Shown: positions 1 through 64,000 of the stretch, in pieces
Position numbering within the stretch: position 1 is the stretch's first letter
Layout of the letters: the number at the start of each line of letters is the position of its first letter
Assembly (NCBI GenBank): GCA_018971065.1
Contig: JAGWVC010000003.1
Location: forward strand, 22,791-86,790
DNA length: 64,000 nt
Direction: 5' to 3'
Source of the DNA: Sphingomonadales bacterium
GTDB lineage: Bacteria > Pseudomonadota > Alphaproteobacteria > Sphingomonadales > Sphingomonadaceae
Notes under the pieces: model-generated
Database searches by the model: none
Told to the model about the DNA's origin: nothing
The model's input: the letters and a program-made list of their open reading frames with translations, nothing else
Program-made: the position numbers and the translations under genes

Positions 1-1034
1 GTGACGGTGCTGGTGGTGAAGCCCGGCCCCAGCGCGGTCAGCACCGCCAGCGGCGGCATTTCCCGCGCGCGCAGGCGGTCCAGCACGAACAGCGCGGTGG
101 GCGCCGACATGTTGCCGTGGCAGCGCAGCACCTCGCGCTCATGGTCCAGCGAACCCTGGTTCAGGCCCAGCGCGGTCTCGATCGCATCCACCACTTTCGC
201 GCCGCCGGGGTGGCAGACGAACCGATCGACATCGCCGGCGCGCAGCCCCTGCGCTGCCAGCATCCCGGCCATCGCGCCGGCCAGATGGCGCCGCGCGAAC
301 GCGGGAATACCCCGGTTCAGCACCACGCCGAAGCCGGTTTCCTCGATCTGCCAGCCCATGATGTCCAGGGTGTCGGGCCAGGTCTTCTCGCTGCTGCCGG
401 TGATGGCGATCGCGCCCTCGTCGCCCACCTTGACGATGCAGGCTGCCGCGCCGTCGCCGAACAATGCCGCCGAGATCAGGTCGGCCTTGTCGTCCAGGCT
501 GGGGCGCAGCGTCAGGCTGCACAGTTCCACGCTGACCAGCAGCACGATCGATCCCGGCGCTGCCCGTGCCAGCCGCGCGGCCAGCCCCAGCCCGGTCACC
601 CCGCCGGCGCAGCCCAGCCCGAACACCGGCACGCGCGCCACATCGCCGCGAAACCCCAGCCGCCCCATCGCCCGCGCCTCCAGCCCGGGCGTGGCGATTC
701 CGGTGGACGATACGGTGACGATGGTATCGACATCGGCCGCATCCAGCCCCGCCTCGGCCAGCGCCTTGCCCGCCACCGCCACGAACAGGTCCAGCGCCAC
801 TTCCAGATAGGCGGCGGTGCGCGCGCTGAAATCGCGCGGGGCGCGATACCATTCGGGCGGCCGCGCCAGTTGCCGGGTGGCGATGCCGGCATTGGCGAAC
901 ACCGGCGCCATCCGGTCGAACTCGCGCATGACGCCGCCGTGCATCTCCCGCGCGATCGCCAGCGCGGCATCCTGACCGAGGCAATGCGGCGGGTTGGCCG
1001 TGGCCAGCGAGAGCAGTGTTACTGGCGGAGCCAT
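1..1034 (-). CDS. Type III polyketide synthase (chalcone synthase-like), 3' end cut by window edge
   Basis: Condensing enzyme that extends an acyl-CoA starter with malonyl-CoA to make alkylresorcinol, pyrone or phloroglucinol-type products. The minus-strand frame starts at an ATG at 1034 and stays open to the left edge (344 codons visible). The catalytic triad of the family is present: Cys142 in GLGCAGG, His275 in VCHPGG and Asn308 in CHGNMSAPT. The N-terminus carries the typical LATANPP stretch. Only the last few dozen residues should be missing. It is divergent from an MFS exporter 132 bp away, which might export the product, but that link is only positional. The product cannot be predicted from sequence. 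Family assignment is very secure. Confidence 0.93.
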   Translation of the reverse strand, partial: MAPPVTLLSLATANPPHCLGQDAALAIAREMHGGVMREFDRMAPVFANAGIATRQLARPPEWYRAPRDFSARTAAYLEVALDLFVAVAGKALAEAGLDAADVDTIVTVSSTGIATPGLEARAMGRLGFRGDVARVPVFGLGCAGGVTGLGLAARLARAAPGSIVLLVSVELCSLTLRPSLDDKADLISAALFGDGAAACIVKVGDEGAIAITGSSEKTWPDTLDIMGWQIEETGFGVVLNRGIPAFARRHLAGAMAGMLAAQGLRAGDVDRFVCHPGGAKVVDAIETALGLNQGSLDHEREVLRCHGNMSAPTALFVLDRLRAREMPPLAVLTALGPGFTTSTV

Positions 1035-1166
1035 GAATGTCCTGTCTGTCCGGTCGGCCGACGATCCGGGGTTCACCGGAAACGATCCCGGGTATAGGGA
1101 GTTCCATCGCCGGGCCAATCGTTTCCGGCGATGGCCCCGGAACAGCCCTTGTCACCGGGGACTTGC

Positions 1167-2711
1167 ATGAACGACACGACCGGCAATGCCGCCGACGGGC
1201 GAACCTGGGCCGGGTTCATCGTCATGTGCCTCGGCATGTTCATGGCGATCCTCGACATCCAGATCGTTGCCACCGCGCTGCCGACGATCCGCGCGGCGCT
1301 GGCCATCGCGCCCGATCGCATGGTCTGGGTGCAGACCGCCTATCTTACCGCCGAGATCGTCGCCATCCCGCTCACCGGGTTCCTCACCGGGCTGCTGGGG
1401 ATGCGGCGTCTGTTCGTGCTGGCGGTCGCCGCGTTCACGCTGGCCTCGGTGGGCTGCGCGCAAAGTGGCTCGTTCGCCGCGCTGGTCGGCTGGCGGATCG
1501 TGCAGGGCTTCGCCGGCGGCACGCTGATCCCGGCGGTGTTCGCGGCGGTGTTCCTGCTGTTCCCGCCGCGCGCGCAAGGGCTGGCGACGATGATCGCGGG
1601 TGTCGCCGCCGTGCTGGCCCCCACCGTCGGGCCGATCGCCGGTGGCTGGATCACGCAGACCTGGTCCTGGCACTGGCTGTTCCGCGTCAACATCGCGCCC
1701 GGCATCGTCGCGGCCGTGGCAGCGGCACTGCTGCTGCGCGGCGAAGCCGCCAACCGCCGCTGGCCGCGCCGGCTCGATGCCGTGGCGCTGGCAGCACTGG
1801 CGGCGGCGCTGGTCGCGCTGGAACTGGGGCTGAAGGATGCCCCGGCGCTGGGCTGGGCGTCGCCCCGCGTGCTGGCGTTGCTGGCGCTGGCGGCGGTTGC
1901 CGGCGCCGGTTTCGTGGTCCGCACCTTGCGGTCCGCCGCGCCGCTGGTTGATCTCGCCTGCTTTGCTGATCGCAATTTCGCCATCGGCTGCCTGCTCAGC
2001 TTCGTGCTGGGCGCCGGCCTGTTCGGCTCGACCTACCTGATGCCGTTCTTCCTGGGGCTGGTGCGCGGCCACGGCGCGCTGCGCATCGGCCAGATCATGC
2101 TGGTGACCGGCGTGGCGCAACTGGTTTCGGCGCCGGTCGCGGTCTGGCTGGAACAGCGCGGCAGCGCGCGGCTACTGGCCGGGGTGGGCTTTGCCGTGTT
2201 CGCCTGCGGCCTGCTGCTCAGCACCCGCCAGACCGCGCAGACCGACGCCGCCGGGATGGCGTTGCCGCAGGTGCTGCGCGGCGCGGCGATCATGTTCTGC
2301 CTGCTGGCGCCCACCCGGATCGCGCTGGGCAGCATCGCCGACGCGCGGGTGGCCGATGCCAGCGGCCTGTTCAACCTGATGCGCAACCTCGGCGGCGCGG
2401 TGGGCCTTGCCCTGATCGATACGACGATCTTCGCGCGCAGCGCCACGCACGCCCGCGCGATTGCCGATCGCCTGCAGGCGGGCGATCTCGCCACCGCCGT
2501 CGGCATCGGCATCCCGCGCGATGCCTTCCTGGAACAGCGCGGCCAGCCGATCGACGACCTGACGCGCGAGATGGTGCGTCCGCTGGTGGAAAAGGCGGCG
2601 CTGGTCGATGCCATCAACGATGCCTGGATGCTGATCGGCGTGCTGACGCTGGCGGCCATCGTGCTGATCGCGCTGGTGCGGCGGGTGCCGCGCGCGCCCG
2701 CCGAACGCTGA
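1167..2711 (+). CDS. MFS transporter, DHA2 (EmrB/QacA-like) family, 14-TMS drug:H+ antiporter
   Basis: Inner-membrane proton-coupled exporter. The first helix segment (MCLGMFMAILDIQIVATALP) is the classic DHA2 signature, and the length (514 aa) and number of hydrophobic stretches fit 14 membrane segments. An ATG at 1167 is chosen over an in-frame one at 1131 because a GGGGA ribosome-binding sequence lies just before it and the leader of the longer form is not family-like. It is followed after 8 bp by a PAP2 phosphatase in the same direction, probably cotranscribed. No dedicated regulator or membrane-fusion partner (EmrA/HlyD) is adjacent, so the substrate is unknown. Confidence 0.92.
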   Translation: MNDTTGNAADGRTWAGFIVMCLGMFMAILDIQIVATALPTIRAALAIAPDRMVWVQTAYLTAEIVAIPLTGFLTGLLGMRRLFVLAVAAFTLASVGCAQSGSFAALVGWRIVQGFAGGTLIPAVFAAVFLLFPPRAQGLATMIAGVAAVLAPTVGPIAGGWITQTWSWHWLFRVNIAPGIVAAVAAALLLRGEAANRRWPRRLDAVALAALAAALVALELGLKDAPALGWASPRVLALLALAAVAGAGFVVRTLRSAAPLVDLACFADRNFAIGCLLSFVLGAGLFGSTYLMPFFLGLVRGHGALRIGQIMLVTGVAQLVSAPVAVWLEQRGSARLLAGVGFAVFACGLLLSTRQTAQTDAAGMALPQVLRGAAIMFCLLAPTRIALGSIADARVADASGLFNLMRNLGGAVGLALIDTTIFARSATHARAIADRLQAGDLATAVGIGIPRDAFLEQRGQPIDDLTREMVRPLVEKAALVDAINDAWMLIGVLTLAAIVLIALVRRVPRAPAER

Positions 2712-2719
2712 AAGCGCAC

Positions 2720-3379
2720 ATGGCGCCGCGCCGTACCATCCTTGCCCTCGTCACCCTGGCCGTCGGGTTTATGGCTCTGGCCATCGCCGTGTCGCTCGGT
2801 GCAACCCGTGCGATCGACAGCGCGATCCTGCTGGCCCTGCGCGTGCCCGGCCACCCCGCCATCCCGCGCGGACCCGGCTGGCTGACGGGCGACGCGGTTG
2901 CGCTCACCCGCCTTGGCAGTCCGGCATTCCTGTGGGCGCTCGTGCTCGCCTCGGCCGCGCTCCTGGCCTGCACCCGGCGGGTGCGCATGGCGCTGTTCCT
3001 GGTTGCCACCACGGCGGGTGGCCTCACACTGGTCAGCCTGGCCAAGCTGGCGTTCCACCGCGCCCGGCCCGATGTCGTGTCGCATCTGGTGCCGGTGCAG
3101 ACGCTCAGCTTCCCATCGGGCCACGCCGCCGATTCGGCCATCGTCTATTGCACGCTGGCGCTGCTGGCGCTGCCGTGCCTGCGCGCCGCAGCCGCGCGCG
3201 CCGCCGCGATGACGGCGGCGCTGGGACTGCCCGTCGCCATCGGCCTGACGCGAATCTACCTCGGCGTCCACTGGCCCAGTGATGTCGTCGCCGGGTGGTG
3301 CATCGGCGCCTTCTGGGCGTTGCTGGCCCATGCCGTCGGCAGGGCTGGCGCAGCGGTCGATCCATCGCATTCCCTTTGA
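2720..3379 (+). CDS. PAP2-family membrane phosphatase
   Basis: Integral membrane acid phosphatase acting on lipid phosphates such as undecaprenyl diphosphate or phosphatidic acid. All three signature blocks are visible: K109-x6-RP (KLAFHRARPD), PSGH at 132-135, and a TR...H-x3-D block (IYLGVHWPSD). These include the nucleophilic histidine and its acid/base partner. The 219 aa protein has about five to six hydrophobic segments. It follows the MFS gene by 8 bp and is probably translated from the same mRNA. The exact lipid substrate is not predictable. Confidence 0.93.
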   Translation: MAPRRTILALVTLAVGFMALAIAVSLGATRAIDSAILLALRVPGHPAIPRGPGWLTGDAVALTRLGSPAFLWALVLASAALLACTRRVRMALFLVATTAGGLTLVSLAKLAFHRARPDVVSHLVPVQTLSFPSGHAADSAIVYCTLALLALPCLRAAAARAAAMTAALGLPVAIGLTRIYLGVHWPSDVVAGWCIGAFWALLAHAVGRAGAAVDPSHSL

Positions 3380-3434
3380 CAGGCCCGGCCACGCTGATAG
3401 CCGGGCGCGAGAGGTTGGTTCCGGGGGGAATCAC

Positions 3435-4244
3435 ATGGTTCGATCATTCCTGTGGACGGCTGTCGCTACGTTGGGGCTTTCCCTGCCCGCCGCCGCGCCC
3501 GCCGCTCTGCCGGCAGCGCCCGTGTCGATCGAACACGCCCGCCTGCTGGGCGCGACCCACCTCGACGGCCAGCTTTTCCACGTCCAGGGGGTTGAGGTCG
3601 ATGGCGACAATGTCCTCGTCACTTCGGCGGATCGCAAGCATCATCGCGGCTACATCCACGAGTTCGACCGCACCACCGGCAAGTTCCTGCGCCGTCTGGA
3701 GCTGACCGACGGCTTGCGCTTCCATCCCGGCGGCATTTCCATTGCGGGCCGGTCGATCTGGATTCCGGTTTCCGAACCCCGCGCGCGCAGCAGTGCGGTG
3801 CTGGTCGAGATCGACGCGGACACCTTTGCAATCCGCCGCCGCATCGCGGTTGCCGATCATCTCGGCTGCGTCGCCGCGACCAGCCAGCGGCTGATCGCCG
3901 GTAACTGGAACAGCGAAAAGCTTTACGTGTTCGATCTGGCCTCCGAGAGTGCGCCGCAAGCCCACGCCAATCCCACGCTTACGCGCTATCAGGACATGAA
4001 GTTCGTCGGCGGCGAACTGGTCGCCAGCGGCCAGTTGGGCGGGCACAAGGGCGCGATAGACTGGATCGATCCGGCGTCGATGAAGCTGGTCCGCTCGCTT
4101 CACGCCGGCACGCTGGGGCGGCCCTGGCCGTTCAGCCATCCCCGTGCCTACACGGCGGAAGGCATGGCGCTGCAGGGCAGGCAGCTTTACCTGCTGCCCG
4201 AGGATGGCCCCAGCCGCCTGTTCCACTTCGAACTGGACAACTGA
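3435..4244 (+). CDS. Secreted protein of unknown function, probable beta-propeller-like fold
   Basis: 269 aa with an N-terminal signal peptide (basic MVRS, hydrophobic core, AAAPAA cleavage zone). The ATG at 3435 is preceded at ideal distance by a GGGGGGAA ribosome-binding sequence; a longer in-frame form from 3279 would overlap the PAP2 gene. The body repeats strands of the type seen in PQQ-like or NHL-like propellers (for example VLVEIDADTFAIRRRIAVAD, and LYVFDLAS). It resembles, from memory, proteins annotated as DUF6454; this was not checked. The location is probably periplasmic. No enzymatic motif is recognised. Confidence 0.8.
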   Translation: MVRSFLWTAVATLGLSLPAAAPAALPAAPVSIEHARLLGATHLDGQLFHVQGVEVDGDNVLVTSADRKHHRGYIHEFDRTTGKFLRRLELTDGLRFHPGGISIAGRSIWIPVSEPRARSSAVLVEIDADTFAIRRRIAVADHLGCVAATSQRLIAGNWNSEKLYVFDLASESAPQAHANPTLTRYQDMKFVGGELVASGQLGGHKGAIDWIDPASMKLVRSLHAGTLGRPWPFSHPRAYTAEGMALQGRQLYLLPEDGPSRLFHFELDN

Positions 4245-4357
4245 CCGCCGGCGGGCGGCATCGTCCCGCCGGTTCGGCGCAGGAACTTCATTCCACAACC
4301 GTTGTTCAGAAAATTCGCGGCTCGATTGTCGATGCGCGGCGAAGGATCGATGGCCTG

Positions 4358-6952
4358 ATGAACAACGAAGACCTGGATGGCGGCATTGCCGATGCCCAGC
4401 GAATTGCCGCCGAGGTGGTCGGCCTCGACCGGGGGACCGATCCGTTCGTTGCCGCCGTCCGCGCCACGCGGATGCCGATGATCATTACCGATCCGCGCCG
4501 GCCGGACAACCCGGTGGTGTTTGCCAACGACAGCTTCTGCCGCCTCACCGGCTATCCCCGCGACGAGATCCTGGGCCGCAATTGCCGCTTCCTGCAAGGG
4601 CCTGAAACCGACCCCGCGACGGTGCGGCGCATTCATGACGCGGTTGCCGGGGTTTCGCCGATCGAGATCGATATCCGCAACCACCGCAAGGACGGTTCGG
4701 GCTTCTGGAATCGTTTGCTGATGGCGCCGGTGTTCGATACCAATGGCGCGCTTGCCTATTTCTTTGCCAGTCAGGTCGATGTGACCCTTGAGCGTGAGCG
4801 CCTTGCCGGGCTGGAAAGCTCGAACGCGGCGCTGATGGCCGAGATCACCGGCCGCCTCCAGGCCCAGCGCGAGAAAGAGCTTGAGCTTGATTTCGCGCTC
4901 AAGGCCGGCCGGTTCGGCACCTGGAGCATCGACCTTGGCAGTATGCAACTCACCGCCTCCGATACCTGCAAACAGTTGTTCGGCCGCGCCGCCGACGCGC
5001 CGTTCACGTTCGAGGATCGCATCGCCGCGATCCACCTCGACGATCGCGCCGCCAACGAAACCGCCATCGCGCGCAGCGTCGCCACCCGCAGCGAATATGC
5101 GGTTACCTACCGGGTCATGCTGCCCTCGGGCGAAGTGCGCTGGATCGCGTCGCGCGGGCAGCCGTTCCTCGATCAGGACGGCAGGCCGATCCGGCTGGCG
5201 GGCGTGTCGTCCGACATCACCGAGCAGCGCCGCCGCGACCGGATGCGGGCCGCGCTGGTGGAATTGAGCGACGTGGTCCGCGACATCGAGGACCCCGCCG
5301 ACGTCTCGTTCGCGGCATCGCGGATCATCGGCGAAACGCTGGACGTCAGCCGCGCCGGCTATGGGCTGATCGACCCGGCGGCGGAGACCATCACGATCGA
5401 GCGCGACTGGAACGCACCCGGCATCGCCTCGCTGGCGGGCACCCTGCATTTCCGCGACTATGGCAGCTATATCGAGAACCTGAAGCGCGGCGAGGACGTG
5501 ATCATTCCCGACGCCCGGCTCGATCCGCGCACCGTCGATGGCGCCTCGGCGCTGAAGGCGATCAGCGCCGAGGCGGTGGTGAACATGCCGCTGACCGAAC
5601 ACGGCGGCCTGGTCGCGCTGCTTTATCTCAATCATGCCACCGCCCGCGAATGGCGCGATGACGAGATCGCCTTCGTCCGCGAAGTCGCCGAACGCACCCG
5701 CATCGCCACCGAACGCCGCCGCGCCGAACTGGAACTGCGCGCGCTGGCGGCATCGCTGGAACAGCAGGTGGCGGACCGCACCGCCGAACTGCTCGCCGCC
5801 GAGGAAGCGCTGCGCCAGTCGCAGAAGATGGAAGCCGTCGGCCAGCTCACCGGCGGGCTGGCGCATGATTTCAACAACCTGCTGACCGGCATCTCGGGCA
5901 GTATGGAGATGTTGCAGGTGCGGCTGGCGCAGGGCCGGGTCAGCGAGGCCGATCGCTATGTCACCGCCGCCCAGGGCGCGGCGCGGCGGGCGGCGGCGCT
6001 GACTCACCGGCTGCTGGCGTTCTCGCGCCGCCAGACGCTGGCGCCGGTGCCCACCGATGCCAACGCGCTGATCGGCGGCATGGCCGACCTGATCCAGCGC
6101 ACGGTGGGGCCGGGCATCGCCGTCGAGACGATCCAGGCGACCGGGCTGTGGCCGATCCTGGTCGACCAGAGCCAGCTCGAGAACTCGCTGCTCAACTTGT
6201 GCATCAACGCGCGCGACGCCATGCCCGAAGGCGGCCGGCTGACCATCGAAACCGGCAATCGCTGGCTCGATCGCCGCGCCGCCGCCGAACGCGACATGGA
6301 GCCGGGCCAGTATGTCTCGCTCTGCGTGTCCGATACCGGCACCGGGATGAGTGCGGAGACGATCGCCAAGGCGTTCGATCCGTTCTTCACCACCAAGCCG
6401 ATCGGGCTGGGCACTGGCCTCGGCCTGTCGATGATCTATGGCTTCGCCAAGCAATCGGGCGGCCAGACCCGCATCTATTCCGAAGTCGGCGACGGCACGA
6501 TGGTGTGCATCTACCTGCCGCGCCACTTCGGCGAGGCCGAAGTGCCCGAGCCGGTCGGCGAAGTGCGGCTGGAACAGCAGGCGCGCGACGGGCAGACCGT
6601 GCTGGTGGTCGATGACGAGCCGACTATCCGGATGCTCGTCGTCGATGTGCTGGAAGGGCTGGGCTACCGCGCGCTGGAGGCGGCGGACGGGCAGGCGGGA
6701 TTGCAGATCATCCATTCTGCCGCGCGGATCGACCTGCTGATCACCGATGTCGGGCTGCCCGGCGGCATGAACGGCCGGCAGGTTGCCGATGCGGCCCGTG
6801 CGGTGCGGCCCGACCTGCGGGTCATGTTCATCACCGGCTATGCCGAAAACGCGGTGCTCAGCCACGGGCACCTGGACCCGGGGATGCAGGTGCTGACCAA
6901 GCCGTTCTCGATGGAAGCGCTCAGCCAGCGTCTGGCCGAATTGCTGGCGTAA
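4358..6952 (+). CDS. LOV-domain blue-light sensor hybrid histidine kinase
   Basis: 864 aa cytoplasmic hybrid kinase with no clear membrane segment. Domains in order: a LOV photosensor (about 28-135) with the photoactive motif GRNCRFLQ at 73-80 and Cys76 as the expected flavin-adduct residue; a second PAS with PAC ending [10 protein letters not shown] (about 165-295); a GAF-like region (about 305-455); a coiled-coil linker; a HisKA dimerisation domain with His503 in [10 protein letters not shown]; a HATPase domain ([29 protein letters not shown]); and a C-terminal receiver domain with phospho-acceptor Asp797 in LLITDVG. It stands alone, with no response regulator adjacent, so the output partner is unknown. 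Family assignment is secure. Confidence 0.95.
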
Positions 6953-6979
6953 GGCGTCGGCGGGCGGCAGTTTCCCGGA

Positions 6980-7732
6980 TCAGGCGGTACCCGCCCGGTT
7001 GCGCGGCGCCTTGCCGCTTGCCGGTTGGAACTGGGAAACGGTTCGCCACAATTCGCGCGATCGGCCGGCGGCCAGTATGCCCAATTCCTGATCGCCGTTG
7101 GCGATGGCGTTCAGTTCCAGCAGCTTGACCTTGCGCCAGTCGGCAATGAACGCCGCATCGAAATGCGTGGATGCCTTCGCAGGATTATCGCGGCTCAGCC
7201 GCTTGGCGCCGAACGAAATATTTATCTGGAACAGGAACTTGATGTACGGGCTGTCGATCAGCTTGAACACCTCGGACCGGATCTCCTGCTCGATACCGAT
7301 CAGTTCGCCATAGGTGATGGTCTCGTCGGTCCCGCGTACCAGCCGGGTCAGCCTGGTGGCCGTGCTGCCGGCCAGCTTGCTGTCGAGGCCGGCCGCCTGC
7401 CGGACCGCCTCGGTCCAGATGATCGAGGCGATCGTGGATAGCTCGTCGGTGCGGATTTCGAGGATTTCCAGATAATCGGTAACCGCGGCCTCCACCGAAT
7501 GCACGGTCGGGCGCCGGGCATAATAGCCGCCGTTCGATCCCCGCTTCACCGCCAGCAGGCCTTCGCGTTCCAGCAGCCGCGCCACCTGGCGCAAGGTCGT
7601 TCGCGAGACGCCCAGCATCTCCAGAACCTTGCGCTCGTCGCCCAGGCAGGTGCCGTCCTCGGCGGCAAGGACGATGGCGCGCAGTTGCGAAGCCGCCGCC
7701 TTCATCGCCGATTCCTGGATTCCGGTTGTCAT
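6980..7732 (-). CDS. GntR-family transcriptional regulator with FCD-type ligand domain
   Basis: 250 aa. The N-terminal winged helix-turn-helix (about 20-80) contains GDERKVLEMLGVSRTTLRQV and LLEREGLLAVKRGSNGGYY, typical of the FadR/GntR group, followed by an all-helical C-terminal ligand-binding region. Translation could start at 7732 or at the internal ATG at 7705-7707 (MKAAASQL). It is divergent from the Rieske oxygenase operon, with a roughly 200 bp shared intergenic region that holds a promoter and an inverted repeat, so it is the natural candidate repressor of that operon. The inducer is unknown. Confidence 0.9.
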   Translation of the reverse strand: MTTGIQESAMKAAASQLRAIVLAAEDGTCLGDERKVLEMLGVSRTTLRQVARLLEREGLLAVKRGSNGGYYARRPTVHSVEAAVTDYLEILEIRTDELSTIASIIWTEAVRQAAGLDSKLAGSTATRLTRLVRGTDETITYGELIGIEQEIRSEVFKLIDSPYIKFLFQINISFGAKRLSRDNPAKASTHFDAAFIADWRKVKLLELNAIANGDQELGILAAGRSRELWRTVSQFQPASGKAPRNRAGTA

Positions 7733-7846
7733 CCCGCGCTTTTAGGGCCGGGCTCCCGCAGTGTGCAATGGGGCACCGCCAACGTCGCCATCCTGTTCGA
7801 TGCGCTTGCCGCCCGCGCCCGATAACCCTTGGCCCAAAACGCCGAC

Positions 7847-7877
7847 TTGACGAACCGCCCCGGCGCGAGGCAATAAT
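7847..7877 (+). promoter_or_regulatory. Candidate sigma70 promoter for the Rieske oxygenase operon
   Basis: A TTGACG -35 element (7847-7852) is followed by CAATAAT at 7871-7877 as the -10, with about 18 bp between. It lies 60 bp upstream of the start codon of the oxygenase and just before an inverted repeat. Assigned by eye. Confidence 0.45.
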
Positions 7878-7882
7878 GTGCC

Positions 7883-7910
7883 GGATGGCTCGATTAATGC
7901 GAGTCCATCC
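7883..7910. promoter_or_regulatory. Inverted repeat, candidate repressor operator
   Basis: GGATGGCTCG (7883-7892) and CGAGTCCATCC (7900-7910) are inverted copies apart from one extra T, separated by ATTAATG. The site sits immediately downstream of the predicted -10, where a bound repressor (the adjacent GntR or the operon's TetR protein) would block transcription. The assignment is inferred from position and symmetry. Confidence 0.45.
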
Positions 7911-7935
7911 GATAATCGACTTTGGGAGAAGTCCG

Positions 7936-9315
7936 ATGGATGCCGCCGATTCCCTTGGCCGCCCCGGCGCCGTGATCGACAACGGCCCGCTGATCCGCGA
8001 GATCGATTTCGCGCCGTTCAACATGCGCGTCTCCACCGACCGCTATCACGACCCCGAATACCACGCGCGTGAGCGCGAGCGGCTGTGGATGCGCTGCTGG
8101 CAGGTGGCGGGCCGCCAGGAAGAGCTGCCCGAGCCGGGTGACTGGAAGGTCCACACCCTGTTCGACCAGTCGTGGATCGTCGTGCGCGGCCGCGACGGGG
8201 TCATTCGCGGCTTCGTCAACGCCTGCCGCCATCGCGGCAACGCGTTCTGCCAGGGGAAGGGGCATTCCCCCCGCTTCACCTGCCCTTATCACAACTGGAC
8301 TTACGGGCTCGACGGCGCGCTGCTGGCGGTTGCCCGCCCCGATTTCGACGGCACGATCGAGGAATTCGTCGGCGACAAGGACCAGCTCGGGCTGATCGAG
8401 GTCCCGGTCACGGTGTTCGCCGGCTTTATCTTCCTGAACCCGGATCCCGCCGCCGAACCGCTGCTGGCGTATCTGGGCGAGGTGGCCGACCTGCTGGCGC
8501 CCTACAAGCTGGACGAGATGGTGCCGGTGGCGCTGAACGTGCGGGAAGCGATCGACTGCAACTGGAAGGTCATCATCGACGCTTTCGAGGAAGGTTACCA
8601 CATCCAGGGCGTCCACCCCGAACTGATCCCGGCGATGGACGAATCGAAGGAACGCTATGGCTTCTTCGGCGATCATTCGGTCGCCACCGGCCCGTTCGGC
8701 GCCTCGAACATGGTGGACCTCAGCCCTGACGAGCAGGTGGCCGTGATCCGCGCGCTGCCCAATACTTTCCCGGCGGTGGCGCAGGCGCTGCCCCGGTTCG
8801 AGGAACTGGTCGAGGCCACGCGTGACGCCAATTGCCGGCTCCACTTCACCACCCAGACCGGCGTGCGCCAGCTCCTTCAGCAGGCCACGCGCGAAACCTG
8901 GTCGGCGCAAGGCCTCGACGTGTCCGGGCTTACCGACACGCAGATGAGCGACAACCACTTCCACACCGTGTTCCCCAACCTGTTCATGACCATCCGCGCC
9001 GGCGAATGCACCACGATCATCGCCTGGCCGCACCCCGATGGCGACCCGAACCGCTGCGTGTGGCACGTCATCAACCTGATGTGGCTGCCCCCGGAACAAC
9101 GCCGCGCCGCGATCGAGCCGTGTCTGGAGATCGCCGAGGGCGACCACTTCACCTACTTCCTGCCGCTGGAGCAGGATTGGGAGCAGATGCAGCACCAGCA
9201 GCGCGGCCTGCGCAACCGCGCGCTGAAGGAAACCGTGCTGACCCGGCAGGAAGTGCGGCTGGCCCACTACCACGCCGTGCTCGACGCGTGGCTGGCGCGC
9301 GCCAGAAGCCAATAA
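7936..9315 (+). CDS. Aromatic-ring-hydroxylating dioxygenase alpha subunit (Rieske non-heme iron oxygenase)
   Basis: 459 aa terminal oxygenase component. The N-terminal Rieske [2Fe-2S] domain has C97-x-H99 (ACRHRGNAF) and C116-x2-H119 (CPYHNW). The C-terminal catalytic domain shows the mononuclear iron ligands H222 and H227 (AFEEGYHIQGVH) and a plausible third ligand D414 (LEQDWEQM). The ATG at 7936 follows a GGGAGAA ribosome-binding site; the longer open frame upstream runs through the promoter. It heads an operon with NTF2-like proteins, a TetR regulator and two SDRs. No ferredoxin or reductase partner is in the window, so electron supply must come from elsewhere. The substrate is not identifiable. 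Confidence 0.94.
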   Translation: MDAADSLGRPGAVIDNGPLIREIDFAPFNMRVSTDRYHDPEYHARERERLWMRCWQVAGRQEELPEPGDWKVHTLFDQSWIVVRGRDGVIRGFVNACRHRGNAFCQGKGHSPRFTCPYHNWTYGLDGALLAVARPDFDGTIEEFVGDKDQLGLIEVPVTVFAGFIFLNPDPAAEPLLAYLGEVADLLAPYKLDEMVPVALNVREAIDCNWKVIIDAFEEGYHIQGVHPELIPAMDESKERYGFFGDHSVATGPFGASNMVDLSPDEQVAVIRALPNTFPAVAQALPRFEELVEATRDANCRLHFTTQTGVRQLLQQATRETWSAQGLDVSGLTDTQMSDNHFHTVFPNLFMTIRAGECTTIIAWPHPDGDPNRCVWHVINLMWLPPEQRRAAIEPCLEIAEGDHFTYFLPLEQDWEQMQHQQRGLRNRALKETVLTRQEVRLAHYHAVLDAWLARARSQ

Positions 9316-9336
9316 GCAGCCAATGAGGGAGAGACC

Positions 9337-9798
9337 ATGACGCAATTCCACACCGCCACCGGCTGCAACGATACGGTCGGCCCGCTGATGCAGGTCATCA
9401 ACGCGTTCTGCGCCAGGCAGGGCGAACTGCTGGCCAAGGGCATCACCGGCCCGGACGACTGGGAACCGCTGACCGAATTCCTCGATCCCGTCGCCTTCAA
9501 GCGGGTCGGCGCCTACCTCGAAGAGCTCGACTGGCCCGCCTACAAATCGTTCCTCACCGAATGGAGCAAGGGCGGCACCCACTTCGAATTCACCGAATTC
9601 CATGTCTCCGAAGTCGGCGGTGCCGTGTTCCAGGAGATCGAGGAGCGCCACACGCGGGGCGATACCTTCATCCGCAAGAACGTCATCGCCGTCTATCGCT
9701 TCGATGGGGACAACCGCATCGTCCATCTCGACATCTATGAGCAGGCGAGGGATTCGGGCGCCTGGATCATCGAGGCGGCGCGGGCGTCGGAAGGGTAG
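9337..9798 (+). CDS. NTF2/SnoaL-like small protein
   Basis: 153 aa, no signal peptide. The alternation of helices and strands (WPAYKSFLTEWSKGGTHFEF and VIAVYRFDGDNRIVHLDIYE) fits the cone-shaped NTF2/SnoaL fold shared by isomerases, dehydratases and ring-hydroxylase beta subunits. It lies 21 bp after the Rieske alpha subunit with a GGGAGAGA ribosome-binding site, so it is cotranscribed. It could stand in for a beta subunit or process the hydroxylated product. It does not show clear beta-subunit signatures, and the function is open. Confidence 0.75.
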   Translation: MTQFHTATGCNDTVGPLMQVINAFCARQGELLAKGITGPDDWEPLTEFLDPVAFKRVGAYLEELDWPAYKSFLTEWSKGGTHFEFTEFHVSEVGGAVFQEIEERHTRGDTFIRKNVIAVYRFDGDNRIVHLDIYEQARDSGAWIIEAARASEG

Positions 9799-9800
9799 AC

Positions 9801-10457
9801 ATGGCACGGGCGGAACGCGCCGGAACAGCGGCGGCACCGGCGCGAACCCGGGGGCGCCCGCGCCTCGCCGAAGTCGCGGCGATCGACGCCGGGCTGCTGG
9901 CCGCCGCGCTGGCCGAGTTCCTGGCGCACGGCTTCGGCGGCGCCTCGATGCGCGGCATCGCCAAGGCGGCGCAGGTGTCGCGCACCACGCTGGTCGCGCG
10001 CTTTGCCAGCAAGGCCGACCTGTTCCGCGCGATCATGACCCAGCAGGCCGCGCGCATGGCCGCCACCGCCGCGCTGAACGAATCCGGCCCGCCCGATCTG
10101 GCGCGCGGCCTTGCCACGTTCGGCAACCGCGCGCTGGCCTACAGCCTCGAAGGTGACCTGCTGGCCATCAACCGCCTGATCACCAGCGCCGCCGGGCAGT
10201 TCCCCGAAGTGGCGGCGGTGGTGCTGGAAACCACGGCGGCCGGCATCGCGCAAGTGGCCGGCTTCATCCAGCGCTGCGCCGTGGCCGACGGCGTGCCCTG
10301 CCGCGATGCCCATGCCGTGGCCGAATGCTTCATTCTGGCGCTGCGCGGCTGGTATGGCCGGGTGCTGCTGGGCGGCGACCTGCCCGGCGCGGCGGCGCGC
10401 GAGCGCTGGGTGGAACGCATGGTCGCGATGCTGATCGCCGGGCGACACGGCTGGTAG
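9801..10457 (+). CDS. TetR/AcrR-family transcriptional regulator
   Basis: 218 aa. The N-terminal helix-turn-helix (about 25-75) reads LAEFLAHGFGGASMRGIAKA, VSRTTLVARFASKADLFRAI, the standard TetR form; the C-terminal part is helical and ligand-binding. The basic, Ala/Arg-rich leader (ARTRGRPRLAE) is typical. It starts 2 bp after the upstream stop, so translation is coupled, and it is embedded in the oxygenase operon it probably controls together with the divergent GntR protein. Confidence 0.92.
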   Translation: MARAERAGTAAAPARTRGRPRLAEVAAIDAGLLAAALAEFLAHGFGGASMRGIAKAAQVSRTTLVARFASKADLFRAIMTQQAARMAATAALNESGPPDLARGLATFGNRALAYSLEGDLLAINRLITSAAGQFPEVAAVVLETTAAGIAQVAGFIQRCAVADGVPCRDAHAVAECFILALRGWYGRVLLGGDLPGAAARERWVERMVAMLIAGRHGW

Positions 10458-10468
10458 GGAGAGATGCA

Positions 10469-11221
10469 ATGACCACGAAAGTCGCGCTGGTAACCGGCGC
10501 CGCCGCCGGCATCGGCGGCGCCTGCGCGAAGCAACTGGCGGCGGACGGCATGGCCGTCGGCGTGCTCGACCTCGACGCCGAGCGCTGCGCCGCCACGGTC
10601 GAGGCCATCGCCGCCGCCGGCGGCCGGGCCATCGCGCTGGGTGCCGACATCGCCGACCGGGCGCAGGTCAACGCCGCCGTCGCCGCCTTGCGCGCCGCGT
10701 TCGGCCCGGTGACCGTGCTGGTCAACAACGCCGGCATCCCCGGCTTCTGCCCGTTCCTCGAGATGACTGACGAAATCTGGGGCGAGATGATGCGCGTCAA
10801 CCTCACCGGCGCGTTCGTCGTCACGCAAGTCGTCTTGCCCGACATGATCGCGGCGGGCTGGGGCCGCGTCATCAACATCTCGTCGATGGCGGCGCAGAAG
10901 GGCGCGAAGGACATGGCCCATTATGCCGCCAGCAAGGGCGGGATGATCGGCATGACCAAGGCGCTGGCGCACGAATTCGGCCCCGCCGGCATCACCGTCA
11001 ACACCGTGCCGCCGCGCTTCATCACCCAGACGCTGATGTCCGATGCCTCGTTCGCCGCGTCGAAGCAGCCGCTGGCCAAGGATGCCGAAATCGCCGCCGG
11101 CCCGATCACCCGCGCCGGGGTTCCCGCCGATATCGCCAGCGCGGTAAGCTGGCTGGCTTCCGAAGGCGCCGGATTCGTGACAGGTCAGGTGATCGGCGTG
11201 AACGGCGGGCGCTATATCTGA
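10469..11221 (+). CDS. Short-chain dehydrogenase/reductase (3-oxoacyl-ACP reductase FabG-like)
   Basis: 250 aa NAD(P)-dependent oxidoreductase. The Rossmann motif TGAAAGIGG is at 9-17, followed by VNNAG, the catalytic serine in NISSM and the catalytic pair in YAASK. The ATG at 10469 follows AGGGAGAG; an in-frame start at 10325 lies inside the tetR gene and is rejected. It is third from the end in the oxygenase operon, and a dihydrodiol or alcohol dehydrogenation step is plausible. Confidence 0.93.
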   Translation: MTTKVALVTGAAAGIGGACAKQLAADGMAVGVLDLDAERCAATVEAIAAAGGRAIALGADIADRAQVNAAVAALRAAFGPVTVLVNNAGIPGFCPFLEMTDEIWGEMMRVNLTGAFVVTQVVLPDMIAAGWGRVINISSMAAQKGAKDMAHYAASKGGMIGMTKALAHEFGPAGITVNTVPPRFITQTLMSDASFAASKQPLAKDAEIAAGPITRAGVPADIASAVSWLASEGAGFVTGQVIGVNGGRYI

Positions 11222-11249
11222 CGCCCCCCGCGCCAACGGGAGAAGGCGG

Positions 11250-12065
11250 ATGGATCAAGCGGATTTCCTGGCGAAGTACGGCCCCTGGGCGCTGATTGCC
11301 GGCGCTTCGGAAGGCACCGGCGCCGCGTTTGCGCGCCAGCTTGCCGCCGCCGGGCTGAACCTCATCCTCGTCGCCCGCCGCGACGGGCCGCTGGATGCGC
11401 TGGCCGCCGAAATCAAGGCCGCGTACCCCGCCGCGCAGATCATCACCGCCACCATCGACCTGGCGAAGAAGGACGCCGCCGACCGCCTTGCGCAAGTTGC
11501 CGAAGGGCGCGAGGTCGGCCTGCTGATCCTCAACGCCGGGGCCGACCCGAACGGCGCCACCTTCCTCGAAAACGACATCGCCAACTGGGTCGATCTTACC
11601 AACCGCAATGTCATGACCGTGCTGCGGGCCTGCCATCACTTCGCCCGGGTCATGGCCCCGCGCGGGCGTGGCGGGATGATCCTGGTGAACTCGGGCGCCT
11701 GCTACATGGGCCTGCCCGGCTGCTCGGTCTATGGCGCCACCAAGGCTTATGACCTCGTGCTGGGCGAAGCGCTGTGGGCCGAACTGGCGCCGCACGGCAT
11801 CGATGTGCTCAACCTCGTGATGGGGCAGACCGACACTCCGGCCTATCGCGAACTGATGGCGCGCAAGGGCATCCCGTTCCCCACTAACACCGCCAACCCC
11901 GAGGACGTCGCCGCGCTCGGCCTCGCCCGCCTGCCGCACGGCCCCACCACCAACTGGGCCGAGGCCGACGACACGCCGGGCATGACGTTCTCGTCCGCCG
12001 CCCAGCGTCGCGATCGCATCCGGATGATCGCCGCGCACTCGATGAAATTCGGCGCAAAGGACTGA
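11250..12065 (+). CDS. Short-chain dehydrogenase/reductase, second paralogue in operon
   Basis: 271 aa. The cofactor motif is GASEGTG (about 18-24), with ILNAG, a catalytic serine in LVNSGACY and YGATK for the catalytic Tyr/Lys. It is only distantly similar to the SDR immediately upstream, so this is probably a separate step, not a recent duplicate. It is preceded by a GGGAGAAGG ribosome-binding site and followed after 4 bp by an NTF2-like gene. Confidence 0.92.
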   Translation: MDQADFLAKYGPWALIAGASEGTGAAFARQLAAAGLNLILVARRDGPLDALAAEIKAAYPAAQIITATIDLAKKDAADRLAQVAEGREVGLLILNAGADPNGATFLENDIANWVDLTNRNVMTVLRACHHFARVMAPRGRGGMILVNSGACYMGLPGCSVYGATKAYDLVLGEALWAELAPHGIDVLNLVMGQTDTPAYRELMARKGIPFPTNTANPEDVAALGLARLPHGPTTNWAEADDTPGMTFSSAAQRRDRIRMIAAHSMKFGAKD

Positions 12066-12069
12066 TGCG

Positions 12070-12579
12070 ATGAGCGACGCCCTGATCCGCGATCTGGCTG
12101 ACCGCCAGGCTATCCGCGACCTGATCTTCACCTACTGCCGCGCGGTGGACCGCATCGACGTGCCGCTCGGCCGTTCGATCTGGCACGACGATGGCTATGC
12201 CGATTATGGCAAGGACTTCTATCAGGGGCCGGGCAAGGATGTGATCGACCTGATCTGCAAGTCGCACGACGGCCTTGTCAGCCACTGGCACCAGGTCGGC
12301 AACGTGCTGATCGCGCTGGACGGGGATCGGGCCGGCAGCGAAAGCTACATCGACGGCACCATGCGGCGGATGCACGATGGCAAGCTGATGCAGATGGGCG
12401 TGTGGGGCCGCTATTGCGACCGCTGGGAACGCCGCGACGGCCGCTGGGGCCTGATTCACCGCGTGGTGGTGATGGACCACACCGAAATGCGCGAAGCCGC
12501 GCCGATGCCCACCCACGGCGCCTGCCCCACACACGACCGCACCGACCCGTCCTACGCCGCGCTGGAATGGTTCAAATGA
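12070..12579 (+). CDS. NTF2/SnoaL-like protein (second in operon)
   Basis: 169 aa. The N-terminus ADRQAIRDLIFTYCRAVDR is the common SnoaL-like opening helix, followed by DDGYADYG and a strand-rich C-terminus (WGRYCDRWERRDGRWGLIHR). Many catabolic SDR clusters contain such proteins as dehydratases or isomerases. It is the last gene of the Rieske operon and convergent with map, whose stop is 14 bp away. The catalytic chemistry is not assignable from sequence. Confidence 0.82.
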   Translation: MSDALIRDLADRQAIRDLIFTYCRAVDRIDVPLGRSIWHDDGYADYGKDFYQGPGKDVIDLICKSHDGLVSHWHQVGNVLIALDGDRAGSESYIDGTMRRMHDGKLMQMGVWGRYCDRWERRDGRWGLIHRVVVMDHTEMREAAPMPTHGACPTHDRTDPSYAALEWFK

Positions 12580-12592
12580 AGGGCGTTGCCGC

Positions 12593-13417
12593 TCAATAAG
12601 GCGGCTGGTGCAGGCCCTTCGGGCTGGTGGTGAAGATCTCGCAGCCGTCCTCGGTGATGCCGATCGAATGCTCGAACTGCGCCGACAGCGAACGGTCGCG
12701 CGTCACCGCCGTCCAACCGTCGTCCAGCATCTTCACCGGCGCTTTGCCCAGGTTGATCATCGGCTCGATCGTGAAGAACATCCCCGGTTTCAGCACCGGC
12801 CCGGTGCCGGGATAAGCGGCGTGAACCACTTCGGGCGCGTCGTGGAACAGGCGGCCCAGCCCATGCCCGCAGAATTCGCGGACCACGCCATAGCGGTGCG
12901 ATTCGGCGTGCTTCTGGATGGCGGCGCCGATGTCGCCCAGCCGCGCGCCCGGCTTCGCCTTGTCGATGCCGATCATCAGGCACTCATAGGTCACGTCCAC
13001 CAGCTTGCGCGCCTTCAAGGGAACGTCGCCCACCAGGTACATCCGGCTGGAATCGCCGTGCCAGCCATCCAGCAACGGGGTCACATCGACATTGACGATG
13101 TCGCCGTCCTTCAACTGCCGGTCGCCGGGAATGCCGTGGCACACGACATGGTTGATCGACACGCAGCTTGAATGGGCATAGCCGCGATAGCCCAGCGTGG
13201 CCGGCACCGCGCCGCCGTCCAGCGTCATCTGCCGCACCAGATCGTCGATTGCCTCGGTGGTGACCCCCGGCGCCACGATTGCGGCCACGGCGTCCAGAAT
13301 TTCGGCCGCCAGCCGCCCGGCCTTGCGCATCCCCTCGAACGCGGCGGGGCCATGCAGCTTGATGGTGCCGTCGCGCAGCACCACGTCCTTGTCGTCGATC
13401 GTCTGATATTCGGTCAT
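12593..13417 (-). CDS. map: Methionine aminopeptidase, type I
   Basis: 274 aa cytosolic metallopeptidase removing the initiator methionine. The dinuclear metal site residues are recognisable: DIVNVDVT, HGDSSRMY, HGLGRLFHDAP and FTIEPM near the C-terminus, with the substrate histidine in NHVVCHGIP. An ATG at 13417 (MTEYQTI) is preferred over the GTG three codons upstream. No close operon partner is seen; it converges with the catabolic operon. Confidence 0.96.
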   Translation of the reverse strand: MTEYQTIDDKDVVLRDGTIKLHGPAAFEGMRKAGRLAAEILDAVAAIVAPGVTTEAIDDLVRQMTLDGGAVPATLGYRGYAHSSCVSINHVVCHGIPGDRQLKDGDIVNVDVTPLLDGWHGDSSRMYLVGDVPLKARKLVDVTYECLMIGIDKAKPGARLGDIGAAIQKHAESHRYGVVREFCGHGLGRLFHDAPEVVHAAYPGTGPVLKPGMFFTIEPMINLGKAPVKMLDDGWTAVTRDRSLSAQFEHSIGITEDGCEIFTTSPKGLHQPPY

Positions 13418-13456
13418 GCCGCGCACATAGCCATTTTGCGCGGCTTTTGCGACCCA

Positions 13457-14263
13457 CTATCGGTGAATCGAGAACGCCTGCCGATAGGCGGGCTTCACCG
13501 CCGCCAGCACCGCCGGCGTAACCGGCAGGGTGATCTCGTAATCCCCCTCCGCATAAGGCCCCGCCTCATACGGCGCCACCAGCACGCCCACGCGGTCGAA
13601 CGTCGCATGGTTGGAACTGCCGAGGATCACCGTCGCCGCCGCCGGATCGATGCAGTCGTCGAACTCGTCGCCGCTGGCGCGGTTCACCGGCGCGCCGCGC
13701 CGCTTCGTGCGCTCCTTGTCCAGCGCATCGCAGAACGGCGCCTGGATCGCCTGCGTCAGGGCCGCTTTCGACGCGAACAGGTCCGCCGCCGCGCGCCTTG
13801 TTCCGGCCGCCTTGTCCCACAGCAGCGCCGCAAAGCCGTGGTTGGGATGCGCCCCGCCAGAATATTCGTACACCTGCGCGGAAAGGCTCAGCCAGCCGGG
13901 CAGATCAGTCACGACCTGCCAGTTGGTGCCGGATTCATAAGCATTGAAATCGATCCCGGCCGCTTTCGCGTCCGCTGCGCCTTCGCGGGCCGAAGCGGCA
14001 ATATCCGCCCGCGCCCTGGTCAGGTCCGCATCCAGTTGCGCCTTCAGTCCGGGAATTGCCGCCGCCGCCGCCGGATAGTCGAAGTTGAATTCGAACAGAC
14101 GGTTGCTTTCTTCCACCTTGCGGGCCACGCCGGCCGCCGGCGCAGACGCTGACGGTGGGGCAGGGGAACCGGCCGCTTCGCGCTTGCCCCCGGCTTCGTC
14201 GGCAGCCTTGTGGCAACCCGCCAGCGCCGCCAACGGCAGCAACATCATCGCCAAACCACGCAT
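13457..14263 (-). CDS. Putative lipoprotein with DUF3298/DUF4163-like (PdaC/RsiV-type) domain
   Basis: 268 aa. The start at 14263 is preceded by GAGAGGAAA at a good distance. A lipoprotein signal ends in LAALAGC, so the mature protein should be anchored by Cys. A low-complexity Ala/Pro linker is followed by a domain with SLSAQVYEYSGGAHPNHGF, the hallmark of DUF3298/PdaC-type domains, which bind peptidoglycan or lysozyme in characterised relatives. It is divergent from the M17 peptidase with a 54 bp gap. Domain assignment comes from the motif; the cellular role is inferred. Confidence 0.82.
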   Translation of the reverse strand: MRGLAMMLLPLAALAGCHKAADEAGGKREAAGSPAPPSASAPAAGVARKVEESNRLFEFNFDYPAAAAAIPGLKAQLDADLTRARADIAASAREGAADAKAAGIDFNAYESGTNWQVVTDLPGWLSLSAQVYEYSGGAHPNHGFAALLWDKAAGTRRAAADLFASKAALTQAIQAPFCDALDKERTKRRGAPVNRASGDEFDDCIDPAAATVILGSSNHATFDRVGVLVAPYEAGPYAEGDYEITLPVTPAVLAAVKPAYRQAFSIHR

Positions 14264-14317
14264 CGGCCAATTTCCTCTCGCACTCCGCGTGCTTAGCGGG
14301 CACATCCTGCAGCCACC

Positions 14318-15739
14318 ATGACCGACAAACCCACCCCGATCCAGCCCGATCCTGCCCCCGCCGACCTGATCCGTCCCGATAAGGGCGGCGCGGCCACTGC
14401 CATTCATCTCGTGTCCAAGGATACCGCCGACGCCTGGCTGGCCCAGCGCAGCGCGGCCCAGCGCGCGCAACTGGCGGCGCAGAAGTTCAAGGGCGAAGGC
14501 ACCAGCCACGCCATCTACAGCGAAGGCGATCACGTTGCCGTCGTTGCCGGCGTTGCCAACCCGGCGAAGCTGTCAAGCTGGTGCCTGGCCAAGCTCGCCG
14601 AAGTCCTGCCTGCCGGCACTTACCGGCTGGCCGATGCGGCCGCCAGCGATGCCGCGCCCGCGCTGATCGGCTGGGTGCTGGGCCAGTACCGCTTCGATCG
14701 CTACCGCGCCGACAGTCCGTCGGAAGGCCCGCGCGTGCTGCTCACCACCCATGCGAAAGCCATCGACGCCGCCGCCGCCGAAGCCGCTGCGGTCATGCTG
14801 GTGCGCGATCTCGTCAACACCCCGGCCGAGGACATGGGGCCGGGCGAGATCGAGCAGGCGGTCGAGGCCGTGGCCAGGCCGCATAAGGCCCACGTCCGCA
14901 TCACCCGGGGCGAACTGCTCGAACGCGCCTATCCGATGGTCCACATGGTCGGCCGCGCCGCCGGGCGCAGCCACGCCCCGCGCATGATCGAGCTGGAATG
15001 GGGCGATCCCGCGCACCCGCGCCTTGCCGTCATTGGCAAGGGTGTCACGTTCGATTCGGGCGGGCTGGACCTCAAGCCGTCGTCGGCGATGCTGCTGATG
15101 AAGAAGGACATGGGCGGCGCCGCGCATGCGCTGGCATTGGCCAAGCTCATCATGGGCGCGGGCCTGAAAGTGCGCCTCCACCTGCTGATCCCGGCGGCCG
15201 AGAACGCCGTCAGCGGCAACGCCTTCCGCCCCGGCGACGTGCTGCGCAGCCGCGCTGGTATCTCGGTGGAAATCGGCAACACCGATGCCGAAGGGCGCCT
15301 GATCCTGGCCGACGCGCTGGCGCGGGCGGGCGAGGAAAAGCCTGACCTGATCGTCGATTTCGCCACGTTGACCGGCGCGGCCCGCTCCGCGCTCGGCCCC
15401 GATTTCCCCGCGCTGATGACCCGCAAGGACGAAACCGCGCAAGCCCTGCTCGACGCGGGGCTGGCCACTGACGATCCGTGCTGGCGCCTGCCGCTGCCCG
15501 ACAGCTACCGCGAATGGCTGAAATCGGACATCGCCGACATCAACAATTCGCACAGCAACGGTTTTGCCGGCGCCAGCGTGGCGGGCCTGTTCCTCGACCG
15601 ATTCGTGCCGGAGGGCGTGGACTGGGCCCACTTCGACACCTTTGCCTGGCGCCCGGCGGCCAAGCCGGGCCGACCCAAAGGCGGCGATGCGCTGGGCCTG
15701 CGGGCAACCTGGGCGATGCTTCAGCAGAGGTATGGGTGA
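14318..15739 (+). CDS. M17-family leucyl aminopeptidase
   Basis: 473 aa cytosolic metal-dependent aminopeptidase. The catalytic core shows GKGVTFDSGG (metal-binding lysine and aspartate), MKKDMGGAA and the signature NTDAEGRLIL. The N-terminal macro-like domain is short, as in the PepB/LAP-like subgroup. Its start lies in the divergent 54 bp gap shared with the lipoprotein gene. Probably involved in peptide turnover. Confidence 0.94.
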   Translation: MTDKPTPIQPDPAPADLIRPDKGGAATAIHLVSKDTADAWLAQRSAAQRAQLAAQKFKGEGTSHAIYSEGDHVAVVAGVANPAKLSSWCLAKLAEVLPAGTYRLADAAASDAAPALIGWVLGQYRFDRYRADSPSEGPRVLLTTHAKAIDAAAAEAAAVMLVRDLVNTPAEDMGPGEIEQAVEAVARPHKAHVRITRGELLERAYPMVHMVGRAAGRSHAPRMIELEWGDPAHPRLAVIGKGVTFDSGGLDLKPSSAMLLMKKDMGGAAHALALAKLIMGAGLKVRLHLLIPAAENAVSGNAFRPGDVLRSRAGISVEIGNTDAEGRLILADALARAGEEKPDLIVDFATLTGAARSALGPDFPALMTRKDETAQALLDAGLATDDPCWRLPLPDSYREWLKSDIADINNSHSNGFAGASVAGLFLDRFVPEGVDWAHFDTFAWRPAAKPGRPKGGDALGLRATWAMLQQRYG

Positions 15740-15761
15740 GGGGTCGCTCCGATAGGTCGGA

Positions 15762-16208
15762 TCAGCCGCCGGCCATCCGGTAGAACGGCGTGGGGCTGGT
15801 CAGGGTCAACACCGTGTCGCCCGCTTCCTGCGAATCGCACCGCATCGAACCGTTTGCGGTCGTGCCTGAAGTCACCATTCCCGAGGCATGGCACCGGGCG
15901 CCGGTCTGGCCGACAAGGTCGGCTACCCAGCCGTGCTTCTGTCCGGTTCGGAACGTGACCGTTCCCGCATAAGTCGAACCGACTTCAGCCAGCCTGGGGC
16001 AATTTTCGGCCGTCACCGTCCACTTGAACGAGCCGACCCATTCACCCGGTCCGGCATGTTGCATCACCCAGTTGGCCTTCCGCGTCGAACACTTGTCCGA
16101 GGTAACAACGGTCCACGACTGGTTTTCCTGCGCGACCGCCGGAACTGCGGGAACCAAAGCGAGAAGGGCTGAAATCGAGACGATGCAGGTCAAGGTGCGA
16201 CGAGACAT
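15762..16208 (-). CDS. Small secreted protein of unknown function
   Basis: 148 aa. The ATG at 16208 (MSRRTLTCIV) follows GGAGGGA and opens a signal peptide ending near PAVAQ. The mature part contains four cysteines (SDKCSTRK, AENCPRL, GARCHAS, SMRCDSQ), compatible with two disulfides in the periplasm, and a TVTFRTGQKHGWVADL stretch. It loosely resembles lipocalin-like or DUF3617-like exported proteins, but no family is claimed. It is convergent with the M17 peptidase. Confidence 0.7.
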   Translation of the reverse strand: MSRRTLTCIVSISALLALVPAVPAVAQENQSWTVVTSDKCSTRKANWVMQHAGPGEWVGSFKWTVTAENCPRLAEVGSTYAGTVTFRTGQKHGWVADLVGQTGARCHASGMVTSGTTANGSMRCDSQEAGDTVLTLTSPTPFYRMAGG

Positions 16209-16335
16209 GGTTCCCTCCATTCAAACAGGTTTCGACCTGTCGGTTGCATGGCCGCCATCGGCGTGCGCCATCTCTTTGAATGTATGTGGAAAATGTGCTA
16301 TTGCAATCGATTTCGTGTATCAACCTGCGACAATC

Positions 16336-16381
16336 CCGCCGCGCCGCCGCGCCGCCGCGCCGCCGCGCCGCCGCGCCGCCG
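16336..16381. repeat. 8-bp tandem repeat (CCGCCGCG), about 5.75 copies
   Basis: A perfect microsatellite of the octamer CCGCCGCG lies between the signal-peptide gene and the methyltransferase, 10 bp beyond the stop codon of the latter. The period is not a multiple of three and the tract is outside both coding regions. The rest of the gap 16209-16390 shows nothing further. Confidence 0.9.
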
Positions 16382-16390
16382 TTGCCCCGC

Positions 16391-17230
16391 CTAAATTTCC
16401 CCCGCCTCGCGCCGGTCCTGCCAGTCGATCACCGTCAGGTAATTGCGCAGCCGGTTCTCCTCCAGCGTCGCCAGCAATTCGTTCTCGTGCCAGGGCACCA
16501 GCAGTTCGGCCATCGGCCCGGCCCACGGCGCGGCAAGGTCGAACAGCACCCCCAGCCCGAACACGCCGGGGATTGACGCATAGGCCAGTTCGCGCGTGTC
16601 CGAATTGGTTTCGGCGATGAAATCCTCGATCGCGGTCAGCACGCCGTTGCCCGGCCCGCCCTCATAGAGCGCCCACGCAAACCCGCCATGCCCGCGAAAT
16701 CCGCGCCCCGGCAGGAACCCCGGATCGCCCAGCGTCACCCCGGCATCATGGCTGCACGGCTTGCGGAACGCCGCCGGAATGCGCTCGGGCGCGTAATAGA
16801 AATCGCGCCGCGCGCAGGGCCAGCCCACATCGTGCAGGAACGCCAGCAGCGGCTTGCCATCGCGCCGCCCGGCTGAATCCGCCAGCCGCAGCTCGTTCAG
16901 CACGGTGTAGTGGTTGTGGTCGCCGTCGATCACCCAGGCGTCGATCCCGGACATGTCGGGCCCAAATTCCCCTGACATAGCTTCAAGGCTGGTCGCGGCC
17001 AGATGCCGCACGAACGGGTTGGCGCCCAGCCAGGCGATGAATTCCGGCTGCGGCGCCGGATCGATGCTGGTCAGCGTGCCCCCGGCGGCATGGCAATGGT
17101 CGGCCAGCACCTGAGTCATTCCGCCGAATTCCGCGCCGATCTCGGCCACGTGGCGCACCCCGGCAATCGCCAGCGCGTCGCGCACCAGCGGAGCGAAATG
17201 CTTCATCGAATGGATCAGCAATTCGGCCAT
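16391..17230 (-). CDS. Class I SAM-dependent methyltransferase-like protein
   Basis: 279 aa. The Rossmann-type motif I region reads VRHVAEIGAEFGGMTQVLAD, with GTLTSIDPAP as motif II and GIDAWVIDGDHNHYTVLNEL as the motif seen in Methyltransf_24-type proteins. The ATG at 17230 lies 5 bp after the stop of the large HAD gene, so the two are translationally coupled. Such pairs often sit with surface-glycan modification genes, but no glycosyltransferase is present here. The methyl acceptor is unknown. Confidence 0.82.
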   Translation of the reverse strand: MAELLIHSMKHFAPLVRDALAIAGVRHVAEIGAEFGGMTQVLADHCHAAGGTLTSIDPAPQPEFIAWLGANPFVRHLAATSLEAMSGEFGPDMSGIDAWVIDGDHNHYTVLNELRLADSAGRRDGKPLLAFLHDVGWPCARRDFYYAPERIPAAFRKPCSHDAGVTLGDPGFLPGRGFRGHGGFAWALYEGGPGNGVLTAIEDFIAETNSDTRELAYASIPGVFGLGVLFDLAAPWAGPMAELLVPWHENELLATLEENRLRNYLTVIDWQDRREAGEI

Positions 17231-17235
17231 CCCAC

Positions 17236-19650
17236 CTACTCCGCAGCGCGCGGCGCGATCGGCCGGAACACCGCCAGCAGCAACAGCGCCTCGGGCTTGT
17301 CCTGCGCGGGTGGCGGCACCAGCAGGAACGCGTTGGCATCGGCGCAGCGGAACAGCCCCGGCGCCACTTCCTCGATACCGTCGGCGATCGGCGTGGCCGG
17401 CTGCTGGCGCTCCGCCAGCGCGGCGTTCTCGCTCAGGAAATCGGTGGTCGTAACGAATTTCAGGCTGTCGATCTGCAACCATTCGTACATCATGCCGAAC
17501 TGCAATCCGGCGGTGAACCGCGCCTCGCCCACCGGAATCGCCGCCATCAGCCAGCCGTCATGCGTCGCCTGCGCGGCCACGGTCTGCACGGTGGCGCCAC
17601 CGGCATCGGCAAAGATCACCGGCAGGTCCACCTTGCTGTCGGAAAAGTCGGCAAAGGTCAGCGGCAGGCCGAAGCGCTTTGCCGCCAGCAGTGTCAGCCG
17701 CGACGGCAGGCCCTGTCCGGCCAGTTCCGCCGGCAGGAACATCCGCTCCGAAGCCTTCAGGTGGAACAGCCCGCGCTGGCGCAGGCCTTTGGCGGCCACC
17801 TCGGGATCGAACAGCGCCACCGTCCGCTCGGTGCCCAGGTTCACGTCGTGCTCGAACTTCTCCAGCACCGCCAATTCGTCGGCCTGCGGCAGATACATCA
17901 GCCGGCCCAGCACCGCAGCCACGCCGCGCCGCCACAGGCCCACTTCGTCGGCACACTCGCGCCGCGTCGTCGCGCCCTTGCACGCTTGCGCAAACCGCAA
18001 GGCGCCGGCCTGCACCCGCGCGCGGATCGCGCCCTGCTCGGCGCCGATCTCGTTGGCGCGGCGCAGCGGGGTGCCATCCTCGCGATAGTCGATCACCGAC
18101 CCCATCGCCGTCGTACACACCTGCTCCAGCACCGCCACGTTGGCGCACAGCGCCTCCAGCGTCATCGGGTCATAATGGCGCGCATCGAGGAACCCGGCCT
18201 TGTCCAGCCCCGGCTGGTCCATCTCGCGCAGCAGCAGATAGCGCCCGGCAACATGCACCTTCAGCTCGCGCGCCAGCAGCGCGTCGATGTGGTTCTGCAC
18301 CGTGCCGTTATAGCCCAGGTCCACGATCATCAGCGTATCGCCCGGCGCCGGATCGGCCACCTTGCGGACATGCGCCACCAGCCGCTGCGCCAGCGCCCGG
18401 CTGGCCTTGACGATCGCGCGCTTGCGCTCGGCCTTGCGGCAATCGGCCTGCAACGCCAGGCTGGCGGTGGAATGATCCCCCAGTGCCTCTAGCGCGGCAA
18501 TTTCCTCGGCCGTATAGTGCAACTGCTTGGCCAGCGCGGCCACTTCCACGCCCAGCTCGCGATCCACGTGGCGCTGCACCAGAATGTCCTGTACCAGCGA
18601 CGCGCCGATCGCGGTGAACCGGCTGATCTCGGTGGCGTGCGCGGGATCGGCCGGCGCATCCGCCATCGCGCCATGAACCTGCATCGGCAGCCAGCCGTCG
18701 CGCATCATGAACAGCCAGTGCACCCGGCCGCCGCGCTCGCGCAGTCTGGCGGCCTCGTCGCGCAGCCAGATTTCATAGCCCGCCAGCACCGGCCCCAGCA
18801 CCGAATGGCCGAACTTTTCGGCCGCATCGCCGATCACCGGCTCCGCCAGTGCGCAGGTCGCGCGGTGCGGCAGTTGCGCGGCAATCTCGCCGTCATCCTG
18901 CGGGTGCAGCATCCCTGAAACTGTCGCCTCCAGCCGCAGCCGCTGCCGGGTGGCTTCCTCGAACTGCGCCAGATGCAGCGTGTTCACCCCGAACGGCGCC
19001 ACGCCCTTGACGTCTGCGCCGTGGTTGTCGCCGATGTGCAGGATCTCGCCCGGCTTCGCGGAAAGCTTGCGCAGCACGTCGGCATACATGCCGCCCGACT
19101 TGCCCTTGCCCACCGCGCTGGAAACGAACACCTTGTCGATCAGCGCGGCCACGTCCGGCCCGGCGCTATCGGCAATCAACTGCCGCAACTGCGCCGCATC
19201 CAGGTAAGTATCGGAGACGATCACCACCTGCAGCCCGCGCGCCTTCGCCCGCCGCATCAGTTCCACGGTGGGCACGAACGCGTGGCAATGCCGCGCCTCG
19301 GCGGCCAGTTCGGCGGCAATCGCGGCCTGGCGCGCGGCCACATCGGCATTGGGCAGCAACTGCCCATAGATCTCGGCGATCGACACTTCCTGCCGCCCCA
19401 GCCCGCGCTCGGCAAGCTTGCGCGCCTGGCCCTCGGCATAGGCGCGCTGCATCGGCGTTACCGGGTGCAGCCGCGCGAACAGGTCGCGCGGCTCATGGCA
19501 ATCGCGCCACAACAGCGTGTCGAAACAGTCCAGGCTCAGCACTTTCGCCAGCGGAAACCGGTCCAGCGCATCGGGCATCTCGTGCGGCAGGATGGCGCCG
19601 TCATCGGCAAGCGGGGCAGGGCGCAAGGGGGCAGTAAGGGGCGCGTTCAT
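17236..19650 (-). CDS. Large HAD-superfamily protein of unknown specificity
   Basis: 804 aa. An N-terminal HAD domain shows motif I LSLDCFDTLLW around D41, a motif II-like VVIVSDTYLD, the motif III lysine region GKGKSGGMYADVL and motif IV ILHIGDNHGADVKGV. The long C-terminal part (about 300-804) contains MIVDLGYNGTVQNHIDALL and no catalytic motif known to me. The start at 19650 (MNAPLTAP) avoids an Arg/Pro-rich leader present in the longer frame. It is much longer than a simple phosphatase and coupled to the downstream methyltransferase, suggesting a shared biosynthetic role, perhaps in surface polysaccharide decoration (inference). Confidence 0.8.
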   Translation of the reverse strand: MNAPLTAPLRPAPLADDGAILPHEMPDALDRFPLAKVLSLDCFDTLLWRDCHEPRDLFARLHPVTPMQRAYAEGQARKLAERGLGRQEVSIAEIYGQLLPNADVAARQAAIAAELAAEARHCHAFVPTVELMRRAKARGLQVVIVSDTYLDAAQLRQLIADSAGPDVAALIDKVFVSSAVGKGKSGGMYADVLRKLSAKPGEILHIGDNHGADVKGVAPFGVNTLHLAQFEEATRQRLRLEATVSGMLHPQDDGEIAAQLPHRATCALAEPVIGDAAEKFGHSVLGPVLAGYEIWLRDEAARLRERGGRVHWLFMMRDGWLPMQVHGAMADAPADPAHATEISRFTAIGASLVQDILVQRHVDRELGVEVAALAKQLHYTAEEIAALEALGDHSTASLALQADCRKAERKRAIVKASRALAQRLVAHVRKVADPAPGDTLMIVDLGYNGTVQNHIDALLARELKVHVAGRYLLLREMDQPGLDKAGFLDARHYDPMTLEALCANVAVLEQVCTTAMGSVIDYREDGTPLRRANEIGAEQGAIRARVQAGALRFAQACKGATTRRECADEVGLWRRGVAAVLGRLMYLPQADELAVLEKFEHDVNLGTERTVALFDPEVAAKGLRQRGLFHLKASERMFLPAELAGQGLPSRLTLLAAKRFGLPLTFADFSDSKVDLPVIFADAGGATVQTVAAQATHDGWLMAAIPVGEARFTAGLQFGMMYEWLQIDSLKFVTTTDFLSENAALAERQQPATPIADGIEEVAPGLFRCADANAFLLVPPPAQDKPEALLLLAVFRPIAPRAAE

Positions 19651-19850
19651 CGGCGGACACTCTCGCAACGGACGGCGCGGGCGGGGTTGCAACCCACCCG
19701 CAAACCTTTCCAATCGGTGAACATCTAGGCGATCGTGGTTAACCCGCGCTTCGCCGCCCGCTCGGTGTTTATGCGTAGTCGCGATCGGCCTGCCACCGAT
19801 CGTCGCAAGGGGCTATCGCCGCGCCCGGCAAAGCGGTAAGCGCGTGGACC

Positions 19851-20267
19851 ATGCCCAGCCTGCTCACCCCCGCCGAACCCGCCCCCTGGTCGCGCGAGCC
19901 CGTCCGCCCGCGCACGATGTGGGAAGCCGTGGCGCGCGGCCTGAAGAACCAGTGCCCCCGCTGCGGCGAGACGAAGCTGATGCCGAAGTTCCTGAAGCCC
20001 GCCGCGCACTGCCACGGCTGCGGGCTGGACCTCACCCCCCAGCGCGCCGACGATTTCCCGGCCTACATCTCGATGATCATCACCGGCCACCTGCTGGCAC
20101 CCGTGGTCATCGGCCTGGCGCTCTCGGGCTGGACCCCGGGCCAGATGGCGATGACGGTCATACCCGGCGCCTCGGCGCTGATGCTGGGCCTGCTGCAACC
20201 CGCCAAGGGCGCGGTCATCGCGGTGCAATGGTGGAACTCGATGCACGGCTTCCGCCGCGAAGGGTAG
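19851..20267 (+). CDS. DUF983-family zinc-ribbon membrane protein
   Basis: 138 aa. An N-terminal zinc ribbon with C35-x2-C38 (QCPRCGE) and C54-x2-C57 (CHGCGL) is followed by two hydrophobic segments (about 70-92 and 100-120). This matches the DUF983 family common in alphaproteobacteria. The role is unknown; in other genomes it is sometimes near respiratory genes. It is followed by two palindromic repeats. Confidence 0.88.
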   Translation: MPSLLTPAEPAPWSREPVRPRTMWEAVARGLKNQCPRCGETKLMPKFLKPAAHCHGCGLDLTPQRADDFPAYISMIITGHLLAPVVIGLALSGWTPGQMAMTVIPGASALMLGLLQPAKGAVIAVQWWNSMHGFRREG

Positions 20268-20279
20268 GCCTCGCTCGCG

Positions 20280-20334
20280 AATCGCTGGAGCATGATGACA
20301 TTGGATTGACCAACGTCATCATGCTCCAGCGATT
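20280..20334. repeat. Perfect 20-bp inverted repeat (large hairpin)
   Basis: Arms 20280-20299 and 20315-20334 are exact reverse complements (AATCGCTGGAGCATGATGAC and its complement). The 15-nt middle can itself pair TTGG with CCAA. It lies between the convergent ends of the DUF983 gene and motB. There is no T tract directly after it, so it looks more like a dispersed palindromic element than a simple terminator. Confidence 0.85.
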
Positions 20335-20341
20335 GTTGCTG

Positions 20342-20385
20342 TGCGATTTATTGACAAAAACCGGTTCCCACTTTTTGTCATCGCA
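20342..20385. repeat. Palindromic element with GTGGGAACCGG core (copy in intergenic DNA)
   Basis: Outer arms TGCGAT/ATCGCA and inner arms GACAAAAA/TTTTTGTC surround a CCGGTTCCCAC core. The same core with A/T-rich flanks recurs twice inside the SRAP gene at 59148-59261, so it is a dispersed repeat in this genome. It ends 3 bp before the motB stop codon and might also act as a terminator. Confidence 0.85.
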
Positions 20386-20387
20386 TT

Positions 20388-21242
20388 CTAATCCATCAGC
20401 AGGATCGAAATCCGCCGGTTCCGTGGATCGCCGGGGTTGTCGGGCAGCAACGGCTCGCGGTCCGAAACCCCCTCGATGCGCTGGAAGCGCGGTTCCTGGA
20501 TGCCGTCGCGGATCATCGCCTGCCGCGTCGCCTCGGCGCGGCCGGCGGAAAGCGACCAGTTGTTGGTGGCGCTGCCGGTGATGCCGTCGCCGTGCTTGTA
20601 GCGCAGCGCGTCGGTGTGGCCGCGGATCGAGACCCCATTCTGCTCGTCGCCGATCGTCTGGGTGATCACCCGCAGCAGTTGCACCGCGTCGGGGGTCAGG
20701 ATCGTCGTGCCCAGTTCGAACATCGAGAAGTCGGCGTTGTCCATCAGGTCGATGCGGATGCCGTCCGGCGTCGCGCTCAGCTTGACGATCTGGTTCAGCC
20801 GCTTCAGCCGCTCGCTGGCCGACAGCTTCTGCTGCAGCTTGTGCTCCATCTGCGCCACGCGCTTCACCTTGGTGCCGCCCTCCTTCGGGCCGCCGGTGGT
20901 GTCGCGCGGGATGGTCATCGATTTTGTGCCGGTTTGGCCCTTCCGGTTCGGATAGTTGTCCACATCGGTTATCGATGAACCACCCAGCAACCCGTTCGAA
21001 CCCGCCGATTCCTGCCGCAGCTTCACCAGCGTCGGCGTGAAATAGTCGGCAATGCCCTTGCGCTGCTTCTCGGTGGTGGCGCCCAGCAGCCACATCAGCA
21101 GGAAGAACGCCATCATCGCGGTCACGAAGTCGGCATAGGCCACCTTCCACGCGCCGCCGTGATGCCCGGCGGCAACGATGGTGATCTTCTTGACGATGAT
21201 CGGGGCGGGAAGCTCGTTCTTGCCCTTTTTCGGCGGCGCCAT
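20388..21242 (-). CDS. motB: Flagellar motor stator protein MotB
   Basis: 284 aa. The single N-terminal transmembrane helix contains the proton-binding aspartate D38 (VAYADFVTAMMAFFLLMWLL). The C-terminal OmpA-like peptidoglycan-binding domain (about 150-284) contains SIRGHTDALRY and NWSLSAGRAEATRQAM. It anchors the stator to the cell wall. It is the last gene of the minus-strand flagellar operon, 6 bp after motA. Confidence 0.97.
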   Translation of the reverse strand: MAPPKKGKNELPAPIIVKKITIVAAGHHGGAWKVAYADFVTAMMAFFLLMWLLGATTEKQRKGIADYFTPTLVKLRQESAGSNGLLGGSSITDVDNYPNRKGQTGTKSMTIPRDTTGGPKEGGTKVKRVAQMEHKLQQKLSASERLKRLNQIVKLSATPDGIRIDLMDNADFSMFELGTTILTPDAVQLLRVITQTIGDEQNGVSIRGHTDALRYKHGDGITGSATNNWSLSAGRAEATRQAMIRDGIQEPRFQRIEGVSDREPLLPDNPGDPRNRRISILLMD

Positions 21243-21248
21243 GAGCGA

Positions 21249-22112
21249 TTACCTTCCGCGCAGCGCGTCGAGCAGCTCGGACAGGCCCGGCCGGAAATCG
21301 TGGCCCAGCCCCGAACGCGCGCTTTCCACCACCAGCGGCTGCGGCCAGCCGTGCAGCGAGGCGATGATCACCTGCTTCACCGCATGGAAGATCTGCTCGT
21401 CCGCCTCGACGATCTGCTTCAGCCGGCCCGCCATCGGCGCCACCATGCCATAGGCCAGCAACACGCCCATGAACGTGCCGACCAGCGCCGAACCGATCAT
21501 CGCGCCCAGGATGCTCGGCGGCTTGTCGATCGATCCCATCGTCTTCACCACGCCCAGCACGGCGGCAACGATGCCCAGCGCCGGCAGCGCGTCGGCCAGG
21601 TTCTGGATCGCGTGCTGCGGCTCGTGCAGTTCGTGGAAATGCGTCTTCATCGCGTTGTCCATCACGTCCTCGACGGCGTGGACCTCCAGCGTGCCCGACG
21701 AGACGACGATCAGCGTCAGCGTGTCGGCAATCAGCGCGGTCAGCTCATGGTTGCCCAGCAGGCGCGGATATTCGGCGAAGATGGCCGAGGTCTTGGGGTC
21801 GGACACATGGCTTTCCAGCGCCACCGGCCCTTCGGTGCGCAGCATCTTCATCAGCTTGGTGGTCAGCGCGATCGCGTCGATGTGGTCCTGCTTGTTGTGC
21901 TTCGGCCCCTTGAACACTTTGGCGAAGCCGCCGCCCAGCGCCTTCAGCCCGTGCATGTTGTTGCCCGTCACCAGCGCGCCCGCCGCCGCGCCGCAGATGA
22001 TCAGCAGCTCGTGTGGGATGGCCTCCATCACGGGCCCCAGCGCGCCGCCGGTGATGGCGAAACCGCCGAACACCATGCCGAACAGGATGACGATGCCGAT
22101 ACCCGCGTACAT
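21249..22112 (-). CDS. motA: Flagellar motor stator protein MotA
   Basis: 287 aa inner-membrane proton-channel subunit with four hydrophobic segments. The N-terminal pair starts at MYAGIGIVILFGMVFGGF, and the C-terminal pair includes LPALGIVAAVLGVVKTM and LVGTFMGVLLAYGMVAPMA. A large cytoplasmic loop in the middle contacts FliG in the family. It lies between flgL and motB in the same direction; the 36 bp gap to flgL shows no promoter. Confidence 0.97.
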   Translation of the reverse strand: MYAGIGIVILFGMVFGGFAITGGALGPVMEAIPHELLIICGAAAGALVTGNNMHGLKALGGGFAKVFKGPKHNKQDHIDAIALTTKLMKMLRTEGPVALESHVSDPKTSAIFAEYPRLLGNHELTALIADTLTLIVVSSGTLEVHAVEDVMDNAMKTHFHELHEPQHAIQNLADALPALGIVAAVLGVVKTMGSIDKPPSILGAMIGSALVGTFMGVLLAYGMVAPMAGRLKQIVEADEQIFHAVKQVIIASLHGWPQPLVVESARSGLGHDFRPGLSELLDALRGR

Positions 22113-22148
22113 GCCTGATTACCCCCGAAATACGTTCGTCTTCAGCGC

Positions 22149-23072
22149 TTAGCTGATCATCGAGAACAGGCTCAGCCCGGCCAGCTTGACGAAGCTGGCC
22201 TGGCTGGCCTGGAGAATGGTGGAAACCTGCTGCAACCGCGAAACCGCCTCGGCCACGTCGGTGCCGCCCACCGTCGATTCGTCGTCGGTGCGCTGCTGTG
22301 TCATCTGGTCGCGGATCGAGGTGGTGGTGTCGATCCACGACAGGCGCGAGCCGACGATGGTCTGCGCGGTGGTCAGCGAGGTCAGGCTGTTGTCCAGCGG
22401 GGTCAGCGCGGCCTGCGCCGCCTGTTGCGGCGTGGTGCCGGCCGGGCCATTGCCCTGCAACGCGTCGCCCAGCGTCTTGACCACGGTCAGCAGGTCGGTG
22501 GCGCTGGCGCCGCTGCCCGAATTCATGAATTCCGGCCCGGTGATGCCGCGCGTTACCGTCAGCCCCGCGCCCAGACCGATCGTGTCCGACGTGGCCGACC
22601 CGGTGTAAGTGGCGTTGCCGGCGCTATCCAGCGTGTAGGCCTGGTTGGTGCCGTTGCCGCCGAACAGCGATTGCCCGCGCGAATCCGATGTGTTGGCCAG
22701 CGCCACCAGGTTCTGCCGCAGCCCGGTCACTTCGGCGCCGATGCCCTTGCGATCGGCGTCGGTCAGCGTTCCGTTGGCGGCCTGCGTCGCCAGTTCGCGG
22801 ATGCGGGTGACGATCGTGGAAATGTTGGTCAGCGTGTCGTCGGCCAGCGTCAGGTCCGATTTGGCGGCGGTGGCATTGGCATCGTCGATCTTCGACAGCG
22901 CATCCGACCGGGTCAGCATCCGCATCCGCGCCGCCGCCACCGGATCGTCGGCCGAGGTCTTCAGCCGGTTGCCGGTGCTGATCTGCGCCTGCAGGTCATT
23001 GGCCTGCGAACGCAGCGACTTCATGCTGAAGATCGCGCTATCGTAGAAACCGCTGGTGCTGATCGTGGTCAT
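22149..23072 (-). CDS. flgL: Flagellar hook-filament junction protein FlgL
   Basis: 307 aa, flagellin-like. The N-terminal coiled-coil helix reads FSMKSLRSQANDLQAQISTG and then KTSADDPVAAARM, the FlgL counterpart of the flagellin D0/D1 start. The C-terminal helix (VAEAVSRLQQVSTILQASQA) pairs with it. It follows flgK in the conserved flgKL order. Confidence 0.94.
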   Translation of the reverse strand: MTTISTSGFYDSAIFSMKSLRSQANDLQAQISTGNRLKTSADDPVAAARMRMLTRSDALSKIDDANATAAKSDLTLADDTLTNISTIVTRIRELATQAANGTLTDADRKGIGAEVTGLRQNLVALANTSDSRGQSLFGGNGTNQAYTLDSAGNATYTGSATSDTIGLGAGLTVTRGITGPEFMNSGSGASATDLLTVVKTLGDALQGNGPAGTTPQQAAQAALTPLDNSLTSLTTAQTIVGSRLSWIDTTTSIRDQMTQQRTDDESTVGGTDVAEAVSRLQQVSTILQASQASFVKLAGLSLFSMIS

Positions 23073-23115
23073 GGTGTCCTCGCGGAGCCTTTCACCGGCT
23101 CGTCAGTGCCTGAAG

Positions 23116-24453
23116 TCAGTGGATGTTGAGCAGTGTGTCGAACAGGGTGGATGAAATCTGGATGACCTTGCCCGAGGCCTGGAACGCCTGCTGAAAACGC
23201 AGCAGGTTGGCGGCCTCGTCGTCGAGGTTGACCCCGGACGATGCTTCCATCGCGGTCTTGGCATTGCTGGCGATGGCATCCAGCGCGTCGCGCGTCGTCG
23301 TCGCGCCCTGCACCGATGCCGAAAGGTCGAACAGCAGCGAATCGGCGCCGCTGGAAATCCCGGCGGTGCTCAGCGCCGACTGGAACGCGGTCAGGTTGGC
23401 CGGATTGCGGCTGTTGGCGCCGGCGCCTGCCGGCGCCGTGGCAAGCTGGCTGCCCGATGTCAGCGTCGCGGTCAGCGTCCTGGCGTCGGTGCCCGAAAAC
23501 ATCGGCTGGCCGGTGGTGCCGTCCAGCGCCACGCCGTTCGCCTGTGCGGTGTTGGCGGTGTTCGCCAGCGTGCCCGCCAGCGTATCCAGCCGCGACACCG
23601 CGCTGGCATAGGTCGTCAATGCCTGCGCGCGCCCGGCCAGCGAACCGCCGCCCAGCGTCAGCGGGCTGGTGCCCAGGGTCAGGCTGATCGTGCCGTTGGC
23701 GGCGGTGGTCAGCGCCAGCGGCGCCGCAGTGCCGCCCTGCACCAGCACCGGCCCCGAAGCGCCGCCCATCTGCACTTTCACCGAATTGTCGGCGTTGATC
23801 GTGGTGGTCAGGTCGCCATAGCCGGCCAGCTTCTGCAGGATGGCATCGCGCTGGTCCAGCAGCACCGACTGGTTCATCGCCGGATCGGTGTCCGCGCCGA
23901 TCTTCACGTTCAGCGATGCCAGGCTCTTGGCCAGATCGTTGACCTGCCGCACGTCATCGGTCGCCTGCGATTGCAACTGGCTGCCCACCGCGTCCAGCGA
24001 GGAGCGGGCGATGTTGAAGCTTTGCGCCATCGTCCGCGCCGCTTCCACCGCGCCCGCGCGCAACGCGGGGTCGGCGGGGTTGCTGGTCAATTGCTGCAAC
24101 GACGATTCGAACGCGGTGATCGCCGGAAAGACATTGCTCTGCTCGACCGCGTTGGACACGTTCTCCAGCCCCGTCACCTGCGTATCGGCGCGGGCGGAAT
24201 CGGAACTGGTGCGGCGCATCTCGGCCTGCCGGAACATGTCGGCGTTGCGCTTGATCTGCGCCGGGCCGGCGCCGAACAGCGAAACATCGCCGATGACCGA
24301 CGACGAGGTGTTGCCGGCCACTTCGCTGACCGACATCGTCCGCCGGACATAGCCTTCGGTGCCGGCATTGGCGATGTTCTGCGCGGTCACGTCCAGCGCC
24401 GCGCGGGCGGCGCGGGCGCCTGAACTGGCAATCTGGAGAAGATCGGATGCCAT
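23116..24453 (-). CDS. flgK: Flagellar hook-associated protein FlgK
   Basis: 445 aa. The N-terminal rod/hook motif region contains ALDVTAQNIANAGTEGYVRR. The C-terminal helix contains EEAANLLRFQQAF-type residues (DDEAANLLRFQQAFQASGKV), the conserved FlgK end. The middle is a variable Ala/Thr-rich domain. It is close to the lower end of family length. It starts 3 bp after the flgJ stop. Confidence 0.95.
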   Translation of the reverse strand: MASDLLQIASSGARAARAALDVTAQNIANAGTEGYVRRTMSVSEVAGNTSSSVIGDVSLFGAGPAQIKRNADMFRQAEMRRTSSDSARADTQVTGLENVSNAVEQSNVFPAITAFESSLQQLTSNPADPALRAGAVEAARTMAQSFNIARSSLDAVGSQLQSQATDDVRQVNDLAKSLASLNVKIGADTDPAMNQSVLLDQRDAILQKLAGYGDLTTTINADNSVKVQMGGASGPVLVQGGTAAPLALTTAANGTISLTLGTSPLTLGGGSLAGRAQALTTYASAVSRLDTLAGTLANTANTAQANGVALDGTTGQPMFSGTDARTLTATLTSGSQLATAPAGAGANSRNPANLTAFQSALSTAGISSGADSLLFDLSASVQGATTTRDALDAIASNAKTAMEASSGVNLDDEAANLLRFQQAFQASGKVIQISSTLFDTLLNIH

Positions 24454-24456
24454 CGC

Positions 24457-24819
24457 TTATCCTCCCGTCGCGGGGGTTGCGGGGGTTGCGGCGGGTGCGC
24501 TTGGCGCGGCGCCGGGATGCGCCAGCAACTGCTTCTCGATCATGGTGGCCAGCCCGAACGTGCCCTTGCTGGCGGCAATGTCGGCAAAGCGCTCGTCCTG
24601 CATCTGCATGAAGGTCTCGCTGCCCTGGCTGGAAAACAGGCCGTCCTTGTCGAACGTGGTCTTGCGCGCTTCGGCCAGCATCTGGCGGACGAAGATCGCC
24701 TCGAACTGCTTGGCCACCTTGGCGACCTGCGCGCGGTTCGCGGACGGGGCCGCCGGCGCGCTCGTGCCGGCGGTGGCCGATGTGGCGATCGCCAGGGCAG
24801 GGGGGTTAACGGCGCTCAT
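24457..24819 (-). CDS. flgJ: Rod-binding protein, FlgJ N-terminal domain only
   Basis: 120 aa. It contains AKQFEAIFVRQMLAEARKTT and MQMQDERFADIAAS, the rod-binding domain, and lacks the C-terminal muramidase domain of enterobacterial FlgJ. Single-domain FlgJ is usual in alphaproteobacteria. A separate lytic transglycosylase gene at 33080 may supply the missing wall-cutting activity. It overlaps the flgI stop by 4 bp. Confidence 0.92.
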   Translation of the reverse strand: MSAVNPPALAIATSATAGTSAPAAPSANRAQVAKVAKQFEAIFVRQMLAEARKTTFDKDGLFSSQGSETFMQMQDERFADIAASKGTFGLATMIEKQLLAHPGAAPSAPAATPATPATGG

Positions 24820-25925
24820 ATCACCACCATCTCCGCCTTCAGCGCCCCGGCTTCCTTCAGGGCTTCCAGGATCGCGACAAGGTCGGAAGGGCTGACCCCC
24901 AGCAGGTTCAGCGCATCGACGATCTTCGACAGCGATGCGCCGCCCTTGAACAACTGGACGTGGCTGTTGCTTTCCTCGCTGCTGATCTTGCTGGCGGGGG
25001 TCACGGCGGTCTGGCCCTGGCTGAACGGCGCGGGCTGGCTGACCTGCGACTTCTCGTCGATTCGCACCGTCAGCTTGCCGTGGCTGATCGCGGCGGGCGA
25101 AAGCCGCACCGCGCTGTTGATCACCACGGTGCCGGTGCGGCTGTTGACGATGACGCGGGCGGGCGTTTCCGCCGGCACCACGTCCAGCATTTCGATCGAT
25201 GCCATCATCCCGGCGCGCAGATCGGCGCCCGGGGGCAGCCGCAGCGCGATGGTGATCCCGTCCTCGACCGAGGCGGTGCCCGGATAGCGGCGGTTGACCG
25301 CGTCGCGCACGCGCTCGGCGGTCATGAAATCGGCCTGGCTCAGGTTCCAGCGCAGCACGTCGGCGTTCTCGAACCCGGTCGCCACCGCGCGTTCCACGGT
25401 TGCCCCGTCGGCGATGCGGCCGACGGTCGGCACGTTCACGGTCAGGCTGGAGCCGTCCTTGGCGGTGATGCCCAGCCCGCCCACTGCCAGGTTGCCCTGC
25501 GCCATCGCATAGATCTGGCCGTCGGCGCCCATCAGCGGGGCCATGATCAGCGCGCCGCCGCGCAGGGACTTGGCCTTGCCGATGGTGGAAACGGTGATGT
25601 CGATGCGCTGGCCGGGCTTGGCGAACGCCGGCAACTCGGCGGTGATCATCACCGCGGCCGCGTTCTTCAGCCCGGGCGAGACGCCGGGCGGCAATTGCAG
25701 GCCCATGCGGCCGGCGGCACCCTTCATCGCCTGCGTGAGGTACTCAAGGTTGTCGTCGCCGGTGCCGGCCAGGCCCACGACGATGCCGTAGCCGGTGAGC
25801 TGGTTGGTGCGCACGCCCTGGAACGCGCCCAGGTCGCGGATGCGGTCGGCATGGGCGGCGGCGGGGGCAAAGGCCAGCGCCAGCGCGGCGAAAAGGGCCG
25901 GAATCAGGCGGAAAAAGCGTTTCAT
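24816..25925 (-). CDS. flgI: Flagellar P-ring protein FlgI
   Basis: 369 aa periplasmic protein. The signal peptide (MKRFFRLIPALFAALALAFA) is cleaved near AHA. The mature N-terminus DRIRDLGAFQGVRTNQLTGY and GIVVGLAGTGD are the family signature; the C-terminus has DLVAILEALKEAGAL. The ATG at 25925 follows GGAGG; the 61-residue extension in the longer frame overlaps flgH and is rejected. Confidence 0.97.
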   Translation of the reverse strand: MKRFFRLIPALFAALALAFAPAAAHADRIRDLGAFQGVRTNQLTGYGIVVGLAGTGDDNLEYLTQAMKGAAGRMGLQLPPGVSPGLKNAAAVMITAELPAFAKPGQRIDITVSTIGKAKSLRGGALIMAPLMGADGQIYAMAQGNLAVGGLGITAKDGSSLTVNVPTVGRIADGATVERAVATGFENADVLRWNLSQADFMTAERVRDAVNRRYPGTASVEDGITIALRLPPGADLRAGMMASIEMLDVVPAETPARVIVNSRTGTVVINSAVRLSPAAISHGKLTVRIDEKSQVSQPAPFSQGQTAVTPASKISSEESNSHVQLFKGGASLSKIVDALNLLGVSPSDLVAILEALKEAGALKAEMVVI

Positions 25926-25936
25926 GTCCGGCCTCC

Positions 25937-26599
25937 TCAGAACGGCGTCACGAAGTTGAACAACTTCGACAGCCAGCCTTCGCGGCTCGACTTCTGGATG
26001 GCGCCGTTGCCGGCATATTCCACCTTCGCATCGGCCACCTTGGAGGAGGGCACGGTGTTGTCGACATCGATGTCGGCCAGGCGCACGATGCCGCTGAACT
26101 GGATCCACTCCTGTCCCTGGCTCAGCAACATCACCTTTTCTCCGCGCACGAGGGCGGTGCCGTTGGCGCGTACTTCGGCGATCGTCACGGCAACGGAGCC
26201 GGAAAAGGCGTTGGTCTGCGCGGCATTACCCTGACCGTTGAACGACCCCTGGCTGCCGGCGTTAAGGGCCGACGACTTCAAAAAGCTGAACGGACCGGTG
26301 GTCGGCGGGGTCACCGCCTCGCTGCCGGTGCGCTCGGTCTTGGAGCTGGCGGTCTTGCTGGAACTGGTCGTCTCGTTGATGATGATGGTCAGCGGATCGC
26401 CGATGCCGTGTGCGCGCGCGCCCGTCACCAGCGCGGCATAGCCGGCCTGGACGTTGAAGATCGCGCCGGTTGCCGGCTGCGGCGCGGCGGGAACCACCGG
26501 CAGCGAGGCGGCAAAGCCGGTCGGAATCTTTCCGGCCAGCGCCGGGGCCGGCAACAGCGCCGCAGCGGCGGCAAAAACGGCGGGGATGCGGCGGGACAT
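25937..26599 (-). CDS. flgH: Flagellar L-ring protein FlgH, without a lipobox cysteine
   Basis: 220 aa from the ATG at 26599; a GTG at 26611 that overlaps the flgG stop as GTGA is a second possible start. The C-terminal FlgH core is clear (SGSVAVTIAEVRANGTALV, QGQEWIQFSGIVRLADID). The signal peptide ends PAPALAGKIPTG: the place where FlgH normally has the lipidated cysteine holds lysine, so processing by signal peptidase I is expected. The mature protein would then not be a lipoprotein. It lies between flgG and flgI in standard order. Confidence 0.93.
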   Translation of the reverse strand: MSRRIPAVFAAAAALLPAPALAGKIPTGFAASLPVVPAAPQPATGAIFNVQAGYAALVTGARAHGIGDPLTIIINETTSSSKTASSKTERTGSEAVTPPTTGPFSFLKSSALNAGSQGSFNGQGNAAQTNAFSGSVAVTIAEVRANGTALVRGEKVMLLSQGQEWIQFSGIVRLADIDVDNTVPSSKVADAKVEYAGNGAIQKSSREGWLSKLFNFVTPF

Positions 26600-26607
26600 G
26601 ATCGTTC

Positions 26608-27396
26608 TCACAGGGTCTGATTCGCGTTCTTGAGCATCTCGTCGACCGCCGAGATCATCTTGGAGTTGATCTCGTAGGCGCGCTGGGTCTCGATCATATC
26701 GACCAGCTCCTGCACCACGTTGACGTTGCTGGCCTCCAGCATCCCCTGCTTGATCGCGCCGTGGCCCGCCGATCCGGCCACCGCCACCTGCGCCGGGCCG
26801 CTGGCGCCGGTTTCCAGCAGGAAGTTGTCGCCCGCCGCCTGCAGGCCCGCCGGATTGGCGAAGCTGGCGGTGGTGATCTGGCCAACCTGGGTGGGCGTGG
26901 CATTGCCCTGGGTGACCACCGAGACGGTGCCGTCGTCGCCGATGGTGATCGACTGCGCGCCTTCGGGAATGGTGATCGGCGGCTGCACGACATAGCCCTG
27001 CGATGTCACCAGTTGCCCTTCGGCCGAGCGGGTGAAGTTGCCGGCGCGGGTATAGGCGGTGGTGCCGTTGGGCTGGGCGACGACGAAATAGCCTTCGCCC
27101 GAGATCGCCAGGTCCAGCGCGTTGCTGGTGGTGTCCAGCGCGCCCTGCGTCGCGATCCGCGTGGTTGACTGGATGGCGACGCCGGTGCCCAGGTTCAGCC
27201 CGGTGGCATACTGCGTCTCGCCCGAGCTCTGCTGCCCGGCCACGCGCGCGTCCTGATAGGCCAGCGTCGCGAAGTTGGCGCGGTCGCGCTTGAAGCCGGT
27301 GGTGCCGACGTTCGCCAGGTTGTTGGCGATGACGCGCATACGCGCATCCTGTGCTTCCAGACCGGTACGGGCGACGTTGAGGGCGGATGCAGACAT
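26608..27396 (-). CDS. flgG: Flagellar distal rod protein FlgG
   Basis: 262 aa. The N-terminus has the rod motif ARMRVIANNLANVGTTGFKR. The central part includes ISGEGYFVVAQPNGTTAYTR, and the C-terminus has QELVDMIETQRAYEINSKMI, the conserved FlgG end. Full family length. It is followed by flgH with overlapping start and stop. Confidence 0.97.
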   Translation of the reverse strand: MSASALNVARTGLEAQDARMRVIANNLANVGTTGFKRDRANFATLAYQDARVAGQQSSGETQYATGLNLGTGVAIQSTTRIATQGALDTTSNALDLAISGEGYFVVAQPNGTTAYTRAGNFTRSAEGQLVTSQGYVVQPPITIPEGAQSITIGDDGTVSVVTQGNATPTQVGQITTASFANPAGLQAAGDNFLLETGASGPAQVAVAGSAGHGAIKQGMLEASNVNVVQELVDMIETQRAYEINSKMISAVDEMLKNANQTL

Positions 27397-27419
27397 GGGG
27401 TTCTATTCCTTCTTGAAGT

Positions 27420-28172
27420 TCACGCGCCGGCCGAGATGCGCATCAGCGCCGAGCCGGACTGGTCCACCTCGCGCGCGGTGGCGATCATCTTGGTGCGGAT
27501 GTCGTAAAGGCGCTGCGCCTGGACCATCTGCACCATCACCTCGCTGGGATTGACGTTGGACTGCTCGACCGCGCCGGGGATCAGCGAGGCGTTCGCGTCA
27601 TCGGGCAGCACCCCGCCGCCGATCACGCGGAACAGCCCGTCCAGCCCCTTGCCGATCTTGGTGCCGGCCGGGCTGGCCAGCTTCAGCTTGTCCAGTTGCG
27701 TGGCCGGCTGGTCGGGCGTGGCCGGGTTCGAGACCATCACCCCGCCTTCGGGGGTGATGACGACGGTGGAGTTGGGCGGCACCGTGATCGGCCCGCCATT
27801 GCCCAGCACCGGCCGGCCGTCGCCGTTCTGCAGCACCCCGGTGGGCGAGATCGAAAGGTCGCCGCGCCGGGTATAGGCCTCGGAGCCGTCCTCGGCCTGC
27901 ACGGTCAGCATCGCCTCGCCGTTCATCGCCACGTCGAGCGGCTGGCCGGTCTGGTTGATGACGCCGGGGCGCATCTGCGCGCCGTGGACCTCGCCGTCGC
28001 TCATCGCCCGAACTTCCAGGGCATTGCCCTGTTTCACGGTCACCGGCGTCGAATAGATCATCTCGGCCCGGAAACCGACGGTCTGGGCGTTGGCCATGTT
28101 CGACGCGATAACCCGTTGCCGGGTCATCGAATCGGACATGCCCGACATGGCGGTGTAGATCAGGCGGTCCAT
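27420..28172 (-). CDS. flgF: Flagellar proximal rod protein FlgF
   Basis: 250 aa. The rod N-terminal motif RQRVIASNMANAQTVGFRAE and the C-terminal VMVQMVQAQRLYDIRTKMI are present. The MDRLIYTAMSGM start is typical of FlgF. It is placed between flgE and flgG as in other flagellar operons. Confidence 0.96.
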   Translation of the reverse strand: MDRLIYTAMSGMSDSMTRQRVIASNMANAQTVGFRAEMIYSTPVTVKQGNALEVRAMSDGEVHGAQMRPGVINQTGQPLDVAMNGEAMLTVQAEDGSEAYTRRGDLSISPTGVLQNGDGRPVLGNGGPITVPPNSTVVITPEGGVMVSNPATPDQPATQLDKLKLASPAGTKIGKGLDGLFRVIGGGVLPDDANASLIPGAVEQSNVNPSEVMVQMVQAQRLYDIRTKMIATAREVDQSGSALMRISAGA

Positions 28173-28187
28173 CTCAGGTTACCCCGA

Positions 28188-29012
28188 TCAGCTCGTGCGC
28201 AGGTTGATGATGGTCTGCGAGATCTGCGTGGTCGTATCGATCGCCTTGGCATTGGCCTGGAACGACCGCTGCGCGCTGATCAGGCCGACCAGCTCCTCGG
28301 CAATATCGACGTTCGACCGTTCCAGCGATCCCGACAGCAGCCCGCCGTAAGGGCCGGCGGCGGGCTGGCCCAGCTTGGCCGCGCCGGAAAGCCCGGTGGC
28401 CGACCAGCTTGCCGAACCGAGCTGCTTCAGCCCGGTGTTGGAATCGAACGTCGCCAGCGCGACATAGCCGATCACCTTCAGCGAACCGTCGGCATAGGCG
28501 GCGGTCATCTTGCCGTCGTTGCCCACGGTCATACCGGTGTACTGGGCGGGTGGCGTGGCGGTGTTGACCAGCGGCACGGTGGCGTCGGCGGCGCTGGCGG
28601 TGGAACCGATGGTGCCGTCGGCGTTGGCCGGGAACACCTGCATCCGCGCGCCGGCATCGCTGACCACGAAGCCGCTGCCGTCCACCTTGAACGACCCGGC
28701 GCGGGTGTACGAGACCAGGCCCGATACCGGCGACTTGACGGTGAAGAAGCCGTCACCATTCACCGCCATGTCCAGCGAATTGCCGGTCTGGTCGATCGGG
28801 CCAAGCGAGAACTGCTGCTTGATCGACTGCACCCGCGCGCCGATGCCGATCGTCATCGTCGGATCGGTCAGCACCGATGCCGAGACGATGTCGGCGAACG
28901 ACGCGGTCGATTTCTTGAAGCCGTTGGTGTCGGCGTTGGCAATGTTGTGCGAGATGACGTCGAGGTCGGTCTGCGCGTTCCTCAATCCGGACAGCGAGGT
29001 ATAGAAGGCCAT
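28188..29012 (-). CDS. flgE: Flagellar hook protein FlgE, short form
   Basis: 274 aa. The start MAFYTSLSGLRNAQTDLDVI and the HNIANADTNGFKKS motif, with the C-terminal SNVDIAEELVGLISAQRSF and ANAKAIDTTTQI, identify it as the hook protein by sequence and by position next to flgD. It is well below the roughly 400 residues common in the family, so the outer variable domain is probably reduced or missing. Confidence 0.92.
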   Translation of the reverse strand: MAFYTSLSGLRNAQTDLDVISHNIANADTNGFKKSTASFADIVSASVLTDPTMTIGIGARVQSIKQQFSLGPIDQTGNSLDMAVNGDGFFTVKSPVSGLVSYTRAGSFKVDGSGFVVSDAGARMQVFPANADGTIGSTASAADATVPLVNTATPPAQYTGMTVGNDGKMTAAYADGSLKVIGYVALATFDSNTGLKQLGSASWSATGLSGAAKLGQPAAGPYGGLLSGSLERSNVDIAEELVGLISAQRSFQANAKAIDTTTQISQTIINLRTS

Positions 29013-29033
29013 GAGTCAGGCTCCTGTTGGGGG

Positions 29034-29384
29034 TCAGGCAGTGGTCGTGGTGGAAGCGGCGGTTCCGCCGGTCACGGTGTTGGCGGCCGACTTGGCGGCG
29101 GCGGCAATCGCGCCCTGCGTGGTCGAGATCAGCACATCGAGCTTGGAGGCGATGTCCTTCAGCGTCGTCGAACTGTCGTTGCTGGCCGAAAGCTGCGAGA
29201 ACTGCGCCATCTGCGCGACCATTTCCTTGTTGTCGGTCGGCGCGGTCGGGTCCTGGTTCTGCAACTCGGTGGTCAGCAGTTGCAGGAAGTCCTTCACCCC
29301 CAGCGACGAATAGGCGCTGGCGGTCGAGGGCGTGGCCGCGGCCGTCGCTGCGGTGGCGGAATTGCTGGAAACGGAAGTGACCAT
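29034..29384 (-). CDS. flgD: Hook assembly capping protein FlgD, N-terminal part only
   Basis: 116 aa. The conserved FlgD N-terminal segment is LGVKDFLQLLTTELQNQDPT, followed by DNKEMVAQMAQFSQLSASND. The family's C-terminal Tudor/Fn3-like domains are absent; the protein ends in a Thr/Ala-rich tail. It is adjacent to flgE, which is also short here. The start shares a base with the flgC stop. Confidence 0.92.
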   Translation of the reverse strand: MVTSVSSNSATAATAAATPSTASAYSSLGVKDFLQLLTTELQNQDPTAPTDNKEMVAQMAQFSQLSASNDSSTTLKDIASKLDVLISTTQGAIAAAAKSAANTVTGGTAASTTTTA

Positions 29385-29800
29385 TATCTCATCCTCATGG
29401 TGTCGAGCATCAATTGCTTGGCGGTGGTCAGGGCCTCGACCAGGTTCTGGTACTGGCGCGAGGAATCGAGCATTTCGACCATCTCGGCGTTCTCATCGAC
29501 CGGGGCGGTCCAGACGTCGCCGTTGGCGTCGGCCATCGGATGGCCGGGGTTGTGTTCGCGGATCGCGCTGGCGTTCGACTTGTAGACGCCGGTCACGCGC
29601 ACCGTCGAAAGCCCGGTGCTCTTGTCCAGCTCCTCGGCGAACACGGGGTGCATCGGCTTGTAGGCACTGGCCTCGTCGCTGGCGACCGAACCGGCGTTCG
29701 CCAGGTTCGACGCGGCGGCGTTCATCCGCACCATCTGCGACGACAGGCCACGCTGGGCCAGGTCGAACAGCGTCATCGGTCCGGTGGTCACCTGGCTCAT
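29384..29800 (-). CDS. flgC: Flagellar proximal rod protein FlgC
   Basis: 138 aa. The rod motif RMNAAASNLANAGSVASDEA and the C-terminal AEMVEMLDSSRQYQNLVEAL, TAKQLMLDTMRM match FlgC at full length. The gene overlaps flgD slightly and lies 2 bp after flgB. Confidence 0.96.
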   Translation of the reverse strand: MSQVTTGPMTLFDLAQRGLSSQMVRMNAAASNLANAGSVASDEASAYKPMHPVFAEELDKSTGLSTVRVTGVYKSNASAIREHNPGHPMADANGDVWTAPVDENAEMVEMLDSSRQYQNLVEALTTAKQLMLDTMRMR

Positions 29801-29802
29801 CG

Positions 29803-30165
29803 TCAGTCTCCCTTCAACGCGCGGGTGATGGTGTTGACGCGGCCGGTGATGAACGAGAGCGTGGCCGAATAGCCGACGGCGTTCTGGCTGAAGGCGACCT
29901 GCTCGGCACCCAGTTCGACGGTGTTGCCGTCCAGCGAGGGCATGACCGGCACGCGGTACTTGGTCGCGGCGGAAACCGCCTGGTCCACGCCGGCCCCCTT
30001 CAGCCGCGCGTCCAGCGCGCTGGCGAAGTCGATGTCCTTCGCCTTGTAGCCGGGGGTCGCGGCATTGGCGATGTTCGAGGTCAGCAGGCCCATGCGTTGC
30101 GAGCGCAGCTCCAGCGCCGCGCCGTGGACGCCGAACAGGCTGAGGTTGTTGGCCGGGTCAGACAA
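29803..30165 (-). CDS. flgB: Flagellar proximal rod protein FlgB, TTG start
   Basis: 120 aa. The motif LTSNIANAATPGYKAKDIDF and the C-terminal FSQNAVGYSATLSFITGRVN are the FlgB pattern. The only start giving a family-sized protein is a TTG at 30165, 8 nt after an AGGAG ribosome-binding sequence; a longer in-frame form beginning at 30318 runs through the promoter and has no homology-like features. It is the first gene of the minus-strand operon, about 57 bp below the sigma54 promoter. Confidence 0.93.
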   Translation of the reverse strand: MSDPANNLSLFGVHGAALELRSQRMGLLTSNIANAATPGYKAKDIDFASALDARLKGAGVDQAVSAATKYRVPVMPSLDGNTVELGAEQVAFSQNAVGYSATLSFITGRVNTITRALKGD

Positions 30166-30221
30166 ACCGGTTGCTCCTGGGCTGGCCCGCCGGAGGGTCC
30201 GGCAAGCGCGCGCAAGTTTCA

Positions 30222-30240
30222 AAGCAAGGGGCGTGCCAAA
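30222..30240 (-). promoter_or_regulatory. Sigma54 (RpoN) promoter of the flgBCDEFGHIJKL-motAB operon
   Basis: On the minus strand the sequence is TTTGGCACGCCCCTTGCTTT: a -24 element TGGCACG (30238-30232) and a -12 element TTGC (30227-30224) with the correct 4-nt spacer. It fits the sigma54 consensus almost perfectly. Transcription should start near 30211 and flgB begins at 30165. An RpoN activator (FlbD/FleQ type) would be required; none is encoded in the window. Confidence 0.88.
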
Positions 30241-30389
30241 TCGCGTTTCTGCCGGATTCGCCTCCGATTTCCGGATTACCCGGCAAACCATTGCCGCCTG
30301 TCGCCGCGATTCCGGCAAATTGCCGCCACCCGCTGAAATTTCCGCGCGCCGGTCCGTTCTCGAAAGTTCAGTCTGGGATCATCATCCGC

Positions 30390-31088
30390 ATGTCATTCCT
30401 CCAATCGGTCGATTGGCCGACCATCGGCCTCGTGCTCGGCGGCACGCTGCTGGCGACGCTGCTGCGTTGCGGGTTCGCCGAAGTCGGGCTGACGCTGCGG
30501 ATGCTGGCGCGCGTGCTGGTGCAGCCGGGGTTCGATGCCGATCCGGCCCGCGCCAAGCTTGCCGTCCAGATCCAGGACTTGCGCAAGGATGGCCTGATCC
30601 GCGCCCACCACTTCCAGATCGGCGACCGCGAATTCGACGAGGCCAGCAAGGCGATGATCGGCGAACGTTCGGTCGCGGCGCTGCTGGCCGCGCACGAACG
30701 CCACAAGACCCGCCGTGCGGTTCGCGGCCAGGTCGCCGCGCGCACGCTGGCGATGGCGGCGGAACTGGCGCCGGTGTTCGGCCTGTTCGGCACGCTGCTG
30801 TCGCTGGGAATGTTGCCGGCGGCCGGGGTCAGCCGGTCGGGCTACATGGCGGCGATCGGCATGGCGGTCCACGCCACGATGGTCGGCCTGCTGGCCGCCA
30901 ACCTGCTGTTCGCCCCGCTGGCCCGCCTGATCGAGCGCCGCCTTGCCGCCGAGGAGGTCGAGCGGCAGGCGCTGTTCGAATGGATGGCGCTGCAACTGGC
31001 GGTCAGCGAACCGCACTTGCGCGAAGGGCAGGGCCACGCCGGGCACGAACCGCGCGCGGCGCAAGTCCACCGCTTCTCGGCCGGCTGA
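30390..31088 (+). CDS. MotA/TolQ/ExbB-family proton-channel-like protein in the flagellar cluster
   Basis: 232 aa. Three hydrophobic segments at about 10-32, 128-150 and 152-180. The second contains AELAPVFGLFGTLLSLGML and the third HATMVGLLAANLLFAPL, matching the paired channel helices of the MotA/TolQ/ExbB superfamily. It is distinct in length and sequence from the MotA at 21249. It is followed after 3 bp by a protein with a TolR/ExbD-like single helix. It lies between divergent flgB and flgA, so it may be a second stator or a flagellum-related energiser (inference). Confidence 0.82.
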   Translation: MSFLQSVDWPTIGLVLGGTLLATLLRCGFAEVGLTLRMLARVLVQPGFDADPARAKLAVQIQDLRKDGLIRAHHFQIGDREFDEASKAMIGERSVAALLAAHERHKTRRAVRGQVAARTLAMAAELAPVFGLFGTLLSLGMLPAAGVSRSGYMAAIGMAVHATMVGLLAANLLFAPLARLIERRLAAEEVERQALFEWMALQLAVSEPHLREGQGHAGHEPRAAQVHRFSAG

Positions 31089-31091
31089 ACG

Positions 31092-31607
31092 ATGCCGTTC
31101 GCCGCACTTCCCGCCACCAGCGTGCTCAACACCCGGCCGCTGATCGGCTGGCAGACGCTGCTGGCCGATCTGTCGCTGATCCTGTTCATGGTCACGGCGG
31201 CGGCCATCGACACCACCCCCGACCCGTCGAAACCGGCAACGCTCCGGCCAACCCCTGCCGCCGCCACTGCCGCCAGACCGGCAGCCCCTGCCGAGGACCC
31301 GCGCACCGAGCCGATCGCGGTGTGGCGCGCGGCGGGCGATGCCCCGGCGCTGCGGCAATGGCTGCGCGACCAGGCACCCGATACGCGCCAGCAGCTCACC
31401 ATCGCCATCCACTATGCCGGCGGTGCCGCCGCGCTGCCCGATGCACTGGCCCGCGCCGCCCGGCTGGGCGCCGAGGCCCGCGCCGCCACCGTGCCCGCGC
31501 GGGTGCTGGTCGAGCCGGGGCCGAGCGACACCGTCGCCGTGCTGGCCTACGATCGCCGCGCTGGCGCACACGCAACTGGCACGCCAATTGCATCGAAAGC
31601 GCCGTAA
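31092..31607 (+). CDS. Single-helix protein, possible ExbD/MotB-like partner of the preceding channel protein
   Basis: 171 aa. One transmembrane segment at about 23-39 (LLADLSLILFMVTAAAI) begins with an aspartate, D26, placed as in the ion-carrying helix of ExbD, TolR and MotB. An Ala/Pro-rich linker follows, then a roughly 100-residue domain without recognisable OmpA-like peptidoglycan-binding motifs. Start and stop are tightly packed between the channel gene and flgA. Family membership is inferred from helix, residue and gene order, not from overall similarity. Confidence 0.6.
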   Translation: MPFAALPATSVLNTRPLIGWQTLLADLSLILFMVTAAAIDTTPDPSKPATLRPTPAAATAARPAAPAEDPRTEPIAVWRAAGDAPALRQWLRDQAPDTRQQLTIAIHYAGGAAALPDALARAARLGAEARAATVPARVLVEPGPSDTVAVLAYDRRAGAHATGTPIASKAP

Positions 31608-31627
31608 CTTTCGAACGGAACCGCCCG

Positions 31628-32137
31628 ATGACCTCGATCCGCGCCCTGATCCGTGCCGCCGCGCTGGTGGGCCTTGCGCCCGCCGCGTCCGCAGCGCCTT
31701 TCGCCAGCCTCGACCAGATCGACTATGCCGTCGCCGGGTTCACCGGGGCCGGCATCGGCCAGCCGGGCGGCGCCACGCTGCCGCTGGACCGGCGGCTGCG
31801 CCTTGGCGCGTGCCGCGCGCCGCTGGCGCTGTCGTGGCGCACCGATCGCCATGATGCGGTGCTGGTGCAATGCCCCGATCCCGGCGCCTGGCATCTGTTC
31901 GTGCCGGTGCAGGCGCAGCCGCAGGCCAGCGCCGGACCGGCGATCCTGCGAGGCGAGGCGGTGAACGTGCTGGTCGCCGGCGATGGCTTCTCGGTCTCGC
32001 AGCCGGGTGAGGCGATGGAATCGGGCGCGATCGGCGCGTGGATACGCGTGCGCACCGTCAAGGACGGCAGCGCCAAGGGCGAACCCATCCGCGCGCGAAT
32101 CGTCCGCCCCGGCCTTGCCGAAGTGCCGGTCGATTGA
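31628..32137 (+). CDS. flgA: Flagellar P-ring assembly chaperone FlgA (SAF domain)
   Basis: 169 aa with a cleavable signal peptide (LIRAAALVGLAPAASA). The C-terminal SAF-like region contains AILRGEAVNVLVAGDGFSVS and GAIGAWIRVRTVKDGS, matching the FlgA pattern of a flagellar SAF domain. It assists FlgI ring formation in the periplasm. It follows the ExbB/ExbD-like pair and precedes flgM. Confidence 0.88.
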   Translation: MTSIRALIRAAALVGLAPAASAAPFASLDQIDYAVAGFTGAGIGQPGGATLPLDRRLRLGACRAPLALSWRTDRHDAVLVQCPDPGAWHLFVPVQAQPQASAGPAILRGEAVNVLVAGDGFSVSQPGEAMESGAIGAWIRVRTVKDGSAKGEPIRARIVRPGLAEVPVD

Positions 32138-32190
32138 TGCCGTTTAATGGGCGCCTAGGGGCAACCCGCAAAAAAATCGCATCAGGGCCT

Positions 32191-32216
32191 TAAAGTGGCC
32201 GTTCAGGCGCCGTCCT
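32191..32216 (+). promoter_or_regulatory. Weak candidate sigma28 promoter upstream of flgM
   Basis: TAAA at 32191-32194 and GCCGTCCT at 32209-32216 are separated by 14 bp, close to the FliA consensus (TAAA, about 15 bp, GCCGATAA), but the -10 part matches only partly. It is 29 bp upstream of the flgM start codon, where such a promoter is expected in other bacteria. Confidence 0.3.
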
Positions 32217-32244
32217 TGGCTGTAAGGAACCAAGGAGCGGTACC

Positions 32245-32562
32245 ATGTCCAGCATCGGATCAGGGCCTGGAATTGGAACGGGCCATATCGAACTGAACGG
32301 GGTTCGTGCCATCACCGGCGCGGATGCCCGCCCGGTCGTGACCGAAACCAACAGCGGCCAGTCGCAGCCTGCGGCCACGAATACCAACCAGGGTGCGGCG
32401 ATGGTCACCACCACCGCGCTCAACGCCGGGGACGTTCCGGTCGATCATGAACGCGTGACGCAGATCCGCAAGGCGATCCAGTCGGGCAACTACCCGATCC
32501 TGCCCGCCAAGATCAGCGACGCGATGATCGCCGCCCGCATCCTGCTCCAGGTCAGGAATTGA
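32245..32562 (+). CDS. flgM: Anti-sigma28 factor FlgM
   Basis: 105 aa small hydrophilic protein. The C-terminal half carries the FlgM sigma-binding pattern DHERVTQIRKAIQSGNYPIL and KISDAMIAARIL. A GGAG ribosome-binding site precedes the ATG. It is expected to hold FliA (36237) inactive until hook completion, when it is exported. It is followed 2 bp later by flgN. Confidence 0.93.
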   Translation: MSSIGSGPGIGTGHIELNGVRAITGADARPVVTETNSGQSQPAATNTNQGAAMVTTTALNAGDVPVDHERVTQIRKAIQSGNYPILPAKISDAMIAARILLQVRN

Positions 32563-32564
32563 CA

Positions 32565-32924
32565 GTGAACCAGAAAGCGCCCGCGATGCCCCTGCGCGAC
32601 ACTCTCCGGCAAATGGTTGCCGTCCTGCAAAGCGAACGGCACTCGCTTGCCGGCATGGACCTCGACGGCATCATGGGCGCCGCGTCCGACAAGGTGACGC
32701 TGTGCGGCCATCTCGAGGTCGTCTCGCCCGACGAAATCGATGACGAATGCCGTGGCCTGCTCGATGCGGCCAAGCGCCTGAACGAGGTCAACCGCCAGCT
32801 CCGCAACCTGATCGCGGCCAATGTTTCCGCCCGTCTGGAAGCGCTGACCGGCAGCCCCAACGCCTATGGCGCGCGCGGCGGCATGACCAGCCCCGCCTAC
32901 GCCTACGCGGGCGTTCGCGCCTGA
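32565..32924 (+). CDS. flgN: FlgN-like flagellar export chaperone
   Basis: 119 aa, mainly helical, with LRDTLRQMVAVLQSERHSLA and LLDAAKRLNEVNRQLRNLIA, typical of FlgN. The GTG at 32565 has an AGGA sequence 7 nt upstream and starts right after flgM; an ATG at 32586 is a shorter alternative. It should chaperone FlgK and FlgL. Identification rests on helical pattern and position beside flgM. Confidence 0.82.
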   Translation: MNQKAPAMPLRDTLRQMVAVLQSERHSLAGMDLDGIMGAASDKVTLCGHLEVVSPDEIDDECRGLLDAAKRLNEVNRQLRNLIAANVSARLEALTGSPNAYGARGGMTSPAYAYAGVRA

Positions 32925-33025
32925 CACCAATCCCATGCGGACAGCCCCGCCGCCGGCTTCCGGGCTGGCGGCGGCAGTCGTTTCCCACCCCGCGTCGACA
33001 ACGATCACCTTCGGCAAATTCGAAC

Positions 33026-33044
33026 TTGGCACGCCTCTTGCTTT
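33026..33044 (+). promoter_or_regulatory. Sigma54 (RpoN) promoter upstream of the transglycosylase-flhA-fliA operon
   Basis: TTGGCACGCCTCTTGCTTT has TGGCACG (33027-33033) and TTGC (33038-33041) with 4-nt spacing. It differs from the flgB promoter core by one spacer base only. Transcription should begin near 33055, 25 nt before the GTG start at 33080. Confidence 0.87.
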
Positions 33045-33079
33045 GAACCGGCAATGAACTTTCGTCCGGGAAAAGATGT

Positions 33080-34087
33080 GTGAGCCAGGGTGACTTCTCA
33101 GCCGCCGCCGCCAGTTGGGCGGGGGCCGGTTCCGCCATCAGCGGCGGCGCCGGATTCGGCACCGGCATCGGCCCCGGCTTTGCCGGCATCCAGGGTGCGC
33201 AACCCACGCTGGCCACAGGTTCCGGCCCGCGTGCCGCCATCGCCCGCGCCGCCCAGGCCACCGGCGTCGATTTCTCCTACCTGCTGGCGCAGGCCAAGCT
33301 CGAATCCAGCCTGAACCCCGCCGCGCGCGCGCCCACCTCCAGCGCCGCCGGGCTCTACCAGTTCACGCAAGGCACCTGGGCGCAGATGCTCCAGCAGCAT
33401 GGCGGCGAGATCGGCCTCGATTCCGCCACCTCGGGCGGCACGCTCGCCGCGCTGCGCGATCCCGCCCAGCGCGCCCAGCTCATGGCGCTGCGCTTCGATC
33501 CCGATACCTCGGCGCGCATGGCCGCCGAAATGGCCGGCGACAACCAGGCCGCGCTCGGCGCCGCGCTGGGCCGCCCGCCCAAGCCGTCGGAACTCTACCT
33601 CGCGCACTTCCTCGGCAGCGACGGCGCGGTGAAGTTCCTTTCGGCGATGACCGCCGATCCCACCCAGTCCGCCGCCGCGCTGATGCCCAAGGCCGCCGCC
33701 GCCAACCGCGCCATCTTCTACGACGGCGCCGGTGCCGCCCGCTCGGTCGGCGCGGTCATGACGCTGATCGACCAGCGCATGACCAACGCGATGCAGGACG
33801 GCGCCCCCCCGGTTTCGTACGACACCACCGAGCTGGCAAGCTGGACCCCGCCTGCCACCCCCGCCGCCGGCAGTGCCCCGGCCTGGGCCGGCAGCCTCGG
33901 CCGCGAATTCGCCTCGGCGCAAGCCGCCAGTTCCTCCGGCAGCGATGCCGGCATGGTGCGCCCCGCCGCCTCGATGGCCGAAACGCTCAGCGCCACTTTC
34001 GGCCTCACCGACGCGTCCGGCGACGGCGGCTCCACCCCCGCCTTCGTCCGCAGCGCCTACGGCCGCCTGCGCGCGCTCGGCATGTGA
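33080..34087 (+). CDS. Lytic transglycosylase (SLT domain), probably flagellum-associated
   Basis: 335 aa, GTG start. A Gly/Ala-rich leader of about 50 residues precedes an SLT domain with the catalytic glutamate E75 in LLAQAKLESSLNP and the following SSAAGLYQFTQGTWAQML. The C-terminal 180 residues are low-complexity. It is the first gene after a sigma54 promoter and directly upstream of flhA, so it is likely used to open peptidoglycan for rod growth in place of a FlgJ muramidase domain. No clear signal peptide is seen, raising the question of export through the flagellar secretion system. Confidence 0.87.
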   Translation: MSQGDFSAAAASWAGAGSAISGGAGFGTGIGPGFAGIQGAQPTLATGSGPRAAIARAAQATGVDFSYLLAQAKLESSLNPAARAPTSSAAGLYQFTQGTWAQMLQQHGGEIGLDSATSGGTLAALRDPAQRAQLMALRFDPDTSARMAAEMAGDNQAALGAALGRPPKPSELYLAHFLGSDGAVKFLSAMTADPTQSAAALMPKAAAANRAIFYDGAGAARSVGAVMTLIDQRMTNAMQDGAPPVSYDTTELASWTPPATPAAGSAPAWAGSLGREFASAQAASSSGSDAGMVRPAASMAETLSATFGLTDASGDGGSTPAFVRSAYGRLRALGM

Positions 34088-34098
34088 GGGGCTGAGGG

Positions 34099-36240
34099 AT
34101 GAAATCGCTCCTCGCCGGAACCACGATATCCTCGCTGGCGCTGCCCGGCGGCATCCTCACCATCATCGTGCTGATGGTGGTGCCGGTGGCGCCGTTCGTG
34201 CTCGACGTGTTCTTCGTGCTCAACATCGCGCTGTCGATCGCGGTGCTGATGGCCTCGATGAACGCGCGCAAGCCGCTCGACTTCTCGTCGTTCCCGTCGG
34301 TGCTGCTGTTCGCCACCCTGCTGCGCCTCGCGCTCAACGTCGCGTCCACCCGCGTCGTGCTGGTGCGCGGCCACGAAGGCGGCGCGGCGGCGGGCCACGT
34401 CATCGAAAGCTTCGGCGAATTCCTGATCGGCGGCAACTTCGCGGTCGGGCTGTTCGTGTTCCTGATCCTGATGATCATCAATCTGGTGGTGGTCACCAAG
34501 GGCGCCGGCCGCGTTTCCGAAGTCTCCGCCCGCTTCACCCTCGATGCCCTGCCCGGCAAGCAGATGGCGATCGACGCCGATCTGGCCGCCGGCCTGTGTA
34601 CGGCGGACGAAGCCCGCAACCGCCGCCGCGAAGTCTCCACCGAAGCCGATTTCTACGGCTCGATGGACGGTTCGTCGAAATTCGTGAAGGGCGATGCCGT
34701 CGCCGCGCTGCTGATCCTCGGCGTCAACATCATCGCCGGCTTCTGCCTGGGCATGATCAGCCACGGCCTTTCCGCCGGCGATGCCGCGCAGAAGTACATC
34801 ACCCTCGCGGTCGGCGACGCGCTGGTCGCGCAAGTGCCGTCGCTGCTGCTGTCGATCGCCGCCGCCGTCATCGTCACCCGCGTCGCCGACAGCCGCGATC
34901 TTGCCGGGCAGATCGGCGGCCAGTTCGCCAACCCGGCGGTGTTCCTGCCGGTCGCGCTGATCCTCGGTGCCATCGGCCTGATCCCGGCCATGCCGCAGAT
35001 CGTGTTCCTCCCCGCCTCGGGGCTGGTGTTCTGGCTGTGGCACGCCTTGCGCAAACGCGCGGCGCGCCAGGTCATCGCCGACCAGCCCGCCCCCGCGCCT
35101 CCGCCCGATCCATCGAAGATCACGCTCGAGGACGTCTCCGACCACACCCTCGTCACCATCGAACTCGGCTATGCGCTGGTGCAACTGGTCGACGAACGCC
35201 GCGGCGCGCCGCTGGTCGGCCGCGTCACCGGTGTGCGCAAGCAGCTCAGCCAGACCTTCGGCTTCGTCGTCCCGCAGTTCCGCGTCCGCGATTCGCTCGA
35301 CATGGCGCCTAACGACTATCGCATCCTGCTGGGCGGCGTGCCGCTGGGGGGCGCCACCATCCGGGCCGACCGCGTGCTGGCGATCGACGCCGGCGAGGCC
35401 CGCAAGGGCCACGCGCTGCAAGGTGTCGAGACCATCGACCCCTCGTTCGGCTGCCCGGCGCTGTGGATCGAGCCCGCCATGCGCGACCTTGCCATCGCCG
35501 AGGGTTTCCTCACCGTCGATGCCGCCACCGTCGTCGCCACCCATCTCAACCAGCTTCTCGCCGAACGCCCGCAGGCGCTGCTCGGCCCCGACGAGGTCCG
35601 CGACCTGATGGACGGGGTCAAGGAACGCGCCGCCGGGCTGGTCGAGACGGTCTATCCCTCGCCGCTGACGCTGGCCGCGATGACCCGCATCCTGCGCGCG
35701 CTGCTGGAGGACGGCATCCCCATCGGCCACCCGCTGCCGATCCTGGCGTCGCTCAGCCAGGCAATCCAGCAAACCACCGATCACGACCGCGTGATCGAAC
35801 TGGTCCGCGCCGATCTCGGCAGCCTGATCGTCGGCCGCATCGTCCCGCCCAGCGAGCGGCTGGCGGTGATCACGCTCGACGCCCAGCTCGAATCGATGAT
35901 CGCGCAAGGGCTGATCGACCCCAGCACCGGCCAGCCGGTGATCGAACCCGATCTGGCCCGCACCATCGGCGAACGCATCGCCGCGATCATGGCCGAACGC
36001 CAGGCCATGCTGGGCCACGGCGCCACCAGCCCGGCGCTGATCGTCCAGCCCCGCCTGCGCCGCGCGATGGCCGGCCTGCTGCGCGCCCGCGCGCCCGGCT
36101 GCGTCGTCCTGTCGATATCCGAATTGCCCGAAACCCAGCCGATCGAGGTGATCGCGGTGGTCGGCGGTGAAGCACCGCCCCCGCCGTCGCTTCCCGGCCC
36201 CGGTCATCACACCCCTGCTCTGGAAAGTCTGGCAGCATGA
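34099..36240 (+). CDS. flhA: Flagellar type III export gate protein FlhA
   Basis: 713 aa. The N-terminal eight-helix membrane part begins LAGTTISSLALPGGILTIIV, and the FHIPEP-region equivalent RKPLDFSSFPSVLLFATLLR, LALNVASTRVVL is intact. The large cytosolic C-domain (about 330-713) includes LIVGRIVPPSERLAVITLD. Full length. It lies 11 bp after the transglycosylase gene, and its stop overlaps the fliA start as ATGA. Confidence 0.97.
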   Translation: MKSLLAGTTISSLALPGGILTIIVLMVVPVAPFVLDVFFVLNIALSIAVLMASMNARKPLDFSSFPSVLLFATLLRLALNVASTRVVLVRGHEGGAAAGHVIESFGEFLIGGNFAVGLFVFLILMIINLVVVTKGAGRVSEVSARFTLDALPGKQMAIDADLAAGLCTADEARNRRREVSTEADFYGSMDGSSKFVKGDAVAALLILGVNIIAGFCLGMISHGLSAGDAAQKYITLAVGDALVAQVPSLLLSIAAAVIVTRVADSRDLAGQIGGQFANPAVFLPVALILGAIGLIPAMPQIVFLPASGLVFWLWHALRKRAARQVIADQPAPAPPPDPSKITLEDVSDHTLVTIELGYALVQLVDERRGAPLVGRVTGVRKQLSQTFGFVVPQFRVRDSLDMAPNDYRILLGGVPLGGATIRADRVLAIDAGEARKGHALQGVETIDPSFGCPALWIEPAMRDLAIAEGFLTVDAATVVATHLNQLLAERPQALLGPDEVRDLMDGVKERAAGLVETVYPSPLTLAAMTRILRALLEDGIPIGHPLPILASLSQAIQQTTDHDRVIELVRADLGSLIVGRIVPPSERLAVITLDAQLESMIAQGLIDPSTGQPVIEPDLARTIGERIAAIMAERQAMLGHGATSPALIVQPRLRRAMAGLLRARAPGCVVLSISELPETQPIEVIAVVGGEAPPPPSLPGPGHHTPALESLAA

Positions 36241-37004
36241 TCCACGACCAGAAACCCTTCGTCGGCAAAGGCGGCCCCGCCGCCCTGCGTCGCAGCGCCG
36301 CCGCGGTCGCCTATGGCGGCGATGTCGGCGATCGCGTCCGGCGTTTCCTGCCGATGGTCAGGCGATTGGCCTGGCACCTGCATTCCTCGGGCCGCGACGG
36401 CATCGAGGTGGAGGACCTGATGCAGGCCGGCATGGTCGCGCTGACCGAATGCGCCCAGCGCCACTCCGGCCCCAGCGAGGACGGCTTTGCCGCTTATGCC
36501 AAGATGCGGGTGAGAGGGGCGATGGTCGATCTGATCCGCCGCCACGTCCCACTGTCGCGCGGCGCGGTCGAACGCCGCCGCCAGTTGCGTGACCGCGAAA
36601 CCGAGCTGCGCGGGCAACTGGGCCGCGATCCGCACGATCACGAACTGGCCGCCGCGATGGGCATCCCCGAATCGGAACTGGAAGCGCTGCGCACCTCGTC
36701 GGTGGCGGTGCGGTTCGAATCGATCGACGATGCCTATGCCGACGACAACGCCGCCTTCGCCGACGATCGGCCCGACAGCTTCCAGATGCTCGCCGACGAG
36801 GAGGTGCGCGGCAAGGTGGTCGAGGCGATCGCCTCGCTGTCCGAACGCCTGCAACTGGTGATCCAGCTCTATTTCGTCGAGGAGCTGAACCTTGCCGAAA
36901 TCGCGCAGGTGCTCGAAGTCAGCATCCCGCGCGTCCACCAGTTGAAGGCCCAGGCGCTGGACAAGATGCGCGCCGCGCTGGCCGGGGTTGCCGACATTCT
37001 CTGA
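36237..37004 (+). CDS. fliA: Flagellar RNA polymerase sigma28 factor FliA
   Basis: 255 aa. Region 2 contains RRFLPMVRRLAWHLHSSG, EVEDLMQAGMVALTECAQRH and FAAYAKMRVRGAMVDLIRR. Region 4 contains LSERLQLVIQLYFVEELNLA and LEVSIPRVHQLKAQALDKMR. It directs late flagellar genes such as flagellin. Start codon overlaps the flhA stop, so translation is coupled. FlgM (32245) is its predicted inhibitor. Confidence 0.96.
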   Translation: MIHDQKPFVGKGGPAALRRSAAAVAYGGDVGDRVRRFLPMVRRLAWHLHSSGRDGIEVEDLMQAGMVALTECAQRHSGPSEDGFAAYAKMRVRGAMVDLIRRHVPLSRGAVERRRQLRDRETELRGQLGRDPHDHELAAAMGIPESELEALRTSSVAVRFESIDDAYADDNAAFADDRPDSFQMLADEEVRGKVVEAIASLSERLQLVIQLYFVEELNLAEIAQVLEVSIPRVHQLKAQALDKMRAALAGVADIL

Positions 37005-37121
37005 ACCGGTCGCACCATCCGGGCCTGCCCCGGCCCGGCCCCGACCATGCCCCCGCCATGCCCCGGCGATGCCGCTCCGGCGGAATTGCCCTTGCCCAAC
37101 GAAAGTGCTAGGCGCCGGGCC

Positions 37122-37820
37122 ATGTCAAGCTGCGAAACCTGCGTCGTCCGTAACCGCGCGATCTGCGCCTCCCTCGACAAGGACGAGCTTGGCGCGCTGA
37201 ACGCCATCGGCCGCCGCCGCACGCTCCACGCCGGCGAATCGCTGATCTGGGAGGGGGAGGATTCGGTCCTCGTCGCCAATGTCATCGAAGGCGTGCTGAA
37301 GCTGTCCACCGGCACCGAGGACGGGCGGGAACAGATCGTCGGCGTCGTCTATCCGTCGGAATTCATCGGTCGCCCGTTCGGCGGCACCACCAGCCACGGC
37401 GTCACCGCGCTCACCGAATCGCGGGTCTGCGTGTTCAGCCGCAGCGATTTCGATGCTTTCGCTCGCGAACATCCCGGCCTTGAGCACAAGCTGCTCGAAC
37501 GCACGCTTTCGGAACTCGATCGCACCCGCCGCTGGATGCTGCTGCTGGGCCGCAAGTCCGCCAGCGAAAAGGTCGCCAGCTTCCTGCTCGAATTGTCCGA
37601 GCGGCTTTCCCCGGCCAATTGCGAAATCCATTTCGAGACCGGCGCCAGGCGCTTCAGCCTGCCGTTCTCGCGCCAGCAGATCGCCGACGTTCTGGGCCTC
37701 ACCATCGAAACCGTCAGCCGCCAGTTCACGCGGCTCAGGTCCGATGGGTTGATCGACCTGCCCTCGCGCCGCGAAGTCACGATCCTGGATCGCGAAGGCC
37801 TGGCCGCCGAAGCCGGCTGA
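37122..37820 (+). CDS. fnr: FNR/FixK-type Crp-family regulator with iron-sulfur cysteines
   Basis: 232 aa. Cys4, Cys7 and Cys14 (SCETCVVRNRAIC) and internal Cys103 (SRVCVFSR) are spaced as for an oxygen-labile [4Fe-4S] cluster. The effector domain has EGVLKLSTGTEDGREQIVGV. The C-terminal helix-turn-helix reads FSRQQIADVLGLTIETVSRQ with the E-SR recognition residues that read TTGAT half-sites. The start at 37122 is the one beginning MSSCETC. It is next to ompW and ccoNOQP, whose shared upstream region has two FNR boxes, so it very likely controls them when oxygen falls. Confidence 0.94.
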   Translation: MSSCETCVVRNRAICASLDKDELGALNAIGRRRTLHAGESLIWEGEDSVLVANVIEGVLKLSTGTEDGREQIVGVVYPSEFIGRPFGGTTSHGVTALTESRVCVFSRSDFDAFAREHPGLEHKLLERTLSELDRTRRWMLLLGRKSASEKVASFLLELSERLSPANCEIHFETGARRFSLPFSRQQIADVLGLTIETVSRQFTRLRSDGLIDLPSRREVTILDREGLAAEAG

Positions 37821-37907
37821 GTCGTCCCGGCACACCGCATTTCCGTTCGGCCCCTGCCGGGAAGGTTGAACCCGGCCAGCCCCGAGGACCGGCCGGATTC
37901 CGTACCA

Positions 37908-38609
37908 TCAGAACCGATAGGTGACGCCGGCGCTGGCGACCCACGGGCTGACCTTGTGCTGCGTGGTCAGCACTTCGGCGGTGCCGGCGAAGAAGTGCGC
38001 GCGGGTATCCACGAAGTACTTCTTCACGTCGGCGCTCAGGCCGAACGGGGTGCCCGGGATCGGCACGTCGAAACCGCCCTGCACGGCCACGCCCAGCTTG
38101 TTGGCCAGGTGGACCTCGGTCACGCCCAGCGCCGTCGCGGTCGCGCTGGGCTTTTCGGAGATATAGAAGAACCAGGCCGGGCCGGCGCCGATATAGGGCT
38201 TGATGCCCATCGGCAGCACGCCGGTCAGGTGGTACTTCGCGGTCACGGTGGCGGGCAGTACCAGCACGTGATCGACCAGCGCGGCACCGGCCAGCGAGCC
38301 ATCGCCGCTGACATGGTGGCCGGTGAAGCAGCAGATCGTCTCGACCGAGATGTTCGGCGTGAAGAAGTACTCGATCGCCAGCGTCGGCACCGCGTTGTCG
38401 TTCAGCACGGTCTGCGGGGCCTTGAACGGCGCCATCGCCGCCAGCGCGGGCGCGATGTAGTCGACATTCTTGATCTTGCCGCTGGCCAGCACGGCGGTGC
38501 CCAGAACCTTGACCTGGATCTTGCCCTGCTGGGCTTCGTCGGCGTGAGCCGCACCGGCCAGGCCGAAGGCGGCGGCGGCAGCGGCGACAGTGGTCATCAA
38601 CTTGCGCAT
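37908..38609 (-). CDS. ompW: Outer-membrane protein OmpW family
   Basis: 233 aa small beta-barrel. The signal peptide MRKLMTTVAAAAAAFGLAGA is cleaved at AHA. Family features include PTLAIEYFFTPNISVE, GIKPYIGAGPAWFFY and a C-terminal VTYRF ending in phenylalanine for barrel insertion. GAGGGA precedes the ATG at 38609. It is divergent from ccoN, and a near-consensus FNR box lies 165 bp upstream; ompW is FNR-controlled in E. coli, consistent with the context. Confidence 0.93.
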   Translation of the reverse strand: MRKLMTTVAAAAAAFGLAGAAHADEAQQGKIQVKVLGTAVLASGKIKNVDYIAPALAAMAPFKAPQTVLNDNAVPTLAIEYFFTPNISVETICCFTGHHVSGDGSLAGAALVDHVLVLPATVTAKYHLTGVLPMGIKPYIGAGPAWFFYISEKPSATATALGVTEVHLANKLGVAVQGGFDVPIPGTPFGLSADVKKYFVDTRAHFFAGTAEVLTTQHKVSPWVASAGVTYRF

Positions 38610-38773
38610 ATATCCCTCATCACTCGTCGCAATGCCCGCCCTGCGCGGTGCCCAAAACCTTGCGACGTCGGGAAGCCTGCTGAACCCGGTTGAAATGGTT
38701 GGCCTTGATCGAGCGCAAATATCATCCAAGTAATCATCCATTCGTGCTGCGAACAGTTCGCGGTATCAGGAAT

Positions 38774-38787
38774 TTGATCTCAGTCAA
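38774..38787. promoter_or_regulatory. FNR/FixK box (TTGATCTCAGTCAA)
   Basis: TTGAT-N4-GTCAA matches the symmetric FNR consensus with one base different. It lies in the 521 bp gap between divergent ompW and ccoN, nearer to ompW. A -10 at the class II distance is not obvious on either strand. Confidence 0.7.
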
Positions 38788-38863
38788 AATTGGCAAATCC
38801 TCCAGATGGGTCTGCACCAGTGCTTCTTTTCCGGAGGGCCGCTCATCTCGTTACAGTATAGAT

Positions 38864-38880
38864 ACATACAAAAAGTATGT
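38864..38880. promoter_or_regulatory. 17-bp palindrome (ACATAC-N5-GTATGT)
   Basis: A perfect 6-bp inverted repeat around AAAAA in an AT-rich patch of the ompW-ccoN gap. It could be an operator for an unidentified regulator. Apart from this and the FNR boxes, the gap 38610-39130 shows no gene that I can support. Confidence 0.35.
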
Positions 38881-39055
38881 TTTACCTCCCGCGTCGAACC
38901 CAGGGCTTTCCAGCGCCGCTGCGGGGCAGCATGGCTGCGAATTGCCCGCAATTGCAGCCTGACGCGAATGATCGGCCCAGGGGCCGCTGTCACAAATGTT
39001 TTTGCGACGCGCTATTACATGCTAATCCGCTAATTCTGGCGCTCAGTCCTGCGTT

Positions 39056-39069
39056 TTGACCCCAATCAA
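39056..39069 (+). promoter_or_regulatory. FNR/FixK box upstream of ccoN (TTGACCCCAATCAA)
   Basis: TTGAC-N4-ATCAA, one base from the perfect palindrome, centred about 68 bp upstream of the ccoN start codon. It is placed to allow activation of ccoNOQP by the FNR protein encoded at 37122. Confidence 0.75.
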
Positions 39070-39130
39070 TGCGGCTACCCGCCCAGGAGCCGAGGGCCGC
39101 TTCATCTTCAGTTCCTGAGAGGGAAGGCTC

Positions 39131-40774
39131 ATGGTAACGATACTCTCGCGAGCAGGTGCATGGCTCGCGATACTGCTGCTCGCCATCCTTGCGATGGTTG
39201 CCGCGAAGGATGCACCCTTCGCGATCCAGATGGGTACGGTCGCGGTCGCCGCGATCGTCGGCCTCGTCTATTCGGTCCGCTCGCCGAACTACAAGACGGC
39301 GGGCATTCCGGTTCCGGCCGACCAGTCCCGGTACGATGATGATCCGATTCGCTGGGGCGTCATCGCCACGGTGTTCTGGGGCATGGCGGGTTTCCTCGTC
39401 GGCCTGATCATCGCGCTGCAACTGGCCTATCCGCTGCTGAACCTTCAGCCATACCTGAACTTCGGCCGCCTGCGGCCGCTGCACACCTCGGCAGTCATCT
39501 TCGCTTTCGGTGGCAACGCCCTGCTCGCATCCTCGTTCTACGTGGTGCAGCGGACGTGCCGGGCGAGGCTGGCCTTCCCCGGTCTCGCCCGGTTCGTGTT
39601 CTGGGGCTACCAGCTCTTCATCGTGCTCGCCGGCACCGGCTATCTGCTGGGCATCACCCAGGGCAAGGAATACGCCGAGCCCGAATGGTACGTCGATCTC
39701 TGGCTCACCGTGGTCTGGGTCGCCTACCTCGTGGTGTTCGTCGGCACGCTGGTCAAGCGCTCCGAACCGCACATCTACGTGGCCAACTGGTTCTACCTGT
39801 CGTTCATCCTGACGGTGGCGATGCTGCACCTCGTCAACAACGCCGCCATCCCGATCAGCTTCCTGGGCAGCCGCTCGGTCAGCTTCTTCGGCGGCGTGCA
39901 GGGCGCGCTGGTGCAGTGGTGGTACGGCCACAACGCGGTCGGGTTCTTCCTCACCGCCGGCTTCCTGGCGATGATGTACTACTTCGTGCCGAAGCAGGCC
40001 GAACGCCCGGTCTATTCGTATCGCCTGTCGATCATCCACTTCTGGGCGCTGATCTTCCTCTACATCTGGGCAGGTCCGCACCACCTCGAATACACCGCTC
40101 TGCCCGACTGGGCGCAGACGCTGGGCATGGTCTTCTCGGTCATGCTGTGGATGCCGTCGTGGGGCGGCATGATCAACGGCCTGATGACGCTGAACGGCGC
40201 CTGGGACAAGCTGCGCACCGATCCGATCCTGCGCCTCTTCGTCACCTCGATCGCGTTCTACGGGATGAGCACGTTCGAAGGCCCGATGATGTCGATCAAG
40301 TCGGTCAACTCGCTCTCGCACTACACCGACTGGACGATCGGCCACGTGCATTCGGGCGCGCTCGGCTGGAACGGCATGGTCACCTTCGGGATGCTCTACT
40401 ACCTGGCGCCGCGCCTGTGGGGTCGGGAACGCCTCTACAGCCTGCGCATGGTCAACTGGCACTTCTGGACCGCGACGATCGGCATCGTCTTCTATGCCGC
40501 CTCGATGTGGGTTTCGGGCATCACCCAGGGCCTGATGTGGCGTGAATACGGCGCCGACGGCTACCTGGTGAACTCGTTCGCCGACACCGTCGCCGCGCTC
40601 CACCCGTACTTCCTGCTGCGCGCCTTCGGCGGGCTGCTGTACCTGACGGGCGGCGTGTTCATGACCATCAACATCTGGCGGACCATCCTGGGCCACCAGC
40701 GCGACGAAGAGCCGATGTACACGCCGGCCTACGATCCCGCTCGTGACCAGCCGCTGGCCACCACTGCAGCCTGA
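39131..40774 (+). CDS. ccoN: cbb3-type cytochrome c oxidase subunit I
   Basis: 547 aa catalytic subunit with at least twelve membrane helices. Haem and copper ligands are in recognisable contexts: [53 protein letters not shown] and [27 protein letters not shown] ribosome-binding site precedes the ATG. First gene of ccoNOQP. High-affinity oxygen reduction under microaerobic conditions. Confidence 0.98.
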
Positions 40775-40785
40775 GGGGGAACGCC

Positions 40786-41547
40786 ATGTCTACTGCAAAT
40801 CCCGGCGCCCTCACGCGCCACCAGAAGATCGAACGCAATGTCACGATCCTCGGCGTGCTCGCCTTCCTGGCGGTCATCGTCGGCGGCATCGTCGAGATCG
40901 CGCCCTTGTTCTGGATCGACAACACCATCGAAAAGGTGAAGGGGATGCGCCCCTACACCCCGCTCGAACAGGCCGGCCGCGACATCTACATCCGCGAGGG
41001 CTGCTACCTGTGCCACAGCCAGATGATCCGTCCGTTCCGTGACGAGGTCGAACGCTATGGCCACTACAGCCTTGCCGCGGAATCGATGTACGACCATCCG
41101 TTCCAGTGGGGCTCGAAGCGCACCGGCCCGGATCTCGCCCGCGTCGGCGGTCGCTACTCGGATGCCTGGCACGTCCAGCACCTGACCGACCCGCGCGCCG
41201 TGGTGCCCGAATCGGTAATGCCGCCTTACGCCTTCCTCGCCCAGAACGCGCTGCAGGCCGGCGACATGACCGCCGAGCTTACCGCGCTCACCGAGGCCGG
41301 GGTGCCCTACTCGAAGGACGCCATCGCCAAGGCCAACGACGACCTGAAGCTGCAGGCCGATCCCAACGGCAGCGCTGCCGAACTCCAGAAGCGCTACCCG
41401 AAGGCCCAGGTCCGCGATTTCGACGGCCAGCCCGACAAGCTGACCGAAATGGATGCGCTGATCGCCTATCTCCAGGTGCTGGGCACAATGGTCGATGTCG
41501 ATAGCGCCGCCGCGCAGGAACAGCTTGCGAAGGAGAAGGGACGGTGA
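40786..41547 (+). CDS. ccoO: cbb3-type cytochrome c oxidase subunit II (mono-haem)
   Basis: 253 aa. One N-terminal transmembrane helix (about 20-45) and a periplasmic domain with one c-type haem site C73-x2-C76-H77 ([15 protein letters not shown]). It shuttles electrons to CcoN. It follows ccoN by 11 bp, and its stop overlaps the ccoQ start as GTGA. Confidence 0.97.
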
Positions 41548-41714
41548 CCGGCGAACTCACCTACGTCGCCGTCCGCGACTTCACCGCGACTTGGGGCCTG
41601 GTGCTGACCGTGGCAACGTTCGTGATCCTCGTCGCCTGGCCGTTCCGGCCGGGCGCCGGGAAGGTCAACGATGCCGCCGCCCGCATGATCTTCGAGGATG
41701 AAAACGATGTCTAA
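41544..41714 (+). CDS. ccoQ: cbb3 oxidase small subunit CcoQ
   Basis: 56 aa, GTG start overlapping the ccoO stop. One transmembrane helix ([18 protein letters not shown]) is followed by a short charged tail ([20 protein letters not shown]), the normal CcoQ pattern. Its last codons overlap the ccoP start. It helps stabilise the oxidase complex. Confidence 0.9.
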
Positions 41715-42609
41715 AAAGCGCATCGACGAGCCTACCGGCACCGAAACCGTCGGCCATGAGTGGGACGGTATCGAGGAACTCAACACGCCGCTGCCGCGCT
41801 GGTGGCTGCTTACCTTCTATGCCTGCATCCTGTTCGCGATCGGCTACGTCGTGGTCTATCCCGCCATCCCGCTGGCCGATCACGGCACGCAAGGGTTGTG
41901 GGGCTGGACCAGCCGTGGCGATCTCGCGAAGGAAATGGACAAGGCCAACGCCCAGCGCGGCCCGATCATCGCGGCGCTGGCCGCCACGCCGATCGAGGCG
42001 CTGCCCGCCAACCCCGAGCTGATGAAGCAGGCGGTGGCCGGTGGCAAGGCGGCCTTCCGCGTCAACTGCGTTCCCTGCCACGGCGCGGGCGCGGCCGGCT
42101 CGAAAGGCTATCCGAACCTGAACGACGACGACTGGCTGTGGGGCGGCGATCTGGCCACGATCCAGACCACCATCACGCACGGCATCCGCCAGCCCGACGA
42201 TTCGGCCACGCGGATGAGCCTGATGCCCTCTTTCGGGCGTGACGGCATCCTCAAGCCCGATCAGGTCAACGATGTCGCCAGCTATGTCCGCTCGCTCTCG
42301 AAGCTTGAGGACAACGGCGCGGCCGCGCAACGCGGCGCCGCCCTGTTCGCGGCCAACTGCGTCGCCTGCCACGGGCCGGACGGCAAGGGCAACCGCACCG
42401 TCGGCGCGCCCAACCTGACCGACGCGATCTGGCTCTACGGCAGCGATCATGCCGATGTCGTCGCCAGCGTCACCAATGCCCATGCCGGGGTCATGCCCGC
42501 CTGGGGCACGAAGCTGGACGCGGTGACGATCAAGATGCTGGCCGCCTACGTCCACTCGCTGGGCGGTGGTGAGGCCAGCCCGGCGGCGGCTCCGGCTGCC
42601 GCCAAGTGA
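41707..42609 (+). CDS. ccoP: cbb3-type cytochrome c oxidase subunit III (di-haem)
   Basis: 300 aa. N-terminal membrane anchor (WWLLTFYACILFAIGYVVVY) and two c-type haem sites: C121-x2-C124-H125 (NCVPCHGAG) and C218-x2-C221-H222 (NCVACHGPDG). The ATG at 41707 has GAGGA 9 nt upstream; an alternative ATG lies three codons before. It accepts electrons from soluble cytochrome c. The gene overlaps the end of ccoQ. Confidence 0.97.
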   Translation: MSKKRIDEPTGTETVGHEWDGIEELNTPLPRWWLLTFYACILFAIGYVVVYPAIPLADHGTQGLWGWTSRGDLAKEMDKANAQRGPIIAALAATPIEALPANPELMKQAVAGGKAAFRVNCVPCHGAGAAGSKGYPNLNDDDWLWGGDLATIQTTITHGIRQPDDSATRMSLMPSFGRDGILKPDQVNDVASYVRSLSKLEDNGAAAQRGAALFAANCVACHGPDGKGNRTVGAPNLTDAIWLYGSDHADVVASVTNAHAGVMPAWGTKLDAVTIKMLAAYVHSLGGGEASPAAAPAAAK

Positions 42610-42667
42610 CGAACCAGGACGTGACGAATCAAGACCGGCACTCTTGATCCGAGGCAGATGAAACAAC

Positions 42668-42702
42668 GGGCATCGCGCAAGGCACCAGCCGCCGCGATGC
42701 CC
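42668..42702 (+). other. Intergenic hairpin between ccoP and ccoG
   Basis: GGGCATCGCG (42668-42677) and CGCGATGCCC (42693-42702) form a perfect 10-bp stem with a 15-nt loop, 18 bp before the ccoG start. No T tract follows, so it is more likely an RNA-stability or processing element that separates ccoNOQP from ccoGHIS than a strong terminator. Confidence 0.6.
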
Positions 42703-42719
42703 GGGCCGAGGAAAAGACC

Positions 42720-44189
42720 ATGAATACCCAGACCCCCCACGACCTTTACGAAAAGCGCAAGTCCGTCTTCCCCCGCCAGATCGACGGCAAGTTCCGCCGC
42801 ATCAAGTGGGTGGTCATGCTGGTCACGCTGGGCGTCTACTATGCCACGCCCTGGCTGCGCTGGAATCGCGGGCCTTACGCGCCCGATCAGGCGGTGCTGA
42901 TCGACCTTGCCCACCGCCGCTTCTACATGTTCTCGATCGAAATCTGGCCGCAGGAGTTCTACTTCGTCGCCGGCCTGCTGATCATGGCCGGTATCGGCCT
43001 GTTCCTGATCACCTCGGCGGTCGGCCGCGCCTGGTGCGGCTATGCCTGCCCGCAGACCGTCTGGACCGACCTGTTCCAGCATGTCGATCGCTGGATCGAC
43101 GGTGATCGCAACGCCCAGCTCAAGCTCCAGGCCGCCCCGTGGACCGCCGGCAAGATCGCGAAGCGCGCGTTCAAGTGGTACGTCTACCTGTCGATCGCCT
43201 TCATCACCGGCGGCGCCTGGATCTACTACTTCGCCGACGCGCCCACCCTGCATCACCAGTTCTGGACCGGGCAGGCGCCGCCGGTCGCCTATGCCACCGT
43301 CGCGGTGCTCACCTTCACCACGTTCTGGCTCGGCGGCTTCATGCGAGAGCAGGTCTGCGTCTACATGTGCCCCTGGCCGCGCATCCAGTCGGCCATGCTC
43401 GACGAGAAGTCGCTGCTGGTCACCTACAAGGACTGGCGTGGCGAGCCGCGCGGCAAGGCCAAGGCGAAGGTGGCCGATGGTGACACACTGCCGCCGTTGG
43501 GGGACTGCATCGATTGCGGCATGTGTACCGCCGTCTGCCCCACCGGCATCGACATCCGCGAAGGCTCGCAGATCGGCTGCATCACCTGCGCGCTGTGCAT
43601 CGATGCCTGCGACCGGGTGATGGGCCAGCTCGGCCGCCCGCGCGGACTGATCGATTACGCCACGCTGGAGGATTCCGAGCGCGAGAAGCAGGGCCAGCCG
43701 CCCACCTCGCACCTGAAGCTGATCTGGCACCCGCGCACGCTGGTCTACTTCACGATCTGGTCGGCCATCGGCCTCACCATGCTGTTCATGCTGGGCACCC
43801 GCAAGCACCTCGCGCTCAATGTCGCGAAGGATCGCAATCCGGCTTTCATGCTGCTGTCGAACGGCAAGATCCGCAACGCCTACACCGTCAAGCTGCGCAA
43901 CATGGAAGGCCGTCCGCGCGAAATCCGGCTCACCCTCGACGGCGTGCCGGGCGCGACGATGTGGACCGACGACATGTCGGAACAGGCCGCCCGGCGCCAG
44001 CTCACCCTCCACGCCGATGCCGATGCCACCACGCCGCTGCGCGTCTATGTCGCCGGGCCGCCGCGCACCGCGCCGCAGCCGCTGTCATTCGCCATCGACG
44101 CGCTCGACCGGGAAGGCGGCCACGCCCAGTACAAGTCCAGCTTCGATGCCCCGGAAACCGGTGAAGAATCGCACCACGACCACGATTGA
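42720..44189 (+). CDS. ccoG: Cytochrome c oxidase accessory protein CcoG (FixG)
   Basis: 489 aa membrane protein for cbb3 biogenesis (copper reduction/handling in characterised relatives). Several N-terminal helices lead to the NosR/NapH-like CGYACPQTVWTDLFQ motif. Two [4Fe-4S] ferredoxin motifs follow: CIDCGMCTAVCPTG and CITCALCIDACD. The C-terminal immunoglobulin-like domain (about 360-480) ends in a His-rich tail (EESHHDHD). First gene of ccoGHIS. Confidence 0.96.
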   Translation: MNTQTPHDLYEKRKSVFPRQIDGKFRRIKWVVMLVTLGVYYATPWLRWNRGPYAPDQAVLIDLAHRRFYMFSIEIWPQEFYFVAGLLIMAGIGLFLITSAVGRAWCGYACPQTVWTDLFQHVDRWIDGDRNAQLKLQAAPWTAGKIAKRAFKWYVYLSIAFITGGAWIYYFADAPTLHHQFWTGQAPPVAYATVAVLTFTTFWLGGFMREQVCVYMCPWPRIQSAMLDEKSLLVTYKDWRGEPRGKAKAKVADGDTLPPLGDCIDCGMCTAVCPTGIDIREGSQIGCITCALCIDACDRVMGQLGRPRGLIDYATLEDSEREKQGQPPTSHLKLIWHPRTLVYFTIWSAIGLTMLFMLGTRKHLALNVAKDRNPAFMLLSNGKIRNAYTVKLRNMEGRPREIRLTLDGVPGATMWTDDMSEQAARRQLTLHADADATTPLRVYVAGPPRTAPQPLSFAIDALDREGGHAQYKSSFDAPETGEESHHDHD

Positions 44190-44203
44190 GGAGCACCCCC
44201 CCC

Positions 44204-44716
44204 ATGCACCCCCCCATGCACGCTTCCCCGACAGCCCGCGCGCCCCGCCCGTTCACCGGCTGGCACGCCACCGCGATCCTCGTCGCGTTCTTCGCGGTCG
44301 TCATCGCCGTCAACATCGGCATGGCCCGCCTTGCCATCCACACCTTCAGCGGCGTCGTCGTGCAGAACTCCTACGATGCCAGCCAGAGCTTCAACGGCTG
44401 GCTCAAGGAAGCCGCCCGTGAAAAGGCGCTGGGCTGGGACGCCAGGGCCACCCGCCTCGCCGACGGCCGCGTCGCCGTATCGATCGCGCGGGATGGTGCC
44501 ACGCCCATCCCCGCTGGTGTGGTGCTTTCGGCCGATGCGATCCGCCCGCTGGGCAAGCCCGAGGACCACGCCGTCGCCTTCACCCGCGATGGGGCCGATA
44601 ACTGGGCATCCACCGTTCCGCTCGCACCCGGCCGCTGGAAGCTGCGGCTGACGCTCTCGGGCAAGGACGCCGCCGGCAAGCCGGTGCTCTGGCGCGACGA
44701 GGCTTCGTTCTTCTGA
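44204..44716 (+). CDS. ccoH: FixH/CcoH-family cbb3 assembly protein
   Basis: 170 aa from the ATG at 44204. One N-terminal helix (HATAILVAFFAVVIAVNIGM) and the FixH pattern VVQNSYDASQSFNGWLKEA and LPLAPGRWKLRL-like C-terminus. The ribosome-binding site GAGGAG is separated from the ATG by a C8 tract, and a second CAC7ATG follows, giving an alternative start at 44216. The ccoI start overlaps its stop. Confidence 0.92.
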   Translation: MHPPMHASPTARAPRPFTGWHATAILVAFFAVVIAVNIGMARLAIHTFSGVVVQNSYDASQSFNGWLKEAAREKALGWDARATRLADGRVAVSIARDGATPIPAGVVLSADAIRPLGKPEDHAVAFTRDGADNWASTVPLAPGRWKLRLTLSGKDAAGKPVLWRDEASFF

Positions 44717-46872
44717 TGGCCAGCGCCGCGCCCACGGCTGACCCGGCTGCCGCCGCCACCACCGTCATGGTGGTGCCGGCGATGCATTGCGCCGGGTGCA
44801 TGGGCAAGATCGAGCGCGGCCTCGCCGAAGTGCCGGGCATCACCGCCGCCCGCGTCAACCTCTCCGCCCGCCAGGTCACCGTCAGCCACGATCCGGCGCT
44901 GACCATCCCCGATCTCACCGCCGCGCTGTCCAACATCGGCTTCGCCAGCCAGCCCCGCGCCGACGATCTTGCCGCGCCGCCCTCGGCGGTCAGGCCGCTG
45001 CTCGCCCCGCTCGGCGTCGCCGCCTTTGCCGCGATGAACGTCATGCTGCTGTCGGTGTCGATCTGGTCGGGCGCCGAAGGCGGCACGCGCGAACTGTTCC
45101 ACCTGCTCTCCGCCGCCATCGGCGTCCCCGCGATCCTTTACGCCGGCCGTCCGTTCTTCGCCTCGGCGTGGGGCGCGCTGAAGCGCGGCCGCACCAACAT
45201 GGACGTGCCGATCTCGATCGGCGTCAGCCTCGCCACCGGCCTCTCGCTTTACGAAACGCTGAACCACGGCCGCGATGCCTGGTTCGACGGCACGCTGATG
45301 CTGCTGCTGTTCCTGCTCTGCGGCCGCGCGCTCGATGCGGCGATGCGCGATCGCGCGCGGGCCGGGGTGGACGCGCTGCTGCGCCAGGCCGCCCCCGGGG
45401 CGATGGTCGTCGGAAGGGACGGCACGCTGGAATGGCTCGCCGCGCGCGATCTGCTGCCCGGCATGGTCATCCGCGTCGCCGCCGGCGAACGCCTCGCGGC
45501 GGACGGCATGATCGCCACCGGCAAGACCCGGCTCGATCAATCGCTGCTCACCGGCGAATCCGCCCCGGTCCCGGCGGGCGAGGGCGATGCGGTGCTGGCC
45601 GGGATGCTCAACCTCGATGCCCCGGTCGATGTCCGCCTCGCCGCCGTCGGCAAGGATACTTCGCTGGCCGAGATCGCCCGCCTGATGGATGCCGCCGGGC
45701 AGGGCCGCTCGCAATATGTCCGCATCGCCGATCGCGCCTCGCGCTGGTACGCCCCCGCGGTCCACACCCTCGCGCTCGCCTCGTTCACCGGCTGGATGCT
45801 CCACGGCGCCTCGCTGCACCAGTCGCTGGTCATTGCCATCGCCGTGCTGATCATCACCTGCCCCTGCGCGCTGGGGCTGGCGGTGCCGGTGGCGCAGGTC
45901 GTCGCCTGTGGCGCGCTGATGAAGCGCGGGGTGATGGTCAAGGACGGCTCCGCGCTGGAACGCATGGCGAAAGTGGACCGCGCGCTGATCGACAAGACCG
46001 GCACTCTGACGATGGGCCGCCCGCTGCCCGATCCCGCCGTGCTGGCCGCGCTGCCGCCGCAGGCCGCCGCCATCGCGCTCGGCCTCGCCTCGCACAGCCG
46101 CCACCCGCTGTCCCGCGCGCTGGCCGAAGCGCTTGCCGCCGCCGGCATCCGCGCTGCCACCGTGGCCGACGTCGCCGAAGTGCCGGGCGAAGGCGTCCGC
46201 GCCACATGCGACGGCGTGCTGGTCCGCCTGCGCCGCCCCGAATCGGAAAACGCCGGCCAGGCGATGGCCTGCGTGCTCGACATCGCCGGCCAGCCCGCCT
46301 TCCTGATCCGCTTCGCCGACCGGCTTCGCCCGGATGCGGCACAGGCACTCGCCCGGCTCAAGGCGCTCGGCATCGAAACCTCGATCCTCTCGGGTGACAC
46401 CGCCGCCGCCGCCGCCGAAATGGCGCGGCTTACCGGCATCGCCGCGCAGGGCGCCGCCAGCCCGGCCGAAAAACAGGCCGCCATCGCCGCGCTCCAGGCG
46501 CAAGGCTGCAATGTCCTGATGGCCGGCGATGGTCTCAACGACGGCCCTGCGCTCGCCACCGCCAATGCCTCGATCGCGCCCGGTTCGGCCAGCGATGTCG
46601 GGCGGCAGGCGGCCGACATGGTGTTCCTCACCGATTCGCTGCTGGCGCTGCCGCGCGCGGTCGCCGGTTCGCGCGCGGCGCTGCGGGTGGTGAAGCAGAA
46701 CTTCGTGCTTGCCATCGGCTACAACGTGCTGGCGGTGCCGCTGGCCATCCTCGGCTACGTCACCCCGCTGCTCGCCGCCGTCGCCATGTCCACCTCGTCG
46801 CTGGTGGTCATCGCCAACTCGCTCCGCCTCGCCATCCCCCCACGCGGAGAGCGGAAGGAGAACGGGGCATGA
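44716..46872 (+). CDS. ccoI: Copper-transporting P1B-type ATPase CcoI (FixI)
   Basis: 718 aa. An N-terminal heavy-metal domain with C25-x2-C28 (HCAGCMGK), the transmembrane CPC motif C382-P-C384 (ITCPCALGLAVPV), the phosphorylated aspartate D426 in DKTGT, and the hinge GDGLNDGPAL. It delivers copper for CcoN maturation. Its start overlaps the ccoH stop (TGATG), and its stop overlaps ccoS (ATGA). Confidence 0.97.
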   Translation: MASAAPTADPAAAATTVMVVPAMHCAGCMGKIERGLAEVPGITAARVNLSARQVTVSHDPALTIPDLTAALSNIGFASQPRADDLAAPPSAVRPLLAPLGVAAFAAMNVMLLSVSIWSGAEGGTRELFHLLSAAIGVPAILYAGRPFFASAWGALKRGRTNMDVPISIGVSLATGLSLYETLNHGRDAWFDGTLMLLLFLLCGRALDAAMRDRARAGVDALLRQAAPGAMVVGRDGTLEWLAARDLLPGMVIRVAAGERLAADGMIATGKTRLDQSLLTGESAPVPAGEGDAVLAGMLNLDAPVDVRLAAVGKDTSLAEIARLMDAAGQGRSQYVRIADRASRWYAPAVHTLALASFTGWMLHGASLHQSLVIAIAVLIITCPCALGLAVPVAQVVACGALMKRGVMVKDGSALERMAKVDRALIDKTGTLTMGRPLPDPAVLAALPPQAAAIALGLASHSRHPLSRALAEALAAAGIRAATVADVAEVPGEGVRATCDGVLVRLRRPESENAGQAMACVLDIAGQPAFLIRFADRLRPDAAQALARLKALGIETSILSGDTAAAAAEMARLTGIAAQGAASPAEKQAAIAALQAQGCNVLMAGDGLNDGPALATANASIAPGSASDVGRQAADMVFLTDSLLALPRAVAGSRAALRVVKQNFVLAIGYNVLAVPLAILGYVTPLLAAVAMSTSSLVVIANSLRLAIPPRGERKENGA

Positions 46873-47051
46873 CCGGCCTCGCCTTCCTCCTCCCCGTCGC
46901 GCTCGGTATGGGCCTGCTCGGCCTCGTGGCGTTTTTCTGGGCGCTGAAGAAGGGCCAGTTCGAGGACCTCGACGGTGCCGCCGCGCGCATCCTCATCGAT
47001 GACGACGAACTTCCCGCCGTCCAGCCGGACGTGAAGGCCGATCAGGCATGA
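46869..47051 (+). CDS. ccoS: cbb3 oxidase maturation protein CcoS
   Basis: 60 aa. One helix (LAFLLPVALGMGLLGLVAFFW) followed by the family's ALKKGQFEDLDGAAARIL segment. Start overlaps the ccoI stop and its own stop overlaps the next small gene as ATGA. Needed for cofactor insertion in cbb3 oxidases. Confidence 0.94.
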   Translation: MTGLAFLLPVALGMGLLGLVAFFWALKKGQFEDLDGAAARILIDDDELPAVQPDVKADQA

Positions 47052-47299
47052 CCCGCTTCGACATCCTGTTCGGCCTCGTCTCGCTGCTGCCGGCTGCGGT
47101 CAACACCACGCCGGGCCATTCGGCGCAGACGTTGGTGGCCAGCCTGTGTACCGGCGACGGCGTGGCCCGTACCCTCCAGATTCCGGTCGGTCGCACTGGA
47201 CTGCCGGGTGGCGAGCAGCCGGGCTGCTGCGCCAAGGGTTGCCACTCCGGCGCCAGCCGCAAGCGCCCCGTGCGCCGGATGGTCAAGCCCGAAGCCTGA
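47048..47299 (+). CDS. Small Cys-rich protein, unknown, translationally coupled to ccoS
   Basis: 83 aa. ATGA overlap with the ccoS stop indicates true translation. The N-terminus (MTRFDILFGLVSLLPAAVN) is weakly hydrophobic and could be a signal or anchor. The C-terminal half has a cysteine/histidine cluster (PGCCAKGCHSGASRKR) with an earlier Cys in ASLCTGDG, which could bind copper or iron. I do not recognise the family. Position at the end of ccoGHIS makes a role in oxidase maturation possible (inference). Confidence 0.65.
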   Translation: MTRFDILFGLVSLLPAAVNTTPGHSAQTLVASLCTGDGVARTLQIPVGRTGLPGGEQPGCCAKGCHSGASRKRPVRRMVKPEA

Positions 47300-47345
47300 T
47301 CCTTCGCCCAAGCTTGATCCTTCGCCCAAGCTTGATCCTTCGCAA
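47298..47345. repeat. 18-bp tandem repeat upstream of hemN, about 2.6 copies
   Basis: Unit GATCCTTCGCCCAAGCTT at 47298-47315 and 47316-47333, followed by a partial copy (GATCCTTCGC) at 47334-47343. It begins at the last codon of the small Cys-rich gene and lies in the 82 bp leader of hemN. Confidence 0.85.
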
Positions 47346-47381
47346 TGAATGTTGCCCGTTGCGGTGCAATCTCGGCCCATC

Positions 47382-48692
47382 ATGTGGACCTACTACCCCG
47401 AACTGCTGGAACGGCCCGTGCCGCGCTACACCAGCTTTCCCACGGCGGCCGAATTTGGCCCGCTGGGGGCAGAGCCGGTCGAAGCCGCGCTCGCCACCAC
47501 CGAGGGAGAGGTTTCGCTCTACGTCCACATCCCGTTCTGCCAGGAAATCTGCTGGTACTGCGGCTGCAACACCGGCGCTGCCAACAAGCGCAGCCGCCTC
47601 GAATCCTATCTGGAAACGCTGCATCAGGAAATCGCGCTGGTGGCGCGCAAGCTGGGGCGCAAGGCGCATGTCACCCGCGTGGCCTTCGGCGGCGGCAGCC
47701 CGAACGCCATCACCCCCACCGATTTCGTCCGCATCGTCGCCGCGCTCACCGCCTCGTTCCGGCTGGAAGACTCGGTCTGGTCGATCGAGCTTGATCCGCG
47801 CACGCTGCCCGATGTCTGGGGGCCGGTGCTGCGCCATGTCGGCGTCACCCGCGCCAGCATGGGCGTGCAAACCTTCGCGCCGCATCTTCAGGAAGCCATC
47901 GGCCGCGTCCAGCCTGACGACATGATCGTGCGCGGCACCAGGCTGTTGCGCGACGCCGGGGTCGGCTCGATCAACTTCGACCTGATGTACGGTCTCCCCG
48001 GCCAGACCATTGACGATCTTGCCCACAGCCTCGCCCGGACCGTCGAACTGGGTGCCGATCGCATCGCGCTGTTCGGCTATGCCCACGTGCCCGACATGCT
48101 GCCGCGCCAGCGCCGCATCGATGCCACCGCGCTGCCCAGTCAGGCCACCCGCTTCGCGATGGCGGCAATGGGCCACGATTTTCTGGTGGGCCACGGCTAC
48201 GTTCCGGTCGGCTTCGACCATTTCGCGCTGCCGGGGGACGCCATCGCCCGGGCCACGCTCAATGGCACGCTGCGCCGCAACTTCCAGGGCTTCACCGAGG
48301 ATCAGGCCCCGGTGCTGATCGGCATCGGCGCCTCGTCGATCTCGTGCTTCCCCGGCGTGCTGGCGCAGAACGACAAGAACGCGGGCCGCTACCGGATGCT
48401 GCTGTCGCAGGATCGCCTGCCCATCGCCCACGGCATCGAACGCACCGCCGCCGATGCCGAAACCGGCGCCATCATCAACGCCTTGCTGTGCCAGGGCGAA
48501 GCGCGGCTCGATGCCGCCCACGCCCGCGCGATTGCCCCGGCGCTGCAGCCGTTCCTCGATCGCGGCCTCGCCACGCTGGCCGATGACCGCCTGCGCATCC
48601 TTCCCGGCGGCCTGCCTTATGCGCGCACTATTGCCGCGCTGTTCGACCCTTATCGGCAGGTGTCGCAACGCAAGTTCAGCTCGGCGGTCTGA
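47382..48692 (+). CDS. hemN: Oxygen-independent coproporphyrinogen III oxidase (radical SAM)
   Basis: 436 aa. The radical-SAM cluster motif C53-x3-C57-x2-C60 (PFCQEICWYCGCN), then RVAFGGGSPNAI, SMGVQTF and FDLMYGLPGQT identify HemN and not the HemW paralogue. The start MWTYYPELLERPVPRYTSFP at 47382 is family-typical. It makes protoporphyrinogen for haem without oxygen and is logically grouped with cbb3 oxidase genes and FNR. No FNR box was found immediately upstream. Confidence 0.95.
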   Translation: MWTYYPELLERPVPRYTSFPTAAEFGPLGAEPVEAALATTEGEVSLYVHIPFCQEICWYCGCNTGAANKRSRLESYLETLHQEIALVARKLGRKAHVTRVAFGGGSPNAITPTDFVRIVAALTASFRLEDSVWSIELDPRTLPDVWGPVLRHVGVTRASMGVQTFAPHLQEAIGRVQPDDMIVRGTRLLRDAGVGSINFDLMYGLPGQTIDDLAHSLARTVELGADRIALFGYAHVPDMLPRQRRIDATALPSQATRFAMAAMGHDFLVGHGYVPVGFDHFALPGDAIARATLNGTLRRNFQGFTEDQAPVLIGIGASSISCFPGVLAQNDKNAGRYRMLLSQDRLPIAHGIERTAADAETGAIINALLCQGEARLDAAHARAIAPALQPFLDRGLATLADDRLRILPGGLPYARTIAALFDPYRQVSQRKFSSAV

Positions 48693-48759
48693 ACGCCGGT
48701 TTCACCGACAGAATGGGCTTGAAGCGTGGGCAGGGCGGCGATAACCTGCCGCTGCCACC

Positions 48760-48800
48760 AAAAAAATGAGCGGCCGTTTTCCGAAGAAAGCTGACCGCTC
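48760..48800 (-). terminator. Rho-independent terminator of the candidate small RNA
   Basis: Reading the minus strand: GAGCGG (48800-48795), an internal TTTC-TTCG-GAAA stem with a stable tetraloop, CCGCTC (48773-48768), then A and seven T (48766-48760). It has the strong stem and U-run form and points away from dsbD. Confidence 0.8.
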
Positions 48801-48932
48801 CAGGTGGGGAGAAAGCAAGAAACCAAAGCAGGACTGGATCGACCAGCCCGAAAATCCGGGTGCGGTGAGGGGGTGAACCCTCACCGCGGCCGGTGGGAAA
48901 GACCCCCCACGGGCAGTCCCACCAAGCTTGAC
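48760..48932 (-). ncRNA. Candidate FNR-activated small RNA
   Basis: The minus strand of this 317 bp gap has a complete transcription unit without a credible reading frame. An FNR box at 48965-48978 is centred about 41 bp upstream of a start predicted from a -10-like CCTAAA (48944-48939). The RNA, about 170 nt, contains a perfect 10-bp hairpin (GCGGTGAGGG/CCCTCACCGC, 48854-48879), further stems (GTGGG/CCCAC; CCCGGATTTTCGGG) and a terminator ending at 48760. Unpaired C-rich stretches (TCTCCCCACC) could pair with ribosome-binding sites. The rest of the gap toward hemN shows nothing. Existence is inferred, not observed. Confidence 0.6.
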
Positions 48933-48964
48933 TTCGGGTTTAGGACGCGCTTTCCCGTTCCACC

Positions 48965-48978
48965 TTGATCGGCGTCAA
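48965..48978 (-). promoter_or_regulatory. FNR/FixK box (TTGATCGGCGTCAA) with class II promoter geometry
   Basis: TTGAT-N4-GTCAA. On the minus strand a CCTAAA -10-like element lies at 48944-48939, giving a start near 48930-48932, which puts the box centre at about -41. No protein-coding gene on either strand starts downstream of it, only the candidate small RNA. Confidence 0.7.
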
Positions 48979-49009
48979 AAACCGCCAGGGGTGCAATTTT
49001 TTTGGAAAA

Positions 49010-51094
49010 TTACCGCGAAGCCTTCGCCAGCCCGGGCAAAAGCTCGGGCCTCAGCACTTGCGGCAGCACCTGTTCCGCACCGCCGCCCGCCGGATACCAC
49101 AGGTACAGCGGCACCCCCGCCGCGCCATGCGCGGTCAGCGTCCGCGTGATCGCCGGATCGCGCCGCGTCCAGTCGCCGCGCAGCACCGTCACCCCGGCCT
49201 TGGCGAATGCGGCCCGTGTCGCCTCGGTCTCGATTGCCACGTTCTCGTTCACCTTGCAGGTCAGGCACCAGTCGGCGGTGAAATAGGCGAACACCGGCCC
49301 CCGCTTGCGCGCTTCCGGCAGGCCTGCCTCGGACCAGGGCTTCGCGTCCAGCATCCCGGCGGATTCGCGCGTCGGCTCCCCCTTGAAATGTGGCAACACC
49401 CCGGCCGCCACCGCCACCAGCGCCGCCGTTGCCAGCGCAAACCGCCCGGCTGCCCGGCCGGCGCGCTGCGCATGCCCGATCCCCGCCAGCACCGCCAGAA
49501 GGCCCAGCGTCACCACCCCCGCCGCCAGCGCGAACGGCCACCCCGCCAGCCGGCTCGCCAGCCACAGCAGGGCCAGCGCGGTCAGCGCCATCGGTACCGC
49601 CATCACCCGCCGGAACGTGTTCATCCACGCCCCCGGCTTCGGCAGCATCCGCCGCAGCGCCGGCACGAACGCCAGCGCCAGGAACGGCAGCGCGATCCCC
49701 AGCCCCAGCGTCGCGAACAGGGCCAGCGCCGCCGCCACCGGCAACAACAATGCCGCGCCCATCGCCGCCGCCATGAACGGCCCGGTGCAGGGCGTCGCCA
49801 CGAACGCGGCCAGCAACCCGGTCAGGAACGCCCCCGCCGCGCCGTGGTTTGGCGAAGCCCCCCGTGTAACGAACCCCGGCACCGCGAACTCGAACACCCC
49901 GGCCAGGTTGGCGGTGATCGCCGCCGCCAGCGCCAGCAGCCCGGCCACCACCAGCGGCTCCTGCAACTGGAAGGCCCAGCCCACCTGCTCGCCCGCCGCG
50001 CGCAGCGACAGCATTACCGCGCCCAGCCCCAGGCAGGCGATGATGACGCCCGCCGCATAGGCCACGCCTTCCACCCGCGCGCCCTTCGCGCTTTCGCCCG
50101 CGCGCACCAGGCTCAGCGCCTTCAGGCTCAGGATCGGGAACACGCAAGGCATCACGTTCAGCAGCAAACCGCCGGCCAGCGCCGCCAGCAGCAGCCAGGG
50201 CAGGCTCCGCGCCCCGTCGCCACCGATCGCCTCGCCGCCCTCGGGCACCACCCCCGGCACCGCGCGCAGTTCCAGCCCGTCACCCGCCCGGTTCAGCCGC
50301 AGCACCGCCGGAATCGCCCCGGGAACCACCGGCAAGGCCGTCGCCCGGTCCAGCGTCACCAGCAGCAGATCGCCCTTGCGCGCGAACACCTGCCTGCCCG
50401 CATAAGCCACCACCCGGTCGGCGCCCACGAACACATGCGGGTCCTCCAGCGCCACGCTGGCCGGCAACGGTATCGCCAGCCGCACCGCCTTGCCCGCCAT
50501 CGCGAACGTCGCCGCGCCGCCCAGCGGCGCCGGCAGCTTCATCCGCCAGCCATCGAACCGCGCATCCCCCGGCCCGCCGCCCACCCGCACCACCGTCTGC
50601 AATCGCGCCTTCTCGGGCACGCAGATCGCATCGGTGCAGGCCAGCCAGCTCGCCTCCACCGCCACCGGCAGCATTGCCCCCGGCGCGGCATCCTTCGGCA
50701 CCGTCAGCGGCACCAGCACCGCATAGTCATGCTCATAGACATGGTTCATCAGCCCGGCGATCGTCAGCGTCTCGGGCACCGGATAGCGCAGCGCCCCCAC
50801 GCTCGTCCCCGCTGGCAGTTCCCATTTCAGCGTCATGCCGAACCCGGCATCGCCGGGGTTCAGCCAGTAACCGTGCCAGCCCGGCGCGGGCTGCATCGCG
50901 ATCGCCAGTTCCACCGTCCCGCCCGGTGCCGCCGCCCGTTCAGCCACCAGTTCGGCGGCGATATGGTTCGCCGCGCCCACCGTCTCCGCGCGCGCACTGG
51001 CGGCAAACAGCGCGAATCCCATGCACAGCGCTTGCAACCAGACGGCAACAACGCGCAGATAGGGCAGCGAACAGAAACGCGTCGATGCAGCCAT
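49010..51094 (-). CDS. DsbD/ScsB-like thiol:disulfide interchange protein
   Basis: 694 aa. A signal peptide (VVAVWLQALCMGFALFAASA), a periplasmic N-terminal domain (about 40-300) with the pair C...C in EASWLACTDAICVPEK, eight or so transmembrane helices starting LLLAALAGGLLLNVMPCVFP with the second membrane cysteine in FVATPCTGPFM, and a C-terminal thioredoxin domain with CxxC in FTADWCLTCKVNE. It transfers reducing power from cytoplasmic thioredoxin to the periplasm. The start at 51094 avoids a long Arg-rich leader. Domain order suggests the ScsB branch; c-type cytochrome maturation may depend on it. Confidence 0.9.
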   Translation of the reverse strand: MAASTRFCSLPYLRVVAVWLQALCMGFALFAASARAETVGAANHIAAELVAERAAAPGGTVELAIAMQPAPGWHGYWLNPGDAGFGMTLKWELPAGTSVGALRYPVPETLTIAGLMNHVYEHDYAVLVPLTVPKDAAPGAMLPVAVEASWLACTDAICVPEKARLQTVVRVGGGPGDARFDGWRMKLPAPLGGAATFAMAGKAVRLAIPLPASVALEDPHVFVGADRVVAYAGRQVFARKGDLLLVTLDRATALPVVPGAIPAVLRLNRAGDGLELRAVPGVVPEGGEAIGGDGARSLPWLLLAALAGGLLLNVMPCVFPILSLKALSLVRAGESAKGARVEGVAYAAGVIIACLGLGAVMLSLRAAGEQVGWAFQLQEPLVVAGLLALAAAITANLAGVFEFAVPGFVTRGASPNHGAAGAFLTGLLAAFVATPCTGPFMAAAMGAALLLPVAAALALFATLGLGIALPFLALAFVPALRRMLPKPGAWMNTFRRVMAVPMALTALALLWLASRLAGWPFALAAGVVTLGLLAVLAGIGHAQRAGRAAGRFALATAALVAVAAGVLPHFKGEPTRESAGMLDAKPWSEAGLPEARKRGPVFAYFTADWCLTCKVNENVAIETEATRAAFAKAGVTVLRGDWTRRDPAITRTLTAHGAAGVPLYLWYPAGGGAEQVLPQVLRPELLPGLAKASR

Positions 51095-51179
51095 GAAAGT
51101 CTCGCCGGGCGGGGGAGGGGCATCGCGCGCGCCAACCCATCCCGTGGCATGTGCCGCCGAACCGAAGGATTTGCAAGGA

Positions 51180-52880
51180 ATGCCCCGCTTCTCCCTCCTG
51201 CTTCCCCTTGCTCTCGCCTTCGCCCAGCCCGCGCTTGCCGACACCCCACCACCCGCGCCGCAACCGCCGAAACTCGTCGTCGCCATCGCCGTCGATCAGT
51301 TTGCCGCCGATCTCTACGCGCAATACCGCCAGCACTTCACCGGCGGCTTCGCCCGGCTGGAACAGGGCGCGGTCTTCCCCAGCGCCTTCCAGAGCCACGC
51401 CGCTACCGAAACCTGCCCCGGCCACTCCACCATCCTCACCGGCGTCCACCCGGCGCGCAGCGGCATCATCGCCAACAACTGGTATGATCCCACCCTCGCC
51501 CGCGACGACAAGAAGGTCTATTGCGCCGAGGACGAGAGCGACGCCAATTCCACGCCGAAGGAGCCGGTGGTCTCGGCAGTGCATCTGCGCGTGCCGACGC
51601 TGGGCGAACGGATGAAGGCCGCCTGGCCGCAGTCGCGCAACGTCGCCGTTTCGGGCAAGGATCGCGCGGCGATGATGATGGGCGGCCACGTCATCGACGA
51701 GGGCTACTGGTGGCAGGGCCGGGGCTTCTCCACGCTCAACGGCCGCAGCCTCGCGCCCGAGGTGCTGGCCGAGAACGGCACGATCCTGGCCGCGCTGGCC
51801 AAGGGCGCACCGGGCTATGCGGTGCCCGCCTGGTGCGCCGCGCGCGCCCGCACGATCCACGCCGGCCCGGCCGACGCGGGCGTCGACGTGGGCGGCGGCC
51901 GTTTCGCACTCGAAGCCGACCAGCCCGACAGCTTTCGCGTCTCCCCGCGACTCGATGCCGCCGTGCTCGACATCGCCACCCGCCTTGCCGCCACGATGAA
52001 GCTGGGCAAGGGGCAGGCGCCCGACCTGCTGTCGATCAGCCTTTCGGCCACCGACTATGTCGGCCATGCCTATGGCCACCAGGGGCAGGAGATGTGCATC
52101 CAGATGGCGCAGCTCGATGCCGCGCTCGGCGCCTTTTTCGCCCGGATCGACGCGCTTGGCGTCGATTACGTGGTGGTGCTGACCGCCGATCACGGTGGCC
52201 TCGACGTGCCCGAGCGTCTGGCCCAGCAAGGGCTGCCCGCCGCCACCCGCGCCACCGCCGAACTCACCGCGCCCGAACTCAGCCAGCGCATCGCCACCGC
52301 GCTGGGGTTGCGCGCCTTCATCGACTCCCGGCCCGATCGCACCGCCGCTTTCCCGCCGCCGCCGCCGGCGCTGATCTTCGGCGAAAGCGCCTTCGGGGAC
52401 TACTACGTCACCCGCGATCTTCCTGCCGATACCCGCGCCAGGGTCGTGGCGATGCTGGCCGATACCTTGCGCGCCAGCCCGCAGGTGGCGCTGGTGCTGA
52501 CCCGAGAAGAGCTGATGAAGACGCCGCTGCCGGCTGGTTCGCCGCAGGAATGGAGCCTGCGCGAACGCGCCCGCACCTCGTTCGATCCGCAACGCTCGGG
52601 CGACATCGTCTCGCTGCTCAACCGCGCGGTGGTGCCGGTGGTGGCCCCCGCTGCCGGTTATACCGCCACGCACGGCAGCCCGTGGGATTATGACCGCCGC
52701 GTGCCGCTGCTGTTCTGGCGGCGCGGCATCGCCGGTTTCGAGCAGCCCGCGCCGGTCGAAACCGTCGACATCGCTCCCACCCTTGCCGCGCTGATCGGCC
52801 TGAAGGTGCCCGATGGCGCGTTCGACGGCCGCTGCCTCGACATCGACGGCGGTGCCGCTAATAGCTGCGCGGGCAGGTAG
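51180..52880 (+). CDS. Secreted alkaline phosphatase, PafA/SPAP-type (alkaline phosphatase superfamily)
   Basis: 566 aa. A signal peptide (MPRFSLLLPLALAFAQPALA) is followed by metal ligand D39 (AIAVDQF), the nucleophile threonine T78 in TETCPGHSTIL, SLSATDYVGHAYGH and TADHGGLDVPE, the remaining zinc ligands. The threonine nucleophile and these contexts match the Sphingomonas phosphatase SPAP and PafA. It hydrolyses a wide range of phosphomonoesters in the periplasm. AAGGA precedes the ATG. No PHO box was recognised in the 85 bp upstream gap. Confidence 0.93.
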   Translation: MPRFSLLLPLALAFAQPALADTPPPAPQPPKLVVAIAVDQFAADLYAQYRQHFTGGFARLEQGAVFPSAFQSHAATETCPGHSTILTGVHPARSGIIANNWYDPTLARDDKKVYCAEDESDANSTPKEPVVSAVHLRVPTLGERMKAAWPQSRNVAVSGKDRAAMMMGGHVIDEGYWWQGRGFSTLNGRSLAPEVLAENGTILAALAKGAPGYAVPAWCAARARTIHAGPADAGVDVGGGRFALEADQPDSFRVSPRLDAAVLDIATRLAATMKLGKGQAPDLLSISLSATDYVGHAYGHQGQEMCIQMAQLDAALGAFFARIDALGVDYVVVLTADHGGLDVPERLAQQGLPAATRATAELTAPELSQRIATALGLRAFIDSRPDRTAAFPPPPPALIFGESAFGDYYVTRDLPADTRARVVAMLADTLRASPQVALVLTREELMKTPLPAGSPQEWSLRERARTSFDPQRSGDIVSLLNRAVVPVVAPAAGYTATHGSPWDYDRRVPLLFWRRGIAGFEQPAPVETVDIAPTLAALIGLKVPDGAFDGRCLDIDGGAANSCAGR

Positions 52881-52899
52881 GCCACGAAGGATCGAGTCG

Positions 52900-54129
52900 A
52901 TGACAGCCAACCCCCGTCCTGATCGCCGTGATCTCGTCATCCTCGGCGGCGGTCTGGTGGGGATGACCCTGGCGCTGGCCGCTGCCCGCGCCGGCCTGTC
53001 CAGCCACGTCATCGAACGCGCCGACCCGGCCGAACTGACGGCGGAGGGCGTCGATGGCCGCGCCAGCGCCATCTCCTCGGCAAGCTGGAACCTGCTGTGC
53101 AACATCGGCCTGCGTGACCGGCTGGACCCGCTGGGCTGCCCGATCGATTCGATCGCCGTCACCGACGGCATGAAGCCCGGCCGCATCGACTTCCAGCCCA
53201 AGCCCGATGACGGCAGCCTTGGCCGCATGTTCGCGAACCGCGACATCCGCCTTGCCCTGTTCGAGGCGGCGCGGGCCGAACCGCTGATCGCCTGGCACAC
53301 CGGCGCCGACGTCGTCGAACGCACGCGCGGCCCGCACGGCGTCACCGCCGCGCTGGCCGATGGCCGCACGCTGACCGGCAGCCTGCTGGTCGGCTGCGAA
53401 GGCCGCCGCTCCCCCACCCGCGAGGAGGAAGGCATCGGCCTCGTCGCGTGGGACTACAAGCACAGCGCCATCGTCACCGCGCTGGCGCACGAAAAGCCGC
53501 ACGACAACGTCGCCTGGGAAATCTTCTATTCCAACGGCCCGTTCGCGCTGCTGCCGCTGCTGGATGATGCCCAGGGCCGCCACCGCAGCGCGCTGGTGTG
53601 GACCGTGCCCACCCGCGACGCCAAAGGCGTGCTGGCGATGCCCGAAGCGATGTTCCTGAACGAGGCGCGCCGCCGGATGGGCGACATCCTCGGCAATATC
53701 GAACTGGTTGCCAAGCGCCTCGCCTATCCGCTCAATTTCCAGAACGCCACCCGCATCACCGGGCACCGGCTGGCGCTGGCGGGCGATGCCGCGCACGGCA
53801 TGCACCCCATCGCCGGACAGGGCCTGAACCTCGGCCTGCGCGATGTCGGCGCGCTGGTGGAAGTCCTCTCGGACGGCGCCCGCCTCGGCCTCGAACCGGG
53901 TGATGCGCAACTGCTGGCCCGCTACGAACGCTGGCGCGCGCTCGACAACCTGACGACGATGGCAACGATGGACGGCATCGTCCGCCTGTTCGAGGTCCCC
54001 GGCAAACTCCCCTCCGCCATCCGCCGCCTCGGAATGGGCGCGGTGCAGCGGCTGCCCGCGCTGAAGCGCGTGTTCATGAGCGAGGCGAGGGGGCTCAGCG
54101 GCAAATTGCCGGCACTGCTGCAGGGGTGA
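52900..54129 (+). CDS. UbiH/UbiF/Coq6-family FAD-dependent hydroxylase (ubiquinone biosynthesis)
   Basis: 409 aa. N-terminal FAD motif ILGGGLVGMTLALAAARAG, then the second FAD signature AGDAAHGMHPIAGQGLNLGL, diagnostic of the ubiquinone hydroxylase group. It adds a hydroxyl to the quinone ring, an oxygen-dependent step. The ATG at 52900 has AAGGA upstream and is 19 bp after the phosphatase stop. Which ring position it hydroxylates (UbiH, UbiI, UbiF or UbiL type) is not clear. Confidence 0.91.
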   Translation: MTANPRPDRRDLVILGGGLVGMTLALAAARAGLSSHVIERADPAELTAEGVDGRASAISSASWNLLCNIGLRDRLDPLGCPIDSIAVTDGMKPGRIDFQPKPDDGSLGRMFANRDIRLALFEAARAEPLIAWHTGADVVERTRGPHGVTAALADGRTLTGSLLVGCEGRRSPTREEEGIGLVAWDYKHSAIVTALAHEKPHDNVAWEIFYSNGPFALLPLLDDAQGRHRSALVWTVPTRDAKGVLAMPEAMFLNEARRRMGDILGNIELVAKRLAYPLNFQNATRITGHRLALAGDAAHGMHPIAGQGLNLGLRDVGALVEVLSDGARLGLEPGDAQLLARYERWRALDNLTTMATMDGIVRLFEVPGKLPSAIRRLGMGAVQRLPALKRVFMSEARGLSGKLPALLQG

Positions 54130-54165
54130 CGGCTGGCATCGCCAGCGACCGCACCCCAACGCCAT

Positions 54166-54204
54166 CCTCCCCGGGACGGGGAGGGGGACCACCCGTAAGG
54201 TGGT
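54166..54204. repeat. REP-like double hairpin
   Basis: CCTCCCC/GGGGAGG (54166-54172, 54178-54184) and ACCACC/GGTGGT (54188-54193, 54199-54204) are two adjacent GC-rich stems in the gap between convergent ubiH-like and thiC genes. The form resembles dispersed REP-type elements common in sphingomonad intergenic DNA (from memory). Confidence 0.65.
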
Positions 54205-54241
54205 GGAGGGGATTTGCCCCCAAACGCCATACCCCGTTTCA

Positions 54242-54380
54242 CGCGGAGGCCGCAGAGTTCCGCAGAGCCGGCAGTGCGCGCCGCAGGCGTATCATGAAAC
54301 CGGCAAGCGCCCGGTCAAAGGGATAGTGCGGCTTCGCCGCAGGCACTGACGGCTCTGCGAATCCTCTGCGCCTCTGCGCG
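54242..54380. repeat. Long imperfect inverted repeat (CGCGGAGGC...CCTCTGCGCG type)
   Basis: The arm at 54242-54269 (CGCGGAGGCCGCAGAG...) recurs inverted and imperfect at 54351-54380 (GGCTCTGCGAATCCTCTGCG...). It fills most of the rest of the 295 bp gap; no gene is supported in it. Confidence 0.55.
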
Positions 54381-54424
54381 AACCCCTTCTTCCTTCCAGC
54401 CCCGTCAGCGCCGAACCCGCAAGA

Positions 54425-56420
<1,996 letters not shown>

Positions 56421-56457
56421 GGCCGTTGTCTAGGCCCAAGCCCGCCCGCGCGCAAGC

Positions 56458-57219
56458 TCACTTCAGCAGGATATAGAGCGCAACCGCGATCACCAGCCCG
56501 GCAAAGGCGCCGCGCGCCAGCCGAACGCGGCCTTCCAGCCGCCGGGCCAGCGGCATCGCCGCCAGCGTTCCGGCGCCGCCGCCCGCCACCAGCATCGCGA
56601 ACAGCGGCCAGACGACCTGCCCGGAGGCGGCATAGCTGGCGCTGGTGGCGGTGCCGAACAGCGCCACCGAAACCAGCGAACTGGCGCCGGCGTTGGCCAG
56701 GGTCATGCCGGTGGCGGCCATCAGACCCGGGGCGATCAGGAAGCCGCCGCCGATGCCGAAGAACCCGGCGGCCAGCCCGGTGGCCAGCCCCACCGGCGCC
56801 AGCCGCCACACCATCGGCGGCGTCAGGTGCACCGCCGGGTCCCCGTCCGAGCGGCGCGGCAGCAGCATCGAGACGGCAATCGCGATCATGGCAAAGGCGA
56901 ACCAGGTCAGCAGCGCGTGGCCATCGACCTGCTTGGCCAGGTGCGCGCCCGCCAGCGCGCCGGTCAGCCCGGCAACCGCGAACACGCTGGCGCAGGGCCA
57001 CTTCACCCGCCCGGCGCGCGCCTGCGCGGCCAACCCTGTCAGCGCGTTGACCGCCACCGCCGCCGCCGAGGTGCCGATCGCGGCATGGGTGTCGGCCACG
57101 CCGACCACATAGACCAGCCAGGGCGTGGCCAGCACCGAGCCGCCGCCGCCGAACAGCGTCAGCAGGAAGCCGACCAGCAGGCCGCCCAGTGCACCGAGCA
57201 GAAGCGGTTCCCAGCCCAT
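56458..57219 (-). CDS. TauE/SafE-family membrane exporter
   Basis: 253 aa with about eight helices. The repeated TauE motif appears twice: LLTLFGGGGSVLATPWLVYV near the N-terminus and GFFGIGGGFLIAPGLMAATG in the second half. Members export sulfite, sulfoacetate or related anions. It follows the rhodanese gene by 3 bp, so it belongs to the same sulfur module. Confidence 0.93.
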   Translation of the reverse strand: MGWEPLLLGALGGLLVGFLLTLFGGGGSVLATPWLVYVVGVADTHAAIGTSAAAVAVNALTGLAAQARAGRVKWPCASVFAVAGLTGALAGAHLAKQVDGHALLTWFAFAMIAIAVSMLLPRRSDGDPAVHLTPPMVWRLAPVGLATGLAAGFFGIGGGFLIAPGLMAATGMTLANAGASSLVSVALFGTATSASYAASGQVVWPLFAMLVAGGGAGTLAAMPLARRLEGRVRLARGAFAGLVIAVALYILLK

Positions 57220-57222
57220 CGC

Positions 57223-57753
57223 TCAGTTCCCCCTGCGGTTCCACGGCGCCAGCATCAGCAGCCGCGCCATCGCGCAAGTGCCCGAAAGGCCGGCGAAGGT
57301 AAGCCCGGCGCCGACGAACCCGGCCAGCCCGAACCAGGCGGGCGATACCGCGAAGCCCAGCACCACCCCGGTCAGGATCATCAGCCCGGCAGTGATCTGC
57401 ACCTGCCGGTTCAGTTCCATCGGGGCGGCGCGGTTCTCGGCCACGGGCAGGCCCGCCCCGGCCCAGGCATCCAGCCCGCCATCCAGCACGAAGGCGTCGC
57501 CCGAAACCCGCGCCGCCAGACGGTCGCAGGCGCCGGCGGTGCGCATCCCCGTGCGGCAGGTGAACACCACGTCGGCATCGGGGTCGATGGTCAGGTGCGC
57601 GCCCTCCCAGCCCGACAGCGGCATCGATCGCGCGCCGGGAATATGGGTGCGGGCGAATTCGTCCGCCTCGCGGATGTCGATCAGCACGGCCTTGCCATTG
57701 GCAAGGCGCTGCCGGACGTCGCGGGGGGCAAGCTTGTGCAGGATGGCAGGCAT
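57223..57753 (-). CDS. Rhodanese-like sulfurtransferase fused to DUF2892 membrane domain
   Basis: 176 aa. The N-terminal rhodanese domain has the persulfide-forming Cys66 in VVFTCRTGMRT. The C-terminal part (about 115-165) has two hydrophobic segments and ends FAGLSGTCAMARLLMLAPWN, the DUF2892 pattern. It is divergent from the MBL dioxygenase-like gene and coupled to tauE. Likely handles sulfane sulfur at the inner membrane. Confidence 0.91.
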   Translation of the reverse strand: MPAILHKLAPRDVRQRLANGKAVLIDIREADEFARTHIPGARSMPLSGWEGAHLTIDPDADVVFTCRTGMRTAGACDRLAARVSGDAFVLDGGLDAWAGAGLPVAENRAAPMELNRQVQITAGLMILTGVVLGFAVSPAWFGLAGFVGAGLTFAGLSGTCAMARLLMLAPWNRRGN

Positions 57754-57797
57754 GGTTTGGCGCCTTTACGGTTTCAGGGTTGGCGCCAATATAGCTG

Positions 57798-57815
57798 TTG
57801 CATATAAATAAGCAA
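57798..57815. promoter_or_regulatory. Palindromic operator in the divergent sulfur-module promoter region
   Basis: TTGCATATAAATAAGCAA is an AT-rich inverted repeat (TTGC...GCAA with matching TAT/ATA) in the 92 bp gap between the two divergent sulfur genes, an unusually AT-rich spot for this genome. ArsR-type persulfide sensors (BigR/SqrR) control such modules in related bacteria, but no such regulator gene is in the window. Confidence 0.5.
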
Positions 57816-57845
57816 TACCTAATATAGCGGGCGAGGAGACGAATC

Positions 57846-58712
57846 ATGTCCATTGCCCCGCAGGTCACCGCGTTCTTCGATCCCGCCACCTACACCGCCA
57901 GCTATGTCGTGGCCGATCCCGCCACCCGCCGCGCCGCGATCATCGATCCGGTGCTCGATTTCACCCCGCGCAACGGCCGCATCGCCACCCGTTCGGCTGA
58001 TGCCCTGCTGGCGTTCGTGGCGGCGGAAGGGCTGACGGTGGACTGGCTGCTGGAAACCCATGCCCACGCCGATCACCTCTCCGCCTCGCACCACCTGCGC
58101 GAAAAGACCGGCGCGCCGGTGGTGATCGGCGCGGGCATCACCGGCGTCCAGGAAGTGTTCGCCGCGCTGTTCGAGGCCGACGACGTCACCCCCGACGGCA
58201 GCCAGTTCGACCGGCTGGTGAACGATGGCGACAGCCTGCCGCTGGGCAACCTGTCCATTGGCGTTCTGCATACCCCCGGCCACACCCCGGCCTGTGTGTC
58301 CTATGTCATCGGCGATGCGGTGTTCGTCGGCGATACGCTGTTCATGCCCGATTACGGCACCGCGCGAACCGATTTTCCCGGTGGCAGCGCCGAGGCGCTC
58401 TACGCCTCGATCCGCAGGATATTGCAACTGCCCGCCGCCACGCGCGTCTTCGTCGGGCATGACTACCTTCCCGAAGGCCGCCATGAACACCGCTGGGAAT
58501 CCACCATCGCCGCGCAGAATGCTGGCAACGTCCACATCCATGCCGGGGTGGGCGAGGCCGATTTCGTCGCGCTGCGCCGTGCCCGCGATGCCGCGCTGGA
58601 AGCGCCGCTGCTGATCCTGCCCTCGCTTCAGGTGAACATCCGCGCCGGCGCGCTGCCGCCCGCCACCCCCGGCGGGCACATCTATTTCCGCATCCCGATC
58701 AACGCGATCTGA
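57846..58712 (+). CDS. MBL-fold metallohydrolase, persulfide dioxygenase (ETHE1/Blh)-like
   Basis: 288 aa. Metal motif THAHADH with H72, H74, D76 and H77, then HTPGHTPACVSYV, VGDTLFMPDYGTART and VGHDYLPEGR. These are the features of the ETHE1/Blh type that oxidises glutathione persulfide to sulfite with one iron. GAGGAG precedes the ATG. With the divergent rhodanese and TauE exporter it forms a plausible sulfide-oxidation and sulfite-export module. Confidence 0.92.
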   Translation: MSIAPQVTAFFDPATYTASYVVADPATRRAAIIDPVLDFTPRNGRIATRSADALLAFVAAEGLTVDWLLETHAHADHLSASHHLREKTGAPVVIGAGITGVQEVFAALFEADDVTPDGSQFDRLVNDGDSLPLGNLSIGVLHTPGHTPACVSYVIGDAVFVGDTLFMPDYGTARTDFPGGSAEALYASIRRILQLPAATRVFVGHDYLPEGRHEHRWESTIAAQNAGNVHIHAGVGEADFVALRRARDAALEAPLLILPSLQVNIRAGALPPATPGGHIYFRIPINAI

Positions 58713-58756
58713 ACCGATTGGCGTTCGGACGGCGCGCGGGGTAGGGGGCGGTCGCG

Positions 58757-59488
58757 ATGACCGTGCTTTACCGCCTTGCCGCCGACGCCCCCGCCATCGG
58801 CCGCGCGCTGGGTGTCGATCCCGGCCGCGATCCGTGGACCGGCGGCACGGTCGCGCCCGGTCATTTCGCCCCCGTTGTCACCGCCGGGCGCGAGGACATC
58901 GCCGGTCCGCGTCCCGATCGCCTGCCGTTGCGCATGGTCCCGCGCCTGTGGGGCGTCCCGCCGCCGCCCTCCGCCGGCGATCCCACCCGCATGGTCACGC
59001 TGGTGCGCAATGCCGACAGCCCGTTCTGGGTGGGCAACTTGCGCAACAGCGAATTCCGCTGCCTGGTCCCCGCCACCGCGTTCCTCGCGTGGGGCCATGT
59101 CGATCCCGCCACCAACCGCCGTCGGCGGCTGTGGGTTTCCTGTGGACCCGAAAGCATCGCGCGAAAAAGTGGGAACCGGTTTTTCGCAAATGGCGATGCG
59201 ACAACCGAAAGCATCGCGCGAAAAAGTGGGAACCGGATTTTCGCAAATGGCGATGCGTTAATCGAAAGCATCTTTGCGATGGCCGGGGTGTGGAAGGACA
59301 GCGAAGTTCCCGGCTTCGCGCTGCTGACCTGCGAAGCCAACGCCGCGCTGCGCGCCCACGGCGTCGAGCGGATGCCGGTGGTCATCCCCCCGGGAGACAT
59401 GGGCACCTGGCTGCGGGCCGGGTGGGACCGGGCGGCGGCGCTGGCCGCTCCGTTCGCGTCGAGCGCCACGCGGATCGACGCGGGCTGA
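58757..59488 (+). CDS. Degenerate SRAP (SOS response-associated peptidase, YedK/HMCES)-like protein with inserted repeats
   Basis: 243 aa. SRAP landmarks: LYRLA start, PRLWGVPPP in place of the WGLIP block, NSEFRCLVPATAFLAWG and HGVERMPVVIPPGDM. The family normally starts Met-Cys, and that Cys2 forms the DNA-protein crosslink at abasic sites; here residue 2 is Thr. The active-site glutamate of the F-x-E-W block is also replaced (AFLAW). The histidine of HGVERMPV is kept. Residues 132-170 are two copies of a 19-residue repeat encoded by palindromic DNA. Function is probably lost or changed. Confidence 0.8.
   Translation: MTVLYRLAADAPAIGRALGVDPGRDPWTGGTVAPGHFAPVVTAGREDIAGPRPDRLPLRMVPRLWGVPPPPSAGDPTRMVTLVRNADSPFWVGNLRNSEFRCLVPATAFLAWGHVDPATNRRRRLWVSCGPESIARKSGNRFFANGDATTESIARKSGNRIFANGDALIESIFAMAGVWKDSEVPGFALLTCEANAALRAHGVERMPVVIPPGDMGTWLRAGWDRAAALAAPFASSATRIDAG
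59148..59272 (+). repeat. Tandem 57-bp palindromic repeats inside the SRAP-like coding sequence
   Basis: Two copies (59148-59204, 59205-59261) plus the first 10 bp of a third (59263-59272). Each has outer arms GCATCGC/GCGATGC and inner arms GCGAAAAA/TTTTTCGC (one inner arm base changed in copy 2) around GTGGGAACCGG. The 57-bp period keeps the frame and encodes ESIARKSGNR(F/I)FANGDA plus two variable residues. The core matches the element at 20342-20385. Confidence 0.92.
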
Positions 59489-59556
59489 TCTGCCGGTTGA
59501 CGGGCCGGATCGCAAAGCCGCGCCGTGTGGGGGAACCGGCGCGTTTCGCGGTCGGC

Positions 59557-59970
59557 TCAGTCGATCGGATGCAGCGTGAAGTGATAGCCCGACGCCACCA
59601 CCAGCGCCACGCCGACGATCACGGTGAACATGGCCCAGCCGCGATGCATGTTCGCCAGGTTGCGCAGCCAGGCCTGGGTGTAGATGTCGACGAAGGCCAG
59701 GATCACCAGCGCCTCGGCCATCATGAACCCGCCGATGATGCGGATGGCGCTGGCCAGCACGTCGGATGCCGAGAACGGGTTCGCCAGGTAGACGATGCCG
59801 CCCACCATCAGCTCCAGCATTCCGCAGACGAACTGCAATGCGGGCGAACCGTTCACTTCCTCGATCATCGTGCGCCAGATGCCGGGCTTGCGCAGCGCAC
59901 CGATGCCCGCCGCCAGCGCGGCGAGGCCAAGCAGGAAACCGGACCAGCCGGTAGCATCGACGTAAGGCAT
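59557..59970 (-). CDS. Small four-helix membrane protein of unknown function
   Basis: 137 aa with four hydrophobic segments (LLGLAALAAGIGAL; LQFVCGMLELMVGGIVYLA; IRIIGGFMMAEALVILAFVD; FTVIVGVALVVASGYHF). The ATG at 59970 is 7 nt after GGAGGGG; another ATG two codons earlier is too close to that site. I do not recognise the family. The neighbours are a degenerate SRAP gene and a probable pseudogene. Confidence 0.7.
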   Translation of the reverse strand: MPYVDATGWSGFLLGLAALAAGIGALRKPGIWRTMIEEVNGSPALQFVCGMLELMVGGIVYLANPFSASDVLASAIRIIGGFMMAEALVILAFVDIYTQAWLRNLANMHRGWAMFTVIVGVALVVASGYHFTLHPID

Positions 59971-60115
59971 TGGCATTCCCCTCCCACAATTCCCGATTGC
60001 ATTCCCGATTTCGGCCGAAACACGGGCTGATTGGGCGGTATGCTAGCCGGTCAGGCGGGCAATGTCAGGGGTTGTTCGGCGGCTGCGGCAAAGAAATGTC
60101 GGTCGATTGCGGCGG

Positions 60116-60351
60116 TCACAGGCCCTTGCGTCCGAAACGGTCGGTGGCGCGGCGCGCGAACGGCGAACCCGTTGCCGTTGCCGGGCCGGCGAAGTCCAGC
60201 AGTAGTGCCGGGGGCGCCACGGCAGCAGCTCGTCGTTCGCACCCATGTCGTCGTCGCAGGTCCAGCGCCAACGCGGCATCGCCTCCGCCAATGCGGCGCT
60301 CACCATGCCTGCCGGAAAACAGGCGCCGGCGCTCAGCGTGATGACTGCCAT
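60116..60351 (-). pseudogene. Possible small frameshifted gene
   Basis: A frame from an ATG at 60351 (MAVITLSAGACFPAGMVSAA...) reads well with high third-position GC until a run of five C on the minus strand (60214-60210). After this, the neighbouring frame (PALLLDFAGPATATGSPFAR..., stop at 60116-60118) has the coding-like pattern. One extra C in the run would give a single protein of about 78 aa. It may be a real frameshift, a variable tract or a sequencing error. Otherwise the gaps 59977-60115 and 60352-60487 show nothing. Confidence 0.35.
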
Positions 60352-60487
60352 CGGTTCCGCTGCCGTGCCACCGCCGGGCGCGATCCTTTCGGAAGATTAC
60401 ATAGGGGGCAGGCGTTAAGGTTTTGCCGCTGTCGCCGTTCTGACCATTAACTATGCCATCGTCTGCGCCGTCGAACTGGAAACGCCA

Positions 60488-61900
60488 TTGCCCACCTCGT
60501 ACGACCGCGTCGCCTACCCGGCCAGCGTCTTCGCCCGAACCCATCCCGAGCGGCTGGCGGTACTGGCGCGTCTGGCGGGGCTGGATGCGCCAGCGCCCGA
60601 AACCGCGCGGGTGCTGGAAATCGGCGGCGGCAGCAGTTTCAACCTGCTGGCTATCGCCGCCGCCTGGCCCAACTGCGTGGCACACGGCTTCGACCTTTCC
60701 GCGAACGCCATCGCCGAAGGGCAGCGGCTGGTGGATGCCTGCGGCCTCACCAACGTCGAGCTGGCGGTCGAGGACATCTGCGAGGCGCATCACCGTTATC
60801 CGGCCGGTTCGTTCGATTATGTGATCGCGCACGGCGTCTATGCCTGGGTGCCCGAACCGGTGCGCAAGGCGACGATGCGGCTGATTTCGCATGTGCTGTC
60901 GCCGCGTGGTGTCGCCTTCGTCAGCTACAACTGCATGCCCGGCGGCCACGTCCGCATGATCCTGCGCGAAATGCTGTTCGACGCGGTCGGCGGGATAGAC
61001 GACCCAGCCAGCAAGATCGCGGCCACGCGCGCATTCCTGGCCGATTACGTTCGCCCCCGCCCGGACGACGAGGCGATGGCGACGGCGCTGCGCCAGCAGG
61101 CGGCGGCGATGCTGGACCGGCCCGACGCGGTGCTGTTCCATGACGAGCTTGGCGAATGCTTCCACCCCCAGCGCCTGCTGGACGTGGCGGTGGCGGCGCA
61201 CGAGAACGGCCTGACCTTCCTCACCGATGCCGGACGCCAGCGCCATCTCGACGGCTTCCTGGCCCACGATGTCGAACCGGGACCGGATGCCGATGCCGCC
61301 GTGTTGCTGGCCGCCACCCGCGCCGATTATGCGGCGCTGCGCTATTTCCGCCAGAGCCTGTTCGTCCGCGCCGCCAACGTGCCCGATCGCCGGATCGATT
61401 CGGCGCGGCTGGCCGGGCTGTGGATGGCCACGCGGTTGCGCCACGAAGGCGGCGGCCGGTTCAGCCACGGCGAGGATACGGTGACCATTTCCGACCCGGC
61501 GCTGGTCGATGCCATCGTGCGCGTTGCGGCCTGCTATCCGCAGCGCCTGCCGGTCGCGCTCGTCACCGTCGATCCCGCGCACTGGCGCGACCTGCTGCGG
61601 ATGTTCGTGGACTGGCATGTGGATCTGTTTCCGGGGCCGGCGCCGTTCGCCCGCGACGTGGCGGCGCATCCCGAAGTCAGCCCGCTGGTGCGGGGGATGC
61701 TGGCGCAGGGCGAGACCACGGTCTGCACGCTGGACCACGGCGCCATCACCATCGAACAGGCGGAACTGCGCGCGCTGCTGATGGCCGCCGACGGCACCCG
61801 CGCCATCGACGAGATCGCCGCGCTGGCCACCGGGGTGCCGCCGGGCGACGTGCTGCCGGCGCTGATCGCCTCGGCCGAGCGGGCGCTGCTGGCGGCCTAG
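60488..61900 (+). CDS. SAM-dependent methyltransferase with methyltransferase regulatory domain
   Basis: 470 aa. SAM motif ARVLEIGGGSSFNLLAIAAA (about 37-58), then HGFDLSANAIAEGQ and FDYVIAHGVYAWVPEP, followed by SYNCMPGGHVRMILREML, typical of this two-domain group with a C-terminal regulatory domain (about 210-470). The frame opens with a TTG at 60488; no upstream in-frame ATG or GTG is available. It converges on mipA, and the two stop codons overlap within CTAG. Substrate unknown. Confidence 0.87.
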   Translation: MPTSYDRVAYPASVFARTHPERLAVLARLAGLDAPAPETARVLEIGGGSSFNLLAIAAAWPNCVAHGFDLSANAIAEGQRLVDACGLTNVELAVEDICEAHHRYPAGSFDYVIAHGVYAWVPEPVRKATMRLISHVLSPRGVAFVSYNCMPGGHVRMILREMLFDAVGGIDDPASKIAATRAFLADYVRPRPDDEAMATALRQQAAAMLDRPDAVLFHDELGECFHPQRLLDVAVAAHENGLTFLTDAGRQRHLDGFLAHDVEPGPDADAAVLLAATRADYAALRYFRQSLFVRAANVPDRRIDSARLAGLWMATRLRHEGGGRFSHGEDTVTISDPALVDAIVRVAACYPQRLPVALVTVDPAHWRDLLRMFVDWHVDLFPGPAPFARDVAAHPEVSPLVRGMLAQGETTVCTLDHGAITIEQAELRALLMAADGTRAIDEIAALATGVPPGDVLPALIASAERALLAA

Positions 61901-62901
61901 AAGGTATAGGCCAGACCACCGCCGTACGTCAGTTGCGATGCTTGGCCGCGCAGTCGCACGATCGGGCTGCGCGCCGCCGGGCCCTGCAGCCGGTTCCAGC
62001 TTATGCCTGTCAGCAGCGACGGGCCGCCGGCCAGCAGGTCGCCGTCGAGATCGATCACCATCACGCCTTGCGCGCCGACGTCCTTGGTGCCGCCGTGGGG
62101 GATGTAGACCGGCAATCCGCTGGCCAGGCTGCCCGCCGGGGTGATGCCGAAGTGGAACCGCGCATAGTCGCCATCGACGAAATCGGCGAACACCGATCCC
62201 GCCAGCAGCACGCCCCGGCTGACCGGGGTGTAGTAGCCCAGCGACGCGCCGATGATGCGGCCGGCGCCGTTGCCGGTGGCGTCCCAGCGCACGTCCACGC
62301 CCAGGCTCAGCGCGTCGGCGCGGGTAATCAGGCCGTGGTAGGCGATCGAGGCGTTGATGCCTGCCTCGAACGTGGCGGGCAGCGTGCCCAGCGCGGCGAT
62401 GACCGGATCGGCTGGTTTGCCGTGCCGGTCCGACTGGTAGCGGAACACCGGCCCGGCCGACAGCACCCAGCGCTGGCCGTGGTTGGGCAGCAGGTTGAAG
62501 GCAATCCCCGCCGGGCGCGGGCTGAAGCTGACCGGGCCGACCCGGCCCATGATCCCGGCGGCGGGGGTCAGCGAACGGCGGCGGGCACCGTCGAATTCGG
62601 GCAGCGAGGCCACGCCGGCGGCGACGACAAGGTAATTGCCCGAATAGGCGCTATGGCGATGCCCCAGCGCATCGTGGCCGGCGCTGCCTTCCAGCGTCGC
62701 CGGCGCATTGCCAGCGCTGACCTGTGCTGCATCGGCCTGTGCTGCATCTGGCTGCCAGTCGGCCACGGCGGCGGCGGCAAGGCGCGGGGGTTCTTCGGTA
62801 GCAACCGGCAGCGCCGCCAGCCGGGGCGCGCCGCGCGCCTGCGCCACGTCGGCGCAAGCAACGGTCGCCACGCCCAGCAGGGCAAGGCGGCGCCAGCGCA
62901 C
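61897..62901 (-). CDS. MipA/OmpV-family outer-membrane protein
   Basis: About 334 aa. The family opening YLVVAAGVASLPEFDGARRR and the C-terminal QASQLTYGGGLAYTF are clear, indicating an outer-membrane beta-barrel. No ATG exists near the expected signal peptide (RWRRLALLGVATVACADVAQA). The GTG at 62901 gives a good signal peptide but lacks a ribosome-binding site, while an AGGAG lies 8 nt before an in-frame ATT at 62922. The true start is therefore uncertain. Confidence 0.85.
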   Translation of the reverse strand: MRWRRLALLGVATVACADVAQARGAPRLAALPVATEEPPRLAAAAVADWQPDAAQADAAQVSAGNAPATLEGSAGHDALGHRHSAYSGNYLVVAAGVASLPEFDGARRRSLTPAAGIMGRVGPVSFSPRPAGIAFNLLPNHGQRWVLSAGPVFRYQSDRHGKPADPVIAALGTLPATFEAGINASIAYHGLITRADALSLGVDVRWDATGNGAGRIIGASLGYYTPVSRGVLLAGSVFADFVDGDYARFHFGITPAGSLASGLPVYIPHGGTKDVGAQGVMVIDLDGDLLAGGPSLLTGISWNRLQGPAARSPIVRLRGQASQLTYGGGLAYTF

Positions 62902-63131
62902 GAAAGGGGCGGCGGGTTGAATAGGTAAAACTCCTGTCCTGTGAACGCTATTGCAAAGTGCGGACCGCCCGGCAATCGGGCGGGTCGGCCAGAACTGGCC
63001 GTTTCCGGGACAATACCCCGAACCGGGGGGCGGCATGGTTGCGCCTGCGGTGCCATGTCCGTAGAAGGCCAAGCCATGCAGGGGGTCGGCTGCTTTCCTT
63101 TCCTGGCTGGATCGCCCGGGCGCGGGCAGCG

Positions 63132-64000
63132 ATGAGCCGCGTCTGCGTCATCGGTGCCGGATTCGGCGGGCTGGCGCTGGCGCTGCGGCTACAGGCGGCC
63201 GGCATGGCCACCACGCTGGTGGAAGCGGGCGCAGCCCCGGGCGGGCGCGCGGCGCAGCGCACCGTCGATGACATGACCTTCGACTTGTGCCCGGCGACGA
63301 TCGACGACGTTGGCGGCCTGCAGGAGCTGTGGGCTTTGGCGGGGCGCGATGTCGCCAGCGACGTTACCTTGCTGCCGGTGCAGCCGTTGTGGCGGCTGAA
63401 CTGGCCCGACAGCACCCAGATCGACTGGACCGCCGATGCCGCCGCGATGGCGCGCGGCGTGGCGCGGCTGGCCCCCGGCGACCTGGCCGGATACCAGCAG
63501 TTCATGGCCTATGCCGCCGAGATGCGGGCGGTGGGCACGTTCGGGTTCGGCGAGAAGGCGCATACCGGCGCGGGCATGTTTGCGCGGGCGCTGCCGCTGC
63601 TGGTTCGCCAGCAGGCGTGGCGATCGCTGGACGGCAAGGCGCGCGCGCTGGTAAAATCGGAGAAGCTGCGCCTGGCGCTGACCTTCCGGGTGCTGATGAA
63701 GGGTGGCAACCCGCTGACGGTGCCGGCGCTGCACGCGGCGACGCTGCGGACGGAGGCCGAACGCGGCACATGGTGGCCGCAGGGTGGGGTGGCGGCGCTG
63801 GCCCGGGCGATGGCGGCGCTGTTCGCGGCGCAGGGCGGCGAACTGCGGCTGGGCGATCCGGCCTTGCGGATTCACGCGCTGGGCAACCGCGCCAGCGAGG
63901 TGTCCTGTGCCAGCGGCTGGCGCGCCCACTTCGATGCGGTGGCCAGCAATGCCGACGTGATGCACACCTATCGCACGCTGCTGGCGAAGACGCCGCAGGG
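63132..64000 (+). CDS. Phytoene desaturase/CrtI-like FAD oxidoreductase, 3' end cut by window edge
   Basis: 289 codons visible from the ATG at 63132. The N-terminal dinucleotide motif VCVIGAGFGGLALALRLQAA and APGGRAAQRTVDDMTFDLCP match the CrtI group. EAERGTWWPQGGVAALARAM is the block that in CrtI reads G-x-x-Y/W-P-x-GG. It should desaturate carotenoid precursors (or act as a related carotenoid oxidoreductase) at the membrane. crtB or other pathway genes would be expected beyond the right edge. Confidence 0.88.
   Translation, partial: MSRVCVIGAGFGGLALALRLQAAGMATTLVEAGAAPGGRAAQRTVDDMTFDLCPATIDDVGGLQELWALAGRDVASDVTLLPVQPLWRLNWPDSTQIDWTADAAAMARGVARLAPGDLAGYQQFMAYAAEMRAVGTFGFGEKAHTGAGMFARALPLLVRQQAWRSLDGKARALVKSEKLRLALTFRVLMKGGNPLTVPALHAATLRTEAERGTWWPQGGVAALARAMAALFAAQGGELRLGDPALRIHALGNRASEVSCASGWRAHFDAVASNADVMHTYRTLLAKTPQ

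What the first reader, a model, noticed from the sequence alone, without database searches (positions are those of the whole stretch)
48760..48978. Candidate FNR-activated small RNA downstream of hemN
In the hemN to dsbD gap the minus strand carries an FNR box (TTGATCGGCGTCAA), a -10-like CCTAAA at the spacing of an FNR class II promoter (start about 48931), roughly 170 nt of strongly structured sequence with a perfect 10-bp hairpin, and a terminator with a UUCG tetraloop and seven T. No protein gene can use this FNR box. The RNA has C-rich unpaired segments (TCTCCCCACC) suited to pairing with ribosome-binding sites. It would be an analogue, not necessarily a homologue, of FnrS, acting as the repressing arm of the low-oxygen response encoded next door.
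Basis: partly seen in the sequence, partly recalled or inferred. Interest (0 to 1): 0.78.

Follow-up and report, generated by a model that had tools for sequence, protein, structure and literature searches.

The report
Low-oxygen-switched small RNA in Novosphingobium
Next to the low-oxygen respiration genes of a sphingomonad bacterium sits a small regulatory RNA gene with a switch for the oxygen sensor FNR; switch, RNA shape and probable pairing segment recur in many Novosphingobium genomes, so it looks like a real, so far undescribed regulator of the low-oxygen response.

Summary
The finding holds up. On the minus strand between hemN and dsbD lie a perfect FNR box (48965-48978), a -10 element, a structured RNA (predicted 48930-48760) and a terminator. 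Of 80 hemN loci from other genomes, 23 have an FNR box within 900 bp of hemN; in all 23 it is followed by the same module: hairpin region, seed UUCUCCC(C/G), G+C-rich stem and T-rich tail. A covariance model of seed plus terminator, without promoter, hits 32 of 41 genomes of the genus; 28 of 31 hits inspected have the box upstream, 18 of 21 among sequences not already held. In 54 of 56 promoters an A sits 30.5 bp behind the box centre, i.e. at -11 of a class II FNR promoter. Hairpins covary in the two subtypes tested. The copies mostly stay near fnr, cco or hemN, in one clade directly upstream of fnr. No Rfam family matches the window copy; separate alphaR8/suhB genes exist in the same genomes. 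Best reading: a lineage-specific trans-acting sRNA switched on by FNR that blocks ribosome-binding sites, a functional analogue of FnrS. Expression and targets are untested.

The parts
48965..48978 (-). FNR box TTGACGCCGATCAA, centred at -41.5 from the predicted start
   Evidence: same position relative to the -10 A in 54 of 56 promoters
48937..48942 (-). -10 element TAAACC; conserved A(-11) at 48941
48760..48930 (-). predicted small RNA, 171 nt, from class II start to end of the T run
48862..48887 (-). perfect 10-bp hairpin in the 5' part of this copy
48802..48813 (-). conserved seed TTCTCCCCACCT, complementary to Shine-Dalgarno-like GGGGAGA
   Evidence: alignment A1
48760..48800 (-). Rho-independent terminator, UUCG loop, seven T
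   Evidence: not listed by the simple scan
47349..48692 (+). hemN, convergent neighbour
   Evidence: Radical_SAM; TIGR00538 322.2 bits, just under its cut-off 324.95
49010..51286 (-). dsbD, same strand, ends 31 bp upstream of the box
   Evidence: DsbD_N, DsbD_TM, Thioredoxin_7; NCBIfam DsbD under cut-off
37122..37820 (+). fnr (FnrL-like), the likely activator, about 11 kb away
   Evidence: (FnrL model 239 bits, under its cut-off 300)
39131..40774 (+). ccoN of the cbb3 oxidase cluster that runs up to hemN; FNR box at 39056
   Evidence: TIGR00780 over cut-off

Best explanation
A stand-alone small RNA gene of the Novosphingobium lineage. When oxygen falls, FNR (encoded in the same region) binds the box at -41.5 and activates transcription at 48930 from a class II promoter (promoter geometry shown by conservation; binding inferred). 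Transcription stops at the terminator at 48760, giving an RNA built as 5' hairpin part, C-rich seed UUCUCCCCAMCU and terminator hairpin with U tail (supported by conservation and covariation in relatives). The RNA probably uses the seed, likely with Hfq, to pair with Shine-Dalgarno-like GGGGAGA segments and lower translation of mRNAs not wanted at low oxygen, while FNR raises cco and hemN (inferred).
For: 23 of 23 hemN loci with an FNR box within 900 bp carry the module. R1 holds no promoter sequence, yet 18 of 21 hits in sequences not already held have TTGA-N6-TCAA within 200 nt upstream (17 of 20 if the one whose seed also occurs in the training alignment is dropped), against a rate of 0.0067 per 136 nt in the hemN loci. 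A at -11 in 54 of 56 promoters, 43 of 45 after thinning to below 70% identity. The same box consensus, mostly at about -41.5, was derived from transcriptomes of fnr mutants in the sphingomonad Sphingopyxis granuli (PMC7713065, passages). Covariation: 6 pairs with both sides changed in 20 type A RNAs, 0 of 500 shuffles as many; 8 pairs in 11 fnr-linked RNAs, 2 of 500. The predicted start falls at or near the base of the 5' hairpin in type A and fnr-linked RNAs. 66 of 77 box-bearing locus entries (some of the same genome) have hemN, dsbD, fnr, ompW or a cco gene within 3.5 kb.
Against: No transcript data were available. The window's 5' part differs from its relatives and may pair with part of the seed; window-type copies were not tested for covariation. 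The terminator scan missed the terminator. No orthologous target recurs among exact seed complements. Of 37 seed-plus-T sites in the 80 hemN loci 8 lack the box, and R1 also hits modules without a box behind ligB and other genes, so the module is not always FNR-driven.
Confidence: 0.85

Rival explanations
1. Promoter and terminator are real but the RNA works in cis: in the fnr-linked copies the terminated RNA is the 5' leader of fnr and tunes FNR autoregulation; elsewhere it is a relocated relic.
For: In 13 of the 77 box-bearing locus entries fnr follows on the same strand, its match starting 76-175 nt from the seed; in the nine such loci measured the first candidate FNR start codon lies 10-90 nt behind the T run.
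Against: In the layouts convergent with hemN, as in the window, what follows the terminator on that strand is hemN in antisense, yet box, seed and terminator are conserved there.
Confidence: 0.07
2. Member of the alphaR8 (suhB/MmgR/SisA) sRNA family that has acquired an FNR promoter.
For: Same architecture; weak suhB matches for L036 and L023 (28.4 and 27.6 bits); R1 in turn gives weak hits (27-29.5 bits) on alphaR8 copies over the cut-off in G003, G008 and G030; sphingomonad alphaR8 copies read CCUCUCCCAAAACUU, not far from UUCUCCCCAACUU.
Against: Below the 41-bit cut-off in L036 and L023, and the family is not among the matches listed for the window; alphaR8 copies over the cut-off lie at other places in 16 of 16 genomes searched; core differs from UUUCCUCCCU (PMC12559287, passages); an FNR-like box near 1 of 12 alphaR8 copies checked, with T instead of A at -11.
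Confidence: 0.15
3. The box serves dsbD, hemN or a small peptide gene; the structured segment is just dsbD/hemN 3' UTR and terminator.
For: The segment lies between two convergent genes; short ORFs exist on the minus strand.
Against: The box is behind dsbD, not in front; A(-11) points to the sRNA; the minus-strand ORFs of 58 and 60 aa run through the terminator; the module keeps its box with other neighbours.
Confidence: 0.03

Closest known systems
FnrS (E. coli), FNR-activated sRNA
   Same: FNR-controlled sRNA; FnrS represses genes dispensable without oxygen (PMC8139620, passages), as is expected here
   Different: No match of the window copy to any Rfam family over its cut-off; different neighbours and lineage; the two sequences were not aligned directly
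alphaR8 / suhB / MmgR / SisA-D (RF00519)
   Same: 5' hairpin, C-rich anti-Shine-Dalgarno seed, terminator; alphaproteobacterial; SisA represses TonB-dependent receptors (PMC12559287, passages)
   Different: Different core, below the Rfam cut-off, separate loci in the same genomes, FNR promoter, hemN/fnr neighbourhood
PcrZ (Rhodobacter sphaeroides)
   Same: Low-oxygen sRNA of an alphaproteobacterium dependent on PrrA and FnrL (PMC8139620, passages)
   Different: FnrL control of PcrZ may be indirect, PrrA has the consensus site; here a class II FNR site is conserved. PcrZ sequence was not compared

Membership tests
FNR-activated trans sRNA (functional kind) | FNR site at class II position of its own promoter | tested here: met
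   (by sequence; binding not shown)
FNR-activated trans sRNA (functional kind) | Stand-alone RNA ended by an intrinsic terminator | tested here: met
   by prediction; in the fnr-linked copies fnr follows closely
FNR-activated trans sRNA (functional kind) | No conserved ORF | tested here: inconclusive
   window ORFs run through the terminator; relatives were not scanned for ORFs
FNR-activated trans sRNA (functional kind) | Low-oxygen, FNR-dependent expression | not testable with these tools
   needs RNA-seq or Northern blot
FNR-activated trans sRNA (functional kind) | Represses mRNAs by pairing | tested here: inconclusive
   seed complements near start codons exist, no orthologous recurrence seen
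FnrS (sequence family) | Covariance match in Rfam | tested here: not met
   searches list no FnrS match (that Rfam holds an FnrS family is recalled)
alphaR8 / suhB RF00519 | Score over gathering cut-off (41 bits) | tested here: not met
   not listed for the window; 28.4 and 27.6 bits in two of five relatives scanned
alphaR8 / suhB RF00519 | Core UUUCCUCCCU | tested here: not met
   note that sphingomonad copies over the cut-off read CCUCUCCCAAAACUU, so the core varies
alphaR8 / suhB RF00519 | Hairpin, single-stranded C-rich seed, terminator | tested here: met
   seed partly paired in the window copy
alphaR8 / suhB RF00519 | Next to an N-formylglutamate amidohydrolase gene (most species) | tested here: not met
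   window neighbours are hemN and dsbD; relatives checked only for the genes listed

The most novel reading that the evidence does not exclude
A directly FNR-activated sRNA family of Alphaproteobacteria whose gene doubles, in one Novosphingobium clade, as the terminated leader of fnr itself, and whose seed converges on the Shine-Dalgarno targets (such as TonB-dependent receptors) of the alphaR8 RNAs found in the same genomes, so that low oxygen adds a second set of anti-SD RNAs to the same outer-membrane regulon.
Probability: 0.2. Interest if true: 0.78.

Novelty: new member of a known kind. Interest (0 to 1): 0.62.

Why it matters
Novosphingobium and other sphingomonads are known as aerobic pollutant degraders (recalled). 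My nine literature searches (listings only, capped) showed no title or abstract describing this RNA; published sRNA catalogues for Zymomonas and Paracoccus appeared in the listings and were not opened. If true, this is a conserved sRNA under direct FNR control in Alphaproteobacteria, with a defined promoter, seed and neighbourhood, ready for deletion and target tests, and a second use of the FnrS strategy with a different RNA.

Tried and rejected
Rfam on 9 kb, on 301 bases and on five relatives: only sub-threshold matches at the candidate. Target search: TGGGGAGAA-N3-11-ATG in 12 genomes gave 31 sites against 2 for the reversed pattern; TGGGGAGA-N3-10-ATG in 4 genomes gave 41 against 9, 7 of the 41 being one repeated site before what reads as a transposase in G016. 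The control is weak because GGAG is itself SD-like. By my reading of the translations 4 of 37 listed ORFs (L179, L184, L203, L211) are TonB-dependent receptors and no orthologue recurs; not checked with Pfam, and sites without a locus were not read. Kept as a lead only. Spread: 249 family genomes under strict filters gave 11 with a hit at 1e-5, of whose loci 5 have a box; 37 of the same genomes plus G021, re-scored with looser filters at 1e-4, gave 2 of 38, neither with a box; a class sample gave 2 of 40, one of them G003 itself, the other without a box. So the RNA looks confined to Novosphingobium and near kin. In 30 chosen genomes, 20 of them with a locus used to build R1, 29 had a match at 0.01, which includes noise. 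Small-peptide, dsbD and hemN readings were rejected (see rivals).

Full report
WHAT IS THERE. The window is from a sphingomonad by its best HemN relatives; no whole genome is held for it. The neighbourhood runs fnr (+), ompW (-), ccoN-O-P-G-H-I-S (+), hemN (+), the candidate (-), dsbD (-) (ccoO, ccoP, ccoH, ccoI and ccoS named by my reading of the translations). Perfect FNR boxes also lie at 38774 and 39056 between ompW and ccoN. The finding's box, -10, hairpins and terminator are all present; I move the start by one base to 48930, because a class II site centred at -41.5 places the conserved A(-11) at 48941. The segment 48757-48931 folds better than all 200 shuffles (z -3.69).

CONSERVATION BY POSITION. 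HemN was used to collect 80 loci, by their titles mostly Novosphingobium and Erythrobacteraceae. 23 of 80 have TTGA-N6-TCAA within 900 bp downstream of hemN (four loci end sooner), and all 23 carry, on one strand behind the box, TTCTCCC[CG], a G+C-rich stem and a T-rich tail (the tail of L042 is weak, TCTTT). Further copies lie 1.1 kb (L036) and about 4 kb (L011, L016, L017, L018, L027, L035) behind hemN, each with a box. In L030 the box has one mismatch, and L002 has two copies without a box. Over the 80 loci 29 of 37 seed-plus-T sites have a box within 200 nt.

CONSERVATION BY CONTENT. A covariance model of seed and terminator alone (R1, 57 positions, 32 sequences) was run on genomes. Of 41 genomes in the genus group of G003 (Novosphingobium sediminicola by the title of L003) 32 have a match at 1e-4, 33 hits. 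Of these 31 were inspected: 28 have the box upstream; two were not fetched. Some of these genomes had supplied loci to R1 or were already held; of the 21 hits whose sequence was not already held 18 have the box, and of the 20 of these whose seed is not in the training alignment 17 have it. The three without are L139, L142 and L143, whose upstream coding tails resemble that of ligB in L086. The background rate of the box in the hemN loci is 49 in 990 kb, true ones included. In wider samples hits are rare: 11 of 249 (5 with a box), 2 of 38 of largely the same genomes (none), 2 of 40 across the class (one of them G003).

PROMOTER. In 56 distinct box-plus-seed promoters lined up on the box, by far the strongest signal away from the box is an A at box centre +30.5 in 54 of 56 (exceptions L008 and L125), with A two bases on in 34 of 56. 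After thinning to below 70% identity it is 43 of 45. That is -11 of a promoter whose activator sits at -41.5. Sphingopyxis granuli FNR boxes have the same consensus and mostly that position (PMC7713065, passages).

RNA. Starting each RNA at the predicted +1 gives 54 distinct RNAs of 66-171 nt. Ten relatives folded have z from -2.4 to -6.7, with 0 to 5 of 200 shuffles as good. Type A (20 rows) has 97.4% of cells paired and 6 pairs with double changes, 0 of 500 shuffles as high; slid structures pair 38-61%. The fnr-linked type (11 rows) has 92.4% paired and 8 pairs with double changes, 2 of 500 shuffles as high, though further pair types are reached by 23 of 500. These structures were derived from the same alignments, which favours them. 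The window copy and its convergent kin were not in those two sets; the window's 5' part is longer and differs.

NEIGHBOURHOOD. Layouts: convergent with hemN and downstream of dsbD (as in the window); beyond hemN and a small opposite ORF, which I took for PilZ-like although Pfam matches nothing; directly upstream of fnr on the same strand (13 entries). 66 of 77 box-bearing entries (several from the same genome) have a query gene within 3.5 kb; the other 11 are the 4-kb copies and their duplicates, L135 near a contig end, and L129, which may be a chance hit.

MECHANISM. Supported by comparison: gene structure, promoter geometry, conserved seed. Inferred: FNR binding, low-oxygen expression, Hfq, repression by pairing with SD-like GGGGAGA. 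Target searches were inconclusive; TonB-dependent receptors are a lead and are also targets of the alphaR8 RNA SisA in Caulobacter (PMC12559287, passages).

COMPARISON. Works like FnrS; no Rfam match. Resembles alphaR8 in architecture but misses its cut-off and core, and the same genomes hold separate alphaR8 genes, while the two models cross-hit weakly. PcrZ depends on FnrL perhaps indirectly (PMC8139620, passages). MmgR was seen in passages of PMC8401924.

VERDICT. A real, lineage-specific sRNA gene under direct FNR control is very likely, and I found no description of it; its targets are open.

Noticed in passing
L002, L086, L110, L139, L142, L143, L105: A seed-terminator module like this one occurs without an FNR box, directly behind what reads as ligB (protocatechuate 4,5-dioxygenase) in L086 and L105, and behind similar coding tails in L139, L142 and L143 (L105 with a variant seed): possibly a 3'UTR-derived sibling RNA. 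L110, the other L002 copy, also lacks a box; its upstream gene was not read.
   Followed up: partly
L098-L101, L125, L148-L150, L152-L156: The sRNA gene sits immediately upstream of fnr on the same strand, so FNR could activate its own gene through terminator read-through.
   Followed up: partly
L003, L004, L154, L155: Just behind the FNR box the DNA reads GGTGGGGAG, in L154 GGTGGGGAGAA, the complement of the RNA's own seed region, but upstream of the predicted start.
   Followed up: no
L106, L107, L130, L131, L132, L212: Weak R1 hits share another core around GUUCUCGACUU or variants before a similar terminator and lack an FNR box: possibly another sphingomonad sRNA family.
   Followed up: no
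window 38774-38787 and 39056-39069: Two further perfect FNR boxes between ompW and ccoN, the second about 75 bp before the ccoN start codon.
   Followed up: no
L120:1378-1391: One alphaR8 copy has an FNR-like box 123 nt upstream of its match, but T instead of A at -11; probably chance.
   Followed up: yes
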